Virus record (IMG/VR): IMGVR_UViG_3300026320_000006
Coordinates: 1 to 55,572 of that record
DNA length: 55,572 nucleotides
Strand: one strand, 5' to 3'
Source: a virus
In this document: piece after piece, positions 1 to 55,572 of the stretch
Layout of the letters: the number at the start of each line of letters is the position of its first letter
Numbering within the stretch: the stretch's first letter is position 1
Notes under the pieces: model-generated
The model's database searches: none
What the model was told of the DNA's origin: nothing
Seen by the model: the letters and a program-made list of their open reading frames with translations, nothing else
Translations under genes and position numbers: made by a program

Positions 1-578
1 GACTGAGGAGAATACGCGCTTTCTTTTCAGCTTGAGCTTGAGCCCAATCGAGTGGCAAGTAGTCAGACCAGACCTGTGCTTGAGAACCAGGAAACAATTT
101 AGCCAAAACACGATAATTGCCTGATCCACTCTCATCTGGCGTGAGTGCAATACGATCTCCACTATCAAGCTCCAACACGAATTTTCCATCCGGTTTCGCT
201 TGCCAGGTCAGTTTGGCTAGCAGGTTCAATTCAACGTCTTTGTTACGCTGCTCTTTCAGCTTGCGCACAACCGAGCTCTCTGTTTTGTTGCCGATCTCTT
301 CTTTTTCACGCTCAAGCGCTTCAAGTAAACTTTCTTCTGGGTTGAGCTTTTTTCCGAGTACCTTGCTTAAGCTCAATGGCTCTAAACGGTGCTTGAAACA
401 GTTGTCAGTGATGTCCAGGATGATACAATCTTTTTTGTCGGGCGCTAATCTTAGCCCGCGACCAATCGCCTGGATAAACAGCGCTCTGGATTGTGTTGGC
501 CGCGCCATGATAATGCAATCGCACAAAGGTTCATCCCAACCCTCTGAAAGCACATTGACGGTCGTCAGGACGCGGATA
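1..578. repeat. Left copy of terminal 578-bp near-repeat
   Basis: This stretch aligns without gaps to 54995-55572, starting exactly at the first base of the window and ending exactly at the last base of the other copy. I count 32 mismatches (about 94% identity). In the coding frame only two change an amino acid (Asp/Gly and Leu/Met), so both versions derive from functional genes. Inference: the two ends overlap in a circular or terminally redundant molecule, with strain variation between the two reads of the locus. Confidence 0.9.
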
Positions 579-1450
579 GAACCGTCTCTGAACGCTTTGT
601 AGATATATTTACGCGCTTCAAGTGAAGTGTCACCTACGACGACAGCAGAGGGAATACCGGTCTCTTTGAATGCTGCTGTCAGATGTTCTGCATGCTCAAC
701 GGTGACTGCAAAACAGGCAGCTCTTCGACCTGAAGCGTACTGCTGATATTTCTGGACAATCAGCCTGTTCCTTGCAGGGGTATCAACAGCCGCTTCCAAC
801 TCGTCAACCTTGAAATCTCCGGCCTGTGTATGCAAATCGTCCAGGTTGATATCGGTCTGTATGGGGATTGCCCGCATGTCAGTAAGATAGGGCGGATTAT
901 GTGTTGCCAGATCGATGATACTGGCTTCGAACAATGGCGTTTTGCCGTCCAGCAGCGGCTTACCATCCAGACGATCCGGGGTAGCTGTGACCATCAACAC
1001 AAACGCATCTGGAAGCGTTTCTAGCACGTCCTGATAGCTTTGAGCCATGCTATGATGTGCCTCATCGATGATCAGCAACAAGCCCTTTCCAGTGCCGTAC
1101 AGGGCTCTTAGTTGCTTCAGATGGTTTGGCCGGGCAATCGTCATAATTCCCGCTACAGTGACCTCACCCCCATACTGATATTGCCCTGAGCCGACTTTGC
1201 CAATCACTGCATCGGGTTTGACCATGCGGTATTTGTCAGCAGCTTGATCCAGCAATTCGTCTCGATGCGCCACAACCATAGCGTTGGTATCATGTTTTTC
1301 AGCAAGCCGGTGGATCACCTGCGAGAAGATAACTGTTTTTCCGGCTGAACAGGGAAGTACAAGCAGTTCACTTCCAGCATTGTTTTGCTCGTACGATGCC
1401 AGAATACGCTCGATGCTGATTTGCTGATACTCCCTCAATACAAATTCCAT
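1..1450 (-). CDS. SF2 DEAH-type DNA helicase, N-terminal part (runs off left edge)
   Basis: An ATP-dependent superfamily 2 helicase of the phage UvsW/type III restriction-like kind, expected to unwind or remodel DNA. Counting from the ATG at 1450, Walker A is PCSAGKT (about residues 33-39), the Walker B box is DEAH (129-132), motif III is TATP (155-158), and the second RecA fold contains the IGRGLR motif VI. There is no stop before base 1. When continued through the matching end at 55572, the frame runs on to a stop at 54786, giving 552 codons. The start follows a GGGGGATAGAGG ribosome site 18 bases after the upstream HTH gene, so the two are one operon. The ATPase assignment is firm; the exact role is not. 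Confidence 0.88.
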   Translation of the reverse strand, partial: MEFVLREYQQISIERILASYEQNNAGSELLVLPCSAGKTVIFSQVIHRLAEKHDTNAMVVAHRDELLDQAADKYRMVKPDAVIGKVGSGQYQYGGEVTVAGIMTIARPNHLKQLRALYGTGKGLLLIIDEAHHSMAQSYQDVLETLPDAFVLMVTATPDRLDGKPLLDGKTPLFEASIIDLATHNPPYLTDMRAIPIQTDINLDDLHTQAGDFKVDELEAAVDTPARNRLIVQKYQQYASGRRAACFAVTVEHAEHLTAAFKETGIPSAVVVGDTSLEARKYIYKAFRDGSIRVLTTVNVLSEGWDEPLCDCIIMARPTQSRALFIQAIGRGLRLAPDKKDCIILDITDNCFKHRLEPLSLSKVLGKKLNPEESLLEALEREKEEIGNKTESSVVRKLKEQRNKDVELNLLAKLTWQAKPDGKFVLELDSGDRIALTPDESGSGNYRVLAKLFPGSQAQVWSDYLPLDWAQAQAEKKARILLS

Positions 1451-1468
1451 TGCCTCTATCCCCCAATG

Positions 1469-1672
1469 TTATTCTTCAATCATTTGCTCCCGATAGGCTG
1501 CATATTCATCAAGCGCATCTTGCTTGACACGATACGGGCCTGTATTGCCATTGGTCCGAAATGCCTTGAGCTTCCCCTGTCTGATTTTTCGTATGACGGT
1601 CATGCGATGCACTTGCAGTATTCGCGCTACATCACCAACGGTGTAAATGATTTCTTGCGGAGGTTGCTCCAT
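1469..1672 (-). CDS. Excisionase/HTH_17-type DNA-binding protein
   Basis: A 67-residue protein with the layout of the helix-turn-helix 17 (MerR-like, excisionase) family: YTVGDVARIL, then HRMTVIRKIRQGKLKAFR and a final KQDALDEY helix. The ATG at 1672 is chosen because a GGAGG site lies 12 bases upstream. A longer frame back to 1750 would start inside the promoter. It is the first gene of the leftward operon whose promoter is at 1735-1763, so it could be the regulator of the operator found there and again at 41478-41550, or a recombination directionality factor for the integrase. The sequence does not decide between these. Confidence 0.75.
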   Translation of the reverse strand: MEQPPQEIIYTVGDVARILQVHRMTVIRKIRQGKLKAFRTNGNTGPYRVKQDALDEYAAYREQMIEE

Positions 1673-1734
1673 AATACCTGTTCCTCCTTGTTGCATAATT
1701 GCTCCTTTCCAACCAATAAGTACTCCTGTGATGT

Positions 1735-1817
1735 AGTATAGCATTGTCATGAAAAGTTGTCAAATCATTTGGTATGTTCTCAAAAGTATTGACAAGTTTT
1801 GAAAAAAGGTCTATACT
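1735..1817. promoter_or_regulatory. Divergent sigma70 promoters with shared operator cassette (copy 1)
   Basis: Leftward promoter: -35 TTGACA (complement of 1758-1763), 17-bp spacer, -10 TATACT (complement of 1735-1740). Rightward promoter: TTGACA at 1789-1794, 17-bp spacer, TATACT at 1812-1817. Two related boxes, AAAAGTTGTCAAAT (1752-1765) and its inverted relative AAAACTTGTCAATA (on the minus strand, overlapping the other -35), cover both -35 elements. The same modules in reverse orientation occur at 41478-41550, which points to one repressor acting on both loci. Confidence 0.85.
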
Positions 1818-1870
1818 GGGGACAGGTTATTGATACCAATTTGATTTGAAGAAAGGAAACAAACTAACAC

Positions 1871-2617
1871 ATGGCAACCATTTTGAATGAAGCCAGCAAT
1901 TTGGCTGGTAACGGATTTGGAGAACGTACACGTACTGTGCGACTCGCTGAAAACTACCACAACGGCGTGTATGAACTCCTGGCACGTGTTTCTGACAGCC
2001 AGGTCGTTTTTAGCAAGCTTGACGACACTGAAGACTCCTACGATGAAGACGGCAATCCCATCCGGCATCCCAGCAAGAATTATTCGCTGAACGCAACTGA
2101 AGCTGATGCTTTCGTGGAAGCCTGGACAGCATATAAAGCCGATCGGGCAGCTGCGCTAGAAGCTGAAGAGCAGCGCAAAGCGGGGGTACTTGCGAAAGCC
2201 CAAGAGCTAGCTACTGAGCTCGGTCTGGAGATCACCGCAGACGAAAATGACATGTACGAGGACAATCAGCGCTTCACGCTCAGGCATACCACACACTATA
2301 TCAATCGTTCCTACGCCTACAGCATCGATGGCCTACTTGAAATCGTCAAAGAATTCCAGACAGCACTGGAAGATGAACACAAAGCGATTGAAGAAGCGCG
2401 CGCTACTGCCAACAAGATCACGGAACTATGCGGCGATGTTGTTCACATCACCTCGAAAAAGCCTGCTGACGGGCGCTACAGCCTGAAGATTGACGGACAA
2501 TTCAGCCATTGGAATATCGAGCAGGTACACGCTAGCGTCATCCTGGATCGCTTGCAAACCATCCTGCGCGACCTGGAGCGCGACGCAAAAGCGCAAACAG
2601 AAAGCGCTGTTTCATAA
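1871..2617 (+). CDS. Hypothetical early phage protein
   Basis: A 248-residue, mainly helical and acidic protein with no family I recognise. Residues about 75-120 (TEADAFVEAWTAYKADRAAA onward) look like a long Ala/Glu/Lys-rich helix, possibly coiled coil, and the C-terminal half has a second helical section ending in ILRDLERDAKAQTE. It is the first gene after the strong rightward promoter at 1789-1817 and has an AAAGGAAA ribosome site, so it should be made early under the same control as the leftward helicase operon. A DNA-metabolism or host-takeover role is only an inference from position. Confidence 0.7.
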   Translation: MATILNEASNLAGNGFGERTRTVRLAENYHNGVYELLARVSDSQVVFSKLDDTEDSYDEDGNPIRHPSKNYSLNATEADAFVEAWTAYKADRAAALEAEEQRKAGVLAKAQELATELGLEITADENDMYEDNQRFTLRHTTHYINRSYAYSIDGLLEIVKEFQTALEDEHKAIEEARATANKITELCGDVVHITSKKPADGRYSLKIDGQFSHWNIEQVHASVILDRLQTILRDLERDAKAQTESAVS

Positions 2618-2846
2618 CATACTTTTTCTGATTGGAGGTGATGCCGTCATAGGTTCGACGTTGGGCACGCGAACAATAGAATAGGGAAGATATTCTTACA
2701 CGATAGACCAAAGCTCTTAGGCGAAATTTCTGCAATTGACACATTTCACGTCGGAATGCAGTCAAGAAAAGTGGAAATGTTCAATCACCTGGGAGCTTTT
2801 GCGCGTGTATGGTAGAATAGAAAGAAAGTTCAGAGTAGGGGAATAT

Positions 2847-3110
2847 ATGAAATTTAATTTTCAAGACACGCAAATACTCATGCATTCCAAATTTCTTACT
2901 GAGGATGGACGCCCGGTTTCTGTTCAAAGTGCCAGTAAAGCTGATTTCAAAGCATTTCTTCAACCGGCAATGGAAGATGTAAAAGAAGAGCAATTAGAAC
3001 AGTCAAAACGTGCTGAGACTCTTTTTCAAGCCATTCAGCAAGGAACCATACGTTATACGCATATCCGAACGCTATCAGGATTTGAAGAAGATACACTACA
3101 TAGAATCTAA
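2847..3110 (+). CDS. Small hypothetical protein
   Basis: An 87-residue soluble protein without a recognised domain; the C-terminal half is helical (QPAMEDVKEEQLEQSKRAET). ATG at 2847 is chosen over longer in-frame starts because AGGGGA lies directly upstream at normal spacing. The upstream 229 bases hold no gene; a possible -10 (TAGAAT near 2812) is seen. It ends 9 bases before the HTH protein at 3120, so the two are probably co-transcribed. Confidence 0.6.
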   Translation: MKFNFQDTQILMHSKFLTEDGRPVSVQSASKADFKAFLQPAMEDVKEEQLEQSKRAETLFQAIQQGTIRYTHIRTLSGFEEDTLHRI

Positions 3111-3119
3111 AGGAAAAGT

Positions 3120-3602
3120 ATGTCAACCGTTGACTGGCAATCCATCAGAGCGGAATGGGAACTCGGTATTTCAGAACGCACCCTTGCGACAAAATATAGT
3201 GTACCAAAAACAACGCTTCACGATCGCGCTAAAGCTGAAAAATGGATACGCATGTTACCGACCGGTTTCCGACCGGACCCCCCGACCACTAAAGCAGTGG
3301 TCGACACTCCAATGAGTACCGTCAATACAGCCAGGCTTTTACATGAAGTCATTCACAGGCTGGCACAAAACGACATTATCGACGAAAGAATGGTAAAACT
3401 GCTGGCTGATGCATTGTCCCAGGTCCACAAAATTCAAATGACCGCAGTGATTGATCCAGAAACATCACCGTATGACCTGCGTGATCTGCTCAGCTATTGT
3501 ACCGAGGAAGAACGCGCTATTATCAAACCCATCTTTACCGCAGCTACAGCACGCAAACAAGAAGAGCAAGAGAAACTAAAACCAATGAGGAAAATAGGCT
3601 AA
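3120..3602 (+). CDS. HTH protein resembling terminase small subunit
   Basis: 160 residues. The N-terminus is a resolvase/gpP-like helix-turn-helix: WQSIRAEWELGISERTLATK followed by YSVPKTTLHDRAKAEKW, the pattern seen at the start of many terminase small subunits, which bind the packaging site and hand DNA to the large subunit. The middle (TARLLHEVIHRLAQ and following) is helical and could serve oligomerisation. It lies 6 kb upstream of the large terminase, whereas small subunits usually adjoin it; a transcription regulator is therefore the main alternative. An intrinsic terminator follows at 3621. Confidence 0.5.
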   Translation: MSTVDWQSIRAEWELGISERTLATKYSVPKTTLHDRAKAEKWIRMLPTGFRPDPPTTKAVVDTPMSTVNTARLLHEVIHRLAQNDIIDERMVKLLADALSQVHKIQMTAVIDPETSPYDLRDLLSYCTEEERAIIKPIFTAATARKQEEQEKLKPMRKIG

Positions 3603-3620
3603 CCGGCTCCTCATACACAC

Positions 3621-3664
3621 AAAACACCTCTGGCGCATGGAGAACAAGCCAGAGGTGTTTTGCT
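3621..3664 (+). terminator. Intrinsic terminator
   Basis: A 14-bp perfect stem, AAAACACCTCTGGC (3621-3634) with GCCAGAGGTGTTTT (3648-3661), closes a 13-base loop and ends in a T tract. It follows the stop of the HTH protein by 18 bases. Confidence 0.85.
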
Positions 3665-3761
3665 TTGAAACATGGTGCATTCCGCTCGCAGTACGACAAA
3701 CTGTAAACGTTGGAAGCTAATTGGCTTCCTGCTCAGAGTATAACATATCGACAACCGGATA

Positions 3762-3877
3762 TGGTATACTGTGCTTGTTGGGAATTGCGTGAACGCTGTG
3801 TTCATTTGATACGACTCCTTAAGAAGACGCGCCACCTCGCAGGCGTCTCAAAACAATTCTGCGAGGTTTTTCTTTTT
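3762..3877 (+). ncRNA. Candidate small RNA between extended -10 promoter and terminator
   Basis: The 350 bases from 3665 to 4014 have no credible gene. Within them an extended -10 promoter (TGGTATACT, -10 at 3765-3770) is followed about 65 bases later by an intrinsic terminator: ACCTCGCAG (3834-3842) pairs with CTGCGAGGT (3859-3867), then T-rich sequence. A transcript would run from about 3777 to 3877, roughly 100 nt, without a good start codon and ribosome site. A hairpin GGAAGC/GCTTCC (3711-3728) lies upstream. No -35 consensus is visible. Regulatory RNA is an inference. Confidence 0.4.
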
Positions 3878-3924
3878 GCCTTGCAGGGGGATCAAGACGG
3901 TACACAATAGGAAAGTAGGATAGC

Positions 3925-4014
3925 TGTACAAAGCTTTGTACATGTGATAAAATAAGGATAGACAACAAACGGTTGTCTTTGTACAACTCTCTATCCGAAA
4001 GGAAGTCTATCCTT
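3925..4014 (+). promoter_or_regulatory. 18-bp operator palindrome and leader inverted repeat
   Basis: TGTACAAAGCTTTGTACA (3925-3942) is a perfect 18-bp palindrome just upstream of a possible -10 (GATAAAAT). In the leader, AAGGATAGAC (3953-3962) pairs with GTCTATCCTT (4005-4014), which ends at the start codon, and GACAAC/GTTGTC forms an inner hairpin. The TGTAC half-sites recur in the iteron field downstream, so autoregulation by the 4015 protein is plausible. Confidence 0.65.
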
Positions 4015-4341
4015 ATGGACACTGTATCACTTGATGGTCTGCAAGCGCAAATTGACGATCTACAAAAGCGAGTTGAAGCACTGGAACAGAAGCGTGGCCC
4101 ACGCGCAACCTTGCCACCGCTTTCACCTGATCAAAAACAAAAAGCCATTGCTCAAATATTGCCACTTCTGATAAAACTGGCAGATGCGGATGAATGGGTA
4201 ACCACTCGCTATATCTCCCACAAAACAGCACTCCTCCGGCGATTAGGAACAAAACAAGTTCGCGCTTATCTGGATGAGCGACCAAACCTTTTCTTAAAAC
4301 GAGGAGATGGAGCATCGGCTGAGTATCAGATAAAACTGTAG
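4015..4341 (+). CDS. Small coiled-coil plus winged-helix protein, possible iteron binder
   Basis: 108 residues from ATG 4015 (ribosome site AAAGGAAG). The N-terminus is a short coiled coil (LQAQIDDLQKRVEALEQK, about residues 8-25), then a Pro-rich linker, then a winged-helix-like C-terminal domain. That domain matches the C-terminus of the 43733 replication-type protein at about half of the positions: WVTTRYISHKTALLRRLG here against HVTARFVSHQTAKLRKLG there. Both genes are followed by DNA dense in TGTAC and TGTCC boxes. I infer a DNA-binding partner, antagonist or regulator acting on those boxes. Coiled-coil dimerisation would fit the palindromic operator at 3925. No named family is recognised. 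Confidence 0.65.
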   Translation: MDTVSLDGLQAQIDDLQKRVEALEQKRGPRATLPPLSPDQKQKAIAQILPLLIKLADADEWVTTRYISHKTALLRRLGTKQVRAYLDERPNLFLKRGDGASAEYQIKL

Positions 4342-4356
4342 TTCGTTTCCTGGCAG

Positions 4357-4385
4357 GGGCTGATGAAACATTTCAGCCCTTTTTC
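4357..4385 (+). terminator. Intrinsic terminator
   Basis: GGGCTGA (4357-4363) pairs with TCAGCCC (4373-4379), followed directly by TTTTT. It ends the 4015 transcript 16 bases after the stop. Confidence 0.8.
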
Positions 4386-4395
4386 TATGACAAAA

Positions 4396-4766
4396 TTGTC
4401 CATAGTTTTATCCCTATGATGGATATTTTAGAAACTATCTTAAATCAGCCCTACAGGGGGATGCATGAGGATGCTTGTACATTTTGTACATTTTTATGGT
4501 CATATACCATTATGTACATAATAATAATAATTATGCATGATATGATGGACAAAACTATATAAACTCATCTATATTTTATGATAGTATGTACAAAAATGTA
4601 CTGTACATTAGTCTCTAGTTTTGTACATCATTCTGAGCATAAAATAAACACAAAAGTACATATACCCTTTTGTACAGGGACAAAATGTACAGGCACCCCC
4701 TGCAAGGGCTTTATACCTTACCTGATATCGTATACATGTTTTGTCCATCTATGGGCATCATGGACA
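4396..4766. repeat. Iteron-like field of TTTTGTACAT / TTTTGTCCAT boxes
   Basis: An AT-rich non-coding stretch with at least a dozen copies of a box TTTTGT(A/C)CAT in both orientations, e.g. 4396-4403, 4475-4482, 4483-4491, 4511-4520, 4545-4554, 4585-4609 (including the palindrome AATGTACTGTACATT), 4619-4629, 4668-4690 and 4738-4762. Such clusters are typical of replication origins or partition sites that bind an initiator. The same boxes recur at 45440-45600 next to the replication gene. A copy of the dispersed element CCCCTGCAAGGG lies at 4697-4708. Origin function is inferred. Confidence 0.6.
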
Positions 4767-4863
4767 AGACCTTATTTTTATCCTGTTCCCGCTACTTCCC
4801 CGGGCGGCGTAGCTCAGTCGGTACGTCATAGAATGGTACTATCATGGCACGTCAACACCACAA

Positions 4864-4894
4864 GGGGCGGTGGCGAAATGGTAGACGCAGGAGA
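4864..4894 (+). other. 5' half of a tRNA-Leu gene
   Basis: Reads as acceptor strand GGGGCGG (4864-4870), TG, a D-arm GCG...CGC around AAATGGTAGA, then anticodon-stem strand GGAGA (4890-4894). After that the similarity to a tRNA stops and no T-arm follows. These strands pair fully (one G-U) with the 3' half encoded on the opposite strand at 5055-5100, so both derive from one tRNA-Leu(UAA). A second 5'-half-like string, GGCGTAGCTCAGTCGGTA, starts near 4804 but is not followed by the rest of a tRNA. Confidence 0.6.
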
Positions 4895-5054
4895 TCTGAA
4901 CAGAACCGAGTTCTATTTGCGGATTGTCAACTATCTTATTTAATCTCAGTATGGTACACTTCCTCTCAGAACCAAAGATGACAAGGTTGCAACCCAAGGA
5001 TTTTCAAGATTTCTTCTAGAAGCCCAGCAGTATAAACTGGCTTGAGAAGAGAAG

Positions 5055-5112
5055 TAGGGCGGGAGGGAATCGAACCCTCACGGACTCACCGTCCCGGAGA
5101 TTTTAAGTCTCA
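5055..5112 (-). other. 3' half of tRNA-Leu(UAA), probable attP core
   Basis: On the minus strand this reads: anticodon loop CTTAAAA (5101-5107, anticodon TAA) with flanking GAGA/TCTC stem, variable arm GGACGGTGAGTCC, T-arm GAGGGTTCGATTCCCTC (5063-5079) and acceptor strand CCGCCCT plus discriminator A (5055-5062). Upstream of the anticodon stem the sequence no longer folds as a tRNA (the D-arm lacks GG). A tRNA 3' half beside an integrase gene is the classic arrangement of attP for a tyrosine recombinase that inserts into a host tRNA gene and restores it. The integrase starts 73 bases away. Confidence 0.7.
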
Positions 5113-5184
5113 AGATCTCGTCAATTGGCTTGCCACCTTGTTCTGCAATGTTCTGCAATGGTATAGAAACGAGGTCAGTTTTTC

Positions 5185-6111
5185 ATGCAGGTCAGCGAGG
5201 CTATTGAAGATTTCCGGTTTTCCATTTTGCACCTGGCGCCTGGTACTCAGCAGTGGTATTTGTGGCGCTTAGAAGCGTTTGCTTCCTGGTGTTCCTCGCA
5301 AGGGATAGAGCTTGAACAGCTTAAGCGAAAAATGCTGGCAACGTATCTGGACCAACTTCGGTCAACACCCAGCAAGACAACCGGGAAACCGCTCTCATCC
5401 CATACAGTTCACGGCCATGCCAGGGCAATTAGGGCATTCCTGAACTTCTGTGCTAAGGATGATGATCTGCAGCGCGAATTGTCCTCGTTGCCAACAAACA
5501 AAGTACCGATGCCTCGCCTGGAAAAGAAGCTGATCAAAACATTGACTCAGGAACAAATCCAGGCCATGTTTGCAGCATGTGACAAAGAATATCTTCCTCA
5601 CCTGGTTGTGCGCGATCGCGCTATTTTGTCTTTACTCCTGGACACCGGTATTCGTGCTAGTGAACTCTGCAACCTCACGCTTGATTGTGTCTTTCTGAAG
5701 CATGACTCTCATATTCGGGTCCATGGGAAAGGCGACAAATGGCGCGAAGTCAGCCTGGGTATAGAATCGAGCAAGGCATTGCACCGCTATATTTCCCGGT
5801 ATCGTCCTGCGTCCACAGAAGAAAAGCACGTGTTCATCGGTCGGTTTCACGAACCGATGCGGTTCGATGGATTAAAGCAGCTGTTGTACCGGCTCAGGGA
5901 TTTTGCCGGATTAGATCACAATGTGCGCGTCAATGCGCATGTGTGGCGGCATACATTCGCGATGAACTACTTGAGACAGGGCGGTGATATTTACGCTTTA
6001 AGCAGGTTGATGGGGCATGAAAGTATTCATGTAACTCAGATGTATGCACAAGCACTCAAATCTGAGCAGGCACGCAAGATTAGCGGGAGTGTCTTAGATC
6101 GGATGTTTTGA
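5185..6111 (+). CDS. Tyrosine recombinase / phage integrase
   Basis: 308 residues, XerC/D-like size. N-terminal SAM-like core-binding domain (about 1-105), then the catalytic domain with all expected residues: Arg157 in TGIRASEL, Lys182 in HGKGDK, His252 and Arg255 in HVWRHTF, His278 in GHESIHVT and the nucleophile Tyr287 in TQMYAQ. It cuts and rejoins DNA through a 3'-phosphotyrosine link. ATG 5185 is preceded by a GAGG site. It lies beside the tRNA-Leu 3' half at 5055-5112, so it most likely catalyses phage integration into, and excision from, that host tRNA gene. It appears intact. Confidence 0.93.
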   Translation: MQVSEAIEDFRFSILHLAPGTQQWYLWRLEAFASWCSSQGIELEQLKRKMLATYLDQLRSTPSKTTGKPLSSHTVHGHARAIRAFLNFCAKDDDLQRELSSLPTNKVPMPRLEKKLIKTLTQEQIQAMFAACDKEYLPHLVVRDRAILSLLLDTGIRASELCNLTLDCVFLKHDSHIRVHGKGDKWREVSLGIESSKALHRYISRYRPASTEEKHVFIGRFHEPMRFDGLKQLLYRLRDFAGLDHNVRVNAHVWRHTFAMNYLRQGGDIYALSRLMGHESIHVTQMYAQALKSEQARKISGSVLDRMF

Positions 6112-6162
6112 TATGCCCCCTGCAAGGGTCTGTAAACCATAGGTTTGAAAGGAGGTGAAACA

Positions 6163-6297
6163 GTGAACCAGGAAGATAGGGAAAAGAAAGAGGACAAAGA
6201 CGAAAAACAAGAGGAAAACGAGAGCGACAAACACCCAGGTGAGTACTATTGTGGTATTTGTGGTCGCATGATGCCTATCTCGCATTTTCCGCATTGA
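6163..6297 (+). CDS. 44-residue zinc-knuckle protein
   Basis: A GTG start at 6163 follows a near-perfect ribosome site AAAGGAGGTG. The first 28 residues are almost only Lys, Glu, Asp and Gln (highly charged, probably disordered). The tail has CGICGRMMPISHFPH, a CxxC...HxxxH arrangement that could hold one zinc ion. It lies 51 bases after the integrase stop, just after a CCCCTGCAAGGG element at 6117-6128. Function unknown; possibilities include a regulator of excision or a protein-binding adaptor. Confidence 0.65.
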   Translation: MNQEDREKKEDKDEKQEENESDKHPGEYYCGICGRMMPISHFPH

Positions 6298-6393
6298 TTA
6301 GTTTGTAGCGCGTCATCGTTGGAAAGAGGGCAACGCTCGTCAAAGCCTGCCCTCCAGTCCCTGGTAGTTAGTCAGAGACATAGGGATTATCCC

Positions 6394-7902
6394 ATGTCGC
6401 TTGAAAGGGCGCAATATGCCATGGTGTTTCTTATCGTCTTCTTGTGCATGCTGATCTTTATTGCTATCGTGTCTATCTGGTATGATGTGCGTCTGTATCG
6501 TGCGCGAAGAATGTTACGCAAGCGAGAACTGGAAGAAGCGCGCCAGTATTCCCTGGTCATTCGTGCTAAAGTGGAAGAGGATCGGCACTATGAGCTTGAG
6601 TTGCAGAAATTAGATCTCCAGCAACAAAAGATTGCTTTAGACCAGGATCGCTTTCGATTGGAAAGTTTCTTGTCGCTTACCCGAGTCGATACATCGCAAT
6701 ATGGAACGTATCTGGTGAACCAGGAACAAGTTCACCTAACCCAACTTGCGCCCATTCATAAGCCGTTTTCTGTAAAAGAGGAGCCTGCGCAAATAGCAGG
6801 GCTGGTTATTCAGCGTCCATCTCAAGACTTGCTGCTTTCCAGTTTAGAGCAAAACAAGTTTCTCGTTTCGCCGGGCGTGCAGTCTTCTACTGGTGAACCG
6901 GTGATAGTTGATCTGCTCAAAGTGCCACATCTCAAAATTATCGGCTCATCCGGTTTTGGTAAATCGTGTCTAGCTGCGGCTATCTTAGACCAGGCCACAA
7001 CGACAAATGATCCTAAACACATGCAACTTGCTTTGCTGGATCTGGAGCATAAAACCTCGCGATTGTTTGAAGATCGCCCGCATGTTGCTGAACTTCAAGA
7101 TGGTCGTCGCCGCGTTACCATGGTTGCTACGAATGCCGATGAGGTTGCAACGCATCTGAATATTCTCAAGAAAGAATTAGACCGGCGCGCTGCACAGAGC
7201 GAACGTGAACTCTACAAAAATCCGGTTTTGTTGATGTACGTGGAAGAGATGTTGAGTTTGCAATATGAAATCATCGATCCGAAACTGCTAGCAAAAATGT
7301 TTGCATCACTGAATATTCTCGCGGTGCGTGGTCGCAAATACGGCATGTTTTTGTTGGCTTGTATGCAGACAGACTACTCAACCGATGAACTGAAAGTCTC
7401 ACAAAAACAATTTCGGTATAGAGCAGCTGCCGCGATCGATGTGCCCGCAGCTCGGGCCGCAGGGTTTATGAATACTGACCTGATCAAAGAAAATTTTCAG
7501 AATGGCAAGCCAGGTCAGTTTGTGGTTGAATATCCATCCTTTTCGAATATTGTGTTGGCTCCTCAGTACGACGTGCGGTCTCTCCTGAACGAAAAAGAGG
7601 GCATGGACGAGGGCTTTTCTGGCGATTTTGGGACCGCTGCAGGTGAGATCACAAGCCACGTGCAACTGGTGGACAGCCAGTCAACAACCATTGTGCAAAC
7701 TTCTGAGGATGATGCTGCAAAAGCCTGGGAAGCCAAAGCAGCGCAAGTATGTGAACTGCTTGCGCAAAATTGGGGAAAAATCAAGATTATTGAGCATGTT
7801 TGGCGACCAGTGAAAGCTGGAAGTAACAAACCCTATCGACAGGCAGAAAAAGAGTACGATCGCATTGTTGAACAATTGACAGCAGAGAAAAGTGAGAAGT
7901 AG
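6394..7902 (+). CDS. Membrane-anchored FtsK/HerA-like DNA translocase ATPase
   Basis: 502 residues from ATG 6394 (a longer TTG start at 6319 is possible). One transmembrane segment near the N-terminus (about 10-30, YAMVFLIVFLCMLIFIAIVS), a charged coiled-coil linker (35-90), then a RecA-like motor with Walker A GSSGFGKS (184-191) and Walker B LLMYVEE, and a C-terminal winged-helix-like section before the end. Members of this class pump double-stranded DNA across membranes or septa, for example in plasmid transfer (TraB-like) or chromosome segregation. It heads a cassette with two more membrane proteins and is unusual in a tailed phage. Substrate and direction cannot be told. Confidence 0.75.
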   Translation: MSLERAQYAMVFLIVFLCMLIFIAIVSIWYDVRLYRARRMLRKRELEEARQYSLVIRAKVEEDRHYELELQKLDLQQQKIALDQDRFRLESFLSLTRVDTSQYGTYLVNQEQVHLTQLAPIHKPFSVKEEPAQIAGLVIQRPSQDLLLSSLEQNKFLVSPGVQSSTGEPVIVDLLKVPHLKIIGSSGFGKSCLAAAILDQATTTNDPKHMQLALLDLEHKTSRLFEDRPHVAELQDGRRRVTMVATNADEVATHLNILKKELDRRAAQSERELYKNPVLLMYVEEMLSLQYEIIDPKLLAKMFASLNILAVRGRKYGMFLLACMQTDYSTDELKVSQKQFRYRAAAAIDVPAARAAGFMNTDLIKENFQNGKPGQFVVEYPSFSNIVLAPQYDVRSLLNEKEGMDEGFSGDFGTAAGEITSHVQLVDSQSTTIVQTSEDDAAKAWEAKAAQVCELLAQNWGKIKIIEHVWRPVKAGSNKPYRQAEKEYDRIVEQLTAEKSEK

Positions 7903-8157
7903 ATGCACATCTTTCGCGAGGAGCTAAAGACCACCAAAGCATCACGTAAGAAACTGACCCAGCGGCTGCGCGCGATGCGTCTGTTCATTTTCTGGCATTA
8001 CATTCTGCTTGCGCTTTCAGGTGTGAATGCTGCTTTTGTGCTGTTTGTTGCGTTGAATGTGGTGAATGTGCCTTATCGCGAGGTGATGTTTGTATTCTCG
8101 TGCGCTTCTTTCGGATTGTCGGCTTATCTGTTGTTTTCAGGATTATCAACAAAGTGA
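7903..8157 (+). CDS. Small two-helix membrane protein
   Basis: 84 residues beginning immediately after the ATPase stop. A basic N-terminus (residues 1-26) precedes two hydrophobic segments, about 27-50 (LFIFWHYILLALSGVNAAFV) and 58-80. The positive-inside rule puts the N-terminus in the cytoplasm. The tight spacing on both sides suggests translational coupling and a joint role with the FtsK-like protein at the membrane. No family recognised. Confidence 0.65.
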   Translation: MHIFREELKTTKASRKKLTQRLRAMRLFIFWHYILLALSGVNAAFVLFVALNVVNVPYREVMFVFSCASFGLSAYLLFSGLSTK

Positions 8158-8164
8158 GGTGTGT

Positions 8165-9001
8165 ATGCAACAAAAACTCTCTCCATCGCAGAAGCTTGCA
8201 AAATGGACCAGTGAAGCGGAATCGATCTTTAATCATATGCTCGGGTATGTGATTGCAACAACGGCTCTGGTTGCGTTTGCTGATGTCCTGGGCAATGGGA
8301 AGATTACTGACTATCTTCCCTGGCTGTTCTGGATATGGGTGACTGCACAAGGGTTATGTGTCGAATTCCAGGTGTTCATTCTGGTGAAGCGTTTACCTGA
8401 ACTGTTCAGAGTGAACAGGGGCATGTTCGGAGTGAACATCGGGTTTATTGTATGCCTATGCGCCATGTCTATTGTCATTGGCGCGGTATTCGTTGAGCAT
8501 GATAATACTGGAGGATCTATCGATTCAGCTATGTCCACATTGGGCATAAATCATATTGTGTTTGTGTATGCTCGGGCAGCGTTGGCTATTTTTTTGATTG
8601 TGCTGATTGCTGTGGATCGTGCGCTAGATCAAGCAGTGAACAGTAGCGAACAGAGCAAACAGGCAGTGAACACATCGAATACTGACGAGGTTGTAGCGCG
8701 TTTAGAGGCGCGATTTGATCAGATGGAAGTGTATCACCAGCAACAATTAGCGTTGGTGTATGAGCAATTCACACGTATCAGGATTGGCTTAGAGCAGCCT
8801 GTAGAGGTACAAGAGCAACAACAGTTGCCCGTGTCCATAGAAGAGATACCGGATATGTCGTTGACAGCAAAACAGCGTATAGTGGAAGTGCTGAAAGCGA
8901 ATCCGGCTGCGTCCATTTCAGAGATTGAAGAAAAGGCGAAAGTTTCACGCGGCTATGCTAGTGAACTGCGTCGAACATTGAGTGTTCAGAGTGAACAGTA
9001 A
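8165..9001 (+). CDS. Four-helix membrane protein with C-terminal HTH
   Basis: 278 residues from ATG 8165 (GTGAGGTG site). Four likely transmembrane segments (about residues 20-38, 45-70, 85-108, 125-145) are followed by a Gln-rich coiled coil (about 165-220) and a winged-helix domain (SLTAKQRIVEVLKANP, then ISEIEEKAKVSRGYASELRR). The layout resembles DUF2637-like membrane/DNA-binding proteins found beside FtsK-type transfer genes of integrative plasmids. It could tether DNA to the membrane. The gene contains three near-identical 15-bp palindromes (see 8403-8997). Confidence 0.65.
   Translation: MQQKLSPSQKLAKWTSEAESIFNHMLGYVIATTALVAFADVLGNGKITDYLPWLFWIWVTAQGLCVEFQVFILVKRLPELFRVNRGMFGVNIGFIVCLCAMSIVIGAVFVEHDNTGGSIDSAMSTLGINHIVFVYARAALAIFLIVLIAVDRALDQAVNSSEQSKQAVNTSNTDEVVARLEARFDQMEVYHQQQLALVYEQFTRIRIGLEQPVEVQEQQQLPVSIEEIPDMSLTAKQRIVEVLKANPAASISEIEEKAKVSRGYASELRRTLSVQSEQ
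8403..8997. repeat. Three copies of palindrome TGTTCAGAGTGAACA
   Basis: TGTTCAGAGTGAACA occurs exactly at 8403-8417 and 8983-8997, with a one-base variant at 8424-8438. A looser CTGTTC...GAACAG pair lies around 9012-9033. Two copies encode the similar peptides LFRVNRG and MFGVNIG, but the third is in another reading frame, which argues against simple protein repetition. Possible binding sites for a dimeric regulator. Confidence 0.45.
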
Positions 9002-9034
9002 GTGAATGCTTACTGTTCGGAAAGGATGAACAGA

Positions 9035-9280
9035 ATGGGTTTAGAACATGAATTGTTAGAGTTGAATACAGCGTATCAGAACAGCCGTGAAGATGTGCTG
9101 ATGTTGCAAGATCGTATTCAGCAGTTGGAGCAACTGGTAAGTGATGCGCAATGGCATATGGAACTCTATCATGCCGTGATAGAGAATTCTGCCGGTCTGT
9201 CTTATGAGGTAAGAGCGCCACGTTTACCACAAATAGAGGCATGGCAGCAACGCGCCAAAGAACTGTTGGGCAGCGAATAA
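9035..9280 (+). CDS. Small coiled-coil protein
   Basis: 81 residues from ATG 9035, chosen because GGAAAGG lies at normal spacing; a GTG at 9002 is the alternative. Residues 4-45 form a heptad-rich helix (LEHELLELNTAYQ onward). It follows the membrane-HTH gene by 33 bases and ends the transfer-like cassette. No known family. Confidence 0.6.
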   Translation: MGLEHELLELNTAYQNSREDVLMLQDRIQQLEQLVSDAQWHMELYHAVIENSAGLSYEVRAPRLPQIEAWQQRAKELLGSE

Positions 9281-9287
9281 TCCTACA

Positions 9288-9323
9288 AATAAAGAGAGCC
9301 AGGTGTGCTTTGCCCGGCTCTCT
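9288..9323. terminator. Hairpin, possible terminator
   Basis: AGAGAGCC (9293-9300) pairs with GGCTCTCT (9316-9323) around a 15-base loop. Only the minus-strand reading has a U-rich tail (TTTATTTG), although the genes on the left are on the plus strand; on the plus strand it lacks a T run. It separates the transfer cassette from the late promoter. Confidence 0.4.
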
Positions 9324-9451
9324 AGACGCATAACCTTACCCTCCACTACATCAGACAATGGATAGAGTAAACATCTTGGTACGATGAGTCCAGTATAACA
9401 CAATCTCGCAGCGACACACCCCTGCACGGCTTTTCTTTTTGCTTAGGCTAT

Positions 9452-9508
9452 GCTATACTCAGTTTATGAATAATTAATCATTGATTATTCATAACTTGAG
9501 CAAAGGAA
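9452..9508 (+). promoter_or_regulatory. Late promoter with 31-bp operator palindrome
   Basis: Extended -10 TGCTATACT (-10 at 9454-9459) is followed by an interrupted palindrome, TTATGAATAAT (9464-9474) and ATTATTCATAA (9484-9494), covering the expected start of transcription. No good -35 is seen, as expected for an activator-dependent or extended -10 promoter. The AAAGGAAA at 9502-9509 serves the TTG start of the large terminase. Confidence 0.65.
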
Positions 9509-9514
9509 ACACAC

Positions 9515-12334
9515 TTGCTCACCCTGATAAAGCAATCACAGCAACCGCCAGAACTGACCTATGATGAATTACTTGAAGCAGAAGAATACAGACGCAGCTT
9601 CAAACGATTTGCTATTGCTGCATGGCATGTGATTGAACCGTCTAAACCCTTGCTGTGGAATTGGCACTTAGACGCGATCGTAGAACATCTCCAGGCGTTA
9701 TATTTCCGCGAAATCACGCGGCTCCTCGTAAACATTCAACCAGGCACAGCAAAATCCACCTTCTTCAGCATCATGTTCCCTGCCTGGTGTTTCACCAATG
9801 ACGCCGCTATGCGCTGGTTGTGTGCGTCTCATTCGCTTGATCTTGCAATCAGAGACAATAAAAATTGCCGTGATCTGATACAAAGTGAATGGTATCAGCA
9901 ACGCTATGGTCATTTGTTCTCGTTGAAAGGTGATCAGAACGTCAAGAGCTATTTTGAGACGAGTCAGCGCGGCTATCGTATGGCTGTAGCTGTGCGAGGC
10001 TCAGGAACCGGGAAAAGATGTGATGCCAGCATTATCGATGATCCAAATAATGCGATGTCTGGATTGGCTGATCAACAGGCAACGATTGATTGGTTCGAAA
10101 AAACCTGGATACCGCGCCATAACGATCAGGAAAAAAGTCCAATGGCGGTTGTTGGCCAGCGTTTAGGGCAAAATGATCTCTCACAACATATTTTAGAGCT
10201 TGGTGGTTGGGAACATTTGAATTTGCCAACAGAGTTTGAGCCTGGAAGACGATGTTATACAAGCGTGATAGGAGATGTGTGGAAAGGCTATGATCCGCGA
10301 GAAGAAGAAGGCGAATTGCTGTGGGAGGACAAATTTTCGCGTGAAAGTGTGGAAAAGACAAAAGCTAATATGGGAACGCTGGAATATCACGCGCAATATC
10401 AGCAATCTCCGGTTCCTCCAGGCGGTTACGTCTTCGAAAAACAGTATGAGCGTCTTTTCAGCATCGATCAGGAAGCCAATGTGTACTTGCTGGAGACTCC
10501 AGACGGCATCAAACCAGTGGTCATAAGCGGATGTAAGATCTATATTACCTCGGATGTAGCTGCTAAGGCCAAAGAAAAACATGATTTCACCGTCTTTTGT
10601 GTATGGGCAATCACGCCGCGCAAAGAAATCTTGTTGCTCTATGTCATCAGGGCTCATTTGACGATCACAAAACAGCCGGACGAGGGGTACAAGACCTATC
10701 AGGCCTATTTAGATGATCGTTTTCAGTCATTTTGGTTTGAAGATGTGGCCTATCAGGGCGCATTTGGTCAGTATTTGATGGAAAAAGGTGTGCCATGCGA
10801 GCCTTTTTATCCAAAGGGTGACAAAGTGGTTCGAGCGGGGGGCGCGGCCATTCAGATGAAGCTTGGCAATGTCTATTTTCTGAAAAATGCGAGTTGGCTG
10901 GAGACGTGGCGCAAGGAAATCTATCTGTTTCCGCAAGACGCGCATGATGATCAGTGTATTTTACCTGATGCGCTATTGCCTTATATCCCCCATGATGATA
11001 TAATAAGCTCATACGTTAGTCGTCATGTAGGAGATAAAGCAATGCTTATAGGTGAAGCTCAGAACCTTAAAGAAGGCGATCTGGTTGTTACCCATACGGG
11101 AAAATGGCAGAAGATTGTACATGTGATTTCACGCTCATATCAGGGTGAGATGGTTGTTATTAAACCGCAAGGTGGCTTTGAATTATCACTTACTCCTGAA
11201 CATCCTGTATTTTGTGTGAAGCGTACCGGAAAAGGGCAATTCTGGAAACCTCGTGCTGTAGGTGAGCCGCAATGGATACCAGCCAGTGAAGTTGTTCCTG
11301 GTGACTCGGTGCTTGAAGCGATAGATCAAACAATAACGCCTGTTGAACAGCTTGATCTATCAGAATGGCTTTTAGCTGAACGTAGTGAAGCTCAAGGTAA
11401 ACGAAGTCATGCAGGGTTATATCTTTCTCGTTTGATTGTTGAGCCTGATGTTATTCGTTTTAACAATCCTCGTTCTCATCCAATTAAGCGATTTGTGCAG
11501 GTAGACGGTGATTTGTGTCGTTTGATGGGCTATTATGTAGCTGAGGGCTCACGAGGCAAGCATAATGTTCAGTGGTCATTTAATGTTAATGAGACTGAAT
11601 ATCATGTTGATGTAACGAATCTGCTTCAATCTAAATTTGGTATCGCTCCATCAATTCAGAAAGCACATAATTCTCTTACTCTCGCTGTTTCTTCATGGGT
11701 GTTACACGATTTCTTTGCTCAATTTGGACGTGGCGCAAAAAATAAGATCGTTCCTCAATGGATTATGCATCTTCCACATAATTTACAGGTAGAATTTCTT
11801 AAAGGCGCATGGCGCGGAGATGGATGTGTTGCTACTGATGGAAGCGGATTAATTTATTGTTCTTCGTCTCGTGAATTAGTTGTTGCTTTAAGAATGATAC
11901 TTTATCGGCTTGGCATTGTTGCAAGCATGGGTATATCACGTCCTAACGGTACTGTTGGGCATAGTATTCGTGGGAGAGCAATAAAATTATCATCTCCGCT
12001 TTACATGTTGAAAGCCGGTGGCGAATATGCGCCTGTTCTTGCTTCTTTGCTGGATATGCCGATTAACCGTGAACACATTCAAAATGGACGTGTTGGCGAT
12101 CGGATTGTAGATGGGTATGTCCATCGGAGAGTACGCAAGGTTGAATTTGTTGATTATGAGGGGCCTGTTTATAACTTTGAAGTTGAGGAAGATCATTCGT
12201 ATCAAACGGAGTCTTTCATCGTCCACAATTGCGACAATCTCAGTATGATTGTGATTATTGTCAAGATGGCCAAAGATGTAGAGCCAATGGACCAGGAAAC
12301 AGCGAACGCTATTAGAAATTATGCAGGATATTGA
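9515..12334 (+). CDS. terL: Terminase large subunit precursor containing an intein
   Basis: 939 codons; the mature protein would have 514 residues after splicing. It packages DNA into procapsids. N-terminal ATPase: Walker A-like NIQPGTAKST (about 73-82) and Walker B IIDDP (173-177). C-terminal RNase H-like nuclease: SDVAAKAKEKHDFT, FWFEDVA, and a last motif DAHDDQ-CD that is split by the intein between Gln480 and Cys906. TTG start 9515 is supported by AAAGGA at 6-base spacing and the absence of a nearby in-frame ATG. Packaging needs removal of the intein because the insertion lies within the metal-binding acidic cluster. Confidence 0.93.
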   Translation: MLTLIKQSQQPPELTYDELLEAEEYRRSFKRFAIAAWHVIEPSKPLLWNWHLDAIVEHLQALYFREITRLLVNIQPGTAKSTFFSIMFPAWCFTNDAAMRWLCASHSLDLAIRDNKNCRDLIQSEWYQQRYGHLFSLKGDQNVKSYFETSQRGYRMAVAVRGSGTGKRCDASIIDDPNNAMSGLADQQATIDWFEKTWIPRHNDQEKSPMAVVGQRLGQNDLSQHILELGGWEHLNLPTEFEPGRRCYTSVIGDVWKGYDPREEEGELLWEDKFSRESVEKTKANMGTLEYHAQYQQSPVPPGGYVFEKQYERLFSIDQEANVYLLETPDGIKPVVISGCKIYITSDVAAKAKEKHDFTVFCVWAITPRKEILLLYVIRAHLTITKQPDEGYKTYQAYLDDRFQSFWFEDVAYQGAFGQYLMEKGVPCEPFYPKGDKVVRAGGAAIQMKLGNVYFLKNASWLETWRKEIYLFPQDAHDDQCILPDALLPYIPHDDIISSYVSRHVGDKAMLIGEAQNLKEGDLVVTHTGKWQKIVHVISRSYQGEMVVIKPQGGFELSLTPEHPVFCVKRTGKGQFWKPRAVGEPQWIPASEVVPGDSVLEAIDQTITPVEQLDLSEWLLAERSEAQGKRSHAGLYLSRLIVEPDVIRFNNPRSHPIKRFVQVDGDLCRLMGYYVAEGSRGKHNVQWSFNVNETEYHVDVTNLLQSKFGIAPSIQKAHNSLTLAVSSWVLHDFFAQFGRGAKNKIVPQWIMHLPHNLQVEFLKGAWRGDGCVATDGSGLIYCSSSRELVVALRMILYRLGIVASMGISRPNGTVGHSIRGRAIKLSSPLYMLKAGGEYAPVLASLLDMPINREHIQNGRVGDRIVDGYVHRRVRKVEFVDYEGPVYNFEVEEDHSYQTESFIVHNCDNLSMIVIIVKMAKDVEPMDQETANAIRNYAGY
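10955..12229 (+). mobile_element. Intein with LAGLIDADG homing endonuclease in terL
   Basis: 425 residues (481-905 of the precursor). It starts with Cys1 (CILPDALLPY), has the block B-like TPEHPVF, ends in VHN and is followed by Cys+1, the set needed for canonical self-splicing. The endonuclease domain carries two LAGLIDADG-type helices, LCRLMGYYVAEGS and FLKGAWRGDG. The coding DNA is visibly richer in T-ending codons than the flanking terminase, a sign of separate origin. Such elements spread by cutting intein-free alleles at the same conserved site. Confidence 0.92.
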
Positions 12335-12336
12335 GT

Positions 12337-12561
12337 ATGAAAGAACAAATAGAAGAGTTTTTAGCTAATTTGCTGAGTGCTGGGTTTCGACGTGATCAGG
12401 TCAGTGAAAAGGGCTATGAATTCGCGATCGCTCTGCAAAGCGCGCAACAACTTGAGGGCACACCTGTTTCACCAGCTATGATGTCACGAGCTGCTGAACT
12501 GGTCAAGGATGCGTTTCCAGGAGCGTATCGAATTGTAGAATTACGCAATAGGATGCATTGA
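12337..12561 (+). CDS. Small hypothetical protein between terL and portal
   Basis: 74 residues, helical (KEQIEEFLANLLSAGFRRDQ, then a second helix pair). ATG 12337 lies just past the terL stop. Its place suggests a packaging or head accessory role but no family is recognised. Confidence 0.6.
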   Translation: MKEQIEEFLANLLSAGFRRDQVSEKGYEFAIALQSAQQLEGTPVSPAMMSRAAELVKDAFPGAYRIVELRNRMH

Positions 12562-12572
12562 GGCATAGCGAG

Positions 12573-14183
12573 ATGGGAATTTTTAGCTCTATGATGAACA
12601 CCATTGTGAACGGGTATACAGCCGCTCGGAGATACTTTGAAGATCCGAGTATGGCGCATCAAGAGGGGCTGTATCTCAATCAGTACGGCATGTATAGCTT
12701 GCTGTGGGCGTACTATAATGGCGCGATGTTTGAGCGTATCTCATCGATTTTCAATGGCAACTATAATACTACCTGGCAAGTTGCAGCTAATGGTTGGGCT
12801 GCCTACAAGATGAATTACAACCTCTACAGAAACATCAGGCTTATCTACAATCCCACGAGGCGTTTAGTGGATTTTTATGCTGGCCAGGTGTATCCAGGTG
12901 TTTTGTCTGAAGACGGAGAGCAATTGCCCGATGGACAGCAATTAGCGATCCCATTTGCGAAAGACACATCCCCTGTTCTGAAGAACGCCGTTGCTCAGTT
13001 CTGGCAGTGGTCGAACTGGCAATCCAGGAAGTGTCTTCATGTGCGCTATGGCGCGGCGCTTGGAAGTGTTCTCATCGAAATTTGCGACGATGTAGAGAAT
13101 GGCACGGTGAGCGCAGATGTCATCTGGCCGGGATTTGTGACCAATCTCAAGCTGGACAATTCCGGTAATGTCACGAATTATGCATTGCAGTACGTGGCAG
13201 CAGGTGATACCTCCGCGTATGTCTATCGCAAAGAAGTAGACATCGACGCATTTCGCTACTTCCGAGATGGCCAGCCTTACGATTACGGCTCTGGTACAGT
13301 GGTTGAGAACCCGTACGGTTTTGTGCCCGCGGTGTGGATGAAGCACACTGATATGGGTGGTATTCATGGTTCCCCGGCTGTTGCTGGTTCTATCGGCAAG
13401 ATCGACGAACTGAACAATCTAGTATCACACTTGCATGATCAAATTCATAAAGTCATTGGTGCGCCGGTTGTATTGTGGTCGCAAGGCGCGGTCGCTAAAC
13501 AGCTCTTTGATCAGACCAAACGAGAACCGACTTCCCAGCAGACAAATCCATCAGCAGATCAGGAAAGTGCCTTAATACTGAAGGGACCGGCTGGTGGGCA
13601 TGTAGAGAGCCTTGTGGGCAATCTGGATATTGTTGGTTCTTCGCAGATTGCACAAAACTTACTGAGTGAGATTGAACAAGATCATCCTGAATTGACCTTC
13701 TGGAAAGAATTGCGCGCCATGTCGCAAGTCACTGGCCCAGCTGCGTCACGATTGGTTGGAGATGTGAATAGCCGGTTCGCTGAAGCGGCCGCAGGCTACG
13801 ACCAGGCAAACATCAAATTATTCCAGATGTCGGTAGCGATCGCGGGCTTTCGTGCCAACAGTGGCGCATGGGGACCACTCAATCGGCAACAATCAAAGTT
13901 CACGCCGTTCAATCTGGATAGTTACAAGCGCGGCGATCTGGACATGGTGATTATGCCGCGTCCGTTGTTGGTTCCAACCAGGTCAGAGATAGCTGAGGAG
14001 AATAGATTTTTCTGGCAAGGTGTGGAATATGCGGCGCAGGCTGGCATACCAGCTGAATTTGTGTTGCGTGAATCCGGCTACTCGGATGACAAAATCACGC
14101 AAATTAACACGCTGAAAAATCAGGAACTGCAAGCCAAACAAATGGCTGCCCAGGCGGATGTTATTCCCACGGTTTCACAGTGA
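12573..14183 (+). CDS. Portal protein
   Basis: 536 residues from ATG 12573. The order after terL, the length and the features (NPTRRLVDFYAGQVYPG, then a beta-rich wing domain, ENPYGFVPAVWMKH and a long helix KIDELNNLVSHLHDQIHKVI) match SPP1 gp6/HK97-type portals, the dodecameric ring through which DNA enters and leaves the capsid. The C-terminus (QQTNPSADQESA onward to the end) is helical and hydrophilic. It overlaps no neighbour and is followed at once by the 14192 exonuclease-like gene. Confidence 0.85.
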   Translation: MGIFSSMMNTIVNGYTAARRYFEDPSMAHQEGLYLNQYGMYSLLWAYYNGAMFERISSIFNGNYNTTWQVAANGWAAYKMNYNLYRNIRLIYNPTRRLVDFYAGQVYPGVLSEDGEQLPDGQQLAIPFAKDTSPVLKNAVAQFWQWSNWQSRKCLHVRYGAALGSVLIEICDDVENGTVSADVIWPGFVTNLKLDNSGNVTNYALQYVAAGDTSAYVYRKEVDIDAFRYFRDGQPYDYGSGTVVENPYGFVPAVWMKHTDMGGIHGSPAVAGSIGKIDELNNLVSHLHDQIHKVIGAPVVLWSQGAVAKQLFDQTKREPTSQQTNPSADQESALILKGPAGGHVESLVGNLDIVGSSQIAQNLLSEIEQDHPELTFWKELRAMSQVTGPAASRLVGDVNSRFAEAAAGYDQANIKLFQMSVAIAGFRANSGAWGPLNRQQSKFTPFNLDSYKRGDLDMVIMPRPLLVPTRSEIAEENRFFWQGVEYAAQAGIPAEFVLRESGYSDDKITQINTLKNQELQAKQMAAQADVIPTVSQ

Positions 14184-14191
14184 GGGAAATA

Positions 14192-14746
14192 ATGAAATAT
14201 TGGTATGACACTGAATTTATAGAAGACGGTACAACCATAGATTTGATCAGTATTGGCATTGTTGCCGAGGATGGGCGAGAGCTATATTTACAATCCATAG
14301 ATGTTGATGGCAGCAAGGCAAGTGATTGGGTCATAGAAAACGTGTTGTCCAATTTAAAACTTTGTCCAACAGATACGCCATTCATGAAACATGTCACCGA
14401 TGGGAATTGTGGGCCTGAATGCCCCTGGGGTTCACGTGAGCAAATCAGAGATAAAATACTTTCATTTATGGATCCTCTGCTTTATGGCAAACCTGAATTG
14501 TGGGGCTACTACTCAGCATATGACCATGTGGCTTTTTGCCAGCTTTTTGGCACAATGATGGATTTACCCAAGAGCTATCCAATGTATACCAGAGACATCA
14601 AACAATGGTGTGATGCACTTGGAGATCCAAGACTTCCTGAACAGGGGAAAGATGAGCATAACGCACTCAGTGATGCCAGATGGAATAAGTTCGCATACGA
14701 TTTTTTAGTAGGCTATTCTCTTCCAATACGAATAAGAGAGAGGTGA
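14192..14746 (+). CDS. DEDDh 3'-5' exoribonuclease (Rv2179c-like)
   Basis: 184 residues with the RNase H-like exonuclease pattern: YDTEF (Asp and Glu of motif I, near residue 6), ISIGIVAEDGRELY as the following strands, WGYYSAYDHVAF (motif II Asp) and EHNALSDARW (motif III His and Asp). This is the Rv2179c/DUF5051 family, which trims single-stranded 3' ends of RNA. Start at ATG 14192 with GAGGGAA just upstream. Why it sits in the head operon is unclear; such genes are a common cargo between phage structural genes. Confidence 0.75.
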   Translation: MKYWYDTEFIEDGTTIDLISIGIVAEDGRELYLQSIDVDGSKASDWVIENVLSNLKLCPTDTPFMKHVTDGNCGPECPWGSREQIRDKILSFMDPLLYGKPELWGYYSAYDHVAFCQLFGTMMDLPKSYPMYTRDIKQWCDALGDPRLPEQGKDEHNALSDARWNKFAYDFLVGYSLPIRIRER

Positions 14747-14749
14747 TAC

Positions 14750-14968
14750 ATGTTCGCAAAAGAAGACATACAAAAGGCGGAGGAAGCAGAACGGCGCTTC
14801 CATGCAGCGTTGAAGAACACATTCTTCCCAACAATTGGTAGTGTCATTTCGCTGAGCAGTGAAACCAGTAAAGCGATGAGAGTGGAGAATAGACAAAGAC
14901 AGATAGAGGCGTTCCGTAAGCGAACAAAGCGAGGAACGAGAGCGTATAAATTTAGCAGAAAAGCATAA
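14750..14968 (+). CDS. Small basic hypothetical protein
   Basis: 72 residues; an acidic helical start (KEDIQKAEEAERRFHAAL) and a very basic tail (RKRTKRGTRAYKFSRKA), which may bind nucleic acid. Good GAGAGAGGTG site. No family recognised. Confidence 0.6.
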   Translation: MFAKEDIQKAEEAERRFHAALKNTFFPTIGSVISLSSETSKAMRVENRQRQIEAFRKRTKRGTRAYKFSRKA

Positions 14969-14978
14969 GAGGTGATAT

Positions 14979-15155
14979 ATGGCAAACCAACCCGAGCACA
15001 CCCCGAAAGGCCAGATTTCGTACAATACCGGCGCGAAACCTCCAACGCGTGTAGGTGCTTCATCCAAAGTTAAATCGCAGAATATGAAGCGCATCAAACA
15101 CAATCAGCGCTTGCAAACGCACAACGATGGGGTGAAAGGTGCGACACAGGGATGA
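14979..15155 (+). CDS. Small basic hypothetical protein (58 residues)
   Basis: ATG 14979 follows AGAGGTG. The product is unstructured-looking and basic (TPKGQISYNTGAKPPTRVGA, then KVKSQNMKRIKHNQRLQ). It shares an ATGA stop/start overlap with the next gene at 15152, which supports it as a real gene. Similar short basic proteins occur in phage head operons. Confidence 0.6.
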   Translation: MANQPEHTPKGQISYNTGAKPPTRVGASSKVKSQNMKRIKHNQRLQTHNDGVKGATQG

Positions 15156-15544
15156 AAACACTCAAATGGAATGGTGAAAAGTGGTATTACGATGAAAGAA
15201 GCCTTTGGAAGCGTTGCCGACAGTGGCTTATTTGGATTGGAGGCTGGGAAAAGCCAAACGGAACCGGATGGAAGTTCCTTATCGATTATGGCAACAAGAA
15301 AAGTTTGATGTCACCGGCTCCTCTCTCGCTTTTTGGGCATCTTTTCACGTGGTTTGGTTGGGGTTGGCAACTCAAGTTGAAGCCTTGGCATCGCTATTTT
15401 GTTTGGTCAAAAACATCGGGGTGCTATGTCTCATCTGATGGTACTCCGCCGCGTCCTGGTAAAAGCGGTAAGGGCTTTTTCATCTATCAGAAGAAACATA
15501 AATCAGCTTTGTTGAAGCGGTTGAGGCGAGAAAATAACGTATGA
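15152..15544 (+). CDS. Trp-rich hypothetical protein
   Basis: 130 residues with an unusual Trp content, clustered in WKRCRQWLIWIGGWEKPNG and FGHLFTWFGWGWQLKLKPW. The second cluster could lie in or on a membrane. Basic C-terminus. Coupled by ATGA overlaps to genes on both sides. No family recognised. Confidence 0.6.
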   Translation: MKTLKWNGEKWYYDERSLWKRCRQWLIWIGGWEKPNGTGWKFLIDYGNKKSLMSPAPLSLFGHLFTWFGWGWQLKLKPWHRYFVWSKTSGCYVSSDGTPPRPGKSGKGFFIYQKKHKSALLKRLRRENNV

Positions 15545-15633
15545 AAAAAGTGCTCTTGCTTGCCTATATGCTGTTATTTGCAGGAGCATTATTTTATCTT
15601 TTGTTCGTGGCGAATACCGCGTTTATGCCGTGA
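15541..15633 (+). CDS. 30-residue single-span membrane peptide
   Basis: ATGA overlap with the previous stop. Sequence is MKK followed by a continuous hydrophobic helix (VLLLAYMLLFAGALFYLLFV). Likely a small inner-membrane peptide. Function unknown. Confidence 0.5.
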   Translation: MKKVLLLAYMLLFAGALFYLLFVANTAFMP

Positions 15634-15643
15634 GGAGCTTTGT

Positions 15644-15820
15644 ATGCTGAAAACAGTTATTCAGTGTATTGGATGTTTGCTCAGGGGTAAGCACAATTAT
15701 ATCTATGTGGGGCGCAACTATAACGGGCTTACAGATACGGGAGCTAAAGAATTCTCACTGAGATATATTTGCTCTTATTGCCAGCACTTTACCAGTATAA
15801 GCGAATATGAGGAGTTTTGA
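15644..15820 (+). CDS. Small CxxC-containing protein
   Basis: 58 residues from ATG 15644 (GAGGAG site). Two Cys pairs, CIGC (residues 8-11) and CSYC (43-46), could bind one zinc ion. Otherwise unrecognised. Confidence 0.55.
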   Translation: MLKTVIQCIGCLLRGKHNYIYVGRNYNGLTDTGAKEFSLRYICSYCQHFTSISEYEEF

Positions 15821-15821
15821 A

Positions 15822-15998
15822 TTGATTTGGTTGCATGTAGCAATTGAATGGTTTATTGGCATCACTACCCCTGCTCTGGTATTAATCGGGCTATTTGTTG
15901 TGCGCACGTGGTCGGAGCCAATGTATGTTGTGTCTATTGTGAAGCCAGTTGTATCTATTTCTGAAGTGGAAACAGTGCGAATGCGGAGCGTAAAATGA
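15822..15998 (+). CDS. Small single-span membrane protein
   Basis: 58 residues from TTG 15822, chosen because GAGGAG lies 7 bases upstream and because ATG 15807 would overlap the previous gene. The segment AIEWFIGITTPALVLIGLFV is a likely membrane helix, followed by a short hydrophilic tail. Overlaps the next gene by ATGA. Confidence 0.55.
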   Translation: MIWLHVAIEWFIGITTPALVLIGLFVVRTWSEPMYVVSIVKPVVSISEVETVRMRSVK

Positions 15999-16429
15999 TT
16001 AGTGCTGAAGCAAAATTATCTATTCGTCGCATACCGCTTGAATGCTTGCATGTGGGAGATTTTGACCCGCGCTATACTTCGATGATATTGAAGTATGTGG
16101 AGCAACTTCGTGAATATCCAGGGCAAGATGCAGGCTATATTCGTGTCAGACCATCGAAAATTTATCCTGGTACGTTTTTCATCGAAGATGGTCATCACCG
16201 GTTCGTCGCGTATATTATTGCTGGCAGAAAAGATATGCTGTGTATTGTGATAGAGGAACCTGGACAGCGCAATCAAGAGGACTATGTTCGCGAATTGGAG
16301 CATACGCTGAATTCTTGTATCGATTTCATGAGCCATGCAGTCGTTGTAGGCAGTGAAAACAAGGAAGCGTATGCATTGGCTCTCTGTAGAAAAGGATTGA
16401 AGCTCTTGAGAGGCGAAGAAGAATGTTAG
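15995..16429 (+). CDS. ParB/Srx-like fold protein
   Basis: 144 residues. IRRIPLECLHVGDFDPRY followed by a helix (SMILKYVEQLREYPG), a beta pair and IEDGHHRFVAYIIAG matches the ParB N-terminal/sulfiredoxin fold, whose GxHR-type motif binds a nucleotide phosphate. No separate HTH DNA-binding domain is present, so this is not a full partition protein. Phage members of this fold include nucleases and regulators. Role here unknown. Confidence 0.65.
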   Translation: MISAEAKLSIRRIPLECLHVGDFDPRYTSMILKYVEQLREYPGQDAGYIRVRPSKIYPGTFFIEDGHHRFVAYIIAGRKDMLCIVIEEPGQRNQEDYVRELEHTLNSCIDFMSHAVVVGSENKEAYALALCRKGLKLLRGEEEC

Positions 16430-16557
16430 AAGGCTATATTGTTGGCGCATTGACAGCGCTGGTGAGCGTGTCAGTTGGCTATTTGTTTGGAAAGCCGTGG
16501 TTGGACCGCTGGCAAAGCAAAAAGCTACAGAAGCCAAAGCAGGGAGGGACACCGTGA
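16423..16557 (+). CDS. 44-residue membrane-anchored peptide
   Basis: ATG 16423 overlaps the previous gene. LEGYIVGALTALVSVSVGYLF forms one membrane helix, followed by a basic tail (KKLQKPKQGG). Its stop overlaps the GTG start of the next gene (GTGA). Confidence 0.5.
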   Translation: MLEGYIVGALTALVSVSVGYLFGKPWLDRWQSKKLQKPKQGGTP

Positions 16558-16736
16558 AGCATCCAAAGAAGCGTAAACCGCTCGGCAAACCGATAGTATG
16601 GGATGAAAGCGACCTTGAGCATATGAGCCGGGTCACAGCAACCGACAAGAAAGCATCTGTGGCGCTGTGGCACAATGAAGCTCCGGCAAAACTGAAAAAC
16701 TTGTTATTGGCGGCAGTAGAGGAGAGACAACAGTGA
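16554..16736 (+). CDS. Small basic hypothetical protein
   Basis: 60 residues from GTG 16554, supported by GGGAGG 7 bases upstream. Basic start (KHPKKRKPLGKP), helical remainder (APAKLKNLLLAAVEERQQ). No family recognised. Overlaps the next gene by TGATG. Confidence 0.55.
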   Translation: MKHPKKRKPLGKPIVWDESDLEHMSRVTATDKKASVALWHNEAPAKLKNLLLAAVEERQQ

Positions 16737-17008
16737 TGCTTACTAGTGCTGATTATGGCTATTGGCCTATTGAAGTACGCGAATGGATGGAGAGTGTCGG
16801 TTGGCCTGAAGTTGATTTTATACAGTTTGAGCGTGAAATCTTGCCAGACGGCTTTGAAATTGATGCTCGTACAGACAGGAAATGGGCAAGATGGAAACCA
16901 GGGCCGCATGTCACCGTAACGGCTCGACGTGGTGAAGAGTGGAAGCAACAGCGGTGGAAAATTGAGGGTGCTACTTGGTATAAAGTAAAGGGTATTTTTG
17001 ATGCCTAA
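16736..17008 (+). CDS. Small hypothetical protein
   Basis: 90 residues, rich in Trp, Glu and Arg (YWPIEVREWMESVGWPEVDF), with a beta-rich C-terminal half (HVTVTARRGEEWKQQRWKIE). Unrecognised; overlaps the start of the head morphogenesis gene. Confidence 0.55.
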   Translation: MLTSADYGYWPIEVREWMESVGWPEVDFIQFEREILPDGFEIDARTDRKWARWKPGPHVTVTARRGEEWKQQRWKIEGATWYKVKGIFDA

Positions 17009-17609
17009 CGGTTTCCAGTATGTCTATGATCCGCGATCCAGGCGCTACAGAAACATTTCAAATGGGCAATATGTCACGTCGAAAGAGTTGCGTGGCGCGG
17101 TAGACACGATCATCGACGGAGAAACCGTCAAGATCAGGGATATTTCTCAGCGTTTGATTGATGGAGAAATCACGTTGGCAGACTGGCAAGGTCAGGTAGC
17201 ATCGATGCTCAAAACGTTGCATGTAACGATGGGAGTAGCGGCTGTAGGCGGCTTTGATAGCGCATCACAAGCTGATTTTGGCTACATGGGAAGTCTGATT
17301 AAAAAGCAATACCACTATCTGGCAAAATTCGCACAGGATATTGCGAGTGGAAAACAGGCGCTTGATGGAACGCTACTCAGCCGATCGGCTTTATATACGC
17401 AAGCAAGCAGGAGCATATTTGAAGATGTAGTAGGCAAAACAGCAGAGGCCGGCGGCGCGACACAAGAAAAATCTGAGCTTGGGGTCGCGGACCATTGCCC
17501 GGAGTGCGTAGATGAAGCGTCAAAGGGTTGGAGTCCAATAGGAACGCTCATTCCGATTGGTGAGCGCTTGTGCAAGGCGAATTGTAGATGTCAGATGATT
17601 TATAAGTGA
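17001..17609 (+). CDS. Head morphogenesis / minor capsid protein (gp7-like)
   Basis: 202 residues. The end has the signature of SPP1 gp7/Mu gpF-type head morphogenesis proteins: HCPECVDEASKGW, then PIGERLCKANCRCQMIY, where the Cys residues and final CxC close the domain. The N-terminal half is helical. In related phages the protein is carried in the capsid near the portal and helps DNA delivery. Position between portal and scaffold fits. It is shorter than most family members (about 300). Confidence 0.7.
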   Translation: MPNGFQYVYDPRSRRYRNISNGQYVTSKELRGAVDTIIDGETVKIRDISQRLIDGEITLADWQGQVASMLKTLHVTMGVAAVGGFDSASQADFGYMGSLIKKQYHYLAKFAQDIASGKQALDGTLLSRSALYTQASRSIFEDVVGKTAEAGGATQEKSELGVADHCPECVDEASKGWSPIGTLIPIGERLCKANCRCQMIYK

Positions 17610-17622
17610 AAGGGAAGTAGCG

Positions 17623-17937
17623 ATGTCAGATTTAAAAGAGGTAGTTTTTCAAGGACTTGGTGAAGCTTCGATGTGTTGGAGCGAGATACCCAAGGGTATA
17701 TTTGACAGCGTGAATGCAAAACGCATCGGCAATGAGGTCATGCAAGCGATAAACGAGCATGAAAAGCAACTGTATGAAGATGTAAAAGCCTTGCATAGCG
17801 CTCTCAATGAATTCTTACCGCTCTTTATCCTGGGAAATGGTACAGACTATGCCGGTATAGATGAGGCGATAGAAGCGCTTCAAAGGCATCCTGAATTACC
17901 AATAACGGTAGCGCTGGCAGAGATGAAGCGCAAATAA
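17623..17937 (+). CDS. Hypothetical protein
   Basis: 104 residues, acidic and helical, with no recognised domain (helix NEVMQAINEHEKQLYEDVKA). AAAGGGAAG ribosome site. Located directly before the scaffold gene; a head accessory role is possible. Confidence 0.55.
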   Translation: MSDLKEVVFQGLGEASMCWSEIPKGIFDSVNAKRIGNEVMQAINEHEKQLYEDVKALHSALNEFLPLFILGNGTDYAGIDEAIEALQRHPELPITVALAEMKRK

Positions 17938-18004
17938 TTTTTTGTCTTCTACTCAGTTAATGAGTACTCAGTCATTGACAAACACATGAAAGGTGAACTA
18001 TACT

Positions 18005-18610
18005 ATGCCTAATGATCCAAATAATCCCGATCCGCAAGGTCAGACACCGAACGGAACGGATCCCCAGGGCCAGACGCCCAACACTACGTCCAGCGGTCAG
18101 ACGCCGAACGGACAGAGAACTTCTATTGATACCTTGCCGCCTGATATTCAGGACTACATTCGTACACTTCGAGCCGACGCAAAGAAGTTACGTGATGCGG
18201 CTGAAGCAGAGGCACAAGCCAAACAAGCGGCTGAAGCTGCAAGGCTTGCGGAACAAGGCCAGTACAAGGAGCTTGCCGACAAACATGCTGCACGCATTCT
18301 TGAGCTTGAACCGGTCTCTGCAAGTTACACAAAGCTTGCTGAACAAATCCAGGTGCAAATCGAAGCGGAGATTAAGGATTGGCCTGCTGAAGTCAAAGCG
18401 CTTGTTCCCGGCTCAGATGTTCCGGCAGAACAGCGTTTAGAGCAGATGACCCGGCTCCGCCCCCTGCTTGAGAAACTTCAAGTTCAGGCAAAAGGGCAAA
18501 ATCCTGGCAACCGGCCTAATCCGCAACCTGCGAATCAGCAGACAACGAAACAGCAACAGATGGAAGCGAACCGAGCATCTTTTGTACAGAAGCGCTCGTA
18601 TGGCTTCTAA
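18005..18610 (+). CDS. Capsid scaffolding protein
   Basis: 201 residues from ATG 18005. The N-terminus is a low-complexity repeat of GQTPNG (three near copies, about residues 10-38). The centre is a long Ala/Glu/Lys/Gln helix (LRDAAEAEAQAKQAAEAARL), and the C-terminus is Gln/Asn-rich with a basic end. This is the usual make-up of scaffold proteins that guide capsid assembly and then leave the shell, and the gene is just upstream of decoration and capsid genes. Upstream, ACTCAGTTAATGAGT and a second ACTCAGT form repeats of unknown role. Confidence 0.75.
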   Translation: MPNDPNNPDPQGQTPNGTDPQGQTPNTTSSGQTPNGQRTSIDTLPPDIQDYIRTLRADAKKLRDAAEAEAQAKQAAEAARLAEQGQYKELADKHAARILELEPVSASYTKLAEQIQVQIEAEIKDWPAEVKALVPGSDVPAEQRLEQMTRLRPLLEKLQVQAKGQNPGNRPNPQPANQQTTKQQQMEANRASFVQKRSYGF

Positions 18611-18644
18611 GCACAACTGAATTCAGTGATCTTTTAGTATCTCG

Positions 18645-18746
18645 TGCCTAGCTAATAGATGTGTGTGTAGTCTGGAGGGGTGACGCCCTCCCATCCGAAC
18701 AGCCTAGTCGTTAAATGCACGGACGAACCCATTTGTTAGTTAGGCA
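18645..18746 (+). ncRNA. Structured RNA element upstream of capsid genes
   Basis: A closing stem of 11 pairs, TGCCTAGCTAA (18645-18655) with TTAGTTAGGCA (18736-18746, one G-U), encloses a second helix GGAGGG/CCCTCC (18674-18679 with 18686-18691) extended by GATG/CATC (18658-18661 with 18692-18695), then a short TCCG/CGGA pairing (18694-18697 with 18720-18723). The element fills the 157-base gap between scaffold and decoration genes and ends 21 bases before the GTG start. It may control mRNA processing or translation of the highly expressed head genes. It has no terminator-like T tract. Confidence 0.5.
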
Positions 18747-18767
18747 GGGGATGATTGGAGGAATATC

Positions 18768-19169
18768 GTGGCAGAAATTGCCAAATCGGGCACCCCTTCC
18801 GTAACGACCATTGGGCTTGACCCGGGTTCACAAAAACTTCCTACACTTCTCACCGGGGAAGCGATAGCAGCCGGTGATGCTTGTTATGTAAAAAATGATG
18901 GTCTCATTTGGCGCTCAAACGGCGCGGCTGTGGCCGCGGCTGCCCAGGTACGCGGTTTTGCCCCCTACAAAGCCAATAGCGGTGAGACCCTCACGCTCGT
19001 CCACGCCTGTGTTTTTCAGTATGGCGCAGCGCTCACCCCGGGGGCTGATTACTTTCTTTCTGGCACGGTGCCAGGCGGGCTTGCTGACGCTGCCTCAACC
19101 GGTGGTACCGGTAAAATTGGTTACGCGGTAGATGCCACGCGCATTTTCGTTAAAGCCAGCGGCTATTAA
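18768..19169 (+). CDS. Head decoration protein
   Basis: 133 residues from GTG 18768 (TTGGAGGAA site). Small, Gly/Ala-rich, beta-rich protein directly before the major capsid gene. The pattern GEAIAAGDACYVKNDGLIWR, then a beta hairpin and FVKASGY, resembles DUF2190-like/lambda gpD-type decoration proteins that stabilise the expanded shell. Confidence 0.7.
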   Translation: MAEIAKSGTPSVTTIGLDPGSQKLPTLLTGEAIAAGDACYVKNDGLIWRSNGAAVAAAAQVRGFAPYKANSGETLTLVHACVFQYGAALTPGADYFLSGTVPGGLADAASTGGTGKIGYAVDATRIFVKASGY

Positions 19170-19194
19170 ATCAGGCAAGGGAGAATAGAAAACT

Positions 19195-20292
19195 ATGCCA
19201 TACGGCACATTAACAACCAATGATACCCTTGCCACGCTACGAGCCGCCACAGGCGTCGTAGCGGAAATAGGCGAGGATGTTGCGTTTGAATCAATCGACA
19301 TGGCGTTGCAGGTCCACAGTCAGCTTTTGCAGGAAGCCATGGTTGATTTTGTTGAGCCGACCACTGACCGACTCCGGCGCTACGGCGGGCCTGATCAGAT
19401 GCAGATGGAAGAGCTGGACGAGATTGGTTCAGCCAGCGCGCAGAAGATCGGACCAGGCGCGACACTTGGTTTTCCGATGAAGTTCTACGGTGGCGGACTC
19501 CAATGGTCGCGTTTGTACTTCCTGAATGCAACTGGGCCAGAACTGGCCGCGCAAGTGGAAGCGATGATGGACGCGGATGTGAAGAACGTTCACAAGCAGT
19601 TGAAAGCCGCTCTGCTCATTCCAACCAATTATACCTTTGAGGACCGGCGCGTCGATCATGTACAACTTCCGATCAAGGCGCTGATCAATGCTGATAGTGC
19701 AGCGATCCCCATTGCGCCGGACGGCGCAACCTTTAACGGCGCCACGCACAACCACTATCTCGGTGCAACAGCCGCCTGGTCGGGTGCGACTGCTGTCCAG
19801 ATGGCGGCTGATTTGACCGCGCTGATCAACACGGTCGTTGAGCATTTTCTGACTGGTAGGGTGCTTGTGCTGATCAATCAAGCACAGGAAGTGAATGTGA
19901 GAAGTCTCACTAACTTCTTCCCCTACTACGATATGCGCTTGACACCTGCGATCACCGCAACACAGGCCACATCTGCAAACCTGGACGTCACCAATCTGAC
20001 CAACCGCGCTATTGGTGTGTTTGGTCCTGCTGAGATTTGGGTGAAGCCGTGGATACCGGCAAACTATGCAGTTGCCATGCAAGTTGACGTTCCACAAAAG
20101 GTACTTTGCAAGCGAACCAGGAATGTGGGCTCGGGCAACCTGGAATTGCAGTTCGACATGGAAGAGTATCCATTGCGTGCGCGTACGTATGGGCGCGAAT
20201 TTGGCTTTGGAGTATGGAATCGTGTAGCAGCGGCTGCTTTGAGCACGGCCAATATTACCACCTATGCTGCGCCTGCGTTAAGCGCGCTGTAG
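19195..20292 (+). CDS. Major capsid protein
   Basis: 365 residues with the size and order of an HK97-fold shell protein. Features include an N-terminal helix, the segment GFPMKFYGGGLQWSRLYFL (E-loop/P-domain region) and a C-terminal AYPLR-like strand (FDMEEYPLRARTYGREFGFG) that is common in these proteins. Good codon quality and GAGAATAG site. Several hundred copies would form the icosahedral head. Confidence 0.85.
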   Translation: MPYGTLTTNDTLATLRAATGVVAEIGEDVAFESIDMALQVHSQLLQEAMVDFVEPTTDRLRRYGGPDQMQMEELDEIGSASAQKIGPGATLGFPMKFYGGGLQWSRLYFLNATGPELAAQVEAMMDADVKNVHKQLKAALLIPTNYTFEDRRVDHVQLPIKALINADSAAIPIAPDGATFNGATHNHYLGATAAWSGATAVQMAADLTALINTVVEHFLTGRVLVLINQAQEVNVRSLTNFFPYYDMRLTPAITATQATSANLDVTNLTNRAIGVFGPAEIWVKPWIPANYAVAMQVDVPQKVLCKRTRNVGSGNLELQFDMEEYPLRARTYGREFGFGVWNRVAAAALSTANITTYAAPALSAL

Positions 20293-20366
20293 TCAGTAGA
20301 ACTGAAAGAGATGTGTGTATGGTGACTTCTTACCAGCCGCCATACACAGATTTTGAAAGGATAGAT

Positions 20367-20615
20367 ATGCAAGTACATGCACGATTTAAGCTCTATGAAG
20401 ATGCACGAGCACAGGCATATTCAGCTGGTGGCTATGTCCCCGCGGCACGCGTGAAACTCTCAGCAGTGCAGGGGGAACCCTTCGGCACGGCAATGCCGCA
20501 AGGGACCATTGACATGCTGATTGCCAATCCTGAAGCTGTTCAGGTGTTTCGTGATGCGCCCATGGGAGCGGAATTCGATGTCGTCTTTTTGCTTGTAGAG
20601 CCTGTAAAGGAGTAA
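20367..20615 (+). CDS. Small head-region protein
   Basis: 82 residues from ATG 20367 (GAAAGGATAG site); an alternative ATG lies at 20319. Beta-rich, with VKLSAVQGEPFGTAMPQGTI. Position just after the capsid gene suggests a structural or assembly accessory. Unrecognised. Confidence 0.6.
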   Translation: MQVHARFKLYEDARAQAYSAGGYVPAARVKLSAVQGEPFGTAMPQGTIDMLIANPEAVQVFRDAPMGAEFDVVFLLVEPVKE

Positions 20616-20619
20616 TGTC

Positions 20620-20838
20620 ATGGCAGACGATCAGACTACCACTGCGCAACCGGTACAACCGGCATTTGTTGATGCACAAACGCCACAACGCGCTAATCAG
20701 CAGGCGATCATAGACGTTGCGGCATTGGTGGAGAGTAGGCAGGCCGATGAGTCGAAGTTTCCGGGTGGGCGCTTCCTCGTTAATGGCGTCTATGTCGATG
20801 CTGACGGCAATAAGCACAAGGACCAGAAAAGCGAGTAG
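20620..20838 (+). CDS. Small hypothetical protein
   Basis: 72 residues, Gln/Ala/Thr-rich N-terminus and a C-terminal FPGGRFLVNGVYVDADGNK hairpin seen in many small phage proteins found between capsid and connector genes. AAAGGAG site. Confidence 0.6.
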   Translation: MADDQTTTAQPVQPAFVDAQTPQRANQQAIIDVAALVESRQADESKFPGGRFLVNGVYVDADGNKHKDQKSE

Positions 20839-20841
20839 CTT

Positions 20842-21276
20842 ATGGATCGTCCGACCGCACTTGCAACTCTCACTGAGGAATATGCAGAACTGGCAACCGA
20901 TAGTGGTCTCTCCGGAGGATCTATCACCAGTGCGTACAATTTCGCTATTGATATGAGCTTGCGTCAACTTGGTTATCAGGAAACCGACCTGGCAACAACC
21001 AATGTGCCACAAACGCAAATCATCGGCTATCTGGCCTTGCTCAACTACTACGCATTGAAGCGGTTTGCTCGAATCCTGGCTCTCAGAGTGAACGTAGGCG
21101 TAGCTGGCCAGCTTTCCGCTTCTCGTTCACAAGCGGCTATCCAGGTGAAGGCATTGCTTGACGATGCGGAGAAAGAAGTGGTAGCACTCGGGTTTGCCGT
21201 TGGTGAGAATGCGGTTGCGTTTAGCCTTGGACGTATGGGCTTAGACTTCTTAGAGCCGAACTGGGGTGAATTCTGA
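20842..21276 (+). CDS. Head-tail connector (adaptor) protein
   Basis: 144 residues, nearly all helical, in the position of HK97 gp6/SPP1 gp15 adaptors that bind below the portal. Helices around LTEEYAELATDS, ITSAYNFAIDMSLRQLGY and AAIQVKALLDDAEKEVVALG fit. Assignment is by order and fold style rather than a diagnostic motif. Confidence 0.6.
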   Translation: MDRPTALATLTEEYAELATDSGLSGGSITSAYNFAIDMSLRQLGYQETDLATTNVPQTQIIGYLALLNYYALKRFARILALRVNVGVAGQLSASRSQAAIQVKALLDDAEKEVVALGFAVGENAVAFSLGRMGLDFLEPNWGEF

Positions 21277-21653
21277 TGAGCTTTCTGACTTCCACTGATG
21301 TGCAAGCATTTGCAGATTTCGCAACCGGCTATTTCATGACGGACACCTGCGCTATTCTGCGCAGACCCTCAACCTGGAATGCTCAGGGCGGCAATAGCGC
21401 GGACTATGCAGTTATTCAATCCGGTGTTCCCTGCTGTGCCATCTCGCAAAGTGGATCAGAAATGTTCAGCGAAAATCAGGAAGTGGGCAAAGCCATGTTT
21501 CTGATTGTACTTCCCAAGGGGACCGACGTGAAGACCAAAGACCGCATTCACATCGGACCCACGTACTATGATGTCATTAATGCGCTTGATCCATCTACTT
21601 ACGAAGTTGTACGTAAAGTAACGGCTCAACGCTTTGGCAAGGGAGGAAGCTAG
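21276..21653 (+). CDS. Head closure (stopper) protein
   Basis: 125 residues, beta-rich: DTCAILRRPSTWNAQGG, VPCCAISQSG, FLIVLPKGTDVKTKDRIHIG and YYDVINALDP. This is the strand pattern of SPP1 gp16-type head closure proteins, which plug the connector until the tail joins. Starts on the last base of the adaptor stop. Confidence 0.7.
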   Translation: MSFLTSTDVQAFADFATGYFMTDTCAILRRPSTWNAQGGNSADYAVIQSGVPCCAISQSGSEMFSENQEVGKAMFLIVLPKGTDVKTKDRIHIGPTYYDVINALDPSTYEVVRKVTAQRFGKGGS

Positions 21654-22016
21654 ATGGGTTTCACAGTTTCCGGTCTGGATGGCATCAAAGCCCGGATTGA
21701 CGCACATGTAGCGCGAGTGAAAGTTGAAGTGCAAGATGCGATTGAATGGGCTGTTGCTAATACGTACGACGATTCACAAAAAGATTGTCCATACGATCAG
21801 AAAAAGCCAGCAGGTGAACCGCATTTACGGGATAGCGCGAAGAAAAAGGTAGGCAAGCTTGAGGGATGGGTGAGTTATGGCAATGACGAAGTAGATTGGG
21901 AGAAGTTTGTTGAGCTTGGAACGAGCAAAATGCGTCCACAACCGTATCTTTTTCCTGCGTTTATCAGGAACGGCAAAAAGTTCAGAGAGCAATGTAAGCG
22001 GATAGCAGGGGGATAG
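21654..22016 (+). CDS. HK97 gp10-like tail completion protein
   Basis: 120 residues with the family's hallmarks: an N-terminal GLDGIKARIDAHVARVKVEV helix, CPYDQKKPAGEPHLRDS, and near the end FVELGTSKMRPQPYLFPA. Members of this family help join tail and head. Starts right after the stopper stop codon. Confidence 0.85.
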   Translation: MGFTVSGLDGIKARIDAHVARVKVEVQDAIEWAVANTYDDSQKDCPYDQKKPAGEPHLRDSAKKKVGKLEGWVSYGNDEVDWEKFVELGTSKMRPQPYLFPAFIRNGKKFREQCKRIAGG

Positions 22017-22448
22017 ATGGCTATACCAACCGGAGAAACGCAAACAGCAGCGATCGCGCGGTTACGCGGTGACGCACCCCTGCAGGGGCTGTTAGGTAAT
22101 CCGTCTGATGGATCTGGCAATGTGTTTGATCAGGGTTCAACGCCTCCTGATCAGGTATGCCCCTACTTGGAAGTCTTTCCAATCACCACCGTAAAGGGAA
22201 CATTGGTTGTTATGGGGTTAGATGGGAATGATGTGTATCAGCAAGTTACCGGATTCACCCGATCAGGTGACTTTACGCAAGCCAGAGCCATTATGAAACG
22301 AGTCCACGATTTGCTTGATCAGCAATCGCTCACGATCGCAGGTTTTACCAATCCGCTCTTGCTCTTTGAGAATGAGCAAGAACTGTTTGATAGTGAACAA
22401 GGCAAACAACAAGTAGTCCACAGATATCTCATTTCAACGCAAGGGTAG
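22017..22448 (+). CDS. Tail terminator protein (DUF3168-like)
   Basis: 143 residues with the DUF3168/lambda gpU-like order of elements: N-terminal helix (AAIARLRGDAPLQGLLG), CPYLEVFPITT, a helix (QARAIMKRVHDLLDQ), and FENEQELFDSEQGKQQVVHRYLIS. It caps the growing tail tube at the head-proximal end. It contains one CCCCTGCAGGGG element at 22077-22088, encoding part of APLQGLLG. Confidence 0.75.
   Translation: MAIPTGETQTAAIARLRGDAPLQGLLGNPSDGSGNVFDQGSTPPDQVCPYLEVFPITTVKGTLVVMGLDGNDVYQQVTGFTRSGDFTQARAIMKRVHDLLDQQSLTIAGFTNPLLLFENEQELFDSEQGKQQVVHRYLISTQG
22077..22088. repeat. Dispersed palindrome CCCCTGCAAGGG (representative copy)
   Basis: A 12-bp palindromic element occurs many times in this window. 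Exact copies in either orientation are at 4697-4708, 6117-6128, 29775-29786, 41881-41892 and 47368-47379, the symmetric form CCCCTGCAGGGG is here, and close variants lie at 769, 3878, 4449, 39395, 41625, 43975, 45426, 45605, 46625 and 53852. Copies lie inside genes and just after stop codons on both strands. Confidence 0.75.
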
Positions 22449-22475
22449 AACAACAGGTCAACAGGAGGTCATACT

Positions 22476-22874
22476 ATGCCATCAGCGCCAATTGCAGGGT
22501 TTCAAGGGAAATTTAAAGTGGTTGCCGTTGCCATGATTCAGGTTCAGAGTATCGAAGCTCAAATTAATGGTGAAACGTATGATATCACCGTGATGTCAGG
22601 GCTTTCAACGCCAGCCTGGAAAGCGTTTCTTGCTGGACTTCTGGGCGCAACCTTAAAGGTTGTAGGTTTTTATGATTTTGCCAACGACGCCGTACAGCTC
22701 ACGCTCTGGAATGCACTTGGCACAACTGTCGCGGTTTCATGGAGCCCAAACACAGGGACGAACAACTTTTCTGCCAGTGCCATTCTTACGAATATTCCCA
22801 TCAAAGCCGCGGTGAATGCTCCTGAAAGCGTTGAATTCGACTTTCAGATTACCGGCGCTGTAACCTACGTGTAA
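22476..22874 (+). CDS. Tail tube protein
   Basis: 132 residues, beta-rich, in the usual place after the tail terminator. N-terminus APIAGFQGKFKVV, then VQSIEAQINGETYDITVMSG, a helix (PAWKAFLAGLLGA) and a hairpin, the pattern of the tail-tube/Hcp fold. It also resembles the first residues of the next gene. It would form the hexameric rings of the non-contractile tail. Confidence 0.7.
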   Translation: MPSAPIAGFQGKFKVVAVAMIQVQSIEAQINGETYDITVMSGLSTPAWKAFLAGLLGATLKVVGFYDFANDAVQLTLWNALGTTVAVSWSPNTGTNNFSASAILTNIPIKAAVNAPESVEFDFQITGAVTYV

Positions 22875-22884
22875 GGGGTGATGC

Positions 22885-23835
22885 ATGGCTCCAATTGCAG
22901 GCTGGAAAGGCCAGATCTACAAGGCAGCTGGCCCTGGCATCGGCATCGGTACACTTGCCATGGCCGATGCCGGGGACCATAAGACGTTTAACGCTGGTAA
23001 TGTGGCAAAGCAGTACTTTGATAGTTCCGCTGCATTTACGGTGCAATCGAAGCAGGATGAAGTCCAAACGCTTACTATCACAGGCGGGCCGACAGGCGGA
23101 ACGTTCACGTTGACATTTGGCAGCCAGACAACGGCGACTATCAACTGGAATGATAGCGCTGCAACGGTTCAAACGCGCTTGCAGGCACTTTCAAGCATTC
23201 TCGTAAACAACTGTCTGGTGACTGGCGGACCCGGGCCGGGCACACCGTTTGTGGTTGAATTTGTTGCTGCATTAGGCTATGCCGCACAAGCAAATATTAC
23301 GCTGACGAACAATTTGCTTACAGGTGGCGTTGCGCCCAGTGTCAACATTGTCAAAACCCAGGCTGGCCATGCTTTCACTACATCCACGCCTGGTACGTAC
23401 GTAATCAACTATCCCATTGGACAAGTGGTATATAACGCGGTTCTCCTGGGTACCCCCGCTGTGCAAATTACTGCTGGGAATTACTTCAACTCTGTGTTTT
23501 TTGGTTTCTGCAAAGAGTGGAACGGCAATTTGCTGGGGACCGCTCTGGACTCAACAGCGATGACCAATCCACCATCGCAGTGGAAAACGTATATTCCCGG
23601 TGTGAATGGCGGCAATGCCAAACTTTTGCATTGGTGGATCGACAATACGATGTTTGGGCATCTCTCAGCAGGGGATACGCTGATCTTTGCGCTGTATACC
23701 GGTGTGAATGCGAATCAGCGGTTTCAAGGCTATGTGATCCTCAAAAATCAGGATATCAAGATAATGACCACGGCTATAATTACCGACGATCTTGATTTTG
23801 ACTTCAATGGACAAGTGTTCTTTATCCCCTCATAA
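22885..23835 (+). CDS. Second tail-tube-like protein with inserted Ig-like domain
   Basis: 316 residues. The start APIAGWKGQIYKAAG parallels the tail tube protein before it, and the C-terminal third (WKTYIPGVNGGNAKLLHWWI onward) is again beta-rich. Between about residues 58 and 160 lies a separate domain: LTITGGPTGGTFTLTFGSQT, ATINWNDSAATVQTRLQAL, then VTGGPGPGTPFVVEF, a repeat often found attached to surfaces of phage and bacterial proteins. It is either a major tail protein variant that decorates the tube or a paralogous second tube protein. Confidence 0.65.
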   Translation: MAPIAGWKGQIYKAAGPGIGIGTLAMADAGDHKTFNAGNVAKQYFDSSAAFTVQSKQDEVQTLTITGGPTGGTFTLTFGSQTTATINWNDSAATVQTRLQALSSILVNNCLVTGGPGPGTPFVVEFVAALGYAAQANITLTNNLLTGGVAPSVNIVKTQAGHAFTTSTPGTYVINYPIGQVVYNAVLLGTPAVQITAGNYFNSVFFGFCKEWNGNLLGTALDSTAMTNPPSQWKTYIPGVNGGNAKLLHWWIDNTMFGHLSAGDTLIFALYTGVNANQRFQGYVILKNQDIKIMTTAIITDDLDFDFNGQVFFIPS

Positions 23836-23859
23836 ATAAGAAAGGACTTGACAGAACAT

Positions 23860-24396
23860 ATGAAAAGTACTGAGCTACGCGACTTGTTGTTGGGCGCTGA
23901 TTTCAAGCCCAAAGAGCAAGATTTACCGACGCCTTACCTGGTGACCAAATCTGGTGTGAGCCTTGATGGACAATTCAAGCTGGTTGGCATCGATGGTAAA
24001 CAAAGCGTTGAAATCCGTGAGAAATCCAATGTACAGGTAGGTGTTGATGCTGAAGGCAAACCTATTATGGAGCGGGACTCTGCCAGGCTTGCCGGACTTG
24101 CGATTATCGCGTGTCTCTATGGGCGTGAGGATAATCAACCGGTGTTTGATCAGGCCATGCCGATGATTGGCGATCCCGCGGACCTCGCCGGTATTCTTGG
24201 TATCGATGAAGAACCATGGAACCAGCTGGGCATTGATGTGCTCAGGTTTGCCGGCTTTAGCAAGAAAGCGGCGGACGACGCAAAAAACGGCTCGAGTCCG
24301 ACCCAGAATGGTTCTTCATCTACGACCTCGCAGACAGACTCGGCTGGATCGGACCAATCAGTGACTTCCTCAGACGGTTCCCAAGCGACGAGCTAA
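23860..24396 (+). CDS. Tail assembly chaperone, short (G-like) form
   Basis: 178 residues from ATG 23860 (a TTG at 23848 is also possible). The first 140 residues form a folded domain (STELRDLLLGADFKPKEQD, LAGLAIIACLYGREDNQPVF) and the last 35 are a Ser/Thr/Gln-rich tail that looks disordered. It lies directly before the tape measure gene, the fixed position of lambda G-like chaperones, which coat the tape measure during tail assembly. The slippery heptamer at 24282-24288 divides it from the longer product. Confidence 0.8.
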   Translation: MKSTELRDLLLGADFKPKEQDLPTPYLVTKSGVSLDGQFKLVGIDGKQSVEIREKSNVQVGVDAEGKPIMERDSARLAGLAIIACLYGREDNQPVFDQAMPMIGDPADLAGILGIDEEPWNQLGIDVLRFAGFSKKAADDAKNGSSPTQNGSSSTTSQTDSAGSDQSVTSSDGSQATS

Positions 24397-24482
24397 TGAC
24401 ACGCATGGTCTACTACCGTGTCAAAGCTGAGAAGTTGAAGCAAGCACAGAAAGACGCGGAACGCAAGCCGAGAGGACGATAG
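23860..24482 (+). CDS. Tail assembly chaperone, long (GT-like) form by -1 frameshift
   Basis: Join 23860-24288 and 24288-24482 (base 24288 read twice), 207 residues. After a -1 slip at A-AAA-AAC the new frame stays open for 64 codons and reads like a true protein domain: EWFFIYDLADRLGWIGPISD, then FLRRFPSDELMTRMVYYRV and a basic helical end, stopping 6 bases before the tape measure ATG. The zero-frame tail over the same bases is low-complexity Ser/Thr, as expected of the dispensable overlap. In lambda the GT product recruits the tail tube protein to the tape measure. Confidence 0.85.
24282..24288 (+). promoter_or_regulatory. Programmed -1 frameshift slippery site A AAA AAC
   Basis: The heptamer is in the correct phase for X-XXY-YYZ slippage (zero-frame codons GCA AAA AAC). 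Four bases downstream, CGAGTC (24293-24298) can pair with GACTCG (24337-24342), a possible stimulatory stem. Confidence 0.85.
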
Positions 24483-24488
24483 AGCAAC

Positions 24489-27017
24489 ATGGGCGGAGAT
24501 GAACTTGGGGCCCTTCTGGTTGAGTTTAAAGCAGATCTATCTGATCTGGATAGGGGCGCTGAACAGGCAAAGCGAAAGCTAGGGGAAGTCGATAGATCCG
24601 CGAAAGAGACCGGCGGCGGATTTAAAGACCTGCTCAAGAATGCCACGTCTTTCGCCACTGGCATGGCTGTCTTCAACGTCGCCGGTGAGGCGGTCGGTTT
24701 CCTCAAAGATCAACTTGGTGGTGTCTTTCAGGAAAGCATGGATGCCCAGGCAGGAATGGCCTTAACCAATGCTGTCCTGAAGTCCACGCATGATGCATCA
24801 GGCGAAACAGCGCAAAGCGTTGCTGACCTTGCAGGTAATCTTTCTCACCTCACCAAGTTCAGTGACGACACAGTTCAGTCCGGTGAAAACATGCTGCTGA
24901 CCTTTACCAACATCAGCAAAAATGTATTTCCTGAAGCGACAAGAACCATCCTTGACATGTCCCAGGCGCTTGGACAAGATTTGAAGTCTACTGCTATCGA
25001 AGCTGGTAAGGCTTTAAATGATCCCCGTACCGGAATAACTGCCTTGCAACGCGTGGGTGTGACGTTCAATCAGACGCAAAAAGATCAAATCAAGAACTTC
25101 ATGGACACGAACCAGATTGCGCGTGCGCAGGGAGTTATTCTGAAAGAACTACAACGTGAATTTGGTGGAGCTGCAGAGGCGGCCGGAAAAACATTTGGCG
25201 GGCAGATGGTGATTGCCGGTCAGTACGTGGCTGATTTCAAGCAAACGCTTGGTGATGATCTGATGCCCATTGTGACCGAGTTTCTTGGCGTGGTTGAGAA
25301 AGATGGGTTGCCGATCCTGAAAAATTTCAGTGATTGGTTTACGAAAGAGGGAACCCCTGCCCTGAAAGATGTAGCTGGTGAAGTAGGGCCGCTGGTACGT
25401 GGCGTTGAGGATTTTACAGGTGCTCTGTTCGATATGATTAAGAAAAGTGGAGCATTCCAATCAGTTTTTCAGACCATCAAAGATACGCTGCCAGCCGTAG
25501 AACAAGCTATAGGGAAAGTGGGCGGTGCTGTTGGAAAACTCCTTCCTCCAATGCTGGATCTGATCAAGAACTTTTCAGGCTGGATTGACAAAAGTGGAAT
25601 ACTCACAGACGGTTTGCATCTGTTGGGAGATGGGGTATCAACAGTAGCAGACATTCTTGGACCATTCATTCAAGATATATCCAATGTGTTTAACTGGCTC
25701 TCAAAGAACAAACCAGCTACCGATGCGCTGAAAGAAGCGCTCGTTGGTGTTGGGGTAGTGCTCGCTGGGATGAAAGTCAAGGCATTCGTCGGGGACCTCC
25801 TTCAGATGGCCGATACTGTCAAGAACACTGTTGCCAAGGCCATTGATAAGCTTGTCTCTGGTGAGCTTTTTGATCTCCAGGGCGCTAAAGGATTTGGTGG
25901 GGTTGCGTCGGCGGCAAAAGATGCGGAAATTGCAGAGATAGCGGTTGGGACGACAGCCAAAACGACCATGGCCGGTGATGTTATTCAGGGTTCGTTATGG
26001 TCAAAAGAGAGTCTTGCCGGGATAGGGGTGAGCGCAGAGACAGCGGAGGGGAAAGTTGCTGCAGCTGGTGTCGGCATGAAAGGTGCGCTGGCTGGAGCTG
26101 CTGGTGTTGCTGGCGGTCTGTTGAGTACGCTTTCCCTCATCGGCGGTGTAGCGTTAGGTGAATTTCTGATAGCCGATTGGGTTAAAAACACCTTTAACAC
26201 GCCCTCGCACGTGGCGCCCCAACCCAACTGGGTGACGCACCACAATCCTGCTGACGATCTGGCGAAGGCCAAGCAGGAAGCAAAAGAATTAGACGATCAA
26301 ATCAATCATGCCTGGAAAGATATGGAGGGACTTGGAGATTGGGCTTCGAAGCACAACCGTATTCTGGGGAATATGCTCGATCCACTTGATGTGACCAAGG
26401 CCGATGTACAAGTACAGGTACTGAAAGCTCACGCAGATGATCTTGCCAAGCCTCCGTACGAATTGAAGATACTGACACCCCAGGTGATAGCCGCCCGTCA
26501 GAAGATCATCGACCTCAAATCTCATATTGATGACCTCAAAGGGCCGGAAAGTATTGGTGTGCTCACTCCACAGGTAGCAACGGCACGCCAGAAAGTAATT
26601 GATCTGAAATCGCATATCGACGATCTGCACAATCCAGTAGCGCTGAGCATTGGCACACGTTCAGTGGATGCTGCTATAGGCAGTGTCATGTATCTGAAGA
26701 GCCAGTTAGATGACCTGCCCTCCCCAACGATCTCTGTTTCGGGCGGAGGTGGACATGCTCGTGGTTATGCATCAGGCGGCTTTGCTGCTATCGGCCAACC
26801 GTTCATGTTCAACGAGCAAGGGCCAGAGCTAGGTATGGCCGTACCGGGCGGCGTTCAGATCTGGCCGCATTCCGACTCGATGAACATGCTCGGAGGCGGT
26901 AGTGGCGGGGATATTATCAATGAAGTGCATGTGCATCTTGGGATGGATGACGTTACCCATTTAATTATGACAGAAGCCACAAGCACCATGCGAAGGCGGG
27001 GGAGGAATAGGCGGTAA
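24489..27017 (+). CDS. Tail tape measure protein
   Basis: 842 residues, long and helical, with a start typical of the family (LGALLVEFKADLSDLDRGAE, then a hydrophobic ATSFATGMAVFNVAGEAVG). Central hydrophobic stretches around residues 400-430 and 525-560 may insert into the host membrane. Near the C-terminus a unit of about 31 residues repeats: LTPQVIAARQKIIDLKSHID, LTPQVATARQKVIDLKSHID and a looser third copy ending YLKSQLDDLP. The Gly-rich end (SGGGGHARGYASGGFAAIGQ) is also usual. Its length sets the tail length, here near 125 nm if the usual 0.15 nm per residue holds. Confidence 0.9.
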   Translation: MGGDELGALLVEFKADLSDLDRGAEQAKRKLGEVDRSAKETGGGFKDLLKNATSFATGMAVFNVAGEAVGFLKDQLGGVFQESMDAQAGMALTNAVLKSTHDASGETAQSVADLAGNLSHLTKFSDDTVQSGENMLLTFTNISKNVFPEATRTILDMSQALGQDLKSTAIEAGKALNDPRTGITALQRVGVTFNQTQKDQIKNFMDTNQIARAQGVILKELQREFGGAAEAAGKTFGGQMVIAGQYVADFKQTLGDDLMPIVTEFLGVVEKDGLPILKNFSDWFTKEGTPALKDVAGEVGPLVRGVEDFTGALFDMIKKSGAFQSVFQTIKDTLPAVEQAIGKVGGAVGKLLPPMLDLIKNFSGWIDKSGILTDGLHLLGDGVSTVADILGPFIQDISNVFNWLSKNKPATDALKEALVGVGVVLAGMKVKAFVGDLLQMADTVKNTVAKAIDKLVSGELFDLQGAKGFGGVASAAKDAEIAEIAVGTTAKTTMAGDVIQGSLWSKESLAGIGVSAETAEGKVAAAGVGMKGALAGAAGVAGGLLSTLSLIGGVALGEFLIADWVKNTFNTPSHVAPQPNWVTHHNPADDLAKAKQEAKELDDQINHAWKDMEGLGDWASKHNRILGNMLDPLDVTKADVQVQVLKAHADDLAKPPYELKILTPQVIAARQKIIDLKSHIDDLKGPESIGVLTPQVATARQKVIDLKSHIDDLHNPVALSIGTRSVDAAIGSVMYLKSQLDDLPSPTISVSGGGGHARGYASGGFAAIGQPFMFNEQGPELGMAVPGGVQIWPHSDSMNMLGGGSGGDIINEVHVHLGMDDVTHLIMTEATSTMRRRGRNRR

Positions 27018-30000
27018 TGGCTTTAGATATCCAGATTGCAAGTACGTCAATCAATCATACGAATTTCAAAATCATAAAATACCTGGACATGTCTGCTGAC
27101 CTTTCTTTTACAGTTGTGGACCTATCAGGCTTACATCACTATACCAATCGTATGCCGGTCACGGTGACTGATACTATCAAAGGACTGATTTTCGCGGGCT
27201 ATATTGACCAACCCGATGAACAAAATTATTATCCACAGCCAGGGAATAAGATTTCCATCAAATGTATGGATTACCGCGAGAAAGCTTTGAAGCGCCGGCC
27301 AACGTACGATTACGCTGGTATGCTGGCCGGTGATATTGTGGTTGACATGCATGCGAACTATCTGGCCGCTGAAGGCGTGCTAGCGAACTATGCATATCGT
27401 AGAGATACCAAACAAACGCAATTTGCAACTGGGACGTTAAGCGGTACAAGTGCAACAAACAATGTCGGAGACGGAGACCTGGAATTATCGCTAGCGGGCT
27501 CACCCCTTACTACTGTCACAAACACGACAGCTGGTTGGGGCACTGGCACGCTCAATAGTGTCGTTGCAGCGAATAATCAGCTTGTGCTTAAAAGCCGCAA
27601 TGGGATTGCGCTCAGCGGGGATAATAATGGCAACCAGGGAAGTAACGCGTATCTCTATTGGCAGATCTGGGCAGGCTCCTATGTCATTGCGAGCAGTGAT
27701 GCGCTGACCTACAAAGTGTGGATCAACAAAAACTGCCCGGAGATCCGGGCGGCTATGGATTTCATCTGCACCGATGGTTCGACACTCAGAGATTTTGTTG
27801 TCAGCGGACATCATGTTCGTGATCAGAACGACATTGATACTCACCCGAAAACGGATCTCAAAGGATTTGCCGATGATCAGTGGTATTACCGCTACATTGA
27901 CCTTACACCCATGGCCGGAAAAACTATTGCTACTATTACCATTGCGTTTGAGGGTGATGCTGGCGGGCACTACGCGGCGTATTTCTTCGATTGCCAGATT
28001 GTCAATGGCGTTTCCACACCGCTTACAATCTATGCCAACAATGGCGTGCTCAACACGAGTAAGCGGGCTTTTGACCTGGGCTATAGTAACATCTCAGTCA
28101 GTACGCCGTTGGTCTACGACACGCCAGGAATACGCATCAGTAACGCAACAAGCCTGACGTCTGTCGGAATAGCCAATACTGGCGTGGCTGCGATCTCAGA
28201 AACCGTGCCAACAGGAACAAGCGTAGAAGTCGATACCAGCTTTGACGGCGGTGCAACGTGGCAACCTGTAACTGACAGAACGGCCATAGCCGGATTGATT
28301 GCAGGAGCCTCGTTAAGTGGCATATCACTAACCACACGGCAAGTACTCACCATAACAGGTGATGACCCCACTGTAACCCCTGCTGTGTCCAGCTTAGCGG
28401 CTAATTTCACGCCGTCCTACTCAGCTACAAAACACGATTCATTCAATCAGGCTGACACCACGGCAGAATGGACAAACCTGGGAACCAATCAGGGTGGAGT
28501 CACTATTACGAATCAAATTGTGCTTGCCAATGTTCATCGCAATTGGGATGATGCCTCTATTGCTAGTCAGACGCTTTATGGGAGTAGTACTCCGTTCCAT
28601 GGCACAAGCTATAAGCGGTTAAAGATCAGCACGAATAGTGGCGCGGACGTACGCTCAAGGATGGATTTCGCGAGCATATGGTTTAATTTCACACTGACGG
28701 TTGATGTGCAAGTACCGGATGACGCTACTCAGTCAATTGGTTTTACGTACCGCAATAAGCTATGGGGCAATGGGAACAATACTGGCGGATGGGTAGTCGA
28801 TCTTTTTAATAACAAGCTTCAACTAGGCTATGGGGATAACACAGGCGGTGCAGGGACGGGTACTTATACGAATATAGCAACATTCAACCCTGCGTCTTTT
28901 GCGCCTGCTAGCGGTACCTGGCACACGCTCATGGTCATTGTGAACGTCAACAACCATCAGGTGTGGCTCGATGGCGTGAAATATATCGATATCACCAATA
29001 CGACCTACAACGACCCGGTGCAATATACCGGCTACGTGGCCATGCATGGCTACAATAATTCTGGCGTGGGAAAAGCCTATTACTTTGACAATTTTGGAAT
29101 AGGGAATTTCCTCTCAGGTGCGTATGAAACGAACAATATCAGCTTGAATACACTGGCAACGGTGGGGGATAGCTTCATTGCCTGGCAGAATGAGCCGCTT
29201 CCGGCCGGTTGCTTCATTTTGGTGCAAAGCACTATTGATGGTGGTTCGACCTTCCAGACCTGTACGAATGGTGCGGAAATACCACTGCTCACACCGGGTA
29301 CAAATACCGTTGGGAAGAACCTGAGAATTCTTATCACGCTCACCGCGCCTAGCGTGGCCTATACTCCCATCTTAGATGGCCTCGTGATTTGGGTGACATC
29401 GAACTTTTCATCCAGTGGAACCCGCGTCTCCCCTGCTTTGTCGCTTTCAGGAGTTGGCCGGGCAGGGAGTACCAGCCTGACCTGGAATGATATATTGCCG
29501 TCTGGTTGCACATTGGGCATGGACATCTCACCAGATGGAACAACCTGGACAGATGTCACCGCGAACAATGGTCAACCCCTGCCTAGCGCACTTATTTTTG
29601 CACAACCAGATCCCTATCTGGACTTCTTCAGCGCAGATACTAGTGCAAATTATACAAGCACGTTTATAACCGGTGGATCGATAGAAAGCTGGACGTACGA
29701 CCTTACAAACAATCGACTGATTAGTACGAATAGCAGTATTCTTTATGTTCCGCGCATGTTTGGGGGCACGCTCACCCTTGCAGGGGCCAGTGGAAATAAT
29801 GGTGTTTTTCGCTATGATGGTTTCTCACGGAAAGATATGTTCGTGGAAGCGACGTTGAACTATTCCGACAATGCCGGGCTCGTTGTGCGTATGGTGGATC
29901 AGAGCAATCTCTATGCGTGTTTTATCAAAGACTCTGTGGCCGGGAATATCTGCTCACTCTGGAAAGTCGTAGCGGGTGTCTTTACCCAGTTAGGGAGTGA

Positions 30001-31303
30001 TGTCCTCATTGTGTTTCCACGGAACACTTATCATGTGTTTCGTCTGGATGTGCAGGGGACGGCACTAAAGGTCTACATGGATAACGTGCAGATCATTTCA
30101 CAAACAGATGGCAGCATTACCGCTGCTGGCAAATCTGGGATAGTAGCCGGAAACAGAGGACAGTTCTATTCTCTCAGGGTGCAACCCTATGGGGATATCG
30201 TCAATTCCATGTCACTCTATACCAGGCAACGTTTAGCTTCAACCAATCCACAAGCCACGCCACAAGTGTTAGATGTGACATTGTCTGTGAGAGATCCAGA
30301 GATCGGTAATGGCGCGCTTATTCCAAATACTAGCTACGCTTATACCAAATCTGTTGCGCAAAGCTATGACGATTTAGCATCACAGTCCACGAGTCCACAT
30401 CCCTATATGGTTTGGATCGGGGATGATTTAAAGCTGCATTTCAAGCACAATCAAGCGCAACCTGCGCCGTTCTACCTGGCTACAGCCAATGGGAACATCT
30501 TATGGGCTAATAATCCCCCTGTTGTGTCCAGGCCTGATATGAACTATAGAAACCATCAGATTGTTGATGGTGGGATGGATATAGCTACACTGCCACCGAT
30601 TACCAGGAAAGGCGACGGTTTTACTCAGACCTGGCTCATGCCCGGTAATCTCGCACAGGTCCCAGTTATCACGCTTGATGGTCAAAATCAGAATATAGGC
30701 ATTCAGGGTGTGGATACCGGCAAAGATTTCTATTATCAGATTGGCTCTAATGCAGTTTCGCAAGATCCAACAGAAGTTCCACCAGGCCCAAATGATACGA
30801 TCGTGTTCAGCAATCTTGCAATTCAGACACAAGTACGCGTCATTGCCGACAATGTGAACGGAACCGGCGTCTATGCTGGTACGATTGGACAAACGCAATT
30901 AGCGGCCATTATGGGTAGTACAGGTATCACGGATACCGGCATTGTTGAGGATTATGTGAGCGCTCCTGATCTCAATCTTGCCGCTGCAACTGCGCTGAAT
31001 ACCAGTCTTTTACAGCAGTTTGGAAGACTTGGGAGAGATATTCCGCTTTCAACCAATCAATGGGGATTAATGCCCGGCATGTTGGTAGGGGTGAATATTC
31101 CTCAGAATGGCGTGATCAATGCGTTCCCATTGATTACAAAAATTATGATTACCGCGCAACCGACATCAGATGTCAGTAATCCAAATGTGATAGGTGGGTT
31201 ATTATACAGATTCGATCTGGAGACCACAGAAGGTCCAAACGTAGGGGATTGGTCGAATCTTTTCACAAAATTGATAGCAGCTTCAGCAGAGGCTATACGT
31301 TAG
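27017..31303 (+). CDS. Large tail/baseplate protein with lectin-like domains
   Basis: 1428 residues; ATG overlaps the tape measure stop (TAATG). The N-terminal 115 residues (FTVVDLSGLHHYTNRMPVTV, then GYIDQPDEQN and ISIKCMDYREKALKR) resemble the distal tail/Tal-type N-terminal domains. The middle contains at least two LamG/concanavalin-like units, e.g. FGIGNF-ending section near residue 700 with GTWHTLMVIVNVNNHQVWLDG, and another near 960-1080 with NTYHVFRLDVQGTALKVYMD. The C-terminal region again has a baseplate-like part (IPLSTNQWGLMPGMLVGVNI). Probably the tail-tip protein that carries carbohydrate-binding modules for host attachment. Confidence 0.7.
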   Translation: MALDIQIASTSINHTNFKIIKYLDMSADLSFTVVDLSGLHHYTNRMPVTVTDTIKGLIFAGYIDQPDEQNYYPQPGNKISIKCMDYREKALKRRPTYDYAGMLAGDIVVDMHANYLAAEGVLANYAYRRDTKQTQFATGTLSGTSATNNVGDGDLELSLAGSPLTTVTNTTAGWGTGTLNSVVAANNQLVLKSRNGIALSGDNNGNQGSNAYLYWQIWAGSYVIASSDALTYKVWINKNCPEIRAAMDFICTDGSTLRDFVVSGHHVRDQNDIDTHPKTDLKGFADDQWYYRYIDLTPMAGKTIATITIAFEGDAGGHYAAYFFDCQIVNGVSTPLTIYANNGVLNTSKRAFDLGYSNISVSTPLVYDTPGIRISNATSLTSVGIANTGVAAISETVPTGTSVEVDTSFDGGATWQPVTDRTAIAGLIAGASLSGISLTTRQVLTITGDDPTVTPAVSSLAANFTPSYSATKHDSFNQADTTAEWTNLGTNQGGVTITNQIVLANVHRNWDDASIASQTLYGSSTPFHGTSYKRLKISTNSGADVRSRMDFASIWFNFTLTVDVQVPDDATQSIGFTYRNKLWGNGNNTGGWVVDLFNNKLQLGYGDNTGGAGTGTYTNIATFNPASFAPASGTWHTLMVIVNVNNHQVWLDGVKYIDITNTTYNDPVQYTGYVAMHGYNNSGVGKAYYFDNFGIGNFLSGAYETNNISLNTLATVGDSFIAWQNEPLPAGCFILVQSTIDGGSTFQTCTNGAEIPLLTPGTNTVGKNLRILITLTAPSVAYTPILDGLVIWVTSNFSSSGTRVSPALSLSGVGRAGSTSLTWNDILPSGCTLGMDISPDGTTWTDVTANNGQPLPSALIFAQPDPYLDFFSADTSANYTSTFITGGSIESWTYDLTNNRLISTNSSILYVPRMFGGTLTLAGASGNNGVFRYDGFSRKDMFVEATLNYSDNAGLVVRMVDQSNLYACFIKDSVAGNICSLWKVVAGVFTQLGSDVLIVFPRNTYHVFRLDVQGTALKVYMDNVQIISQTDGSITAAGKSGIVAGNRGQFYSLRVQPYGDIVNSMSLYTRQRLASTNPQATPQVLDVTLSVRDPEIGNGALIPNTSYAYTKSVAQSYDDLASQSTSPHPYMVWIGDDLKLHFKHNQAQPAPFYLATANGNILWANNPPVVSRPDMNYRNHQIVDGGMDIATLPPITRKGDGFTQTWLMPGNLAQVPVITLDGQNQNIGIQGVDTGKDFYYQIGSNAVSQDPTEVPPGPNDTIVFSNLAIQTQVRVIADNVNGTGVYAGTIGQTQLAAIMGSTGITDTGIVEDYVSAPDLNLAAATALNTSLLQQFGRLGRDIPLSTNQWGLMPGMLVGVNIPQNGVINAFPLITKIMITAQPTSDVSNPNVIGGLLYRFDLETTEGPNVGDWSNLFTKLIAASAEAIR

Positions 31304-31318
31304 AAAGGAATTATTCTT

Positions 31319-31519
31319 ATGTATCAAATTATCATCGCAATTATCAGCTACACCTGGCTCTTTCTCACGTTGCTTTTGCTGTTTTTCATCTGGCGCAATA
31401 GCACAACAAACGCAAAAGCGATGCAAACGCTCAGCGTCGTTGCCTTGAAGAATGCAGAGTCAACACAAAAAGTAGCCGATGCTGTCTATATCCTGGCAAA
31501 AAAATTGGAAAACACATGA
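31319..31519 (+). CDS. Small membrane protein
   Basis: 66 residues; one hydrophobic helix (IISYTWLFLTLLLLFFIW, residues about 8-26) and a hydrophilic helical tail. AAAGGAA site; ATGA overlap with the next gene, which has the same membrane-plus-helix layout. Could be part of a holin/spanin-like lysis set, but this is a guess. Confidence 0.55.
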   Translation: MYQIIIAIISYTWLFLTLLLLFFIWRNSTTNAKAMQTLSVVALKNAESTQKVADAVYILAKKLENT

Positions 31520-31935
31520 CGCTCATTGTCAATTTTTTCAATCAAATCATCCCTATCTTGCAAGCCATATTATTGTTGGGCGCGTTGATAGGAGGCACTC
31601 TCGCAAGTATCAGTGTGTTCAAAAGCACCAAACGATCTGGGCTCGTCAAAATGCAGGATGAGACGATTGTGGGCATGCAGCAACAAATCAATATGCTCAA
31701 AGAACAAAATGCACAGCAGCAAGAGAAGATGGATCAGCAGCAAGAAAAAATTGATAGTCTGGAAGATGACATGAAGACGATGAGGGAAGCCTTAGAAGAT
31801 GAGGGGATTATTATCACGGTTGACGGCAAAAAGGTCACTATCAAAAATACGAGAGAACCAGGTATAACCAAACACATTACCAGAAAGCCAACGAGAAAAA
31901 TTGCTGCTGATACAGCAAAGAAAGAAGAGGATTAA
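31516..31935 (+). CDS. Membrane-anchored coiled-coil protein
   Basis: 139 residues: a membrane helix (IIPILQAILLLGALIGGTLA), a basic turn (KSTKRSG), then a long coiled coil with Gln/Glu/Lys heptads (MQQQINMLKEQNAQQQEKMD) and a basic C-terminal tail. This resembles i-spanin or signal-arrest lysis proteins in layout, though no family match is claimed. Confidence 0.6.
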   Translation: MTLIVNFFNQIIPILQAILLLGALIGGTLASISVFKSTKRSGLVKMQDETIVGMQQQINMLKEQNAQQQEKMDQQQEKIDSLEDDMKTMREALEDEGIIITVDGKKVTIKNTREPGITKHITRKPTRKIAADTAKKEED

Positions 31936-31938
31936 CTC

Positions 31939-32397
31939 ATGGCAGACTTAGGAGCAACTGACACATCAACAACTTCTTTGGGAGCGAATCAATTTCCAGT
32001 GAGCGCGGGATATGTTCCCAATGTCGGGTTAAGGGTAACTGAGGGTGGCGGCGTTTATACTGACACGGGCGGTAAAACGTCAGCGCCCGCCGTCGTTGAG
32101 GATATCGAACGCCCTGGCTACATTGCAGCAACTTCACCGCCGTCAGCAACCAATGCTGGGAGCGACACGAGCTATACTTTTAGCGCGCAGGTCAACCGGG
32201 TTATTCTGGAAAATCATACAGCATCGACGGTCTACTATGCGTTCGATGTGGCGGCTTCTCAGGGATCGCTGAAACTTTTGCCAGGATCAACGCTCATCTG
32301 GCCAAAGAAAGTTACCGTCATGCATCTCTGGACAGTCGCCGCTCAAAATATCAACGGAAGTTCCGATGGAAACATAGTCGTATTGGGGGCGCTCTAA
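31939..32397 (+). CDS. Tail-associated hypothetical protein
   Basis: 152 residues, Ser/Thr/Gly-rich and beta-rich, ending in NINGSSDGNIVVLGAL, a form typical of small fibre or adaptor proteins. It overlaps the tail spike start by one base. No family recognised. Confidence 0.55.
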   Translation: MADLGATDTSTTSLGANQFPVSAGYVPNVGLRVTEGGGVYTDTGGKTSAPAVVEDIERPGYIAATSPPSATNAGSDTSYTFSAQVNRVILENHTASTVYYAFDVAASQGSLKLLPGSTLIWPKKVTVMHLWTVAAQNINGSSDGNIVVLGAL

Positions 32398-34115
32398 TGA
32401 CTGTAACACTTGCTCAACAGCGCAAACTTGCGTTTATCAATCTCGCGGACTATTGCAAGATTGATGGCTCATCCGATGATAGCACAGGCTTTACCAACGC
32501 CTACACTCTTGCCAGTACGCTTGGCATGGGCATCTACATGCCAGGCGGAACACTCGTCAAGGGCAACGATACGCTGCTTCCCCTCGTCCCTATCGATTTG
32601 GGCGGTGGGACAATCAAGCTCAAGAACGGCGCGAATACTGATTTGTTCTCAGCGCAAATAGGCAGTATCAATCTCGCTGCTTCACGGGGTACTGGCATTG
32701 ATGGCACGCTGTATGGGTTTAGCATTAAAAATGGAACGCTCGACGGCAACAAAGCTAATCAGTCCAGTGGGCCTTCCTGGTGTCTCCGCTTCTACGGCTA
32801 TGGCTTCACCTTCGAAAATCTTGAGCTTGTCAACGGCTTCAGTGGCGATGCGCTGATTGACTGGAATGGGACGGGAATACACAACCATAACGGCGTTGAG
32901 GCAAAGATCAGGAACCTCCATTGTCACAATGCCAGCGGGATGGGGCTACAGATGGGTGGACCCCATGACAGCCAAATCACGAATTTTATCACTTCAGAAA
33001 ATGGAGGCATCAATCTCCATCTTTGCCCGAATGCGGTGGGGGTACAGATTGATAATTTCCACAGTTGGGGCAATTTTGGAACGGGATTGCCAGGGGTACT
33101 CATTGAAGGCGGGGATAACGAGTTCAACAATGCTGTATTTGAGAGTCCATCTGATACTGCTACATATTGTCTGGTGCTAGCAGCCAACAACAATCAGATC
33201 AATGGGAAATGCCTTTCAAGCGGGGCGTTCTCTGGCGTCAAATTAGGTCAGAATAGCGGAGAAACACCAGTTCCTGGTCAAATACTCCAGAGCGCAGGGG
33301 TAACGCTTTATAATCCATCCGATAATAGCGATATCAATATGCTATTTGAAAGCTGTACGGGTACGAATGGCGCAATTAACTTTGATCGGGTACATTTCAG
33401 CAAGATTAAAGCGATAGTGACGCAATCAAGCGGAAGCGCGTACACGGGCTTCCTGGATCCAACTAACCAGTTTGAACTCTTGCCACCAAATGGCCTGACG
33501 CCTGATGGAACTGTTGGTAAAGGAGGGCAAACTCGTATTGCTGCCGACTCGCAAAATGCCTTTACCGTAGGGGGCGCCAACCAATATCTCGACTATTTCA
33601 ACGTGGTGACACATACAAACCCACGTTTTGAAATGCCGCAAGGGGTATATCTCCAATTCTACAGTGATCAATATTCGACAGCAACCTCAGCGCTTCGCAT
33701 AGGGATAGGCGCTCCGTCCAATGGCGTCGGCAATAATGGCGACTACTACTTTAGAGGTGATACACCGGGAACAGCTTATCAGCAACTCTACATCAAAATA
33801 GCCGGAGCCTGGGTACCTTTTGTCGGCGCGCCTATTCAAAGCGCGACAACGCCGGACCCCGGAGCGGGTGGAACAATCACAACGTCAGGCGTCACCTTGG
33901 CGCGTGTGACTCCTGCGGCAAGTCGTACAGGCGTGATTTTGCAAGCAGGAACGATAGCCGGGCAAAAATGTACGGTCGTGAACAATTCAGCGTCGTTTAC
34001 GATTACATTTGCGGCGGCTGGCACGTCCAATGTTGCGCAGGGCGTGAGCCTCGTGATTGCTGCTCTCGGAAAATATGATTTCACCTGGGATAGTGTCGCA
34101 GCACGCTGGTATTAA
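32397..34115 (+). CDS. Right-handed beta-helix tail spike
   Basis: 572 residues. The start (INLADYCKIDGSSDDSTGF, then ANTDLF) is the common pectate lyase 3-like opening of phage spikes. Residues about 75-330 are repeated short strands rich in Gly, Asn and Asp (GFSIKNGTLDGNK, FENLELVNGF, IRNLHCHNASG, ITNFITSENGG), as in a parallel beta-helix. The C-terminal quarter is a separate beta domain (TVVNNSASFTITFAAAGTSN). Likely binds or cleaves a host surface polysaccharide. Confidence 0.75.
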   Translation: MTVTLAQQRKLAFINLADYCKIDGSSDDSTGFTNAYTLASTLGMGIYMPGGTLVKGNDTLLPLVPIDLGGGTIKLKNGANTDLFSAQIGSINLAASRGTGIDGTLYGFSIKNGTLDGNKANQSSGPSWCLRFYGYGFTFENLELVNGFSGDALIDWNGTGIHNHNGVEAKIRNLHCHNASGMGLQMGGPHDSQITNFITSENGGINLHLCPNAVGVQIDNFHSWGNFGTGLPGVLIEGGDNEFNNAVFESPSDTATYCLVLAANNNQINGKCLSSGAFSGVKLGQNSGETPVPGQILQSAGVTLYNPSDNSDINMLFESCTGTNGAINFDRVHFSKIKAIVTQSSGSAYTGFLDPTNQFELLPPNGLTPDGTVGKGGQTRIAADSQNAFTVGGANQYLDYFNVVTHTNPRFEMPQGVYLQFYSDQYSTATSALRIGIGAPSNGVGNNGDYYFRGDTPGTAYQQLYIKIAGAWVPFVGAPIQSATTPDPGAGGTITTSGVTLARVTPAASRTGVILQAGTIAGQKCTVVNNSASFTITFAAAGTSNVAQGVSLVIAALGKYDFTWDSVAARWY

Positions 34116-34126
34116 GGAGGCTTTTC

Positions 34127-35101
34127 TTGTCAGTACTTCAAAATTTTCCAATGGTTTCACAGCTTACATCAGTAACAGGCGACAATAAACCATCAGAAAA
34201 TCGCCTGTATGATTGTGTAGCCGCTTCCATTGATGCGGCGTGTAGATACTTGCTTAATAAGTCGGAGGATAGCGTTTTCAATCCTGACAGCTTCAAAGAT
34301 CAAGCATATGGAGATACCTGGATTGGTGGAACAGCGGCAATCAAATACATTGCGTTCTGCAAATCGCTGGGAGTCAATTTGTATCCCGTGCAGGGGAGCC
34401 CTCAGAAGCTTGTCGCGTTAGCCCATGGCTATCTGGCACAAGAGAAACCAGTCATTTTCACCATGCCGGATAGCTATTCCAGCGATCCAAACATGACGCA
34501 TGTGTGTGTGTTCTACGCTGATGGACCTGGCTATCTGGTAGCAATGGACCCGTTCCCCCTGCCTGGTGTCAATAGTGGTCATCCTGATCGCAGAACAGAT
34601 GCTGAATGGATGAATGTACTGCTTTTTAACGAGGTGTGGATCACAGAAAGGATTGACGATATGCCGCCTCCAATCACCATAACAAACCCGGCTGTTGCAG
34701 TGTACTTTGTGCAAACAGGCCCAACGTCCTGGCATTGTGCTAAAACCGGCAAGGTCATTCAAGGTGCGATCTTGAGCTATTATCAAACCTGTGGTGCTAC
34801 TGCTCTGCATGGTTTGTTGGATCTCGGGTTACCTGTTAGCAATGAAATTCCGCTGGATGGAAAAGGCAATGTGAAACAGTTCTACGAACGCGGGGTTGTG
34901 TTCTATGATCCGGGCAAAATCTATGATAGCCCGCCTGGATCTGGACCTGTCTATCACGCTCATTTGTATTCAGGAGCTGGACAAGATCCAGAGATCGCTG
35001 ATCTACAAAAACAGCTAGCTATATTACAGAAGATGCCGCAAGCGCCACAAATGGACGCGGACCTGCAACAAATCTATGCGATCGCTGAAAAGTACAAATA
35101 A
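34127..35101 (+). CDS. C39-like cysteine peptidase, candidate endolysin
   Basis: 324 residues from TTG 34127, supported by AAGGAGG at 6-base spacing. The N-terminal domain has a papain-like triad in C39 order: Cys30 in YDCVAAS, His125 in THVCVFY and Asp141 in AMDPFP. The centre (WHCAKTGKVIQGAILSYYQT, then FYERGVVFYDP) resembles LGFP-like cell-wall-binding repeats. The C-terminus is a helix with a Leu/Gln pattern. At the end of the tail operon it may cleave peptidoglycan peptides during lysis. A substrate other than the wall is possible. Confidence 0.65.
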   Translation: MSVLQNFPMVSQLTSVTGDNKPSENRLYDCVAASIDAACRYLLNKSEDSVFNPDSFKDQAYGDTWIGGTAAIKYIAFCKSLGVNLYPVQGSPQKLVALAHGYLAQEKPVIFTMPDSYSSDPNMTHVCVFYADGPGYLVAMDPFPLPGVNSGHPDRRTDAEWMNVLLFNEVWITERIDDMPPPITITNPAVAVYFVQTGPTSWHCAKTGKVIQGAILSYYQTCGATALHGLLDLGLPVSNEIPLDGKGNVKQFYERGVVFYDPGKIYDSPPGSGPVYHAHLYSGAGQDPEIADLQKQLAILQKMPQAPQMDADLQQIYAIAEKYK

Positions 35102-35126
35102 AAAAGCCTCCCTACGTGAGAGAGGC
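35099..35126 (-). terminator. Intrinsic terminator (minus strand)
   Basis: On the minus strand GCCTC (complement of 35122-35126) pairs with GAGGC (complement of 35106-35110) and is followed by TTTTT. It would end the short leftward operon 35148-35923; it may also slow the opposing late transcript. Confidence 0.5.
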
Positions 35127-35147
35127 GGGAGAAATGAGAGGAATGGG

Positions 35148-35510
35148 TTACTTGTCACCGTACAGGCGCACGGCTTCACGGAGCAAAAATTCGCGATACG
35201 CTTGGGCGCCTATCTCATCCTTATCGGCATTGGCAGCCTGTCCACGCCAATTGTGGTCATTCTTCCAGGCGTACTTTGCGGCGCGACCCATTACCCAGGT
35301 AGGCGCATCGGGTGTTTCTACGATAATCGTACGCGGTCTGCCCATAGGCGCACCGGCGAGCCATGCCAGGAATGCATCGGATGTGTCATCGACAAGCCAG
35401 GTCGAACCTGACTGTCGAGCGGCTTCGCCAAATGCGCCGCGCTGTGCTGCCTTCAGCAACGTGGAGCGGTCTAGATGCCGCTCCGAACTGATTTCCGCAA
35501 TCGTCTTCAT
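35148..35510 (-). CDS. Putative DNA-binding protein with HTH start
   Basis: 120 residues from ATG 35510 (CAGGAGAG site); the longer frame to 35672 has no support and would swallow the 35512 gene. MKTIAEISSERHLDRSTLLK, then QRGAFGEAARQSGSTWLVDD, looks like an excisionase-type HTH that picks a helper wing. The C-terminal half (GRPRTIIVETPDAPTWVMGR) is unrecognised. A plant- or plasmid-like HTH regulator is possible; sure only that it is a gene. Confidence 0.6.
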   Translation of the reverse strand: MKTIAEISSERHLDRSTLLKAAQRGAFGEAARQSGSTWLVDDTSDAFLAWLAGAPMGRPRTIIVETPDAPTWVMGRAAKYAWKNDHNWRGQAANADKDEIGAQAYREFLLREAVRLYGDK

Positions 35511-35511
35511 G

Positions 35512-35682
35512 CTACTTGCTCTCCTGCTTCGCTTGCAATTGGCGTTTCCACTCAGCAATACGAGACTCTTCACCGCGCTGAAATGCTTTGATTGCTTGAC
35601 TGTAGGAAGTGAGGCCAGCCGCCTCAAACTTGCGTGCCAGGGCCACTTGCGCATTGGTAACGCCTTGTCCAAACTTTGCCAT
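35512..35682 (-). CDS. Small helical protein (56 residues)
   Basis: ATG 35682 with a GAAAGG site; stop one base before the next start at 35510. Sequence MAKFGQGVTNAQVALARKFE onwards is helical and basic at the end (EWKRQLQAKQESK). Unrecognised; the coupling to the HTH gene suggests an antitoxin- or partner-like role but nothing proves it. Confidence 0.55.
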   Translation of the reverse strand: MAKFGQGVTNAQVALARKFEAAGLTSYSQAIKAFQRGEESRIAEWKRQLQAKQESK

Positions 35683-35698
35683 GCCTTTCAGTCCTTTC

Positions 35699-35923
35699 TT
35701 AGCTTATCCAGGAAGAAACTTCTTCCAATACGACATCCCTTACGATGGTGCCTTTCTCGTCGTCGGCAACGCTGGCTTCTAATTGCCGCTTCGCCTCAAT
35801 CGGGCTATCGGCAACGATGGTCATCTCTGCCCTGCCGCCCTCGCGAGGAGGATACTCATTGCCCTGTAAATCAGTCCATGCTCGCGCTACCGGGATGTAG
35901 GAAAACTTGTAAACTTGTGCCAT
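35699..35923 (-). CDS. Small hypothetical protein
   Basis: 74 residues from ATG 35923. Beta-rich and acidic, e.g. QVYKFSYIPVARAWTDLQGN, and AEMTIVADSPIEAKRQLEAS, a form reminiscent of single-domain binding proteins. First gene behind the operator-controlled promoter at 35971-35999. Confidence 0.6.
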   Translation of the reverse strand: MAQVYKFSYIPVARAWTDLQGNEYPPREGGRAEMTIVADSPIEAKRQLEASVADDEKGTIVRDVVLEEVSSWIS

Positions 35924-35948
35924 TATCTTTCTCGCTTTCTTTACTTGC

Positions 35949-36033
35949 TGTACCAACTTGGTACACTTCTATTATATTCCGTAATTACGGAATAGTCAAG
36001 TGTTTTTCATGCCAATTTCCGCATCGTCGGAAA
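35949..36033 (-). promoter_or_regulatory. Promoter with palindrome in the spacer plus two more palindromes
   Basis: Leftward promoter: -35 TTGACT (complement of 35994-35999), 17-bp spacer, -10 TATAAT (complement of 35971-35976). The spacer is filled by a perfect 16-bp palindrome TTCCGTAATTACGGAA (35977-35992). A related half-site pair TTTCCG...CGGAAA lies at 36016-36033, upstream of the holin gene. Between promoter and gene is a 17-bp palindrome TGTACCAACTTGGTACA (35949-35965). The arrangement predicts tight repression. Confidence 0.7.
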
Positions 36034-36052
36034 ACTCGTTTAGGAGGATTTT

Positions 36053-36610
36053 ATGAACATTTTCAGTAAAGCTGCTCAGAACCTACCACTTACCCCTGCT
36101 CAGCGCGCATTTTTGAAACTCTTAAAAGGCTGGTTTTATACCGCTTTGGGAGTTGGCATCATAGCAGGGGCGCAGTACATCATGGGGACGTCTCTCATTG
36201 ATTGGCAAAAACTTGGGTATATCGTAGGAACCGGTGTCTTGCTCTCTATCTTGCACGCGCTCGACAAGTACTGGACTAGCCAGGGTGACACACCATTAGC
36301 ACTGGCAACAGAAGCTATTGAGCAGAAAATACCGGCACAACCCCCTGCCCAGCCACAAAAAGCGCCACAACCGATCTTATTTGCTGGTGTCAATCCAGTT
36401 CCAAATGCGACAAACACGGTACCTAATGCTGGATTTGGTACGCTTACCAGTGGACCACAACTCTCATTTCCGCCTGCACAACCGTTGCAATTTTCAACGG
36501 TGCGCAACCCACAGCAAATTCCAGCAATCAATCTTGCCGAGGTGCCCCCTGCTCAGTCTCAGGATACACAGCGTCACTTTGGAGATTCGCAAATCATGCC
36601 AACCGTATGA
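36053..36610 (+). CDS. Holin candidate with two membrane helices
   Basis: 185 residues from ATG 36053 (AGGAGG site). Two hydrophobic segments, about residues 27-46 (FYTALGVGIIAGAQYIMGTS) and 54-70 (LGYIVGTGVLLSILHAL), near the N-terminus, followed by a long Pro/Gln-rich hydrophilic tail. Holins of phages LL-H type have this layout, and the C39-like peptidase is close upstream. The extended tail (from about 85) is unusual for a holin, so a membrane scaffold role is possible. Transcribed alone, toward the terminator at 36674. Confidence 0.6.
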   Translation: MNIFSKAAQNLPLTPAQRAFLKLLKGWFYTALGVGIIAGAQYIMGTSLIDWQKLGYIVGTGVLLSILHALDKYWTSQGDTPLALATEAIEQKIPAQPPAQPQKAPQPILFAGVNPVPNATNTVPNAGFGTLTSGPQLSFPPAQPLQFSTVRNPQQIPAINLAEVPPAQSQDTQRHFGDSQIMPTV

Positions 36611-36673
36611 CAGGTCATCGGTAGCGCAAGAAAGGCTTCACCAGAGAGGTGTAGGACCGCCTGAACATAAAAA

Positions 36674-36708
36674 GACATCCCGATTTATGTCTAAAAAATC
36701 GGGATGTC
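36674..36708. terminator. Bidirectional terminator
   Basis: A 13-bp perfect stem, GACATCCCGATTT (36674-36686) with AAATCGGGATGTC (36696-36708), between convergent genes. Flanking A and T richness is modest, so it may terminate in either direction. Confidence 0.7.
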
Positions 36709-36734
36709 AGATTTGGCTCTCAGGCACTCTCCTG

Positions 36735-36926
36735 TCATTTTGGCTTGATTTCGTTGAAAAGCGCCTGTTTCATGGCCTCATATGCTCTATTTTCCTGTCG
36801 TTTTTCTCGCTCCTTCTCCAGCCAGATGTAAAACAGCATGGCCAACCCAATGCCACCAACAAGTACACACAGTATGCCAATGACGGCAAAGACCACCAGC
36901 CAGAAAAAGAGAAAGCCGTTAATCAT
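36735..36926 (-). CDS. Small membrane protein
   Basis: 63 residues; two adjoining hydrophobic segments (FLFFWLVVFAVIGILCVLVG then GLAMLFYIWL) and a charged tail (EKEREKRQENRAYEAMKQAL). AAGGAGA site; ATGA overlap with the gene upstream. Last gene of the leftward operon. Confidence 0.6.
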   Translation of the reverse strand: MINGFLFFWLVVFAVIGILCVLVGGIGLAMLFYIWLEKEREKRQENRAYEAMKQALFNEIKPK

Positions 36927-37204
36927 GAATGTGTCTCCTTGTCTTTCTCTTTTGCACGCCGCGCGTGAGTATCGTTCTCTGCCTCTTGCATCAGCCCAAG
37001 TACGATACCAGCATACGGTTCATCCAGGTTAATCACTACGTAATTATTACCGCGCTTCCCCTGGCTGCGCCTATACTCATGCACGAGATCGAGCAAATAA
37101 TCCAATTGCCGGCACTGCTGATCGTCCAGTGCCGCGTGGATATCTTCAATCTTTACCACAAGGAAACGATTTTCTAGCTGCATGATTTTATCGTATTCAC
37201 TCAT
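36923..37204 (-). CDS. Hypothetical protein
   Basis: 93 residues from ATG 37204 (CGGAGA site). A folded N-terminal part (MSEYDKIMQLENRFLVVKIE, then LDYLLDLVHEYRRSQ) and a charged tail. Unrecognised. ATGA overlaps on both sides show translational coupling in the operon. Confidence 0.55.
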   Translation of the reverse strand: MSEYDKIMQLENRFLVVKIEDIHAALDDQQCRQLDYLLDLVHEYRRSQGKRGNNYVVINLDEPYAGIVLGLMQEAENDTHARRAKEKDKETHS

Positions 37205-37392
37205 CGTTTTTGTATCTCCGTTTCCATCGTGATTGTTGCAAATATCCGGGTCAGACGTTGTGTGTATGCCGGTTTGAGCTTTACTGGTTTGCAAAAAGTA
37301 AGATCATAGATAACCAAATCTCTATCGATACTTTGTCTCACGTGCTTCTCGCGCTTAACTGACGTGATTGGATTTATCCAACGTCTTCTCAT
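37201..37392 (-). CDS. Small basic hypothetical protein
   Basis: 63 residues from ATG 37392, which overlaps the stop of the 37389 gene (ATGA). Very basic (MRRRWINPITSVKREKHVRQ). No family recognised; may bind nucleic acid. Confidence 0.5.
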   Translation of the reverse strand: MRRRWINPITSVKREKHVRQSIDRDLVIYDLTFCKPVKLKPAYTQRLTRIFATITMETEIQKR

Positions 37393-37532
37393 CCTGCTTG
37401 AATATCCCCCGTTGCGATCCAATAAATCAATAAAACAAGCACACCTGACAAGAACAGGAGAAGCAACCAGACACAGAGCGTATCAAGGATCTGTTGCCAG
37501 GTGAGCGGAACATGTGGTTGTTCTTCTTTCAT
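37389..37532 (-). CDS. 47-residue membrane protein
   Basis: ATG 37532 with GAGAGG upstream; ATGA overlaps at both ends. One long hydrophobic helix (TLCVWLLLLFLSGVLVLLIY, residues about 18-37). Confidence 0.6.
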   Translation of the reverse strand: MKEEQPHVPLTWQQILDTLCVWLLLLFLSGVLVLLIYWIATGDIQAG

Positions 37533-37891
37533 CGCTCAAACCTCTCATGCAGCAATTTAGACAATGCAGGAACCTCTAGCGTGGCTTCTGTATCGCGCTC
37601 AACTGGTTGCGTTGGTATCTGACTGACCTGGAATGGGTCAGTGTCCACAGGTTTGCTGTTCAGCCACTCATTTGGCAAGAGTTCTAAACGCATACGATGA
37701 AATTGCGCGCGCTCTCGGGCTGGTACTACTCGAACCGTCTGGATTTGCACAGCAGGGGGTTGCACGTTTGGCTCTATCGATTGTGGCTGTTCGGGAGAGC
37801 GTTCCCACACGAAATTTTCAAAATGTTTTGATGTTTCTTTCAGTCCAAACCAGACTTGGAACCAATTGAGAAAACGTTTCACTCGCGACAT
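37529..37891 (-). CDS. Hypothetical protein
   Basis: 120 residues with an AAGGAGG site. Aromatic N-terminus (RFLNWFQVWFGLKETSKHF) that may lie on a membrane, then a Pro/Gln/Val-rich, probably extended region. Unrecognised. Confidence 0.6.
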   Translation of the reverse strand: MSRVKRFLNWFQVWFGLKETSKHFENFVWERSPEQPQSIEPNVQPPAVQIQTVRVVPARERAQFHRMRLELLPNEWLNSKPVDTDPFQVSQIPTQPVERDTEATLEVPALSKLLHERFER

Positions 37892-37901
37892 AAGAACCTC
37901 C

Positions 37902-37991
37902 TTACATCAATTTGAGAATGCACACCGCCACAAGCGCGGACAATGGCAAAACGTAGAATAACAGTAGAAAATTATCCAGGGTGAGATGCAT
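37902..37991 (-). CDS. 29-residue membrane peptide
   Basis: ATG 37991 with AAAGGA upstream. Mostly one hydrophobic helix (FLLLFYVLPLSALVAVCILK). Its start almost touches the stop of the gene before it, so it fits the operon. Confidence 0.5.
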   Translation of the reverse strand: MHLTLDNFLLLFYVLPLSALVAVCILKLM

Positions 37992-37992
37992 C

Positions 37993-38229
37993 TTATTTGT
38001 CCTTTGCTATCTCCTGAACACTCAAATCAGTCAATTCTTGTCCTAAGCGTTTCAGGATATGCTGTACCTTCGGGAATATCTTTGTCTGAAACTTCTCAAA
38101 TGTATCACGTTGACGCGACAATTCCATCAGCATGAGCACACCGTTCAGATCATTTTGAGTTTCAGCAAGCTTCATCATAAAATCAAACAAAGTCAGTTCG
38201 TCGGGGCACTGTGGCTGTTGTTGGGTCAT
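37993..38229 (-). CDS. Small helical protein
   Basis: 78 residues, all helical (ELTLFDFMMKLAETQNDLNG, then KVQHILKRLGQELTDLSVQE). ATGA overlap with the upstream gene. Unrecognised. Confidence 0.6.
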   Translation of the reverse strand: MTQQQPQCPDELTLFDFMMKLAETQNDLNGVLMLMELSRQRDTFEKFQTKIFPKVQHILKRLGQELTDLSVQEIAKDK

Positions 38230-38738
38230 AGCACTTCTCCATCGATAATCTTACCGGTGATTTGCCTCTGAGTCGTCAACCCTGGAATGAGTGGTGGCAT
38301 CTTGCCAGAGCGGTAGATTTCATCTAATTGGGGTTCCATCCATTCTCCGATAGTTTGGTTATTGGGTAGAACCGTGTAACTAAGTAATTCCTCTTCCATC
38401 GTGCTGATACCCGATGCAACAGCTTCCAACTTGGCTTTTACCAGCAATGCCAAACCGCGCCACAATCGTTGCTTTTCGCGCTCCCAGGCAGTAGCAACAC
38501 GTTGGGCATGTGAAAGGCGGGCACTATACTGGTTATGTCCAGGATTAAACGAATCAGGACTTGGATACATCAATTCCATACGATAGCGACGTTCATTGAT
38601 CTCAAAAGCGATAGCCGCCCGATTGCCCTGGTCTCCATAGAGAAAACCAGTAGCACCATGCCGCTTCAGGTTCTTTTCAATCTCTTCACGTGAACGTGAA
38701 ACGCTGACACTCGTTCCCTCCGCAAATCTCTTAGGCAT
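38226..38738 (-). CDS. Conserved phage protein of recombination operons
   Basis: 170 residues. The section SVSRSREEIEKNLKRHGATG, then FLYGDQGNRAAIAFEINERR and LMYPSP, is a pattern seen in uncharacterised proteins next to phage replication and recombination genes. The second half is helical. I know of no assigned function. Start ATG 38738 follows the HAD gene closely. Confidence 0.6.
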   Translation of the reverse strand: MPKRFAEGTSVSVSRSREEIEKNLKRHGATGFLYGDQGNRAAIAFEINERRYRMELMYPSPDSFNPGHNQYSARLSHAQRVATAWEREKQRLWRGLALLVKAKLEAVASGISTMEEELLSYTVLPNNQTIGEWMEPQLDEIYRSGKMPPLIPGLTTQRQITGKIIDGEVL

Positions 38739-38741
38739 CTT

Positions 38742-39344
38742 CTATCCCTCCATCTTTTCCTTTTCTTTCAGCTTTCCAACAGCATCAGCTAAGCTTGAAA
38801 CAACAATGAGATGATCAAATGAACCACCAGCCTCAACTAACGCATCACGGTTAGCCTGTTCATCATCGACAAATAGCACATGTGTTGTACCAAACAAACT
38901 GGCCAGCGTCTGAATGATTCCGGCTTTCCAAGGAACGGTTTTGACGTATCCTTTTATGAAAGCTGAAGTTTTCATGATCAGTAGGGGCCCTGATAGCTCA
39001 TGCTCATAGAGCCAATCATATGTTGCTTTGCGCATGGTTTCAGGTCGGCTGGTAAGGTAGATCACATCGTACCCTTCAACATCAGTAGGATAGCATTCAA
39101 TAAAGCTGATAGCCTCGACAGCACCATCAATCAGAGTATCCATTGACACATACTCAGGATTGAACACCTCACGCCAGTAGAGGTCTGTAGCCTCTTTAGC
39201 GCGTTTCGGTCTGTCATCGTCAATAACGATAGGCTCAGCGCGACATTCAGCTAGAAACGTTTGTTTCTTCGCTTCCGCTCGTTTAAAGCGTTCAGCGCCA
39301 TCGGCAACAACGCCGTCCAGGTCAACAAAAGCAATTCTCTTCAT
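38742..39344 (-). CDS. HAD-superfamily phosphatase
   Basis: 200 residues. Motif I FVDLDGVVADG (nucleophile Asp and acid/base Asp, residues about 7 and 9), motif II LTSRPE, motif III Lys in PWKAGI and motif IV VDDEQANRD are all present, with a helical cap insert between. Enzymes of this type remove phosphate from nucleotides or from DNA/RNA ends (3'-phosphatase of polynucleotide kinase). Next to a nuclease and SSB-like protein, a role in nucleotide supply or end repair is likely but not proven. Confidence 0.8.
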   Translation of the reverse strand: MKRIAFVDLDGVVADGAERFKRAEAKKQTFLAECRAEPIVIDDDRPKRAKEATDLYWREVFNPEYVSMDTLIDGAVEAISFIECYPTDVEGYDVIYLTSRPETMRKATYDWLYEHELSGPLLIMKTSAFIKGYVKTVPWKAGIIQTLASLFGTTHVLFVDDEQANRDALVEAGGSFDHLIVVSSLADAVGKLKEKEKMEG

Positions 39345-39347
39345 GCT

Positions 39348-40214
39348 CTATCTCTCCATCTTTTCAGAAAAACAACACTCGCGCATGGGGCATTTCCTTG
39401 CAAGGGGGTCATCGATTGTTTGGCATACCCGATCTGGATAGCGGCCATGTTTCGCGTGGACAAGCCCGCCCTTGACGTGATAGGCACGCTGGACATAGGG
39501 AAGTGCCATAGAACGGTCGTATTCGACGATCCACACCTTGAATTCCTGATTATTCTTATCTTCGATGAGAATAATGGTATGATCGAGCTGAAGTAAATGA
39601 AGGTATAGATTAGCCTGAATTACGGCTTTGTCAACCGTCTCACAGGCTTTACGGGCCTGATCTAAATTGCTGGTAAGCGATTGGAAACTATCGTGGTTAA
39701 TACCCTTGATTTCAACCGGATACTGCTCACCAGCGAACTCAGAGATGATATCTGGCGAGAAATAAACCTGACGAGTTTCGTCATAATGCGTCAAGTCCAA
39801 CTCGGCAGCAAACCATTGACTGCCAACTAATTTGAGATAGTATTTGAACAAGGCGGGAGGTATACTGTAGGTAATATCACTAGCCTGTTCGTCGGAAATA
39901 GGCGTCCACACCACCTTACCAAATTTGGCAAACATCTTCTGCCAACGCTTGTGTACATCCCAACCATTCTCAAACACGGCCTGCTGTTTCCATTGCCAGC
40001 GCGCTAGCTCAGGATTTCTCACCTCATCTGAGAAAATCTCAGCCAGCACGTGCTTGCGCGTACACCATTCCTGATCAGAGACCAGGAGCGATGAAGCGTG
40101 TAAGCCGGTACGTGGTGGTTGGGATTGTCCCCACTTGAGATAGAGGTCTTCAAACTCTATCTGGATAAGGGCCGCGAGTGTTCGCAGCCCTGGATTGTTG
40201 GAGGAACTAATCAC
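39348..40214 (-). CDS. Cas4/RecB-like PD-(D/E)XK nuclease with Fe-S cysteines
   Basis: 288 residues. The nuclease core shows Glu and Asp residues ahead of SPDII...VEIKG (Asp, then Glu-x-Lys) and a final QANLYLHLL helix, the RecB motif set. One Cys near residue 51 (EWCTRKHVL) and three near the end (CQTIDDPLARKCPMRECC) match the [4Fe-4S] arrangement of Cas4 and AddB. Such phage enzymes resect DNA ends, feeding recombination with the SSB-like and RusA-like proteins encoded nearby. No cas1 or CRISPR array is present, so it is not part of adaptation here. Confidence 0.8.
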   Translation of the reverse strand: MISSSNNPGLRTLAALIQIEFEDLYLKWGQSQPPRTGLHASSLLVSDQEWCTRKHVLAEIFSDEVRNPELARWQWKQQAVFENGWDVHKRWQKMFAKFGKVVWTPISDEQASDITYSIPPALFKYYLKLVGSQWFAAELDLTHYDETRQVYFSPDIISEFAGEQYPVEIKGINHDSFQSLTSNLDQARKACETVDKAVIQANLYLHLLQLDHTIILIEDKNNQEFKVWIVEYDRSMALPYVQRAYHVKGGLVHAKHGRYPDRVCQTIDDPLARKCPMRECCFSEKMER

Positions 40215-40648
40215 GCTTGTCTCCCATCGTACTCAAGACCCATACGAACAGCAGTATCTTCAAGCGCATAAAACTGAGCAGTCGAAAGACCGTCCCAACT
40301 CACTCTTTCCCCGTCGAATTGTCCATTCAGCAGTTCGTCAGCCTCTGCTTTGCTATGTCCCTTAGATCGTAGTGTCTTGCCGACCTCCCGGATAAAACGG
40401 TTCGGGTGCTTTGTCTGAACCTTGATCTGCATTGATGCCTCCTTTACTTCCTGCTTATCAGGAGATGACAGCACTTTGTCACAGCCTGAACACAGCACCT
40501 GCCAACCTGGATGCAATTTCCAGACATCGACATCAGCCTGAGAGAGTTGCTCATCACCGCTCTCTACTTGCATATTCGCCATGCAGGGAAGGCAATAAAA
40601 CTTGCCTTCCCTGGAGATCGCTACAACTGGATTGGAACTAGAAATCAT
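40211..40648 (-). CDS. Zinc-binding hypothetical protein
   Basis: 145 residues. Two Cys pairs, FYCLPCM (about 18-22) and VLCSGCDK (about 52-57), make a probable zinc ribbon, followed by a helical part with KHPNRFIREVGKTLRSKGHS. ATGA overlap with the nuclease gene and 11-base overlap with the SSB-like gene. May be an adaptor in the recombination complex. Confidence 0.6.
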   Translation of the reverse strand: MISSSNPVVAISREGKFYCLPCMANMQVESGDEQLSQADVDVWKLHPGWQVLCSGCDKVLSSPDKQEVKEASMQIKVQTKHPNRFIREVGKTLRSKGHSKAEADELLNGQFDGERVSWDGLSTAQFYALEDTAVRMGLEYDGRQA

Positions 40649-41372
40649 TGTCTCTCTCGCTCACTGCTGAAGACTTGGGAGACGACGGAACAACGGTGAC
40701 ACCGGCGGGGGGAAGCGCGGCCAGGATCATCTCTCTGACTTTCTCGGGGGTCGGAACAAGCGCCTTACCTGCATCAGACATGGCAGAGGGGCCTTTCGGG
40801 AGGATGGTGTAGATAGGATTTGGCGGCTGGTTATCACCGCGCTTGACATCGCTACGTTCGATGATCAGGCCGTATTGCCGGATATCGTGGTTGTCATCCT
40901 CTTTGAAGAGGTTGCGAATGGACGTGTATACCTGATTGATCGAGCCAAATGTCTTGAGTTCGAGGATACGCAAACCGGCCACAGGCTCTTCAAGATCGTC
41001 CTTTTTGTACGTCACCGGAATCCAGGTGCCGTTGTCGTTCTTCTGCTCTACGCTTGAAACATACACCGGCAAGTAGAACACATTGCCCGCGGTCAGTTTT
41101 TTGTCGTTTGCGGCGGCGGTGCAGTGTGGACAATCCGCGCCAAGTTCCTGTGCGCACACGGCGTTGATCGACTGCTTGGGGTCGGCATTGTTGTACTTGT
41201 TGTGCGTTGCCAGCACGATACTCTGACTGAGATTGAATAGGGGACGGACACGGGCTTTCTGCTTGTCTTTGAGACGAAGAAACGTGGGGACGAACGTTCC
41301 CGTTGGGCGCTCTGATGCGCGCTTCTCTTCTTCATCCATTGCTGCCAAGACTTCTGCTTCTGTCATTGCCAT
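40638..41372 (-). CDS. Single-stranded DNA-binding-like protein
   Basis: 244 residues from ATG 41372 (AAAAGGAGAA site). The layout resembles T4 gp32-type ssDNA-binding proteins: TFLRLKDKQKARVRPLFNLS opens an OB-fold, a CPHC motif within AQELGADCPHCTAA suggests a structural zinc, and the end is Pro/Ser-rich then acidic (SERDNDF), like the protein-binding tails of SSBs. It is the first gene behind the leftward copy-2 promoter, as expected of an early replication protein. Confidence 0.65.
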   Translation of the reverse strand: MAMTEAEVLAAMDEEEKRASERPTGTFVPTFLRLKDKQKARVRPLFNLSQSIVLATHNKYNNADPKQSINAVCAQELGADCPHCTAAANDKKLTAGNVFYLPVYVSSVEQKNDNGTWIPVTYKKDDLEEPVAGLRILELKTFGSINQVYTSIRNLFKEDDNHDIRQYGLIIERSDVKRGDNQPPNPIYTILPKGPSAMSDAGKALVPTPEKVREMILAALPPAGVTVVPSSPKSSAVSERDNDF

Positions 41373-41477
41373 TGTTGAAATTCTCCTTTTCAAAACTAAA
41401 AACTGTAAATGTGGGCAATGGGCAACGATCCGCTTGGGGGAAGTGGTAAAAATCACTTGCCTATCGCCTCTTTCCGT

Positions 41478-41550
41478 AGTATACTCTCGCTTTCAAAACT
41501 TGTCAATACTTTTGAAAATATTTGACAACTTTTCATGACAATGCTATACT
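41478..41550. promoter_or_regulatory. Divergent sigma70 promoters with shared operator cassette (copy 2)
   Basis: Leftward promoter: TTGACA (complement of 41501-41506), 17-bp spacer, TATACT (complement of 41478-41483), driving the SSB/nuclease operon. Rightward: TTGACA 41522-41527, 17-bp spacer, TATACT 41545-41550, driving the SWIM protein and replication genes. The blocks TTCAAAACTTGTCAATACTT and TTTGACAACTTTTCATGACA are the reverse complements of the matching blocks at 1735-1806. Confidence 0.88.
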
Positions 41551-41590
41551 GAGAACACAATAATTGTTTGTTTGCTGGAGGAAGAAACAA

Positions 41591-41878
41591 ATGAATACAT
41601 TGCCACCATTCAGACGCTATGAAACCCTTGCGGGGGTTGAGTATGAAATGCTCAGCAGTAAAGGGAATTGCTACTATACCGTGCCTCTGGTGAGTGGCAA
41701 TGCGACGGGGTGTGAGTGCAAACATGCGGAATTTAACCCGTCCTGCAAGCACCAACGCGAAGCTGAACGGCTTGAAAAGGCTTACCAGCAAGAGAACAAA
41801 CCGCAACCGACAGCAGAGGAAGAAAAACGTGAGTATGCGCCTCTCAATGGGCATCGTGGGTTTTCACTCTATCGCTGA
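41591..41878 (+). CDS. SWIM-type zinc finger protein
   Basis: 95 residues from ATG 41591 (GGAGGAAG site). Contains GCECKHAEFNPSCKHQREAE, the CxCx(n)CxH pattern of SWIM zinc fingers, which bind DNA or proteins. The N-terminus is beta-like and the C-terminus charged. First gene of the rightward copy-2 operon. Another SWIM-like protein begins the operon at 49335, so the phage may use these as early regulators or recombination mediators. Confidence 0.7.
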   Translation: MNTLPPFRRYETLAGVEYEMLSSKGNCYYTVPLVSGNATGCECKHAEFNPSCKHQREAERLEKAYQQENKPQPTAEEEKREYAPLNGHRGFSLYR

Positions 41879-41990
41879 ACCCTTGCAGGGGGTACTGGTT
41901 TCTCAACCGGGAAGCTTCGGGAAACTGGCACTTCCTAGATTAGCCAGAAACTGGCTACCATTGAATACACACACCGTTGGAGATAAACCT

Positions 41991-42644
41991 ATGGCAAAAC
42001 CAAAACTTCTTGATTTGTTCTGTGGAGCTGGTGGCTGTGCTCGTGGCTACCAACAGGCAGGGTTCTACGTGGTTGGTGTGGACATTAAGCTGCAGCCGCG
42101 CTACTGTGGAGATGAGTTCATCCAGGCCGATGCGTTGACGTTTCCGCTCGACGGCTTCGACGTGATACATGCTAGTCCTGTTTGTAAGGGCTATACCGAA
42201 CTCAATTCCAGGCATAAGACAAGACATGAAAAACTCATCTTACCTGTCAAAGAGCGTTTGCAGCGTACAGGTAAACCATTTGTCATTGAGAATGTCGAGG
42301 GTGCAGTTCTGGAATTGCCAGGCTCAATCACCTTATGTGGAACAATGTTTGATCTTCTCGTGTGGCGGCATCGGTTGTTTGAATCTAATATCCTGCTCTT
42401 TGCGCCAGGCCCATGCCAACATAGTCTCCGACCTATCGGCGTGTATGGCGCAACATTTTGGGATTCATCCCAGCCTGGCACACTACGCAAGGATGGAAGA
42501 AGACGCCCCGCTATCACTACGCTCCAGGTTGCTTGTGAAGCGATGGCTATTAATTGGATGACTCACGAGGAATTGACACAGGCCATTCCACCGGCCTATA
42601 CACGCTACATCGGTTTACAACTTATCGATATTCTCAATTCATAG
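41991..42644 (+). CDS. Small C5-cytosine DNA methyltransferase-like protein
   Basis: 217 residues from ATG 41991 (TTGGAGATAA site). Motif I LLDLFCGAGGCARGY binds S-adenosylmethionine, motif IV ASPVCKGY carries the expected Cys (residue 65) and motif VI is IENVEGA (Glu100). It is much shorter than typical enzymes (over 300) because it has little room for a target recognition domain, and Pro-Pro-Cys-Gln is changed to Pro-Val-Cys-Lys. It may methylate phage DNA to resist host restriction, or be an inactive or redirected relative. Confidence 0.75.
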   Translation: MAKPKLLDLFCGAGGCARGYQQAGFYVVGVDIKLQPRYCGDEFIQADALTFPLDGFDVIHASPVCKGYTELNSRHKTRHEKLILPVKERLQRTGKPFVIENVEGAVLELPGSITLCGTMFDLLVWRHRLFESNILLFAPGPCQHSLRPIGVYGATFWDSSQPGTLRKDGRRRPAITTLQVACEAMAINWMTHEELTQAIPPAYTRYIGLQLIDILNS

Positions 42645-42662
42645 AAACGAGGACTTATCCAT

Positions 42663-43115
42663 ATGACATCATTTACACCTCCACTGACCGTAACTCAACC
42701 ATTCTTTCGTGGCTCTATGCCGCTTCCACCGTCAGTCAATGATAGTTACGAACCACGTGGCAGACGCTCTGAGCATCAAGGCGGTATTGCAGCGACAGCA
42801 GAACTGGTACAGTTCAAAAAAGATGCGGCGCTCATGCTCTCTGACGTAAAGCAGAATCAGTACGACTGGGATATTATCAATAAGCTCAGAGAGTCCAACA
42901 ACAAACGCTGTCAGACACCGTTAGCAGCAACGATCAGGTTCTATTTTCCTACGGAATGGAAACGCGATGTAGACGGGCCGATTAAGGCCGCGCTCGATGC
43001 GGCGTTTGCGCGATTAGGGTTGGATGACCGGTTGGTTGTGAAGTTGGATGTACAAAAGCTGGTCGATCCGGTCGACCCGCACTGTGAAATCGAAGTGTGT
43101 TGTGTGGTCCGGTAG
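42663..43115 (+). CDS. RusA-like Holliday junction resolvase
   Basis: 150 residues. Shows the family pattern GSMPLPPSVNDSY at the start and WKRDVDGPIKAALDAAFARL with GLDDRLV, in which the Asp residues bind magnesium. RusA dimers cut four-way DNA junctions during phage replication and recombination. Contains a longer middle insert (about residues 50-80) than E. coli RusA (120 residues). Confidence 0.85.
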   Translation: MTSFTPPLTVTQPFFRGSMPLPPSVNDSYEPRGRRSEHQGGIAATAELVQFKKDAALMLSDVKQNQYDWDIINKLRESNNKRCQTPLAATIRFYFPTEWKRDVDGPIKAALDAAFARLGLDDRLVVKLDVQKLVDPVDPHCEIEVCCVVR

Positions 43116-43130
43116 AGAGGATGAACGCTC

Positions 43131-43736
43131 ATGCTGAATTGTACCATACAATACTTAGAACAGACGAAAGACGGATGGCATATCCGTTTCAGCGGGAATA
43201 ACGACGATTTCTGGCTAATGCTGTCGAAATTTAAAGCAGAACAAAAAATATCCGGCAAGTTTTCTTGCTATTATAACCCGAGATTGTTCGGAAAAGGCGG
43301 CTGGTTCTGCAATGAGGATGTGCTGATCAAGTATGCCGGTGACTTTATCAATTATGCTGAGATGCGCAGATCAGCCGAACGTGAGTGGAAGCTGAAGAAC
43401 GAATACAAACAAGAGACCTGGTGGGGTGATCAAGAGGAATACTACGATCCGCAAAAAGAAAAAGAGAAGCAGCAACAAAAACAGCGTGAACGCGAACAGC
43501 GCGAGTATAAACCTCCAACACGGGTTGATACCTCACTCACTATCACTCAGGCCCTATCGCTCTTAGAACTACCTGCTCCGGCATCACGATTGACTGAAAA
43601 ACAAGTCAAAACAGCATTCCATTTAAAAGCACTGAAAGCTCATCCTGATGTGGGTGGATCCCATGATGCGATGGTGCAACTCAATAAAGCCTATCAATTG
43701 GTGTTGATCTATTGCCAGAAAGCCTATGTAGGATGA
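43131..43736 (+). CDS. Protein with C-terminal J-domain
   Basis: 201 residues. Unrecognised N-terminal domain (1-90, beta-rich), a charged Gln/Lys/Glu linker (about 105-128), then a J-domain: LTEKQVKTAFHLKALKAHPD (HPD at 171-173) and QLNKAYQLVL. J-domains stimulate Hsp70 (DnaK). As in lambda, recruitment of host DnaK may remodel the replication initiation complex; it is encoded just upstream of the replication protein with an ATGA overlap. Confidence 0.8.
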   Translation: MLNCTIQYLEQTKDGWHIRFSGNNDDFWLMLSKFKAEQKISGKFSCYYNPRLFGKGGWFCNEDVLIKYAGDFINYAEMRRSAEREWKLKNEYKQETWWGDQEEYYDPQKEKEKQQQKQREREQREYKPPTRVDTSLTITQALSLLELPAPASRLTEKQVKTAFHLKALKAHPDVGGSHDAMVQLNKAYQLVLIYCQKAYVG

Positions 43737-45424
43737 CAGAACAAACAAATTCTGCTCAGCAGGATCAAAATACGCGCGATTATATCAAATCATTACTTGC
43801 TCACCATCTGATTGAGATGGGAGATGTGGGCGAGTGGATACAGATATGCGAACTATTGACAGATGCCTACACACGCAATCCTGATTCGGTTCAAGATGTG
43901 CTTGACACTCTCTGCGAAACAAGAAGATATGCACGACTCAAAAAAATACTGTCCGATGATCCACCCCCGCAGGGGGATATATTCGGGATGCCCGGGCTTC
44001 CGCCCGAGATCAAAGCATTTGAAGCGCGGGCACACGAGGCAAGCCCAACACTGGACGCGATGATCGACTTCTTTCGCTACTGGTGTACTCGCAGCTATGA
44101 TGGCTATCATGAAGCCGTTGCCGTGTGGGTTTTATCAACGATTGCCGCGCGCCGCGTGTGGCTCAACTGGCGTAAAGAGGGTATCTGGACACCGCTTTAT
44201 ATTCTGCTGATATCTGATTCAACGGCACATGCCAAGTCAGAAGCAGCTGCCTATGGAGAGATTATCCTAAAAGCATGTGAATTGGGATATCTACTCGTTC
44301 CCGATGAACTTTCTCCTCAGAAACTGCTCTCCAATATGGCTGGCGGGCAGGTACCACGTAATTACGCAGTCAAAGACGATGACGGGAAAGAATATATTCG
44401 CCTCTCAAAAGCGTTCTCAGGCCAACGCGGCTGGCTCTACGATGAGTTTGGCAACGAACTACAGGAGATCATGCAGGCCAAAGGCGGCTATATGGCGCTG
44501 TTTTATAAGCTGATTAAGAAGCTCTATGACTGCAAAACCTCGTTTACCTATGATACGTACGCACACGATGAACTCAGTATTGTTATGCCTTCTTTGAGCC
44601 TTATCGGGACGGCAACGCCAGCCTGTTTAAAGCCTATTGCATCACCCTATAGCGCCGTCTGGACTGATGGCATGTTTGCACGAATTACATTCGTTGTGCC
44701 GCCTAAAAACGAATTAAAGCTCCAAAGCGCGCCACTCGAATCGTGCAGTGTGCCATGGGGTACTATTCTTCATCCACTTCTTACCTGGCACAACCGATTA
44801 GGGATTCCCTCATGTGAGATTATTGATAATCGCTGGCGCGAGGAAATGATGCAGGAAGCGCATGGCGAGGACAAAAAGCGCAAACGTGAGAACAAGCCTG
44901 ATTTCCAGGTTGAAAAAGGTGATCTTCCACAGTCACAGGTCTGGATGTCTGATGCCGTCTATCAGGCGCACAACGCCTACTACAACGCGCTTGCGACCCT
45001 GGCAACCAATCTGGACGAACGGTTTAAATCAACCTATGGACGCTTACCAGAAAAAGCACTCAGAATTGCGATGTTGCTAGCGTCTCTGGAGGGGTGTCAG
45101 ACCATTGACATGCGCCACTGGGGACGCGGGCAACAAATTACAGAACACTGGCGACGTGACTTTCACGAAATGATTGCTCAGATCAGTTCTGAAGACATGT
45201 CTATACGCAACTACGGCGACAACGAGGCGCAAATCTTAAATGTCCTGACCAAACTTGAGGCAGGAACACATGTTACTGCGCGGTTTGTCTCGCACCAAAC
45301 CGCCAAACTACGCAAATTGGGCGCGCCGGAGGTTCGCAAAATCCTGGACGATCTGGCAGAGTCGTCTGATGTCAATGTGATCAAAGAAGGGACAGGAAAA
45401 GGAGCACTATATGGACTCAAGTAA
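43733..45424 (+). CDS. DUF3987-like replication protein with C-terminal winged helix
   Basis: 563 residues from ATG 43733 (ATGA overlap). The central part (EASPTLDAMIDFFRYWCTRS to about 430) resembles DUF3987 primase/helicase-associated proteins of mobile elements. The P-loop site is degenerate (LLISDSTAHAKSEAA, no Gly-Lys-Thr), but DEFGNEL follows as a Walker B-like strand. The last 60 residues are a winged-helix domain shared with the 4015 protein (VTARFVSHQTAKLRKLG). Directly downstream are the 45440-45600 repeats, so this is a candidate initiator or loader that binds iterons. Enzymatic activity is uncertain. Confidence 0.65.
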   Translation: MTEQTNSAQQDQNTRDYIKSLLAHHLIEMGDVGEWIQICELLTDAYTRNPDSVQDVLDTLCETRRYARLKKILSDDPPPQGDIFGMPGLPPEIKAFEARAHEASPTLDAMIDFFRYWCTRSYDGYHEAVAVWVLSTIAARRVWLNWRKEGIWTPLYILLISDSTAHAKSEAAAYGEIILKACELGYLLVPDELSPQKLLSNMAGGQVPRNYAVKDDDGKEYIRLSKAFSGQRGWLYDEFGNELQEIMQAKGGYMALFYKLIKKLYDCKTSFTYDTYAHDELSIVMPSLSLIGTATPACLKPIASPYSAVWTDGMFARITFVVPPKNELKLQSAPLESCSVPWGTILHPLLTWHNRLGIPSCEIIDNRWREEMMQEAHGEDKKRKRENKPDFQVEKGDLPQSQVWMSDAVYQAHNAYYNALATLATNLDERFKSTYGRLPEKALRIAMLLASLEGCQTIDMRHWGRGQQITEHWRRDFHEMIAQISSEDMSIRNYGDNEAQILNVLTKLEAGTHVTARFVSHQTAKLRKLGAPEVRKILDDLAESSDVNVIKEGTGKGALYGLK

Positions 45425-45439
45425 ACCCTTGCAAGGAAT

Positions 45440-45600
45440 TTGTCCCTGTTGTCCATAATTGCAGAGCTTATTTTCTGTTTTGTCCCTGTTGTCCATATGT
45501 ACAAATGTACATAATCATCTATTTCTTGCATGGATAAATGGACAAGATAGAAAACAGTAAAAAGTGATTCTGTCCATAGGGGCAAGATGGACAGATGTAC
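45440..45600. repeat. Second iteron-like cluster (TGTCC/TGTAC boxes)
   Basis: TTGTCCCTGTTGTCCATA occurs twice exactly, 40 bases apart (45440-45457 and 45480-45497), followed by ATGTACAAATGTACAT, ATGGACAAG, TGTCCATAGG and ATGGACAGATGTAC. The boxes match those of 4396-4766. The region is AT-rich and lies between the DUF3987-like gene and the TGT-like gene. Possible origin or initiator binding site. Confidence 0.6.
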
Positions 45601-45636
45601 AAAACCCCTTACAGGGGAGCCTATGGCACAGAGTTT

Positions 45637-46317
45637 ATGAGGATGATCGACTTGATTTATTGCGCAGGTGGGAATCCTAGATTATCTCAGATTGCAGATG
45701 AAGAGGGTTGGCTTATCGGTTTTCGGTCAGATTATGTCGCACCTACTCATCCGATTTGTTTTATTGATATCGATTATAAGCATCCTGATTTTATGGCGCA
45801 TCTGAGAACAGTTACAAAGCATAAGCCTAAATATGCGATTGTGCCTGATCTCTCAGACAAAATGATAGATCAACAGGATATTGACCGCGCCATAAAACAG
45901 GCTGAATTGCTGACTGGGTATTGCGAAATTCCCTTGATCGTTCCAAAGCTCTCGGGTCAGTTAGATTTAATACCAGAGCGTTTCGCCATTGGCTATTCAG
46001 TCCCAAGTCGCTACGGCGGCGCTGATTATCTCCTGTGGGAACTGGCAGGACGGCGAATCCATCTCTTAGGTGGAAGTCCTAAGAAGCAATTTCAAGCGTA
46101 TTTGCATCTCTCTGCTATCGCCGAAGTGATTAGCGCGGACGGCAATTATGCACAGCGGCAAGCCACAAAATTCGCTGAGTATTGGACTGGCAAGAAATGG
46201 GTAGAGCATCCTGATTATCAGGCAGAGGAAGCAGCAAGAAGAAAAGATTTATATTTTGAGTGCTGGAGATGGTCCTGTCAAAATATCATGAAAGGATGGA
46301 GAAAACTATGCCAGTGA
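45637..46317 (+). CDS. TGT-like TIM-barrel protein (DUF6610 type)
   Basis: 226 residues from ATG 45637 (an ATG at 45595 lacks support too). Features KHKPKYAIVPDLSDK, IPLIVPKLSGQLDLIP, IGYSVPSRYGG and RIHLLGGSPKKQFQAY recall the queuine tRNA-ribosyltransferase/DpdA barrel, whose last strands carry a similar G-x-G-x-P turn. DUF6610 proteins occur in many phages. If it acts like DpdA it would exchange guanine for a 7-deazaguanine in DNA, but no preQ0 synthesis genes are in this window, and a tRNA or other substrate is possible. Function open. Confidence 0.55.
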   Translation: MRMIDLIYCAGGNPRLSQIADEEGWLIGFRSDYVAPTHPICFIDIDYKHPDFMAHLRTVTKHKPKYAIVPDLSDKMIDQQDIDRAIKQAELLTGYCEIPLIVPKLSGQLDLIPERFAIGYSVPSRYGGADYLLWELAGRRIHLLGGSPKKQFQAYLHLSAIAEVISADGNYAQRQATKFAEYWTGKKWVEHPDYQAEEAARRKDLYFECWRWSCQNIMKGWRKLCQ

Positions 46318-47753
46318 TCGATCTTGTTAGTCTCATCGAACAGACAACCGCATTCCACAAAATAGGACAGGCCAACAATCACCTGAATGGCGTAGAGTAC
46401 TGGGGAGTATGTCCCTATTGCGGAACCGGCAATGATCGCTTTCACGTGTTCCCTGAAGCAACTAAACCGCATTTCTGGTGTCGAATATGCGGTAAAACCG
46501 GAGATCACATCGATATCCTCCGACACTTTAAAAGCCTCTCATATGTGGAAGCATGCGAAGAACTGGGCGTCGAGCCAGGGGACACAATCTTGCATGCCGC
46601 GCCCATGTTCTTCGATGATCAACCTCCTTGCAAGGAATGGGAGGACATGGCGCGAACGCTTATTGAACGTGCTCAAAGATTTCTCTGGAAAGACAAAGCG
46701 CGTCATGCGCTGGACTATCTCAGAGGCAGAGGACTGACCGATGAGACGATTGTAAATGCTCAGTTGGGCTATATTCCACTTATCGATGGAAAATGGTTTC
46801 AATCGTCTTTTTCCGATTGGGGGCTCACTGACGAGATGCTTTCAGAAAAGCAAAAAGCAAAAGGCTGCGTACGGGTACCAAATGGAATTCTTATCCCCTG
46901 GATAGCTGATGGACATATCTGGAAACTGGCTATAAAGCGATTTGAAGCCTCTGGCGATGAACCAAAGTATGGACAAGTTATTGGCTCAAAAGATGCCCTA
47001 TATGGCTCTGACAGCCTCACGAGGGGCAAGCCGGTGTTGTTGCTTGAGGGCGAGTTTGATGTGCTGTCAGCGTTGCAGGAAGCTGGTGATTTGATTATAC
47101 CAATCGGTACAGGATCAGCAAACAAACTCTTCGATATGCCGCTCTGGATCGCCAGGATCGCAACCTATGCCAGCGTTGTGTTGATTGGTTTCGACAAAGA
47201 TGAAAATCAGGCGGGTAACATGGCCAGTCAACAATGGCTCCAACTCTTCGCCAACTCTGAACGATGGCTTCCCTACAGCCATGATGTGAACGATATGCTG
47301 CAAGAGGGAAAGGATATCAGGGCATGGATAGAAACCGGCTTGAACATCGCTACAACGCCACAGAAGCCCCCTGCAAGGGAAGAGGAACCGTTTATCGATT
47401 GTTGTGTAGGGTGCAAGCGCGATCTGAACAACTACGATGAAGAGAGCGAGGGAGAAGTACAAGCCGATGACGACGGAAATTGCTATTGTGGACCCTGCTG
47501 GAAGAAACTCCACGAAACGCCTCAACCGGCATTAACGTGTTCTCAATGCCACCATGAGACAAAAGAACTACGCGAGGGCAAGTGTCCACTCTGTTGGTGG
47601 AAATCACTTCCTGAAATGCCAGTACCAGAGCAAGCAAAACCTCAGTTCCTCTGTAAGTTTTGCAAGATTGCTAAATGGACCTGGTCCAGCGAGGATCAGG
47701 ACTTTATCTGTATCAAATGCTATTCTCCAGCAAGTTGGACGCAGAAACCTTAA
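46308..47753 (+). CDS. DNA primase with CHC2 zinc finger and TOPRIM domain
   Basis: 481 residues from ATG 46308 (AAAGGATGGAG site), overlapping the previous gene by 10 bases. N-terminal zinc finger CPYC (35-38) with CRIC (58-61). The catalytic TOPRIM fold is seen in VLLLEGEFDVLSALQ (Glu about 248) and VVLIGFDKDENQAGN (Asp-x-Asp). The C-terminus has three more Cys clusters (CVGCKRDLN...CGPC, CSQCHHE...CPLCW, FLCKFC...CIKC), zinc ribbons that may contact partner proteins or DNA. It makes RNA primers for phage replication. No helicase domain is fused. Confidence 0.85.
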   Translation: MPVIDLVSLIEQTTAFHKIGQANNHLNGVEYWGVCPYCGTGNDRFHVFPEATKPHFWCRICGKTGDHIDILRHFKSLSYVEACEELGVEPGDTILHAAPMFFDDQPPCKEWEDMARTLIERAQRFLWKDKARHALDYLRGRGLTDETIVNAQLGYIPLIDGKWFQSSFSDWGLTDEMLSEKQKAKGCVRVPNGILIPWIADGHIWKLAIKRFEASGDEPKYGQVIGSKDALYGSDSLTRGKPVLLLEGEFDVLSALQEAGDLIIPIGTGSANKLFDMPLWIARIATYASVVLIGFDKDENQAGNMASQQWLQLFANSERWLPYSHDVNDMLQEGKDIRAWIETGLNIATTPQKPPAREEEPFIDCCVGCKRDLNNYDEESEGEVQADDDGNCYCGPCWKKLHETPQPALTCSQCHHETKELREGKCPLCWWKSLPEMPVPEQAKPQFLCKFCKIAKWTWSSEDQDFICIKCYSPASWTQKP

Positions 47754-47853
47754 CCAACCTGCAACCTATAGTCCACACCTGGACATCATCTCACACACGC
47801 TAAACTCGCAATATAGGCATAGATACCACTATCCACTCATTCCTTCTCTGTGT

Positions 47854-47910
47854 TATACTTTGGTAGAGAACAGAGGTGAAAAGTTGGTAAAATCTTTACC
47901 AACTTTTCAC
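47854..47910 (+). promoter_or_regulatory. Promoter with 35-bp leader palindrome
   Basis: Extended -10 TGTTATACT (-10 at 47854-47859) is followed by two perfect 16-base arms, GTGAAAAGTTGGTAAA (47876-47891) and TTTACCAACTTTTCAC (47895-47910), around ATC. It lies in the leader of the HTH gene at 47936, so it can act as an operator or an RNA hairpin. The arm resembles the ATGAAAAGTTGTCAAA operator box near 1750 and 41530. Confidence 0.7.
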
Positions 47911-47935
47911 AGCATTACAAAAGGAGATCGTACGT

Positions 47936-48145
47936 ATGCCTATTAAAATTGACAATGAGGAATTTTTGACCTCGCGGGAAGCACAGGAATTTTTAGGAGT
48001 GTCTATTCAAAGCTTAGGGAATTACGTTAAAGCAGGTAAACTTAAGCGGTATGAGCGAGAGCTGGCTAGTAATATCAAATATTACAAAAGGTCTGAACTT
48101 CAGAAACTCCTGGAATTCCGACCAGAAACTGATCAACCGGAGTAG
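47936..48145 (+). CDS. Excisionase/HTH_17-type DNA-binding protein
   Basis: 69 residues. LTSREAQEFLGVSIQSLGNY, then VKAGKLKRYERELASNIKYY and KRSELQKLLEFR, is the full HTH_17 pattern (HTH, wing, last helix). AAGGAGAT ribosome site. Beside the lysogeny-type regulators it may be the excisionase or a regulator of its own promoter palindrome. It is related in fold, not closely in sequence, to the 1469 protein. Confidence 0.75.
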   Translation: MPIKIDNEEFLTSREAQEFLGVSIQSLGNYVKAGKLKRYERELASNIKYYKRSELQKLLEFRPETDQPE

Positions 48146-48150
48146 TCAAA

Positions 48151-48190
48151 AACACCCCTTGTACCATAGAGGTACCGGGCAAGGGGTGTT
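48151..48190. terminator. Bidirectional terminator
   Basis: AACACCCCTTG (48151-48161) pairs with CAAGGGGTGTT (48180-48190); T-rich on the plus side and A-rich on the other, between convergent genes. Confidence 0.8.
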
Positions 48191-48199
48191 TATCGTCGT

Positions 48200-48385
48200 T
48201 TATGCCTCTAAAACAGATACAGAGAGGTCTAATTTCAAATCATACTTCCAGATTTCCATAAGCGCTTGGAGCGATTGTAACAGATCTGGAGGTACATGGC
48301 GTTCCAGACCGGTCACTTTTACCTGTTCCTCATCTTCAGCAATACTAATTCCGGTATTCTCATCGGTTACTGTGTGTGACTGCAT
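48200..48385 (-). CDS. Small acidic hypothetical protein
   Basis: 61 residues; acidic (TDENTGISIAEDEEQVKVTG) with a C-terminal helix (QSLQALMEIWKYDLKLDL). A TATAAT-like -10 (complement near 48453-48459) and an AGGAAGG site upstream support expression. Unrecognised. Confidence 0.5.
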   Translation of the reverse strand: MQSHTVTDENTGISIAEDEEQVKVTGLERHVPPDLLQSLQALMEIWKYDLKLDLSVSVLEA

Positions 48386-48493
48386 GAGCTTTTGTAAAAT
48401 CCTTCCTAACTATCCCCCACAATTCAATAGTTTAATAGAGGATACCGATTATTATACACAGAATAGATAATCACGGCAATATTTCAGCGTGTG

Positions 48494-48703
48494 TCATTCA
48501 TCAGGAACAATTTCAAGCAGGTCGGAAATGTCAGTGATATTCAGCGCTTTGGCAATTTTATTGAGGGTGTAGGTGGTGGTGTTTCGGCGTGGATCGCGAA
48601 AAAGTCGCTGGATGTGCTTTATATCGATGCCGGTCATGAGAAAGAGTTGTCGCTGGCTTATTCCCCGCGCCTGTGCTACCTCTTTCACCTTGAGACGGAT
48701 CAT
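48494..48703 (-). CDS. XRE-family HTH regulator
   Basis: 69 residues from ATG 48703 (GAGGAA site). RLKVKEVAQARGISQRQLFL, TGIDIKHIQRLFRDPRRNTT and LNKIAKALNITDISDLLEIV match the five-helix Cro/CI HTH fold. Too short for a separate oligomerisation domain, so it is Cro-like. Forms part of the control region together with the 48974 protein. Confidence 0.8.
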   Translation of the reverse strand: MIRLKVKEVAQARGISQRQLFLMTGIDIKHIQRLFRDPRRNTTTYTLNKIAKALNITDISDLLEIVPDE

Positions 48704-48916
48704 ACACAAGGTTCCTCTTTCTCTGATTGATTGCCACATTGTAACAATCCTTGTGTGAGAAACATAGGTACTTTGATACCGTAGGCATACAGACCTTCAG
48801 CAAGCGCGAGAATGCCCCAGGTTATTCACCAGAACGCCGTAGCACCGTTTTTCGGCATCTAGCCCTATCATTGGATAGCTGACTGTAGAATAGCGTCCTA
48901 GTGCGAAAGAGACATG

Positions 48917-48950
48917 AAAAAGCTCCTGTCACCAACAGCAGGAGCTTTTT
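48917..48950. terminator. Bidirectional terminator
   Basis: A perfect 12-bp stem AAAAAGCTCCTG (48917-48928) with CAGGAGCTTTTT (48939-48950) and T tracts in both readings. It closes the gene at 48974. The rest of 48740-48916 shows no gene. Confidence 0.88.
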
Positions 48951-48973
48951 GTTGGATATTTAAATGTTGCATT

Positions 48974-49180
48974 TTATTTTTCCTCATTGTCCACAATCAA
49001 ATCTCCGGTTTTGACTCCCAAGGCTCTAGCTATTAATTCCAGCGAACGCAATTCAACACGCTGCGTTGAGCCGTTCCAATAGCGATTAAGCAATTGAGCG
49101 GTAACACCGCTCTTTTCCTGAAGACGTACCTGGTTTAAACCCTGCTCTTTTGCCAATTCTTTAATCCGCAAATGTGCCAT
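48974..49180 (-). CDS. XRE-family repressor
   Basis: 68 residues: RIKELAKEQGLNQVRLQEKS, VTAQLLNRYWNGSTQ, ELRSLELIARALGVKTGDLI, a classic Cro/CI-type HTH. Start ATG 49180 with AAAGGAGG. The leftward promoter (TTGACA, complement of 49232-49237) has the palindrome ACGATATCGT in its spacer, and so does the opposing promoter, so this protein is the likely repressor of both (autoregulation plus control of 49335). Confidence 0.82.
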   Translation of the reverse strand: MAHLRIKELAKEQGLNQVRLQEKSGVTAQLLNRYWNGSTQRVELRSLELIARALGVKTGDLIVDNEEK

Positions 49181-49210
49181 TGACTGACCTCCTTTTCTTT
49201 ATGATACCAG

Positions 49211-49290
49211 TTTATCACGATATCGTAAATTTGTCAATATTGACCCCTAAAACCCTTGCAATATTAACGATATCGTGTTATTATTAATTA
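49211..49290. promoter_or_regulatory. Divergent promoter switch with operators in the spacers
   Basis: ACGATATCGT at 49217-49226 and 49267-49276, in inverted extended context (CACGATATCGTAAA and, reversed, CACGATATCGTTAA), 50 bp apart centre to centre. Left promoter: TTGACA (complement of 49232-49237), 17-bp spacer including the first site, TAAACT. Right promoter: TTGCAA 49256-49261, 17-bp spacer including the second site, TATTAT 49279-49284. Between them is a 12-bp palindrome GTCAATATTGAC (49233-49244). Confidence 0.78.
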
Positions 49291-49334
49291 TACGATAAAC
49301 GTAAGTCGTTAATAAATTTAAGGAGTTACCCGAA

Positions 49335-49793
49335 ATGACACAAGTATCCACCAAAGCCGCCGAAGTCTACGAAGCCAAGATCGCCGCCGCCGTTTCCACC
49401 GTCAAAGAAATCCGCGCAGGCGTGTACAGCGTTCCATCTAGCCGCAAGAGCATACAGCCCCACATCGTTACAACCATCGATGGTTCTGCAAACTTCTGCA
49501 CATGCGAGTCTTTCCAATTCAACGGTTGGGAGCGTTATGGACACAAGTGTTACCATGCGCAAGCAACAGAGCGCTACATCGCTACTCAGCAAGCCGTCGC
49601 CGCGGCAGAGCAAATTCTTGCAGAAGAGATTTGCAACGACCAGGAGCAAGAGCTTGGAGAGCTTTCCCTCATTGCTGGCTACGTTGCTCAGGGCGTGAGC
49701 CGCTCAACAGCGGAAGCGATCGTCAGCGCGAAAGGCATCAAGAGCCATGGCAACGCGAAAGGCTATCAGCCCAAAGCGTTCTCACTTCTCTAA
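49335..49793 (+). CDS. SWIM-like zinc finger protein
   Basis: 152 residues (AAGGAG site). N-terminal helix, then VYSVPSSRKS and CTCESFQFNGWERYGHKCYH, the CxCx(n)CxH SWIM signature, then a helical C-terminus (ATQQAVAAAEQILAEEICND). Expressed from the operator-controlled rightward promoter, in a position like that of early lytic regulators. Its SWIM motif is shared with the 41591 protein. Confidence 0.7.
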   Translation: MTQVSTKAAEVYEAKIAAAVSTVKEIRAGVYSVPSSRKSIQPHIVTTIDGSANFCTCESFQFNGWERYGHKCYHAQATERYIATQQAVAAAEQILAEEICNDQEQELGELSLIAGYVAQGVSRSTAEAIVSAKGIKSHGNAKGYQPKAFSLL

Positions 49794-49841
49794 TCGTTCA
49801 AAGCAGGGGCTCTAAATGAGCCCCTGGAAAGGTTGAAAGAG

Positions 49842-50084
49842 ATGAACGTAAAGATAGAAGCACCAATCATTAGTGAAGACATTTGGGGCGACGAGTCAAA
49901 GCCTGAGAAGGCATGGTACACCGTCCGTTACTATAAGCCAAGCGGCTTTGGCATTCAGCGTGAATGGACAAATGTCTATGTTGCAACTGAGCAGGAAGCT
50001 AAGTGGTTCGCTCAAACAAGTTATGGTATTCCACAAGGCATGATGTGTTTGGTATACGCTTTCAAGCAAGATACGAGAATTTAA
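49842..50084 (+). CDS. Small hypothetical protein
   Basis: 80 residues from ATG 49842 (TTG at 49833 possible). Beta-rich (KAWYTVRYYKPSGFGIQREW, then VYVATEQEAKWFAQTSYGIP). Unrecognised. Second gene of the operon behind the switch. Confidence 0.6.
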   Translation: MNVKIEAPIISEDIWGDESKPEKAWYTVRYYKPSGFGIQREWTNVYVATEQEAKWFAQTSYGIPQGMMCLVYAFKQDTRI

Positions 50085-50149
50085 TCAAGAGTAGTTCACA
50101 TCTGGGGAGCTGGACCGGAAACTGGCTCCCCGAGAAAGGAATTTTTTCA

Positions 50150-50473
50150 ATGAGCAGTAAAGATGAACTTTTCGATGGAGCCATTCATCGAAGTGTCCAG
50201 GCACAAATTTACAAAGAACAGCAGTATGCGCAATCTGGTAAGCGTGATGCGCGGCCATATGTTGAGCGCGATCAATGCATAGAGATTTCGCTAGAACAAT
50301 ACCGACAGCGCATGCACGCCTGGATTGAAAATGCGCCATACGAAGAAGAGAAATGTGCCAGACTTGCCTATCAAAAGGCGTTTGAAACAGAGATCAACAA
50401 GCCTCATCCTGATTATTGTCTCTGCGATGAATGTGCAGCGTTCCGCTATACCGTCACAGGCGAACCGGACTAG
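50150..50473 (+). CDS. Hypothetical protein with C-terminal CxxC
   Basis: 107 residues from ATG 50150 (AAAGGAA site). Helical centre (EISLEQYRQRMHAWIENAPY) and an end HPDYCLCDECAAFR with three Cys that could bind metal. Unrecognised. Confidence 0.6.
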   Translation: MSSKDELFDGAIHRSVQAQIYKEQQYAQSGKRDARPYVERDQCIEISLEQYRQRMHAWIENAPYEEEKCARLAYQKAFETEINKPHPDYCLCDECAAFRYTVTGEPD

Positions 50474-50512
50474 CCGAGAAATGATATGATATATGCAAGG
50501 AGAATGAGCATA

Positions 50513-50713
50513 ATGAACTGTATCTATTGCCAGCGACGCGAAGCTACAGTGAATGACATCTTTTGTCATCCTTGCGCAGATGAACTAGGTCAAGAAGGTA
50601 TGCAGAAGATGAAAAGCACCCTGATTGGTCAGGGTATGCTCGCGCATAAAGCATGGCGTGAACTTGTCCAGGTGATCAAGCGGGAACTGCTCAAATCACT
50701 TCACAGAACATAA
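50513..50713 (+). CDS. Small zinc-ribbon protein
   Basis: 66 residues from ATG 50513 (AAGGAG site). CIYCQRREATVNDIFCHPCA holds two CxxC pairs, a compact zinc ribbon as in many phage regulators; the rest is helical. Last gene before the terminator at 50734. Confidence 0.65.
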   Translation: MNCIYCQRREATVNDIFCHPCADELGQEGMQKMKSTLIGQGMLAHKAWRELVQVIKRELLKSLHRT

Positions 50714-50733
50714 CGAGCCGACACGCGCAACGC

Positions 50734-50770
50734 CCCCTGCTCTGTCTTAGATGAACAGAGCAGGGGTATT
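50734..50770. terminator. Bidirectional terminator
   Basis: CCCCTGCTCTGT (50734-50745) with ACAGAGCAGGGG (50755-50766), followed by TATTTTATT. Stands between convergent genes. Confidence 0.82.
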
Positions 50771-51283
50771 TTATTGTAATTCTTGTACTGTTATGCTCCA
50801 ATCGCCAGTAGCATCTATCTTCAAATAAATAGAGCCGCTCTGATGCTCTTCTGTTTCACCGGTTGATTGCCCATTTGCCTTACAAGATGAGTTGACCGCA
50901 ACATCAATGATGCTTGCATGATTATCGTAAATAATAACCCCTAACTGGCCATCGACTGTATCGAACCCGATGCAGCTCCATTGGATCTTCCAGTCACCAG
51001 GTACGCTGAAGATTTCTGTTTGCTTGATGCCATTGCCTGAAAATGTATGGGTTGTTGTCCAGGTACCCCCAGATGAACTGACAGTAGTATCAGATGCGAC
51101 GGTGGAAGTATCAGTGGTGGAAGTATCAGATGTGCTGGTAGGTGTAATGATCCTGTTCAATTCTGCAAGGCCAATAAAGATCACGAGCAGAAGACAGACA
51201 AGCCCGATAATGGCCCAAGCTGGTGTTTGTCGCTTTTTCGGTGGTGGTTGTTGCTGTGAATATTCTGGTGACTGTTGTTGCAT
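50771..51283 (-). CDS. Membrane-anchored surface protein
   Basis: 170 residues (AAAGGAG site). Gln/Pro-rich cytoplasmic start, one membrane helix (WAIIGLVCLLLVIFIGLAEL, about 23-42), a Thr/Ser linker (TSTSDTSTTDTSTVASDTTV), then an outer beta domain (GDWKIQWSCIGFDTVDGQLG, DATGDWSITVQEL) with a likely Cys pair. Such proteins are common in the envelopes of Chloroflexota and Actinobacteria. In a prophage it might alter the host surface, e.g. to block superinfection, but that is only inferred. Confidence 0.7.
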   Translation of the reverse strand: MQQQSPEYSQQQPPPKKRQTPAWAIIGLVCLLLVIFIGLAELNRIITPTSTSDTSTTDTSTVASDTTVSSSGGTWTTTHTFSGNGIKQTEIFSVPGDWKIQWSCIGFDTVDGQLGVIIYDNHASIIDVAVNSSCKANGQSTGETEEHQSGSIYLKIDATGDWSITVQELQ

Positions 51284-51349
51284 AATACGTCATCTCCTTT
51301 ACAAATTCCCTTATGCATTTGATACAACGAGCAACAACAGCATTGCTAA

Positions 51350-51385
51350 CTGTCGAACTGTCGAAGAGATGAAAAAGTTCGACAG
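51350..51385. repeat. 10-bp inverted repeat
   Basis: CTGTCGAACT (51350-51359) and AGTTCGACAG (51376-51385). The left arm is also part of a direct repeat AACTGTCGAACTGTCGAA. It lies 66 bases upstream of the surface-protein start (minus strand), so it may be an operator. Confidence 0.5.
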
Positions 51386-51404
51386 TTGGCAGTTGAGGCA
51401 AGAG

Positions 51405-51443
51405 AAAACCCCTGCGCTGAAAGGAGAAAGAACAAAGCAGGGG
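51405..51443 (-). terminator. Intrinsic terminator (minus strand)
   Basis: Minus-strand CCCCTGC (complement of 51437-51443) pairs with GCAGGGG (complement of 51409-51415), followed by TTTTC. Ends the helicase-methyltransferase operon. Confidence 0.75.
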
Positions 51444-51481
51444 CAAGAGGGAGGGAAAAGAAATCAGAGATAGACCTACTG

Positions 51482-51682
51482 TCATGGGTGATGTACTTCT
51501 TTCCATAACTCATCGCACAACTGTGCCGCGCTATCAAGTTTGCACACACCTGCTTTGCTGTCAAAGTGGATATCACAAACCCACTCATGGCAGGTAGGGC
51601 ATTGATGTTTTGCCGGTTGCTCACAATAAATGTTTTCTTCCTGCTCACAATCGAAGTCAACTACGATGTAACAACTGTGCAA
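51482..51682 (-). CDS. Small zinc protein, paralog A
   Basis: 66 residues from TTG 51682 (AAAGGGTGAG site); GTG 51691 is the alternative. Carries QCPTCHEWVCDIHFD, a C-x2-C-x4-C-x2-H motif present in the same place in the two genes upstream (51728 and 52078). Probably one zinc ion. Last gene of the operon, so its job is likely tied to the helicase-methyltransferase protein. Confidence 0.6.
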   Translation of the reverse strand: MHSCYIVVDFDCEQEENIYCEQPAKHQCPTCHEWVCDIHFDSKAGVCKLDSAAQLCDELWKEVHHP

Positions 51683-51727
51683 GCTTCTCACCCTTTCATA
51701 CGAAAAAATTCAGAATGTTTTTACTCT

Positions 51728-52081
51728 CTATTGGTTTATCTCCAGCCTCAATTGGCGGAGCTTCAACATGTCTTCTTTTGGAAGTCGAGCGCACTGTTCG
51801 CACGGTGAGGCATGATAGCCACTTAAGCCATTGTTGCCAAAGCCTGAATAGTCTTCAATCCAGATGTGTTGTTTGTAGTCAAAATGGATAGAGCAGGTCC
51901 ATAACCCACAGAATTCACAGGTGTCATCTGCCTGGCATGGACAGCGTTTCCGTCTCTTGTTAGCAAAAATCGTGTGCATACATGTCCATCCCTCATCATG
52001 AGAGATTTCTACCAGGTGGATCGCATATTCTGTTTCTTTCTTTGGCACCTGGATCTCATAGAATGGTTTGTGGTCGCTCAT
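51728..52081 (-). CDS. Small zinc protein, paralog B
   Basis: 117 residues. N-terminal strand pattern (YEIQVPKKETEYAIHLVEIS), an extra CPC, then TCEFCGLWTCSIHFD (C-x2-C-x4-C-x2-H), and a C-terminal CEQCARLP with a helix KLRQLRLEINQ. That end is also found in paralog C (VYQFRLELNQ). Overlaps its upstream neighbour by ATGA. Confidence 0.65.
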   Translation of the reverse strand: MSDHKPFYEIQVPKKETEYAIHLVEISHDEGWTCMHTIFANKRRKRCPCQADDTCEFCGLWTCSIHFDYKQHIWIEDYSGFGNNGLSGYHASPCEQCARLPKEDMLKLRQLRLEINQ

Positions 52082-52368
52082 TGGTTAAGCTCCAATCTGA
52101 ACTGATACACTTTTTCACGCTCGGCAGGGGTTAGATCTCCGCATGTTTCACAGATTGACCTGTTATTGAACTTTTCGCTGATTGCATCATGTAGTAAGCA
52201 GACCTGTTTGTCGCAAACGGCGCAAGAGAAGTCAGCTTTTTCTAAACACAATTTCCCTGTATGCTCTACAATCTGCTGGCAAGCAATATCATGATCTTCA
52301 TAAAACCATTCAACAGTAACCACGGCATAGCGTACCCCTGCTTTGATCTCTGTAAACGGTTGGCTCAT
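52078..52368 (-). CDS. Small zinc protein, paralog C
   Basis: 96 residues. ARYAVVTVEWFYEDHD-like N-terminal strand section, then SCAVCDKQVCLLHD (C-x2-C-x4-C-x2-H), SICETCGD and the closing helix EREKVYQFRLELNQ. The same order of elements as in paralog B shows tandem duplication followed by divergence. ATGA overlaps with both neighbours. Confidence 0.65.
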   Translation of the reverse strand: MSQPFTEIKAGVRYAVVTVEWFYEDHDIACQQIVEHTGKLCLEKADFSCAVCDKQVCLLHDAISEKFNNRSICETCGDLTPAEREKVYQFRLELNQ

Positions 52369-52580
52369 TGTGTTGCTCCCTCCGGATTCAATCGTGTTAC
52401 TGTACCGCTAAACTGGACTTTTGCAATTGCTCTGTTTCCAACTTGTTTGCGAGTGATAAAGTAACGAGGTGGATTTTCAAAATTTGGAACAATGTAATGC
52501 GTTTGATAAATTGAGCTTGCTCGTTGCTTTGCAATTTTAATAGCTTCGTCTACGGTATCAAAGTAACGCGCTTTGTTCAT
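52365..52580 (-). CDS. Small hypothetical protein
   Basis: 71 residues, mixed helix and strand (TVDEAIKIAKQRASSIYQTH, then PPRYFITRKQVGNRAIAKVQ). Translationally coupled to the helicase-methyltransferase gene by ATGA. Unrecognised; no Cys pairs, so it is not one of the zinc paralogs. Confidence 0.6.
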   Translation of the reverse strand: MNKARYFDTVDEAIKIAKQRASSIYQTHYIVPNFENPPRYFITRKQVGNRAIAKVQFSGTVTRLNPEGATQ

Positions 52581-54784
52581 GCCATCGCCTCCATTTCATC
52601 GAATAAGGTTGCTTGTGTCTTTTGTTGCACCATGCGCTCGAGGTTCTTACGAGCAACTTCGAAGTAAGATTGTTTGAGTTCTACCCCAACGAACTTACGC
52701 CCATGCCGTAGTGCTTCGTAACCCTCGCTACCAATGCCTGCAAAAGGAGAGAAGATTGTTTCTCCTGGATTGCTCCAGAGCTTGATACACCGTTCAATCG
52801 TACCGAGCTGCAAAGGGCACACATGCCGTTCATCGTCAGCATCACGCGCCTCAACCACGTTCAATGTGTCGGACTCCTTGATGCCATACCAGACGGGATG
52901 GGCCCACTCGATCCATTCATCGTTGGTCATGTCAGGATGAACAGGAACGGTGTTCTCTCCGGGCCTGCGAAATACCAGGATATAATCAGCGAGTCCGGGG
53001 CGCATCCACGAGGCGTCTTTGCGGAGCTGCGCAAACAGTAACCCTTTCGCGTGTGTGCGGATCGCCTGCGCCTGTGGGTTCTTATCGATGGTTACTTCCC
53101 CGTGATACACCCAGCCACGATCTACAAACGCCTGTATCGTTTCACCGCGAAAGTCTTTCAAACCAATAAAACCATCGTTGATCAAGGTCGCCGCTATTTG
53201 CTGGACATGCACACAGCAATTCCGGCCCGGTTTTGTCACCCGGAGCAGATGATCGATGATATATGAAAAGTGCCGATAGAATTCATCGCGTGTACGGCTA
53301 TTGCCCAAATCGCGCTCTGTTGGGCTATACACATACAGTTGCTGGAACGGCGGCGAAAAGATAGAAAGATCAACTGACTGATCAGGTATTTCTGCCATGC
53401 GTTCGCAACTATCACCCAACATCAGCGTGTAGTGGTCTGTTGTGATTGTTTGTGTCATATACTCCTGCTCCTGTTGTGACTTTTCAAGTTCCTCACGTTC
53501 AAATTTCTGAACATGCTCAATTAACTGCTTGCTCATCTGTTGCGCCTCTTGTTCTTTTCGCAGGACATTTTGATAGACTTCTTGTTCGATTTCTGAGAGG
53601 ATAATGCTCACCTGAACCGGCTGTGTTTGCCCAAAACGATAACAGCGTCGAATACACTGATAATAATCTTCGAAGCTGTCCGAGAGACCGATAAAGGCCA
53701 TGTTGTGACAGTGTTGAAAATTCATACCATACCCGGCGATTTTTGGCTTTGTCACCAAAACACGATACTTCCCTGTTTGAAATGCTTCGATTGCAGCAAT
53801 TTTTTGGTCTGGACTGTCAGACCCAATAATCTCAATGCTGTCTGAAATACTCCCTGCAAGGGAAGCGCTTTCGTCATTGCGGCCACACCAAAGGATCCAC
53901 TGTTCATCGTTTGAGGCGACCAGTTCAATAGCTTTCTGGACGCGTTCTGCTACCGTTCCCTTGCGCGCTTTTGAGCGATCTGTGATGCCTTTCAAGCCAG
54001 TAGCAAACAACTGATCTGCAGGTGTATAGCCTGTTTTGACAATCACCGGCTCAACCGACAATACAGGCAGAATATAGCCAGTATCGTCATAACCGATATC
54101 AGACGGCTTTTTGATGCTCATCGACCAGGATGCAAGCCAGCGATAAAATGCCTCGGTTGCATGGCCTTTCAATCGCCATCCGTTGCCAGCGCCACTATCC
54201 GAGTCATGTGTGAAAAAAGTTGCCAGCATATTTGGGCGCGTCATGACCCCTAAAAATTCTGCATGATTGGCGATCTCTGTGATATCGTTTGGAGCAGGTG
54301 TTGCCGTACAACACAACTTGAATGGAGTAGTACCAAACATCTCCATCAGTTTTGCTTTGATTTTTCCATCAAGCGATTTAAGTATTGATGATTCATCCAG
54401 GACGACAGTTCCAAAGTCAGATGGATCAAAATGATCAATCATCTCGTAGTTTGTGATATTGATACCGTCAATCAGATCAGAACCAGACCGCGTATAATGT
54501 GTCTGGATGCCAATTTTTTTCGCCTCATTCACCGTTTGGCGCGCAACTGACAAGGGCGCGATAATCAAACTTCGAACGTTTGAGAGGCGCGCAAACTCCA
54601 ACTGACAAAAAGTTTTTCCCAGCCCTGTATCAGCAAAAATAGCGGCGCGGCCTTTTTGAAGCGCCCACTGCACGATGACTTTTTGCCAATCGAACAACAT
54701 CGGATGTATCGCTGACAGGTCAACAGCACGGCCTGATGTTTGGGATTGCAACCGTTTGGATTGGAGGAATGTGTGATAGTCCAT
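52577..54784 (-). CDS. Fused SNF2-like helicase and beta-class DNA methyltransferase
   Basis: 735 residues from ATG 54784, two bases past the upstream helicase stop. N-terminal SF2/SNF2-type motor (about 20-450): Walker A FADTGLGKT, Walker B VLDESS (Ser for the usual Ala-His), TATPAPND and a late YRFGQTQPVQV motif VI. C-terminal methyltransferase (about 470-725): motif IV SPPFQQLY comes before motif I SPFAGIGSEG, the order of beta-class N4-cytosine/N6-adenine enzymes. A coiled coil links them. The protein may translocate on DNA and methylate. Together with the separate helicase it recalls modification arms of restriction or defence systems, but no nuclease is fused. Confidence 0.85.
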   Translation of the reverse strand: MDYHTFLQSKRLQSQTSGRAVDLSAIHPMLFDWQKVIVQWALQKGRAAIFADTGLGKTFCQLEFARLSNVRSLIIAPLSVARQTVNEAKKIGIQTHYTRSGSDLIDGINITNYEMIDHFDPSDFGTVVLDESSILKSLDGKIKAKLMEMFGTTPFKLCCTATPAPNDITEIANHAEFLGVMTRPNMLATFFTHDSDSGAGNGWRLKGHATEAFYRWLASWSMSIKKPSDIGYDDTGYILPVLSVEPVIVKTGYTPADQLFATGLKGITDRSKARKGTVAERVQKAIELVASNDEQWILWCGRNDESASLAGSISDSIEIIGSDSPDQKIAAIEAFQTGKYRVLVTKPKIAGYGMNFQHCHNMAFIGLSDSFEDYYQCIRRCYRFGQTQPVQVSIILSEIEQEVYQNVLRKEQEAQQMSKQLIEHVQKFEREELEKSQQEQEYMTQTITTDHYTLMLGDSCERMAEIPDQSVDLSIFSPPFQQLYVYSPTERDLGNSRTRDEFYRHFSYIIDHLLRVTKPGRNCCVHVQQIAATLINDGFIGLKDFRGETIQAFVDRGWVYHGEVTIDKNPQAQAIRTHAKGLLFAQLRKDASWMRPGLADYILVFRRPGENTVPVHPDMTNDEWIEWAHPVWYGIKESDTLNVVEARDADDERHVCPLQLGTIERCIKLWSNPGETIFSPFAGIGSEGYEALRHGRKFVGVELKQSYFEVARKNLERMVQQKTQATLFDEMEAMA

Positions 54785-54785
54785 A

Positions 54786-55572
54786 TTATGCCCCCACACG
54801 TTTTTCGCGCCATTCGGCAAATTTGCCGTAGACACTATCCAACAAATCACTCGCTTCACCTTTCGTGACTGTCACTGGATCATATTTGAGGTTGAATCTG
54901 GCCTGATACTTTGCCAGCTTTTCTAGTTGTACCTCGGTTGCCGAGTCGTTGCGCCAGGGTAACGTTCTATCTACCAGTTTATAGCCATTTGGTTGACTGA
55001 GGAGAATACGCGCTTTCTTTTCAGCTTGAGCTTGAGCCCAATCGAGTGGCAAGTAGTCAGACCAGACCTGTGCTTGAGAACCAGGAAACAATTTAGCCAA
55101 AACACGATAATTGCCTGATCCGCTCTCATCTGGCGTAAGTGCAATACGATCTCCACTATCAAGCTCCAACACAAATTTACCATCGGGTTTCGCCTGCCAG
55201 GTCAGTTTGGCCAGCAGGTTCAGTTCAACGTCTTTGTTGCGCTGCTCTTTTAGCTTGCGCACAACCGAGCTCTCTGTTTTGTTGCCGATCTCTTCTTTTT
55301 CACGCTCAAGCGCTTCAAGTAAACTTTCTTCTGGATTAAGCTTTTTCCCAAGTACTTTACTCAGGCTCATTGGCTCAAGCCGGTGCTTGAAACAGTTATC
55401 AGTGATGTCCAGGATGATACAGTCTTTTTTGCCGGGCGCTAATCTTAGCCCGCGACCAATGGCCTGGATAAAAAGCGCTCTGGACTGTGTTGGGCGTGCC
55501 ATGATAATACAATCGCACAAAGGTTCGTCCCAACCCTCTGAAAGCACATTGACGGTCGTCAGGACGCGGATA
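54786..55572 (-). CDS. SF2 DEAH-type DNA helicase, C-terminal part (runs off right edge)
   Basis: The C-terminal 262 codons, open to the right edge, of the same gene as 1-1450. Visible here are the helicase motifs V and VI (LSEGWDEPLCD, QAIGRGLRL), a charged linker (LEREKEEIGNKTESSVVRKL) and a C-terminal domain with SGDRIALTPDESGSG and a final KYDPVTVTKGEASDLLDSVY helix pair. The first 578 bases of the window encode the same stretch with two amino-acid differences. Joined at the ends it gives one 552-residue protein. Confidence 0.88.
   Translation of the reverse strand, partial: IRVLTTVNVLSEGWDEPLCDCIIMARPTQSRALFIQAIGRGLRLAPGKKDCIILDITDNCFKHRLEPMSLSKVLGKKLNPEESLLEALEREKEEIGNKTESSVVRKLKEQRNKDVELNLLAKLTWQAKPDGKFVLELDSGDRIALTPDESGSGNYRVLAKLFPGSQAQVWSDYLPLDWAQAQAEKKARILLSQPNGYKLVDRTLPWRNDSATEVQLEKLAKYQARFNLKYDPVTVTKGEASDLLDSVYGKFAEWREKRVGA
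54995..55572. repeat. Right copy of terminal 578-bp near-repeat
   Basis: Counterpart of 1-578; the alignment ends exactly at the last base of the window. See that entry for identity and meaning. Confidence 0.9.

Follow-up and report, generated by a model that had tools for sequence, protein, structure and literature searches.

A phage DNA-metabolism operon that probably joins a RadD-like helicase and an undescribed zinc-binding family to the known SNF2-methyltransferase pair

The single virus record IMGVR_UViG_3300026320_000006, whose 55,572 bp were analysed as a whole (the window), contains a striking operon of motor, methylase and small zinc-binding proteins, which appears to combine two phage gene sets that are independent of each other, and not to be a new defence system. 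It is probably a temperate tailed phage's operon for DNA metabolism, under operator control, in which two independently assorting sets would serve the processing of DNA branches by a helicase and the orphan methylation of the phage's own DNA. The sequences themselves show the order of the genes, the intact motifs, the divergent promoter in its two copies and the separate co-occurrence of the two sets in other phages.

The record is most likely circular, because the contig ends (1-578 and 54995-55572) overlap by 578 bp, with 94% identity and 32 mismatches, and the same helicase is encoded at both of them. In the overlapping part of the helicase gene 30 codons differ, 28 silently and 2 with a change of residue; the mismatches between the ends suggest that the assembler joined two variants from the population. 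Read over the join on the minus strand, the array comprises genes for an HTH protein, the RadD-like helicase, the SNF2-methyltransferase fusion, a 71-aa protein (p71), p96, p117 and p69 (Table 1). These genes are presumably co-transcribed because of their spacing: the helicase and fusion genes meet in a TAA-T-ATG junction with a 1-nt gap, three junctions (fusion/p71, p71/p96 and p96/p117) are of the ATGA type, and 36 nt separate p117 from p69. The earlier note on this DNA had thus listed real genes and a real fusion, but the extent of the helicase, the couplings, the place of the promoter and the first gene needed correction. Indeed, its stand-alone SF2 helicase is present, complete and RadD-like, but the gene is cut by the contig end, with the rest at the other end of the window; the proposed ATGA couplings exist at the three junctions named above, but not at helicase/fusion or p117/p69.

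Table 1. Positions in the window of the operon genes, of the two promoter copies and of two nuclease genes
Feature	Position	Strand	Remarks
Divergent sigma-70-type promoter pair, operator-like	1735..1817		37-nt imperfect inverted repeat
Inverted near-copy of the divergent promoter	41475..41580		upstream of RusA-primase operon (+) and exonuclease operon (-)
Excisionase-type HTH protein, first operon gene	1469..1750	-	93 aa by first start; TIGR01764 1.2e-10
RadD-like SF2 helicase, N-terminal 483 aa	2..1450	-	continues over contig ends
RadD-like helicase, C-terminal 261 aa	54786..55571	-	578-bp overlap with left-end copy
SNF2-type motor and beta-class amino-methyltransferase fusion, 735 aa	52577..54784	-	
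71-aa protein	52365..52580	-	ATGA overlap with fusion
Zinc-binding family protein p96, 96 aa	52078..52368	-	ATGA overlap with 71-aa gene
Zinc-binding family protein p117, 117 aa	51728..52081	-	ATGA overlap with p96
p69, short probable third paralog, 69 aa from GTG	51482..51691	-	internal TTG start possible
Cas4-type exonuclease	40214-39348		
RusA-like resolvase	42663-43115		

The SNF2-like motor fused to a beta-class methyltransferase, as claimed in the earlier note, was confirmed by several lines of comparison. The motor occupies residues 26-447 and the methyltransferase residues 448-733; PHROG_16 covers residues 26-733, i.e. both halves, and Pfam gives matches to Helicase_C (2.7e-8) and N6_N4_Mtase (2.3e-15). 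With a profile of the fusion, the nearest PDB sequences are S. solfataricus Rad54/SNF2 for the motor (1z63, 8e-20) and Thermus TTHA0409 for the methyltransferase (2zie, 6e-29), and the AlphaFold2 model (pLDDT 77.6, pTM 0.58) matches the CSB, Chd1 and Mot1 motors together with TTHA0409. The order of the methyltransferase motifs, IV then I, is that of the beta-class; the SPPF motif occurs in N4-cytosine methyltransferases and in some N6-adenine methyltransferases. In 33 relatives the motor motifs (Walker A GxGK[TS], DE, TAT and QxxxRxxRxxQ) are kept with few exceptions, as are the methyltransferase motifs FxG (FxGxGS) and SPPF, the latter off by one Pro in 3 of the 33; the active-site residues, on whose retention the earlier note had made its proposal depend, are therefore intact in the homologs.

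A SNF2-clade SF2 motor with intact ATPase motifs and an amino-methyltransferase, its motifs likewise intact, in the same protein correspond to a pair that is already described and common, so that the module cannot be called new as a unit, as had been proposed. A 2017 survey names it the methylase-helicase dyad (DNA methylase-helicase) and finds the coupling of SNF2 ATPases to methyltransferases widespread among phages, plasmids and conjugative elements (PMC5512222), and a 2025 paper reports for phage Pacc40 a single protein with both a helicase and a methylase domain (PMC11855218); a literature search returned no biochemical test of a phage pair. Relatives of the fusion were found in 372 of 50,697 phage records, and in 305 of them a single place accounts for 80% or more of the fusion; the pair is a single gene in some phage records ("DNA helicase/methylase") and two genes in others, plasmids also carry it, and the scan of genome contigs yielded one distant locus only. 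The phage dyad (PHROG_16; Mycobacterium phage Cerasum gp63, Ramsey gp65-gp66, Pacc40 gp60) shares domains and domain order with the fusion, reaches about 50% full-length identity to it and has similar replication and recombination surroundings, whereas a RadD-like helicase before the fusion and zinc-family genes behind it distinguish the window. In unrelated phages the neighbours of the pair are genes for an annealing protein, SSB, an exonuclease, a RecA-like protein, RdgC, a sliding clamp, DnaB or primase. The motor and methylase genes are separated by an endonuclease gene in L011 (8001-11013) and in snusmum (L033, 4959-8024); in the distant phages L005 (4902-5282) and L018 (6315-6698) a DUF1064 gene stands directly 5' of the SNF2 gene, and HNH genes take the same place upstream of the SNF2 gene in mycobacteriophages.

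The joined helicase has 552 aa and aligns unbroken to contiguous relatives. By its motor core only, it is a member of the RadD family: its best solved match is the PDB structure of RadD (6jde, 5.8e-31), over residues 2-351, and it matches the RadD model NF053632 with 1.7e-48 and 165 bits, under the cut-off of 720. Escherichia coli RadD (YejH), which shares this SF2 motor core, carries two zinc fingers, one of which is needed in vivo according to a Cys mutant (PMC9049331); in the window's helicase, unlike in RadD, no Cys cluster follows motif VI, and the last 200 aa or so form an unrelated C-terminal region. A C-x2-C...C-x2-C ribbon is kept in some phage RadD-like helicases (L017, L029, L033 and L039), not in that of the window.

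The small proteins behind the fusion define an undescribed family. The motif C-x2-C-x4-C-x2-H occurs three times in the six frames of the window, with 0.13 occurrences expected, and exactly in the ORFs of p96, p117 and p69. Paralogy is clear for p96 and p117 (BLASTP 2e-7; score reached by none of 1000 shuffles), whereas the similarity of p69 to p117 is weaker, with 3 of 1000 Cys/His-fixed shuffles reaching its score, and that of p69 to p96 is not significant; three paralogous proteins, as had been claimed, thus share the motif, with kinship certain for p96 and p117 and probable for p69. Common features are an N-terminal [PA]F-x-x-I, the C-x2-C-x4-C-x2-H motif, a C-x2-C and a C-terminal RLE[IL]N[RQ], which p69 shows in part. 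Searches of Pfam, PHROGs, NCBIfam, PADLOC, PDB sequences and phage records gave the family no significant match; collection searches with the single zinc proteins, with alignment A1 and with the 71-aa protein returned nothing, and the latter has no relatives in Pfam or PHROGs either. An AlphaFold2 model of p117 built from three sequences has a pLDDT of 48.5, too low to be used. Small proteins with SWIM-like Cys/His patterns were also noticed in the window (41564-41878 and 49335-49793), in L036 (14057-14380) and shortly upstream of the fusion in L005 (4417-4695) and L006 (6630-6872); in L005 and L006, the C-x2-C-x4-C-x-H proteins encoded ahead of the fusion resemble the zinc family without reaching significance (profile E 0.1-0.2).

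Two further phages encode the family, and p96 has homologs in both: in L036 one member lies between the helicase and the SNF2 gene (2e-9 to p117), while in L056 one member lies four genes downstream of the helicase (profile 4e-15). HTH homologs precede the helicase in both loci. L035 and L036 apparently represent one phage and were counted once, so that the zinc family is found in three phage lineages only, each time with a RadD-like helicase; the family, judged from these genomes, goes with this helicase, in a link that comes from few cases. Helicase, zinc protein and SNF2-methyltransferase are all present in the window and in L036. No zinc-family member turned up in the initial 22 viral loci with the fusion, whole records having been checked for 8 of them, or in the phages with a 63-72% identical fusion; a general absence of the family from relatives, true for those 22 loci, was overturned by L035/L036 and L056. 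Conversely, the fusion was not found in the 54,989-bp record of L056 (genome G011), possibly incomplete, which has helicase and zinc protein and whose integrase, HTH protein, membrane protein and primase also have counterparts in the window. Thus two separate gene sets would be joined in one operon, because L056 lacks the fusion and the close relatives of the fusion lack the zinc family; the larger unit of zinc proteins and fusion that the earlier note had proposed largely fails this co-occurrence comparison, L036 being the case with both. A 170-aa membrane-anchored protein is encoded at 51283-50771 of the window, with homologs in L006 and, in collinear position, L056.

As to the role of the zinc proteins, a general replacement for the lost RadD fingers was rejected, since most finger-less helicases have no zinc-family gene nearby (80 further loci, up to about 9 kb on each side); such a replacement is possible for this lineage only. 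It is conceivable, if rather unlikely, that the family is an accessory of phage RadD-like helicases, binding DNA or protein in trans, and that in two of the lineages it couples the helicase to the translocating methyltransferase at replication or recombination forks.

The operon promoter, TTGACA-17-TATACT at 1763-1735 on the minus strand, lies beyond the contig join and faces a plus-strand TTGACA-17-TATACT promoter at 1789-1817. The operator-controlled promoter of the earlier note is thus placed across the join, over an operator-like inverted repeat, and the HTH gene, which that note does not mention, is the first of the operon. The segment 1725-1830 recurs as an inverted near-copy, with two long identical blocks and an alignment score of 107, where none of 2922 random pieces exceeds 34, and this copy also has facing TTGACA-17-TATACT promoters. 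Its left neighbour is an operon of a 272-aa protein and the Cas4-type exonuclease, its right neighbour an operon with an m5C-type methyltransferase, the RusA-like resolvase and two primase genes; a DUF6610 protein (45595-46317, 2.5e-53) is encoded inside this primase operon. L036 and L056 share this promoter layout ahead of their HTH genes. Because the near-copy also serves the RusA-primase operon, the helicase-fusion and RusA-primase operons are suggested to form one DNA-metabolism regulon, and one repressor may act on both promoter sites. In the sister genome G001 (that of L036), a single run contains HTH, HNH, helicase, zinc protein, SNF2 and methyltransferase genes, the RusA-like position, ASCH and primases; together with the promoter copy, this run places the operon genes in DNA replication and recombination. 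The ends of G001 carry an exact 123-bp terminal repeat, and the genome, of about 64.0 kb, looks complete.

The probable regulon common with the primase and RusA genes, like the sliding clamp that adjoins the pair in Arthrobacter phages, would also suit a regulatory methylation by the fusion, which would time replication initiation or packaging instead of giving protection. This seems quite improbable: G011 is collinear with the window yet lacks the fusion, and for this reason the fusion would be dispensable in that phage.

The fusion also recalls DarB of phage P1, which combines a SNF2-type motor and an amino-methyltransferase in one protein; DarB is a virion protein with an LPD36 domain and its methyltransferase N-terminal to the motor (PMC5512222). 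The fusion, unlike DarB, has the reversed domain order, lacks LPD36, for which 735 aa are too short, is much smaller and is not known in the virion. A dedicated DarB-like anti-restriction, with helicase and zinc proteins acting as dedicated partners of a fusion that would methylate or protect phage DNA on its entry, would agree with the intact motor and methyltransferase and with the anti-restriction action proposed for SNF2-methyltransferase pairs (PMC5512222); it is nevertheless unlikely, as helicase and zinc family are found without the fusion and the common promoter links the fusion to replication genes. Of the modification or anti-restriction module suggested by the earlier note, modification or anti-restriction is retained as the most plausible use of the methyltransferase part (PMC5512222), but not as a new unit with the zinc proteins.

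A phage-borne defence or superinfection exclusion, in which motor, methylase, zinc proteins and an unrecognised domain would harm other phages, was likewise considered. The operon does share a motor plus methylase with type I/III restriction and DISARM, and neither the C-terminal domain of the helicase (about 200 aa) nor the zinc proteins have an assigned function; however, a nuclease domain, a specificity subunit and DrmA/B/C, which characterize those systems, were not found in it. The operon proteins give only partial motor or methyltransferase-domain matches in PADLOC and NCBIfam, all far under the NCBIfam cut-offs, and weak DrmD matches are all that recalls the DISARM set (15.5 bits against a cut-off of 950). 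No nuclease family was matched in the helicase or the fusion (Pfam, PHROGs, PADLOC, NCBIfam), but the last 200 aa of the helicase have no family assignment; the remark that no nuclease is visible applies to the operon only, as the genome does encode the RusA-like resolvase and the Cas4-type exonuclease. A restriction-modification remnant with one lost nuclease was also rejected, since the nucleases adjoining the pair in relatives belong to differing families (HNH, DUF1064, VRR-NUC), with no single partner. No defence model fits the whole operon, the context in relatives is replication and recombination, and the gene set is not kept together, so that defence is highly improbable; neither the superinfection exclusion suggested by the earlier note nor a new defence unit is supported.

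The preferred reading thus remains that of a DNA-metabolism operon of two sets. The first, formed by the HTH protein, the RadD-like SF2 helicase and the small zinc-binding family, would most likely have as its substrate the branched or recombining DNA of the replicating phage. The second would be the known phage pair of SNF2 translocase and amino-methyltransferase, fused here, the motor of which is predicted to move along double-stranded phage DNA carrying the methylase, which would mark newly made phage DNA; such orphan modification could shield the phage DNA from host restriction. What is gained is a family of small zinc-binding proteins, so far undescribed, that goes with RadD-like helicases of phages; should it act together with the helicase, it would offer a compact handle on the recruitment of RadD-type motors.
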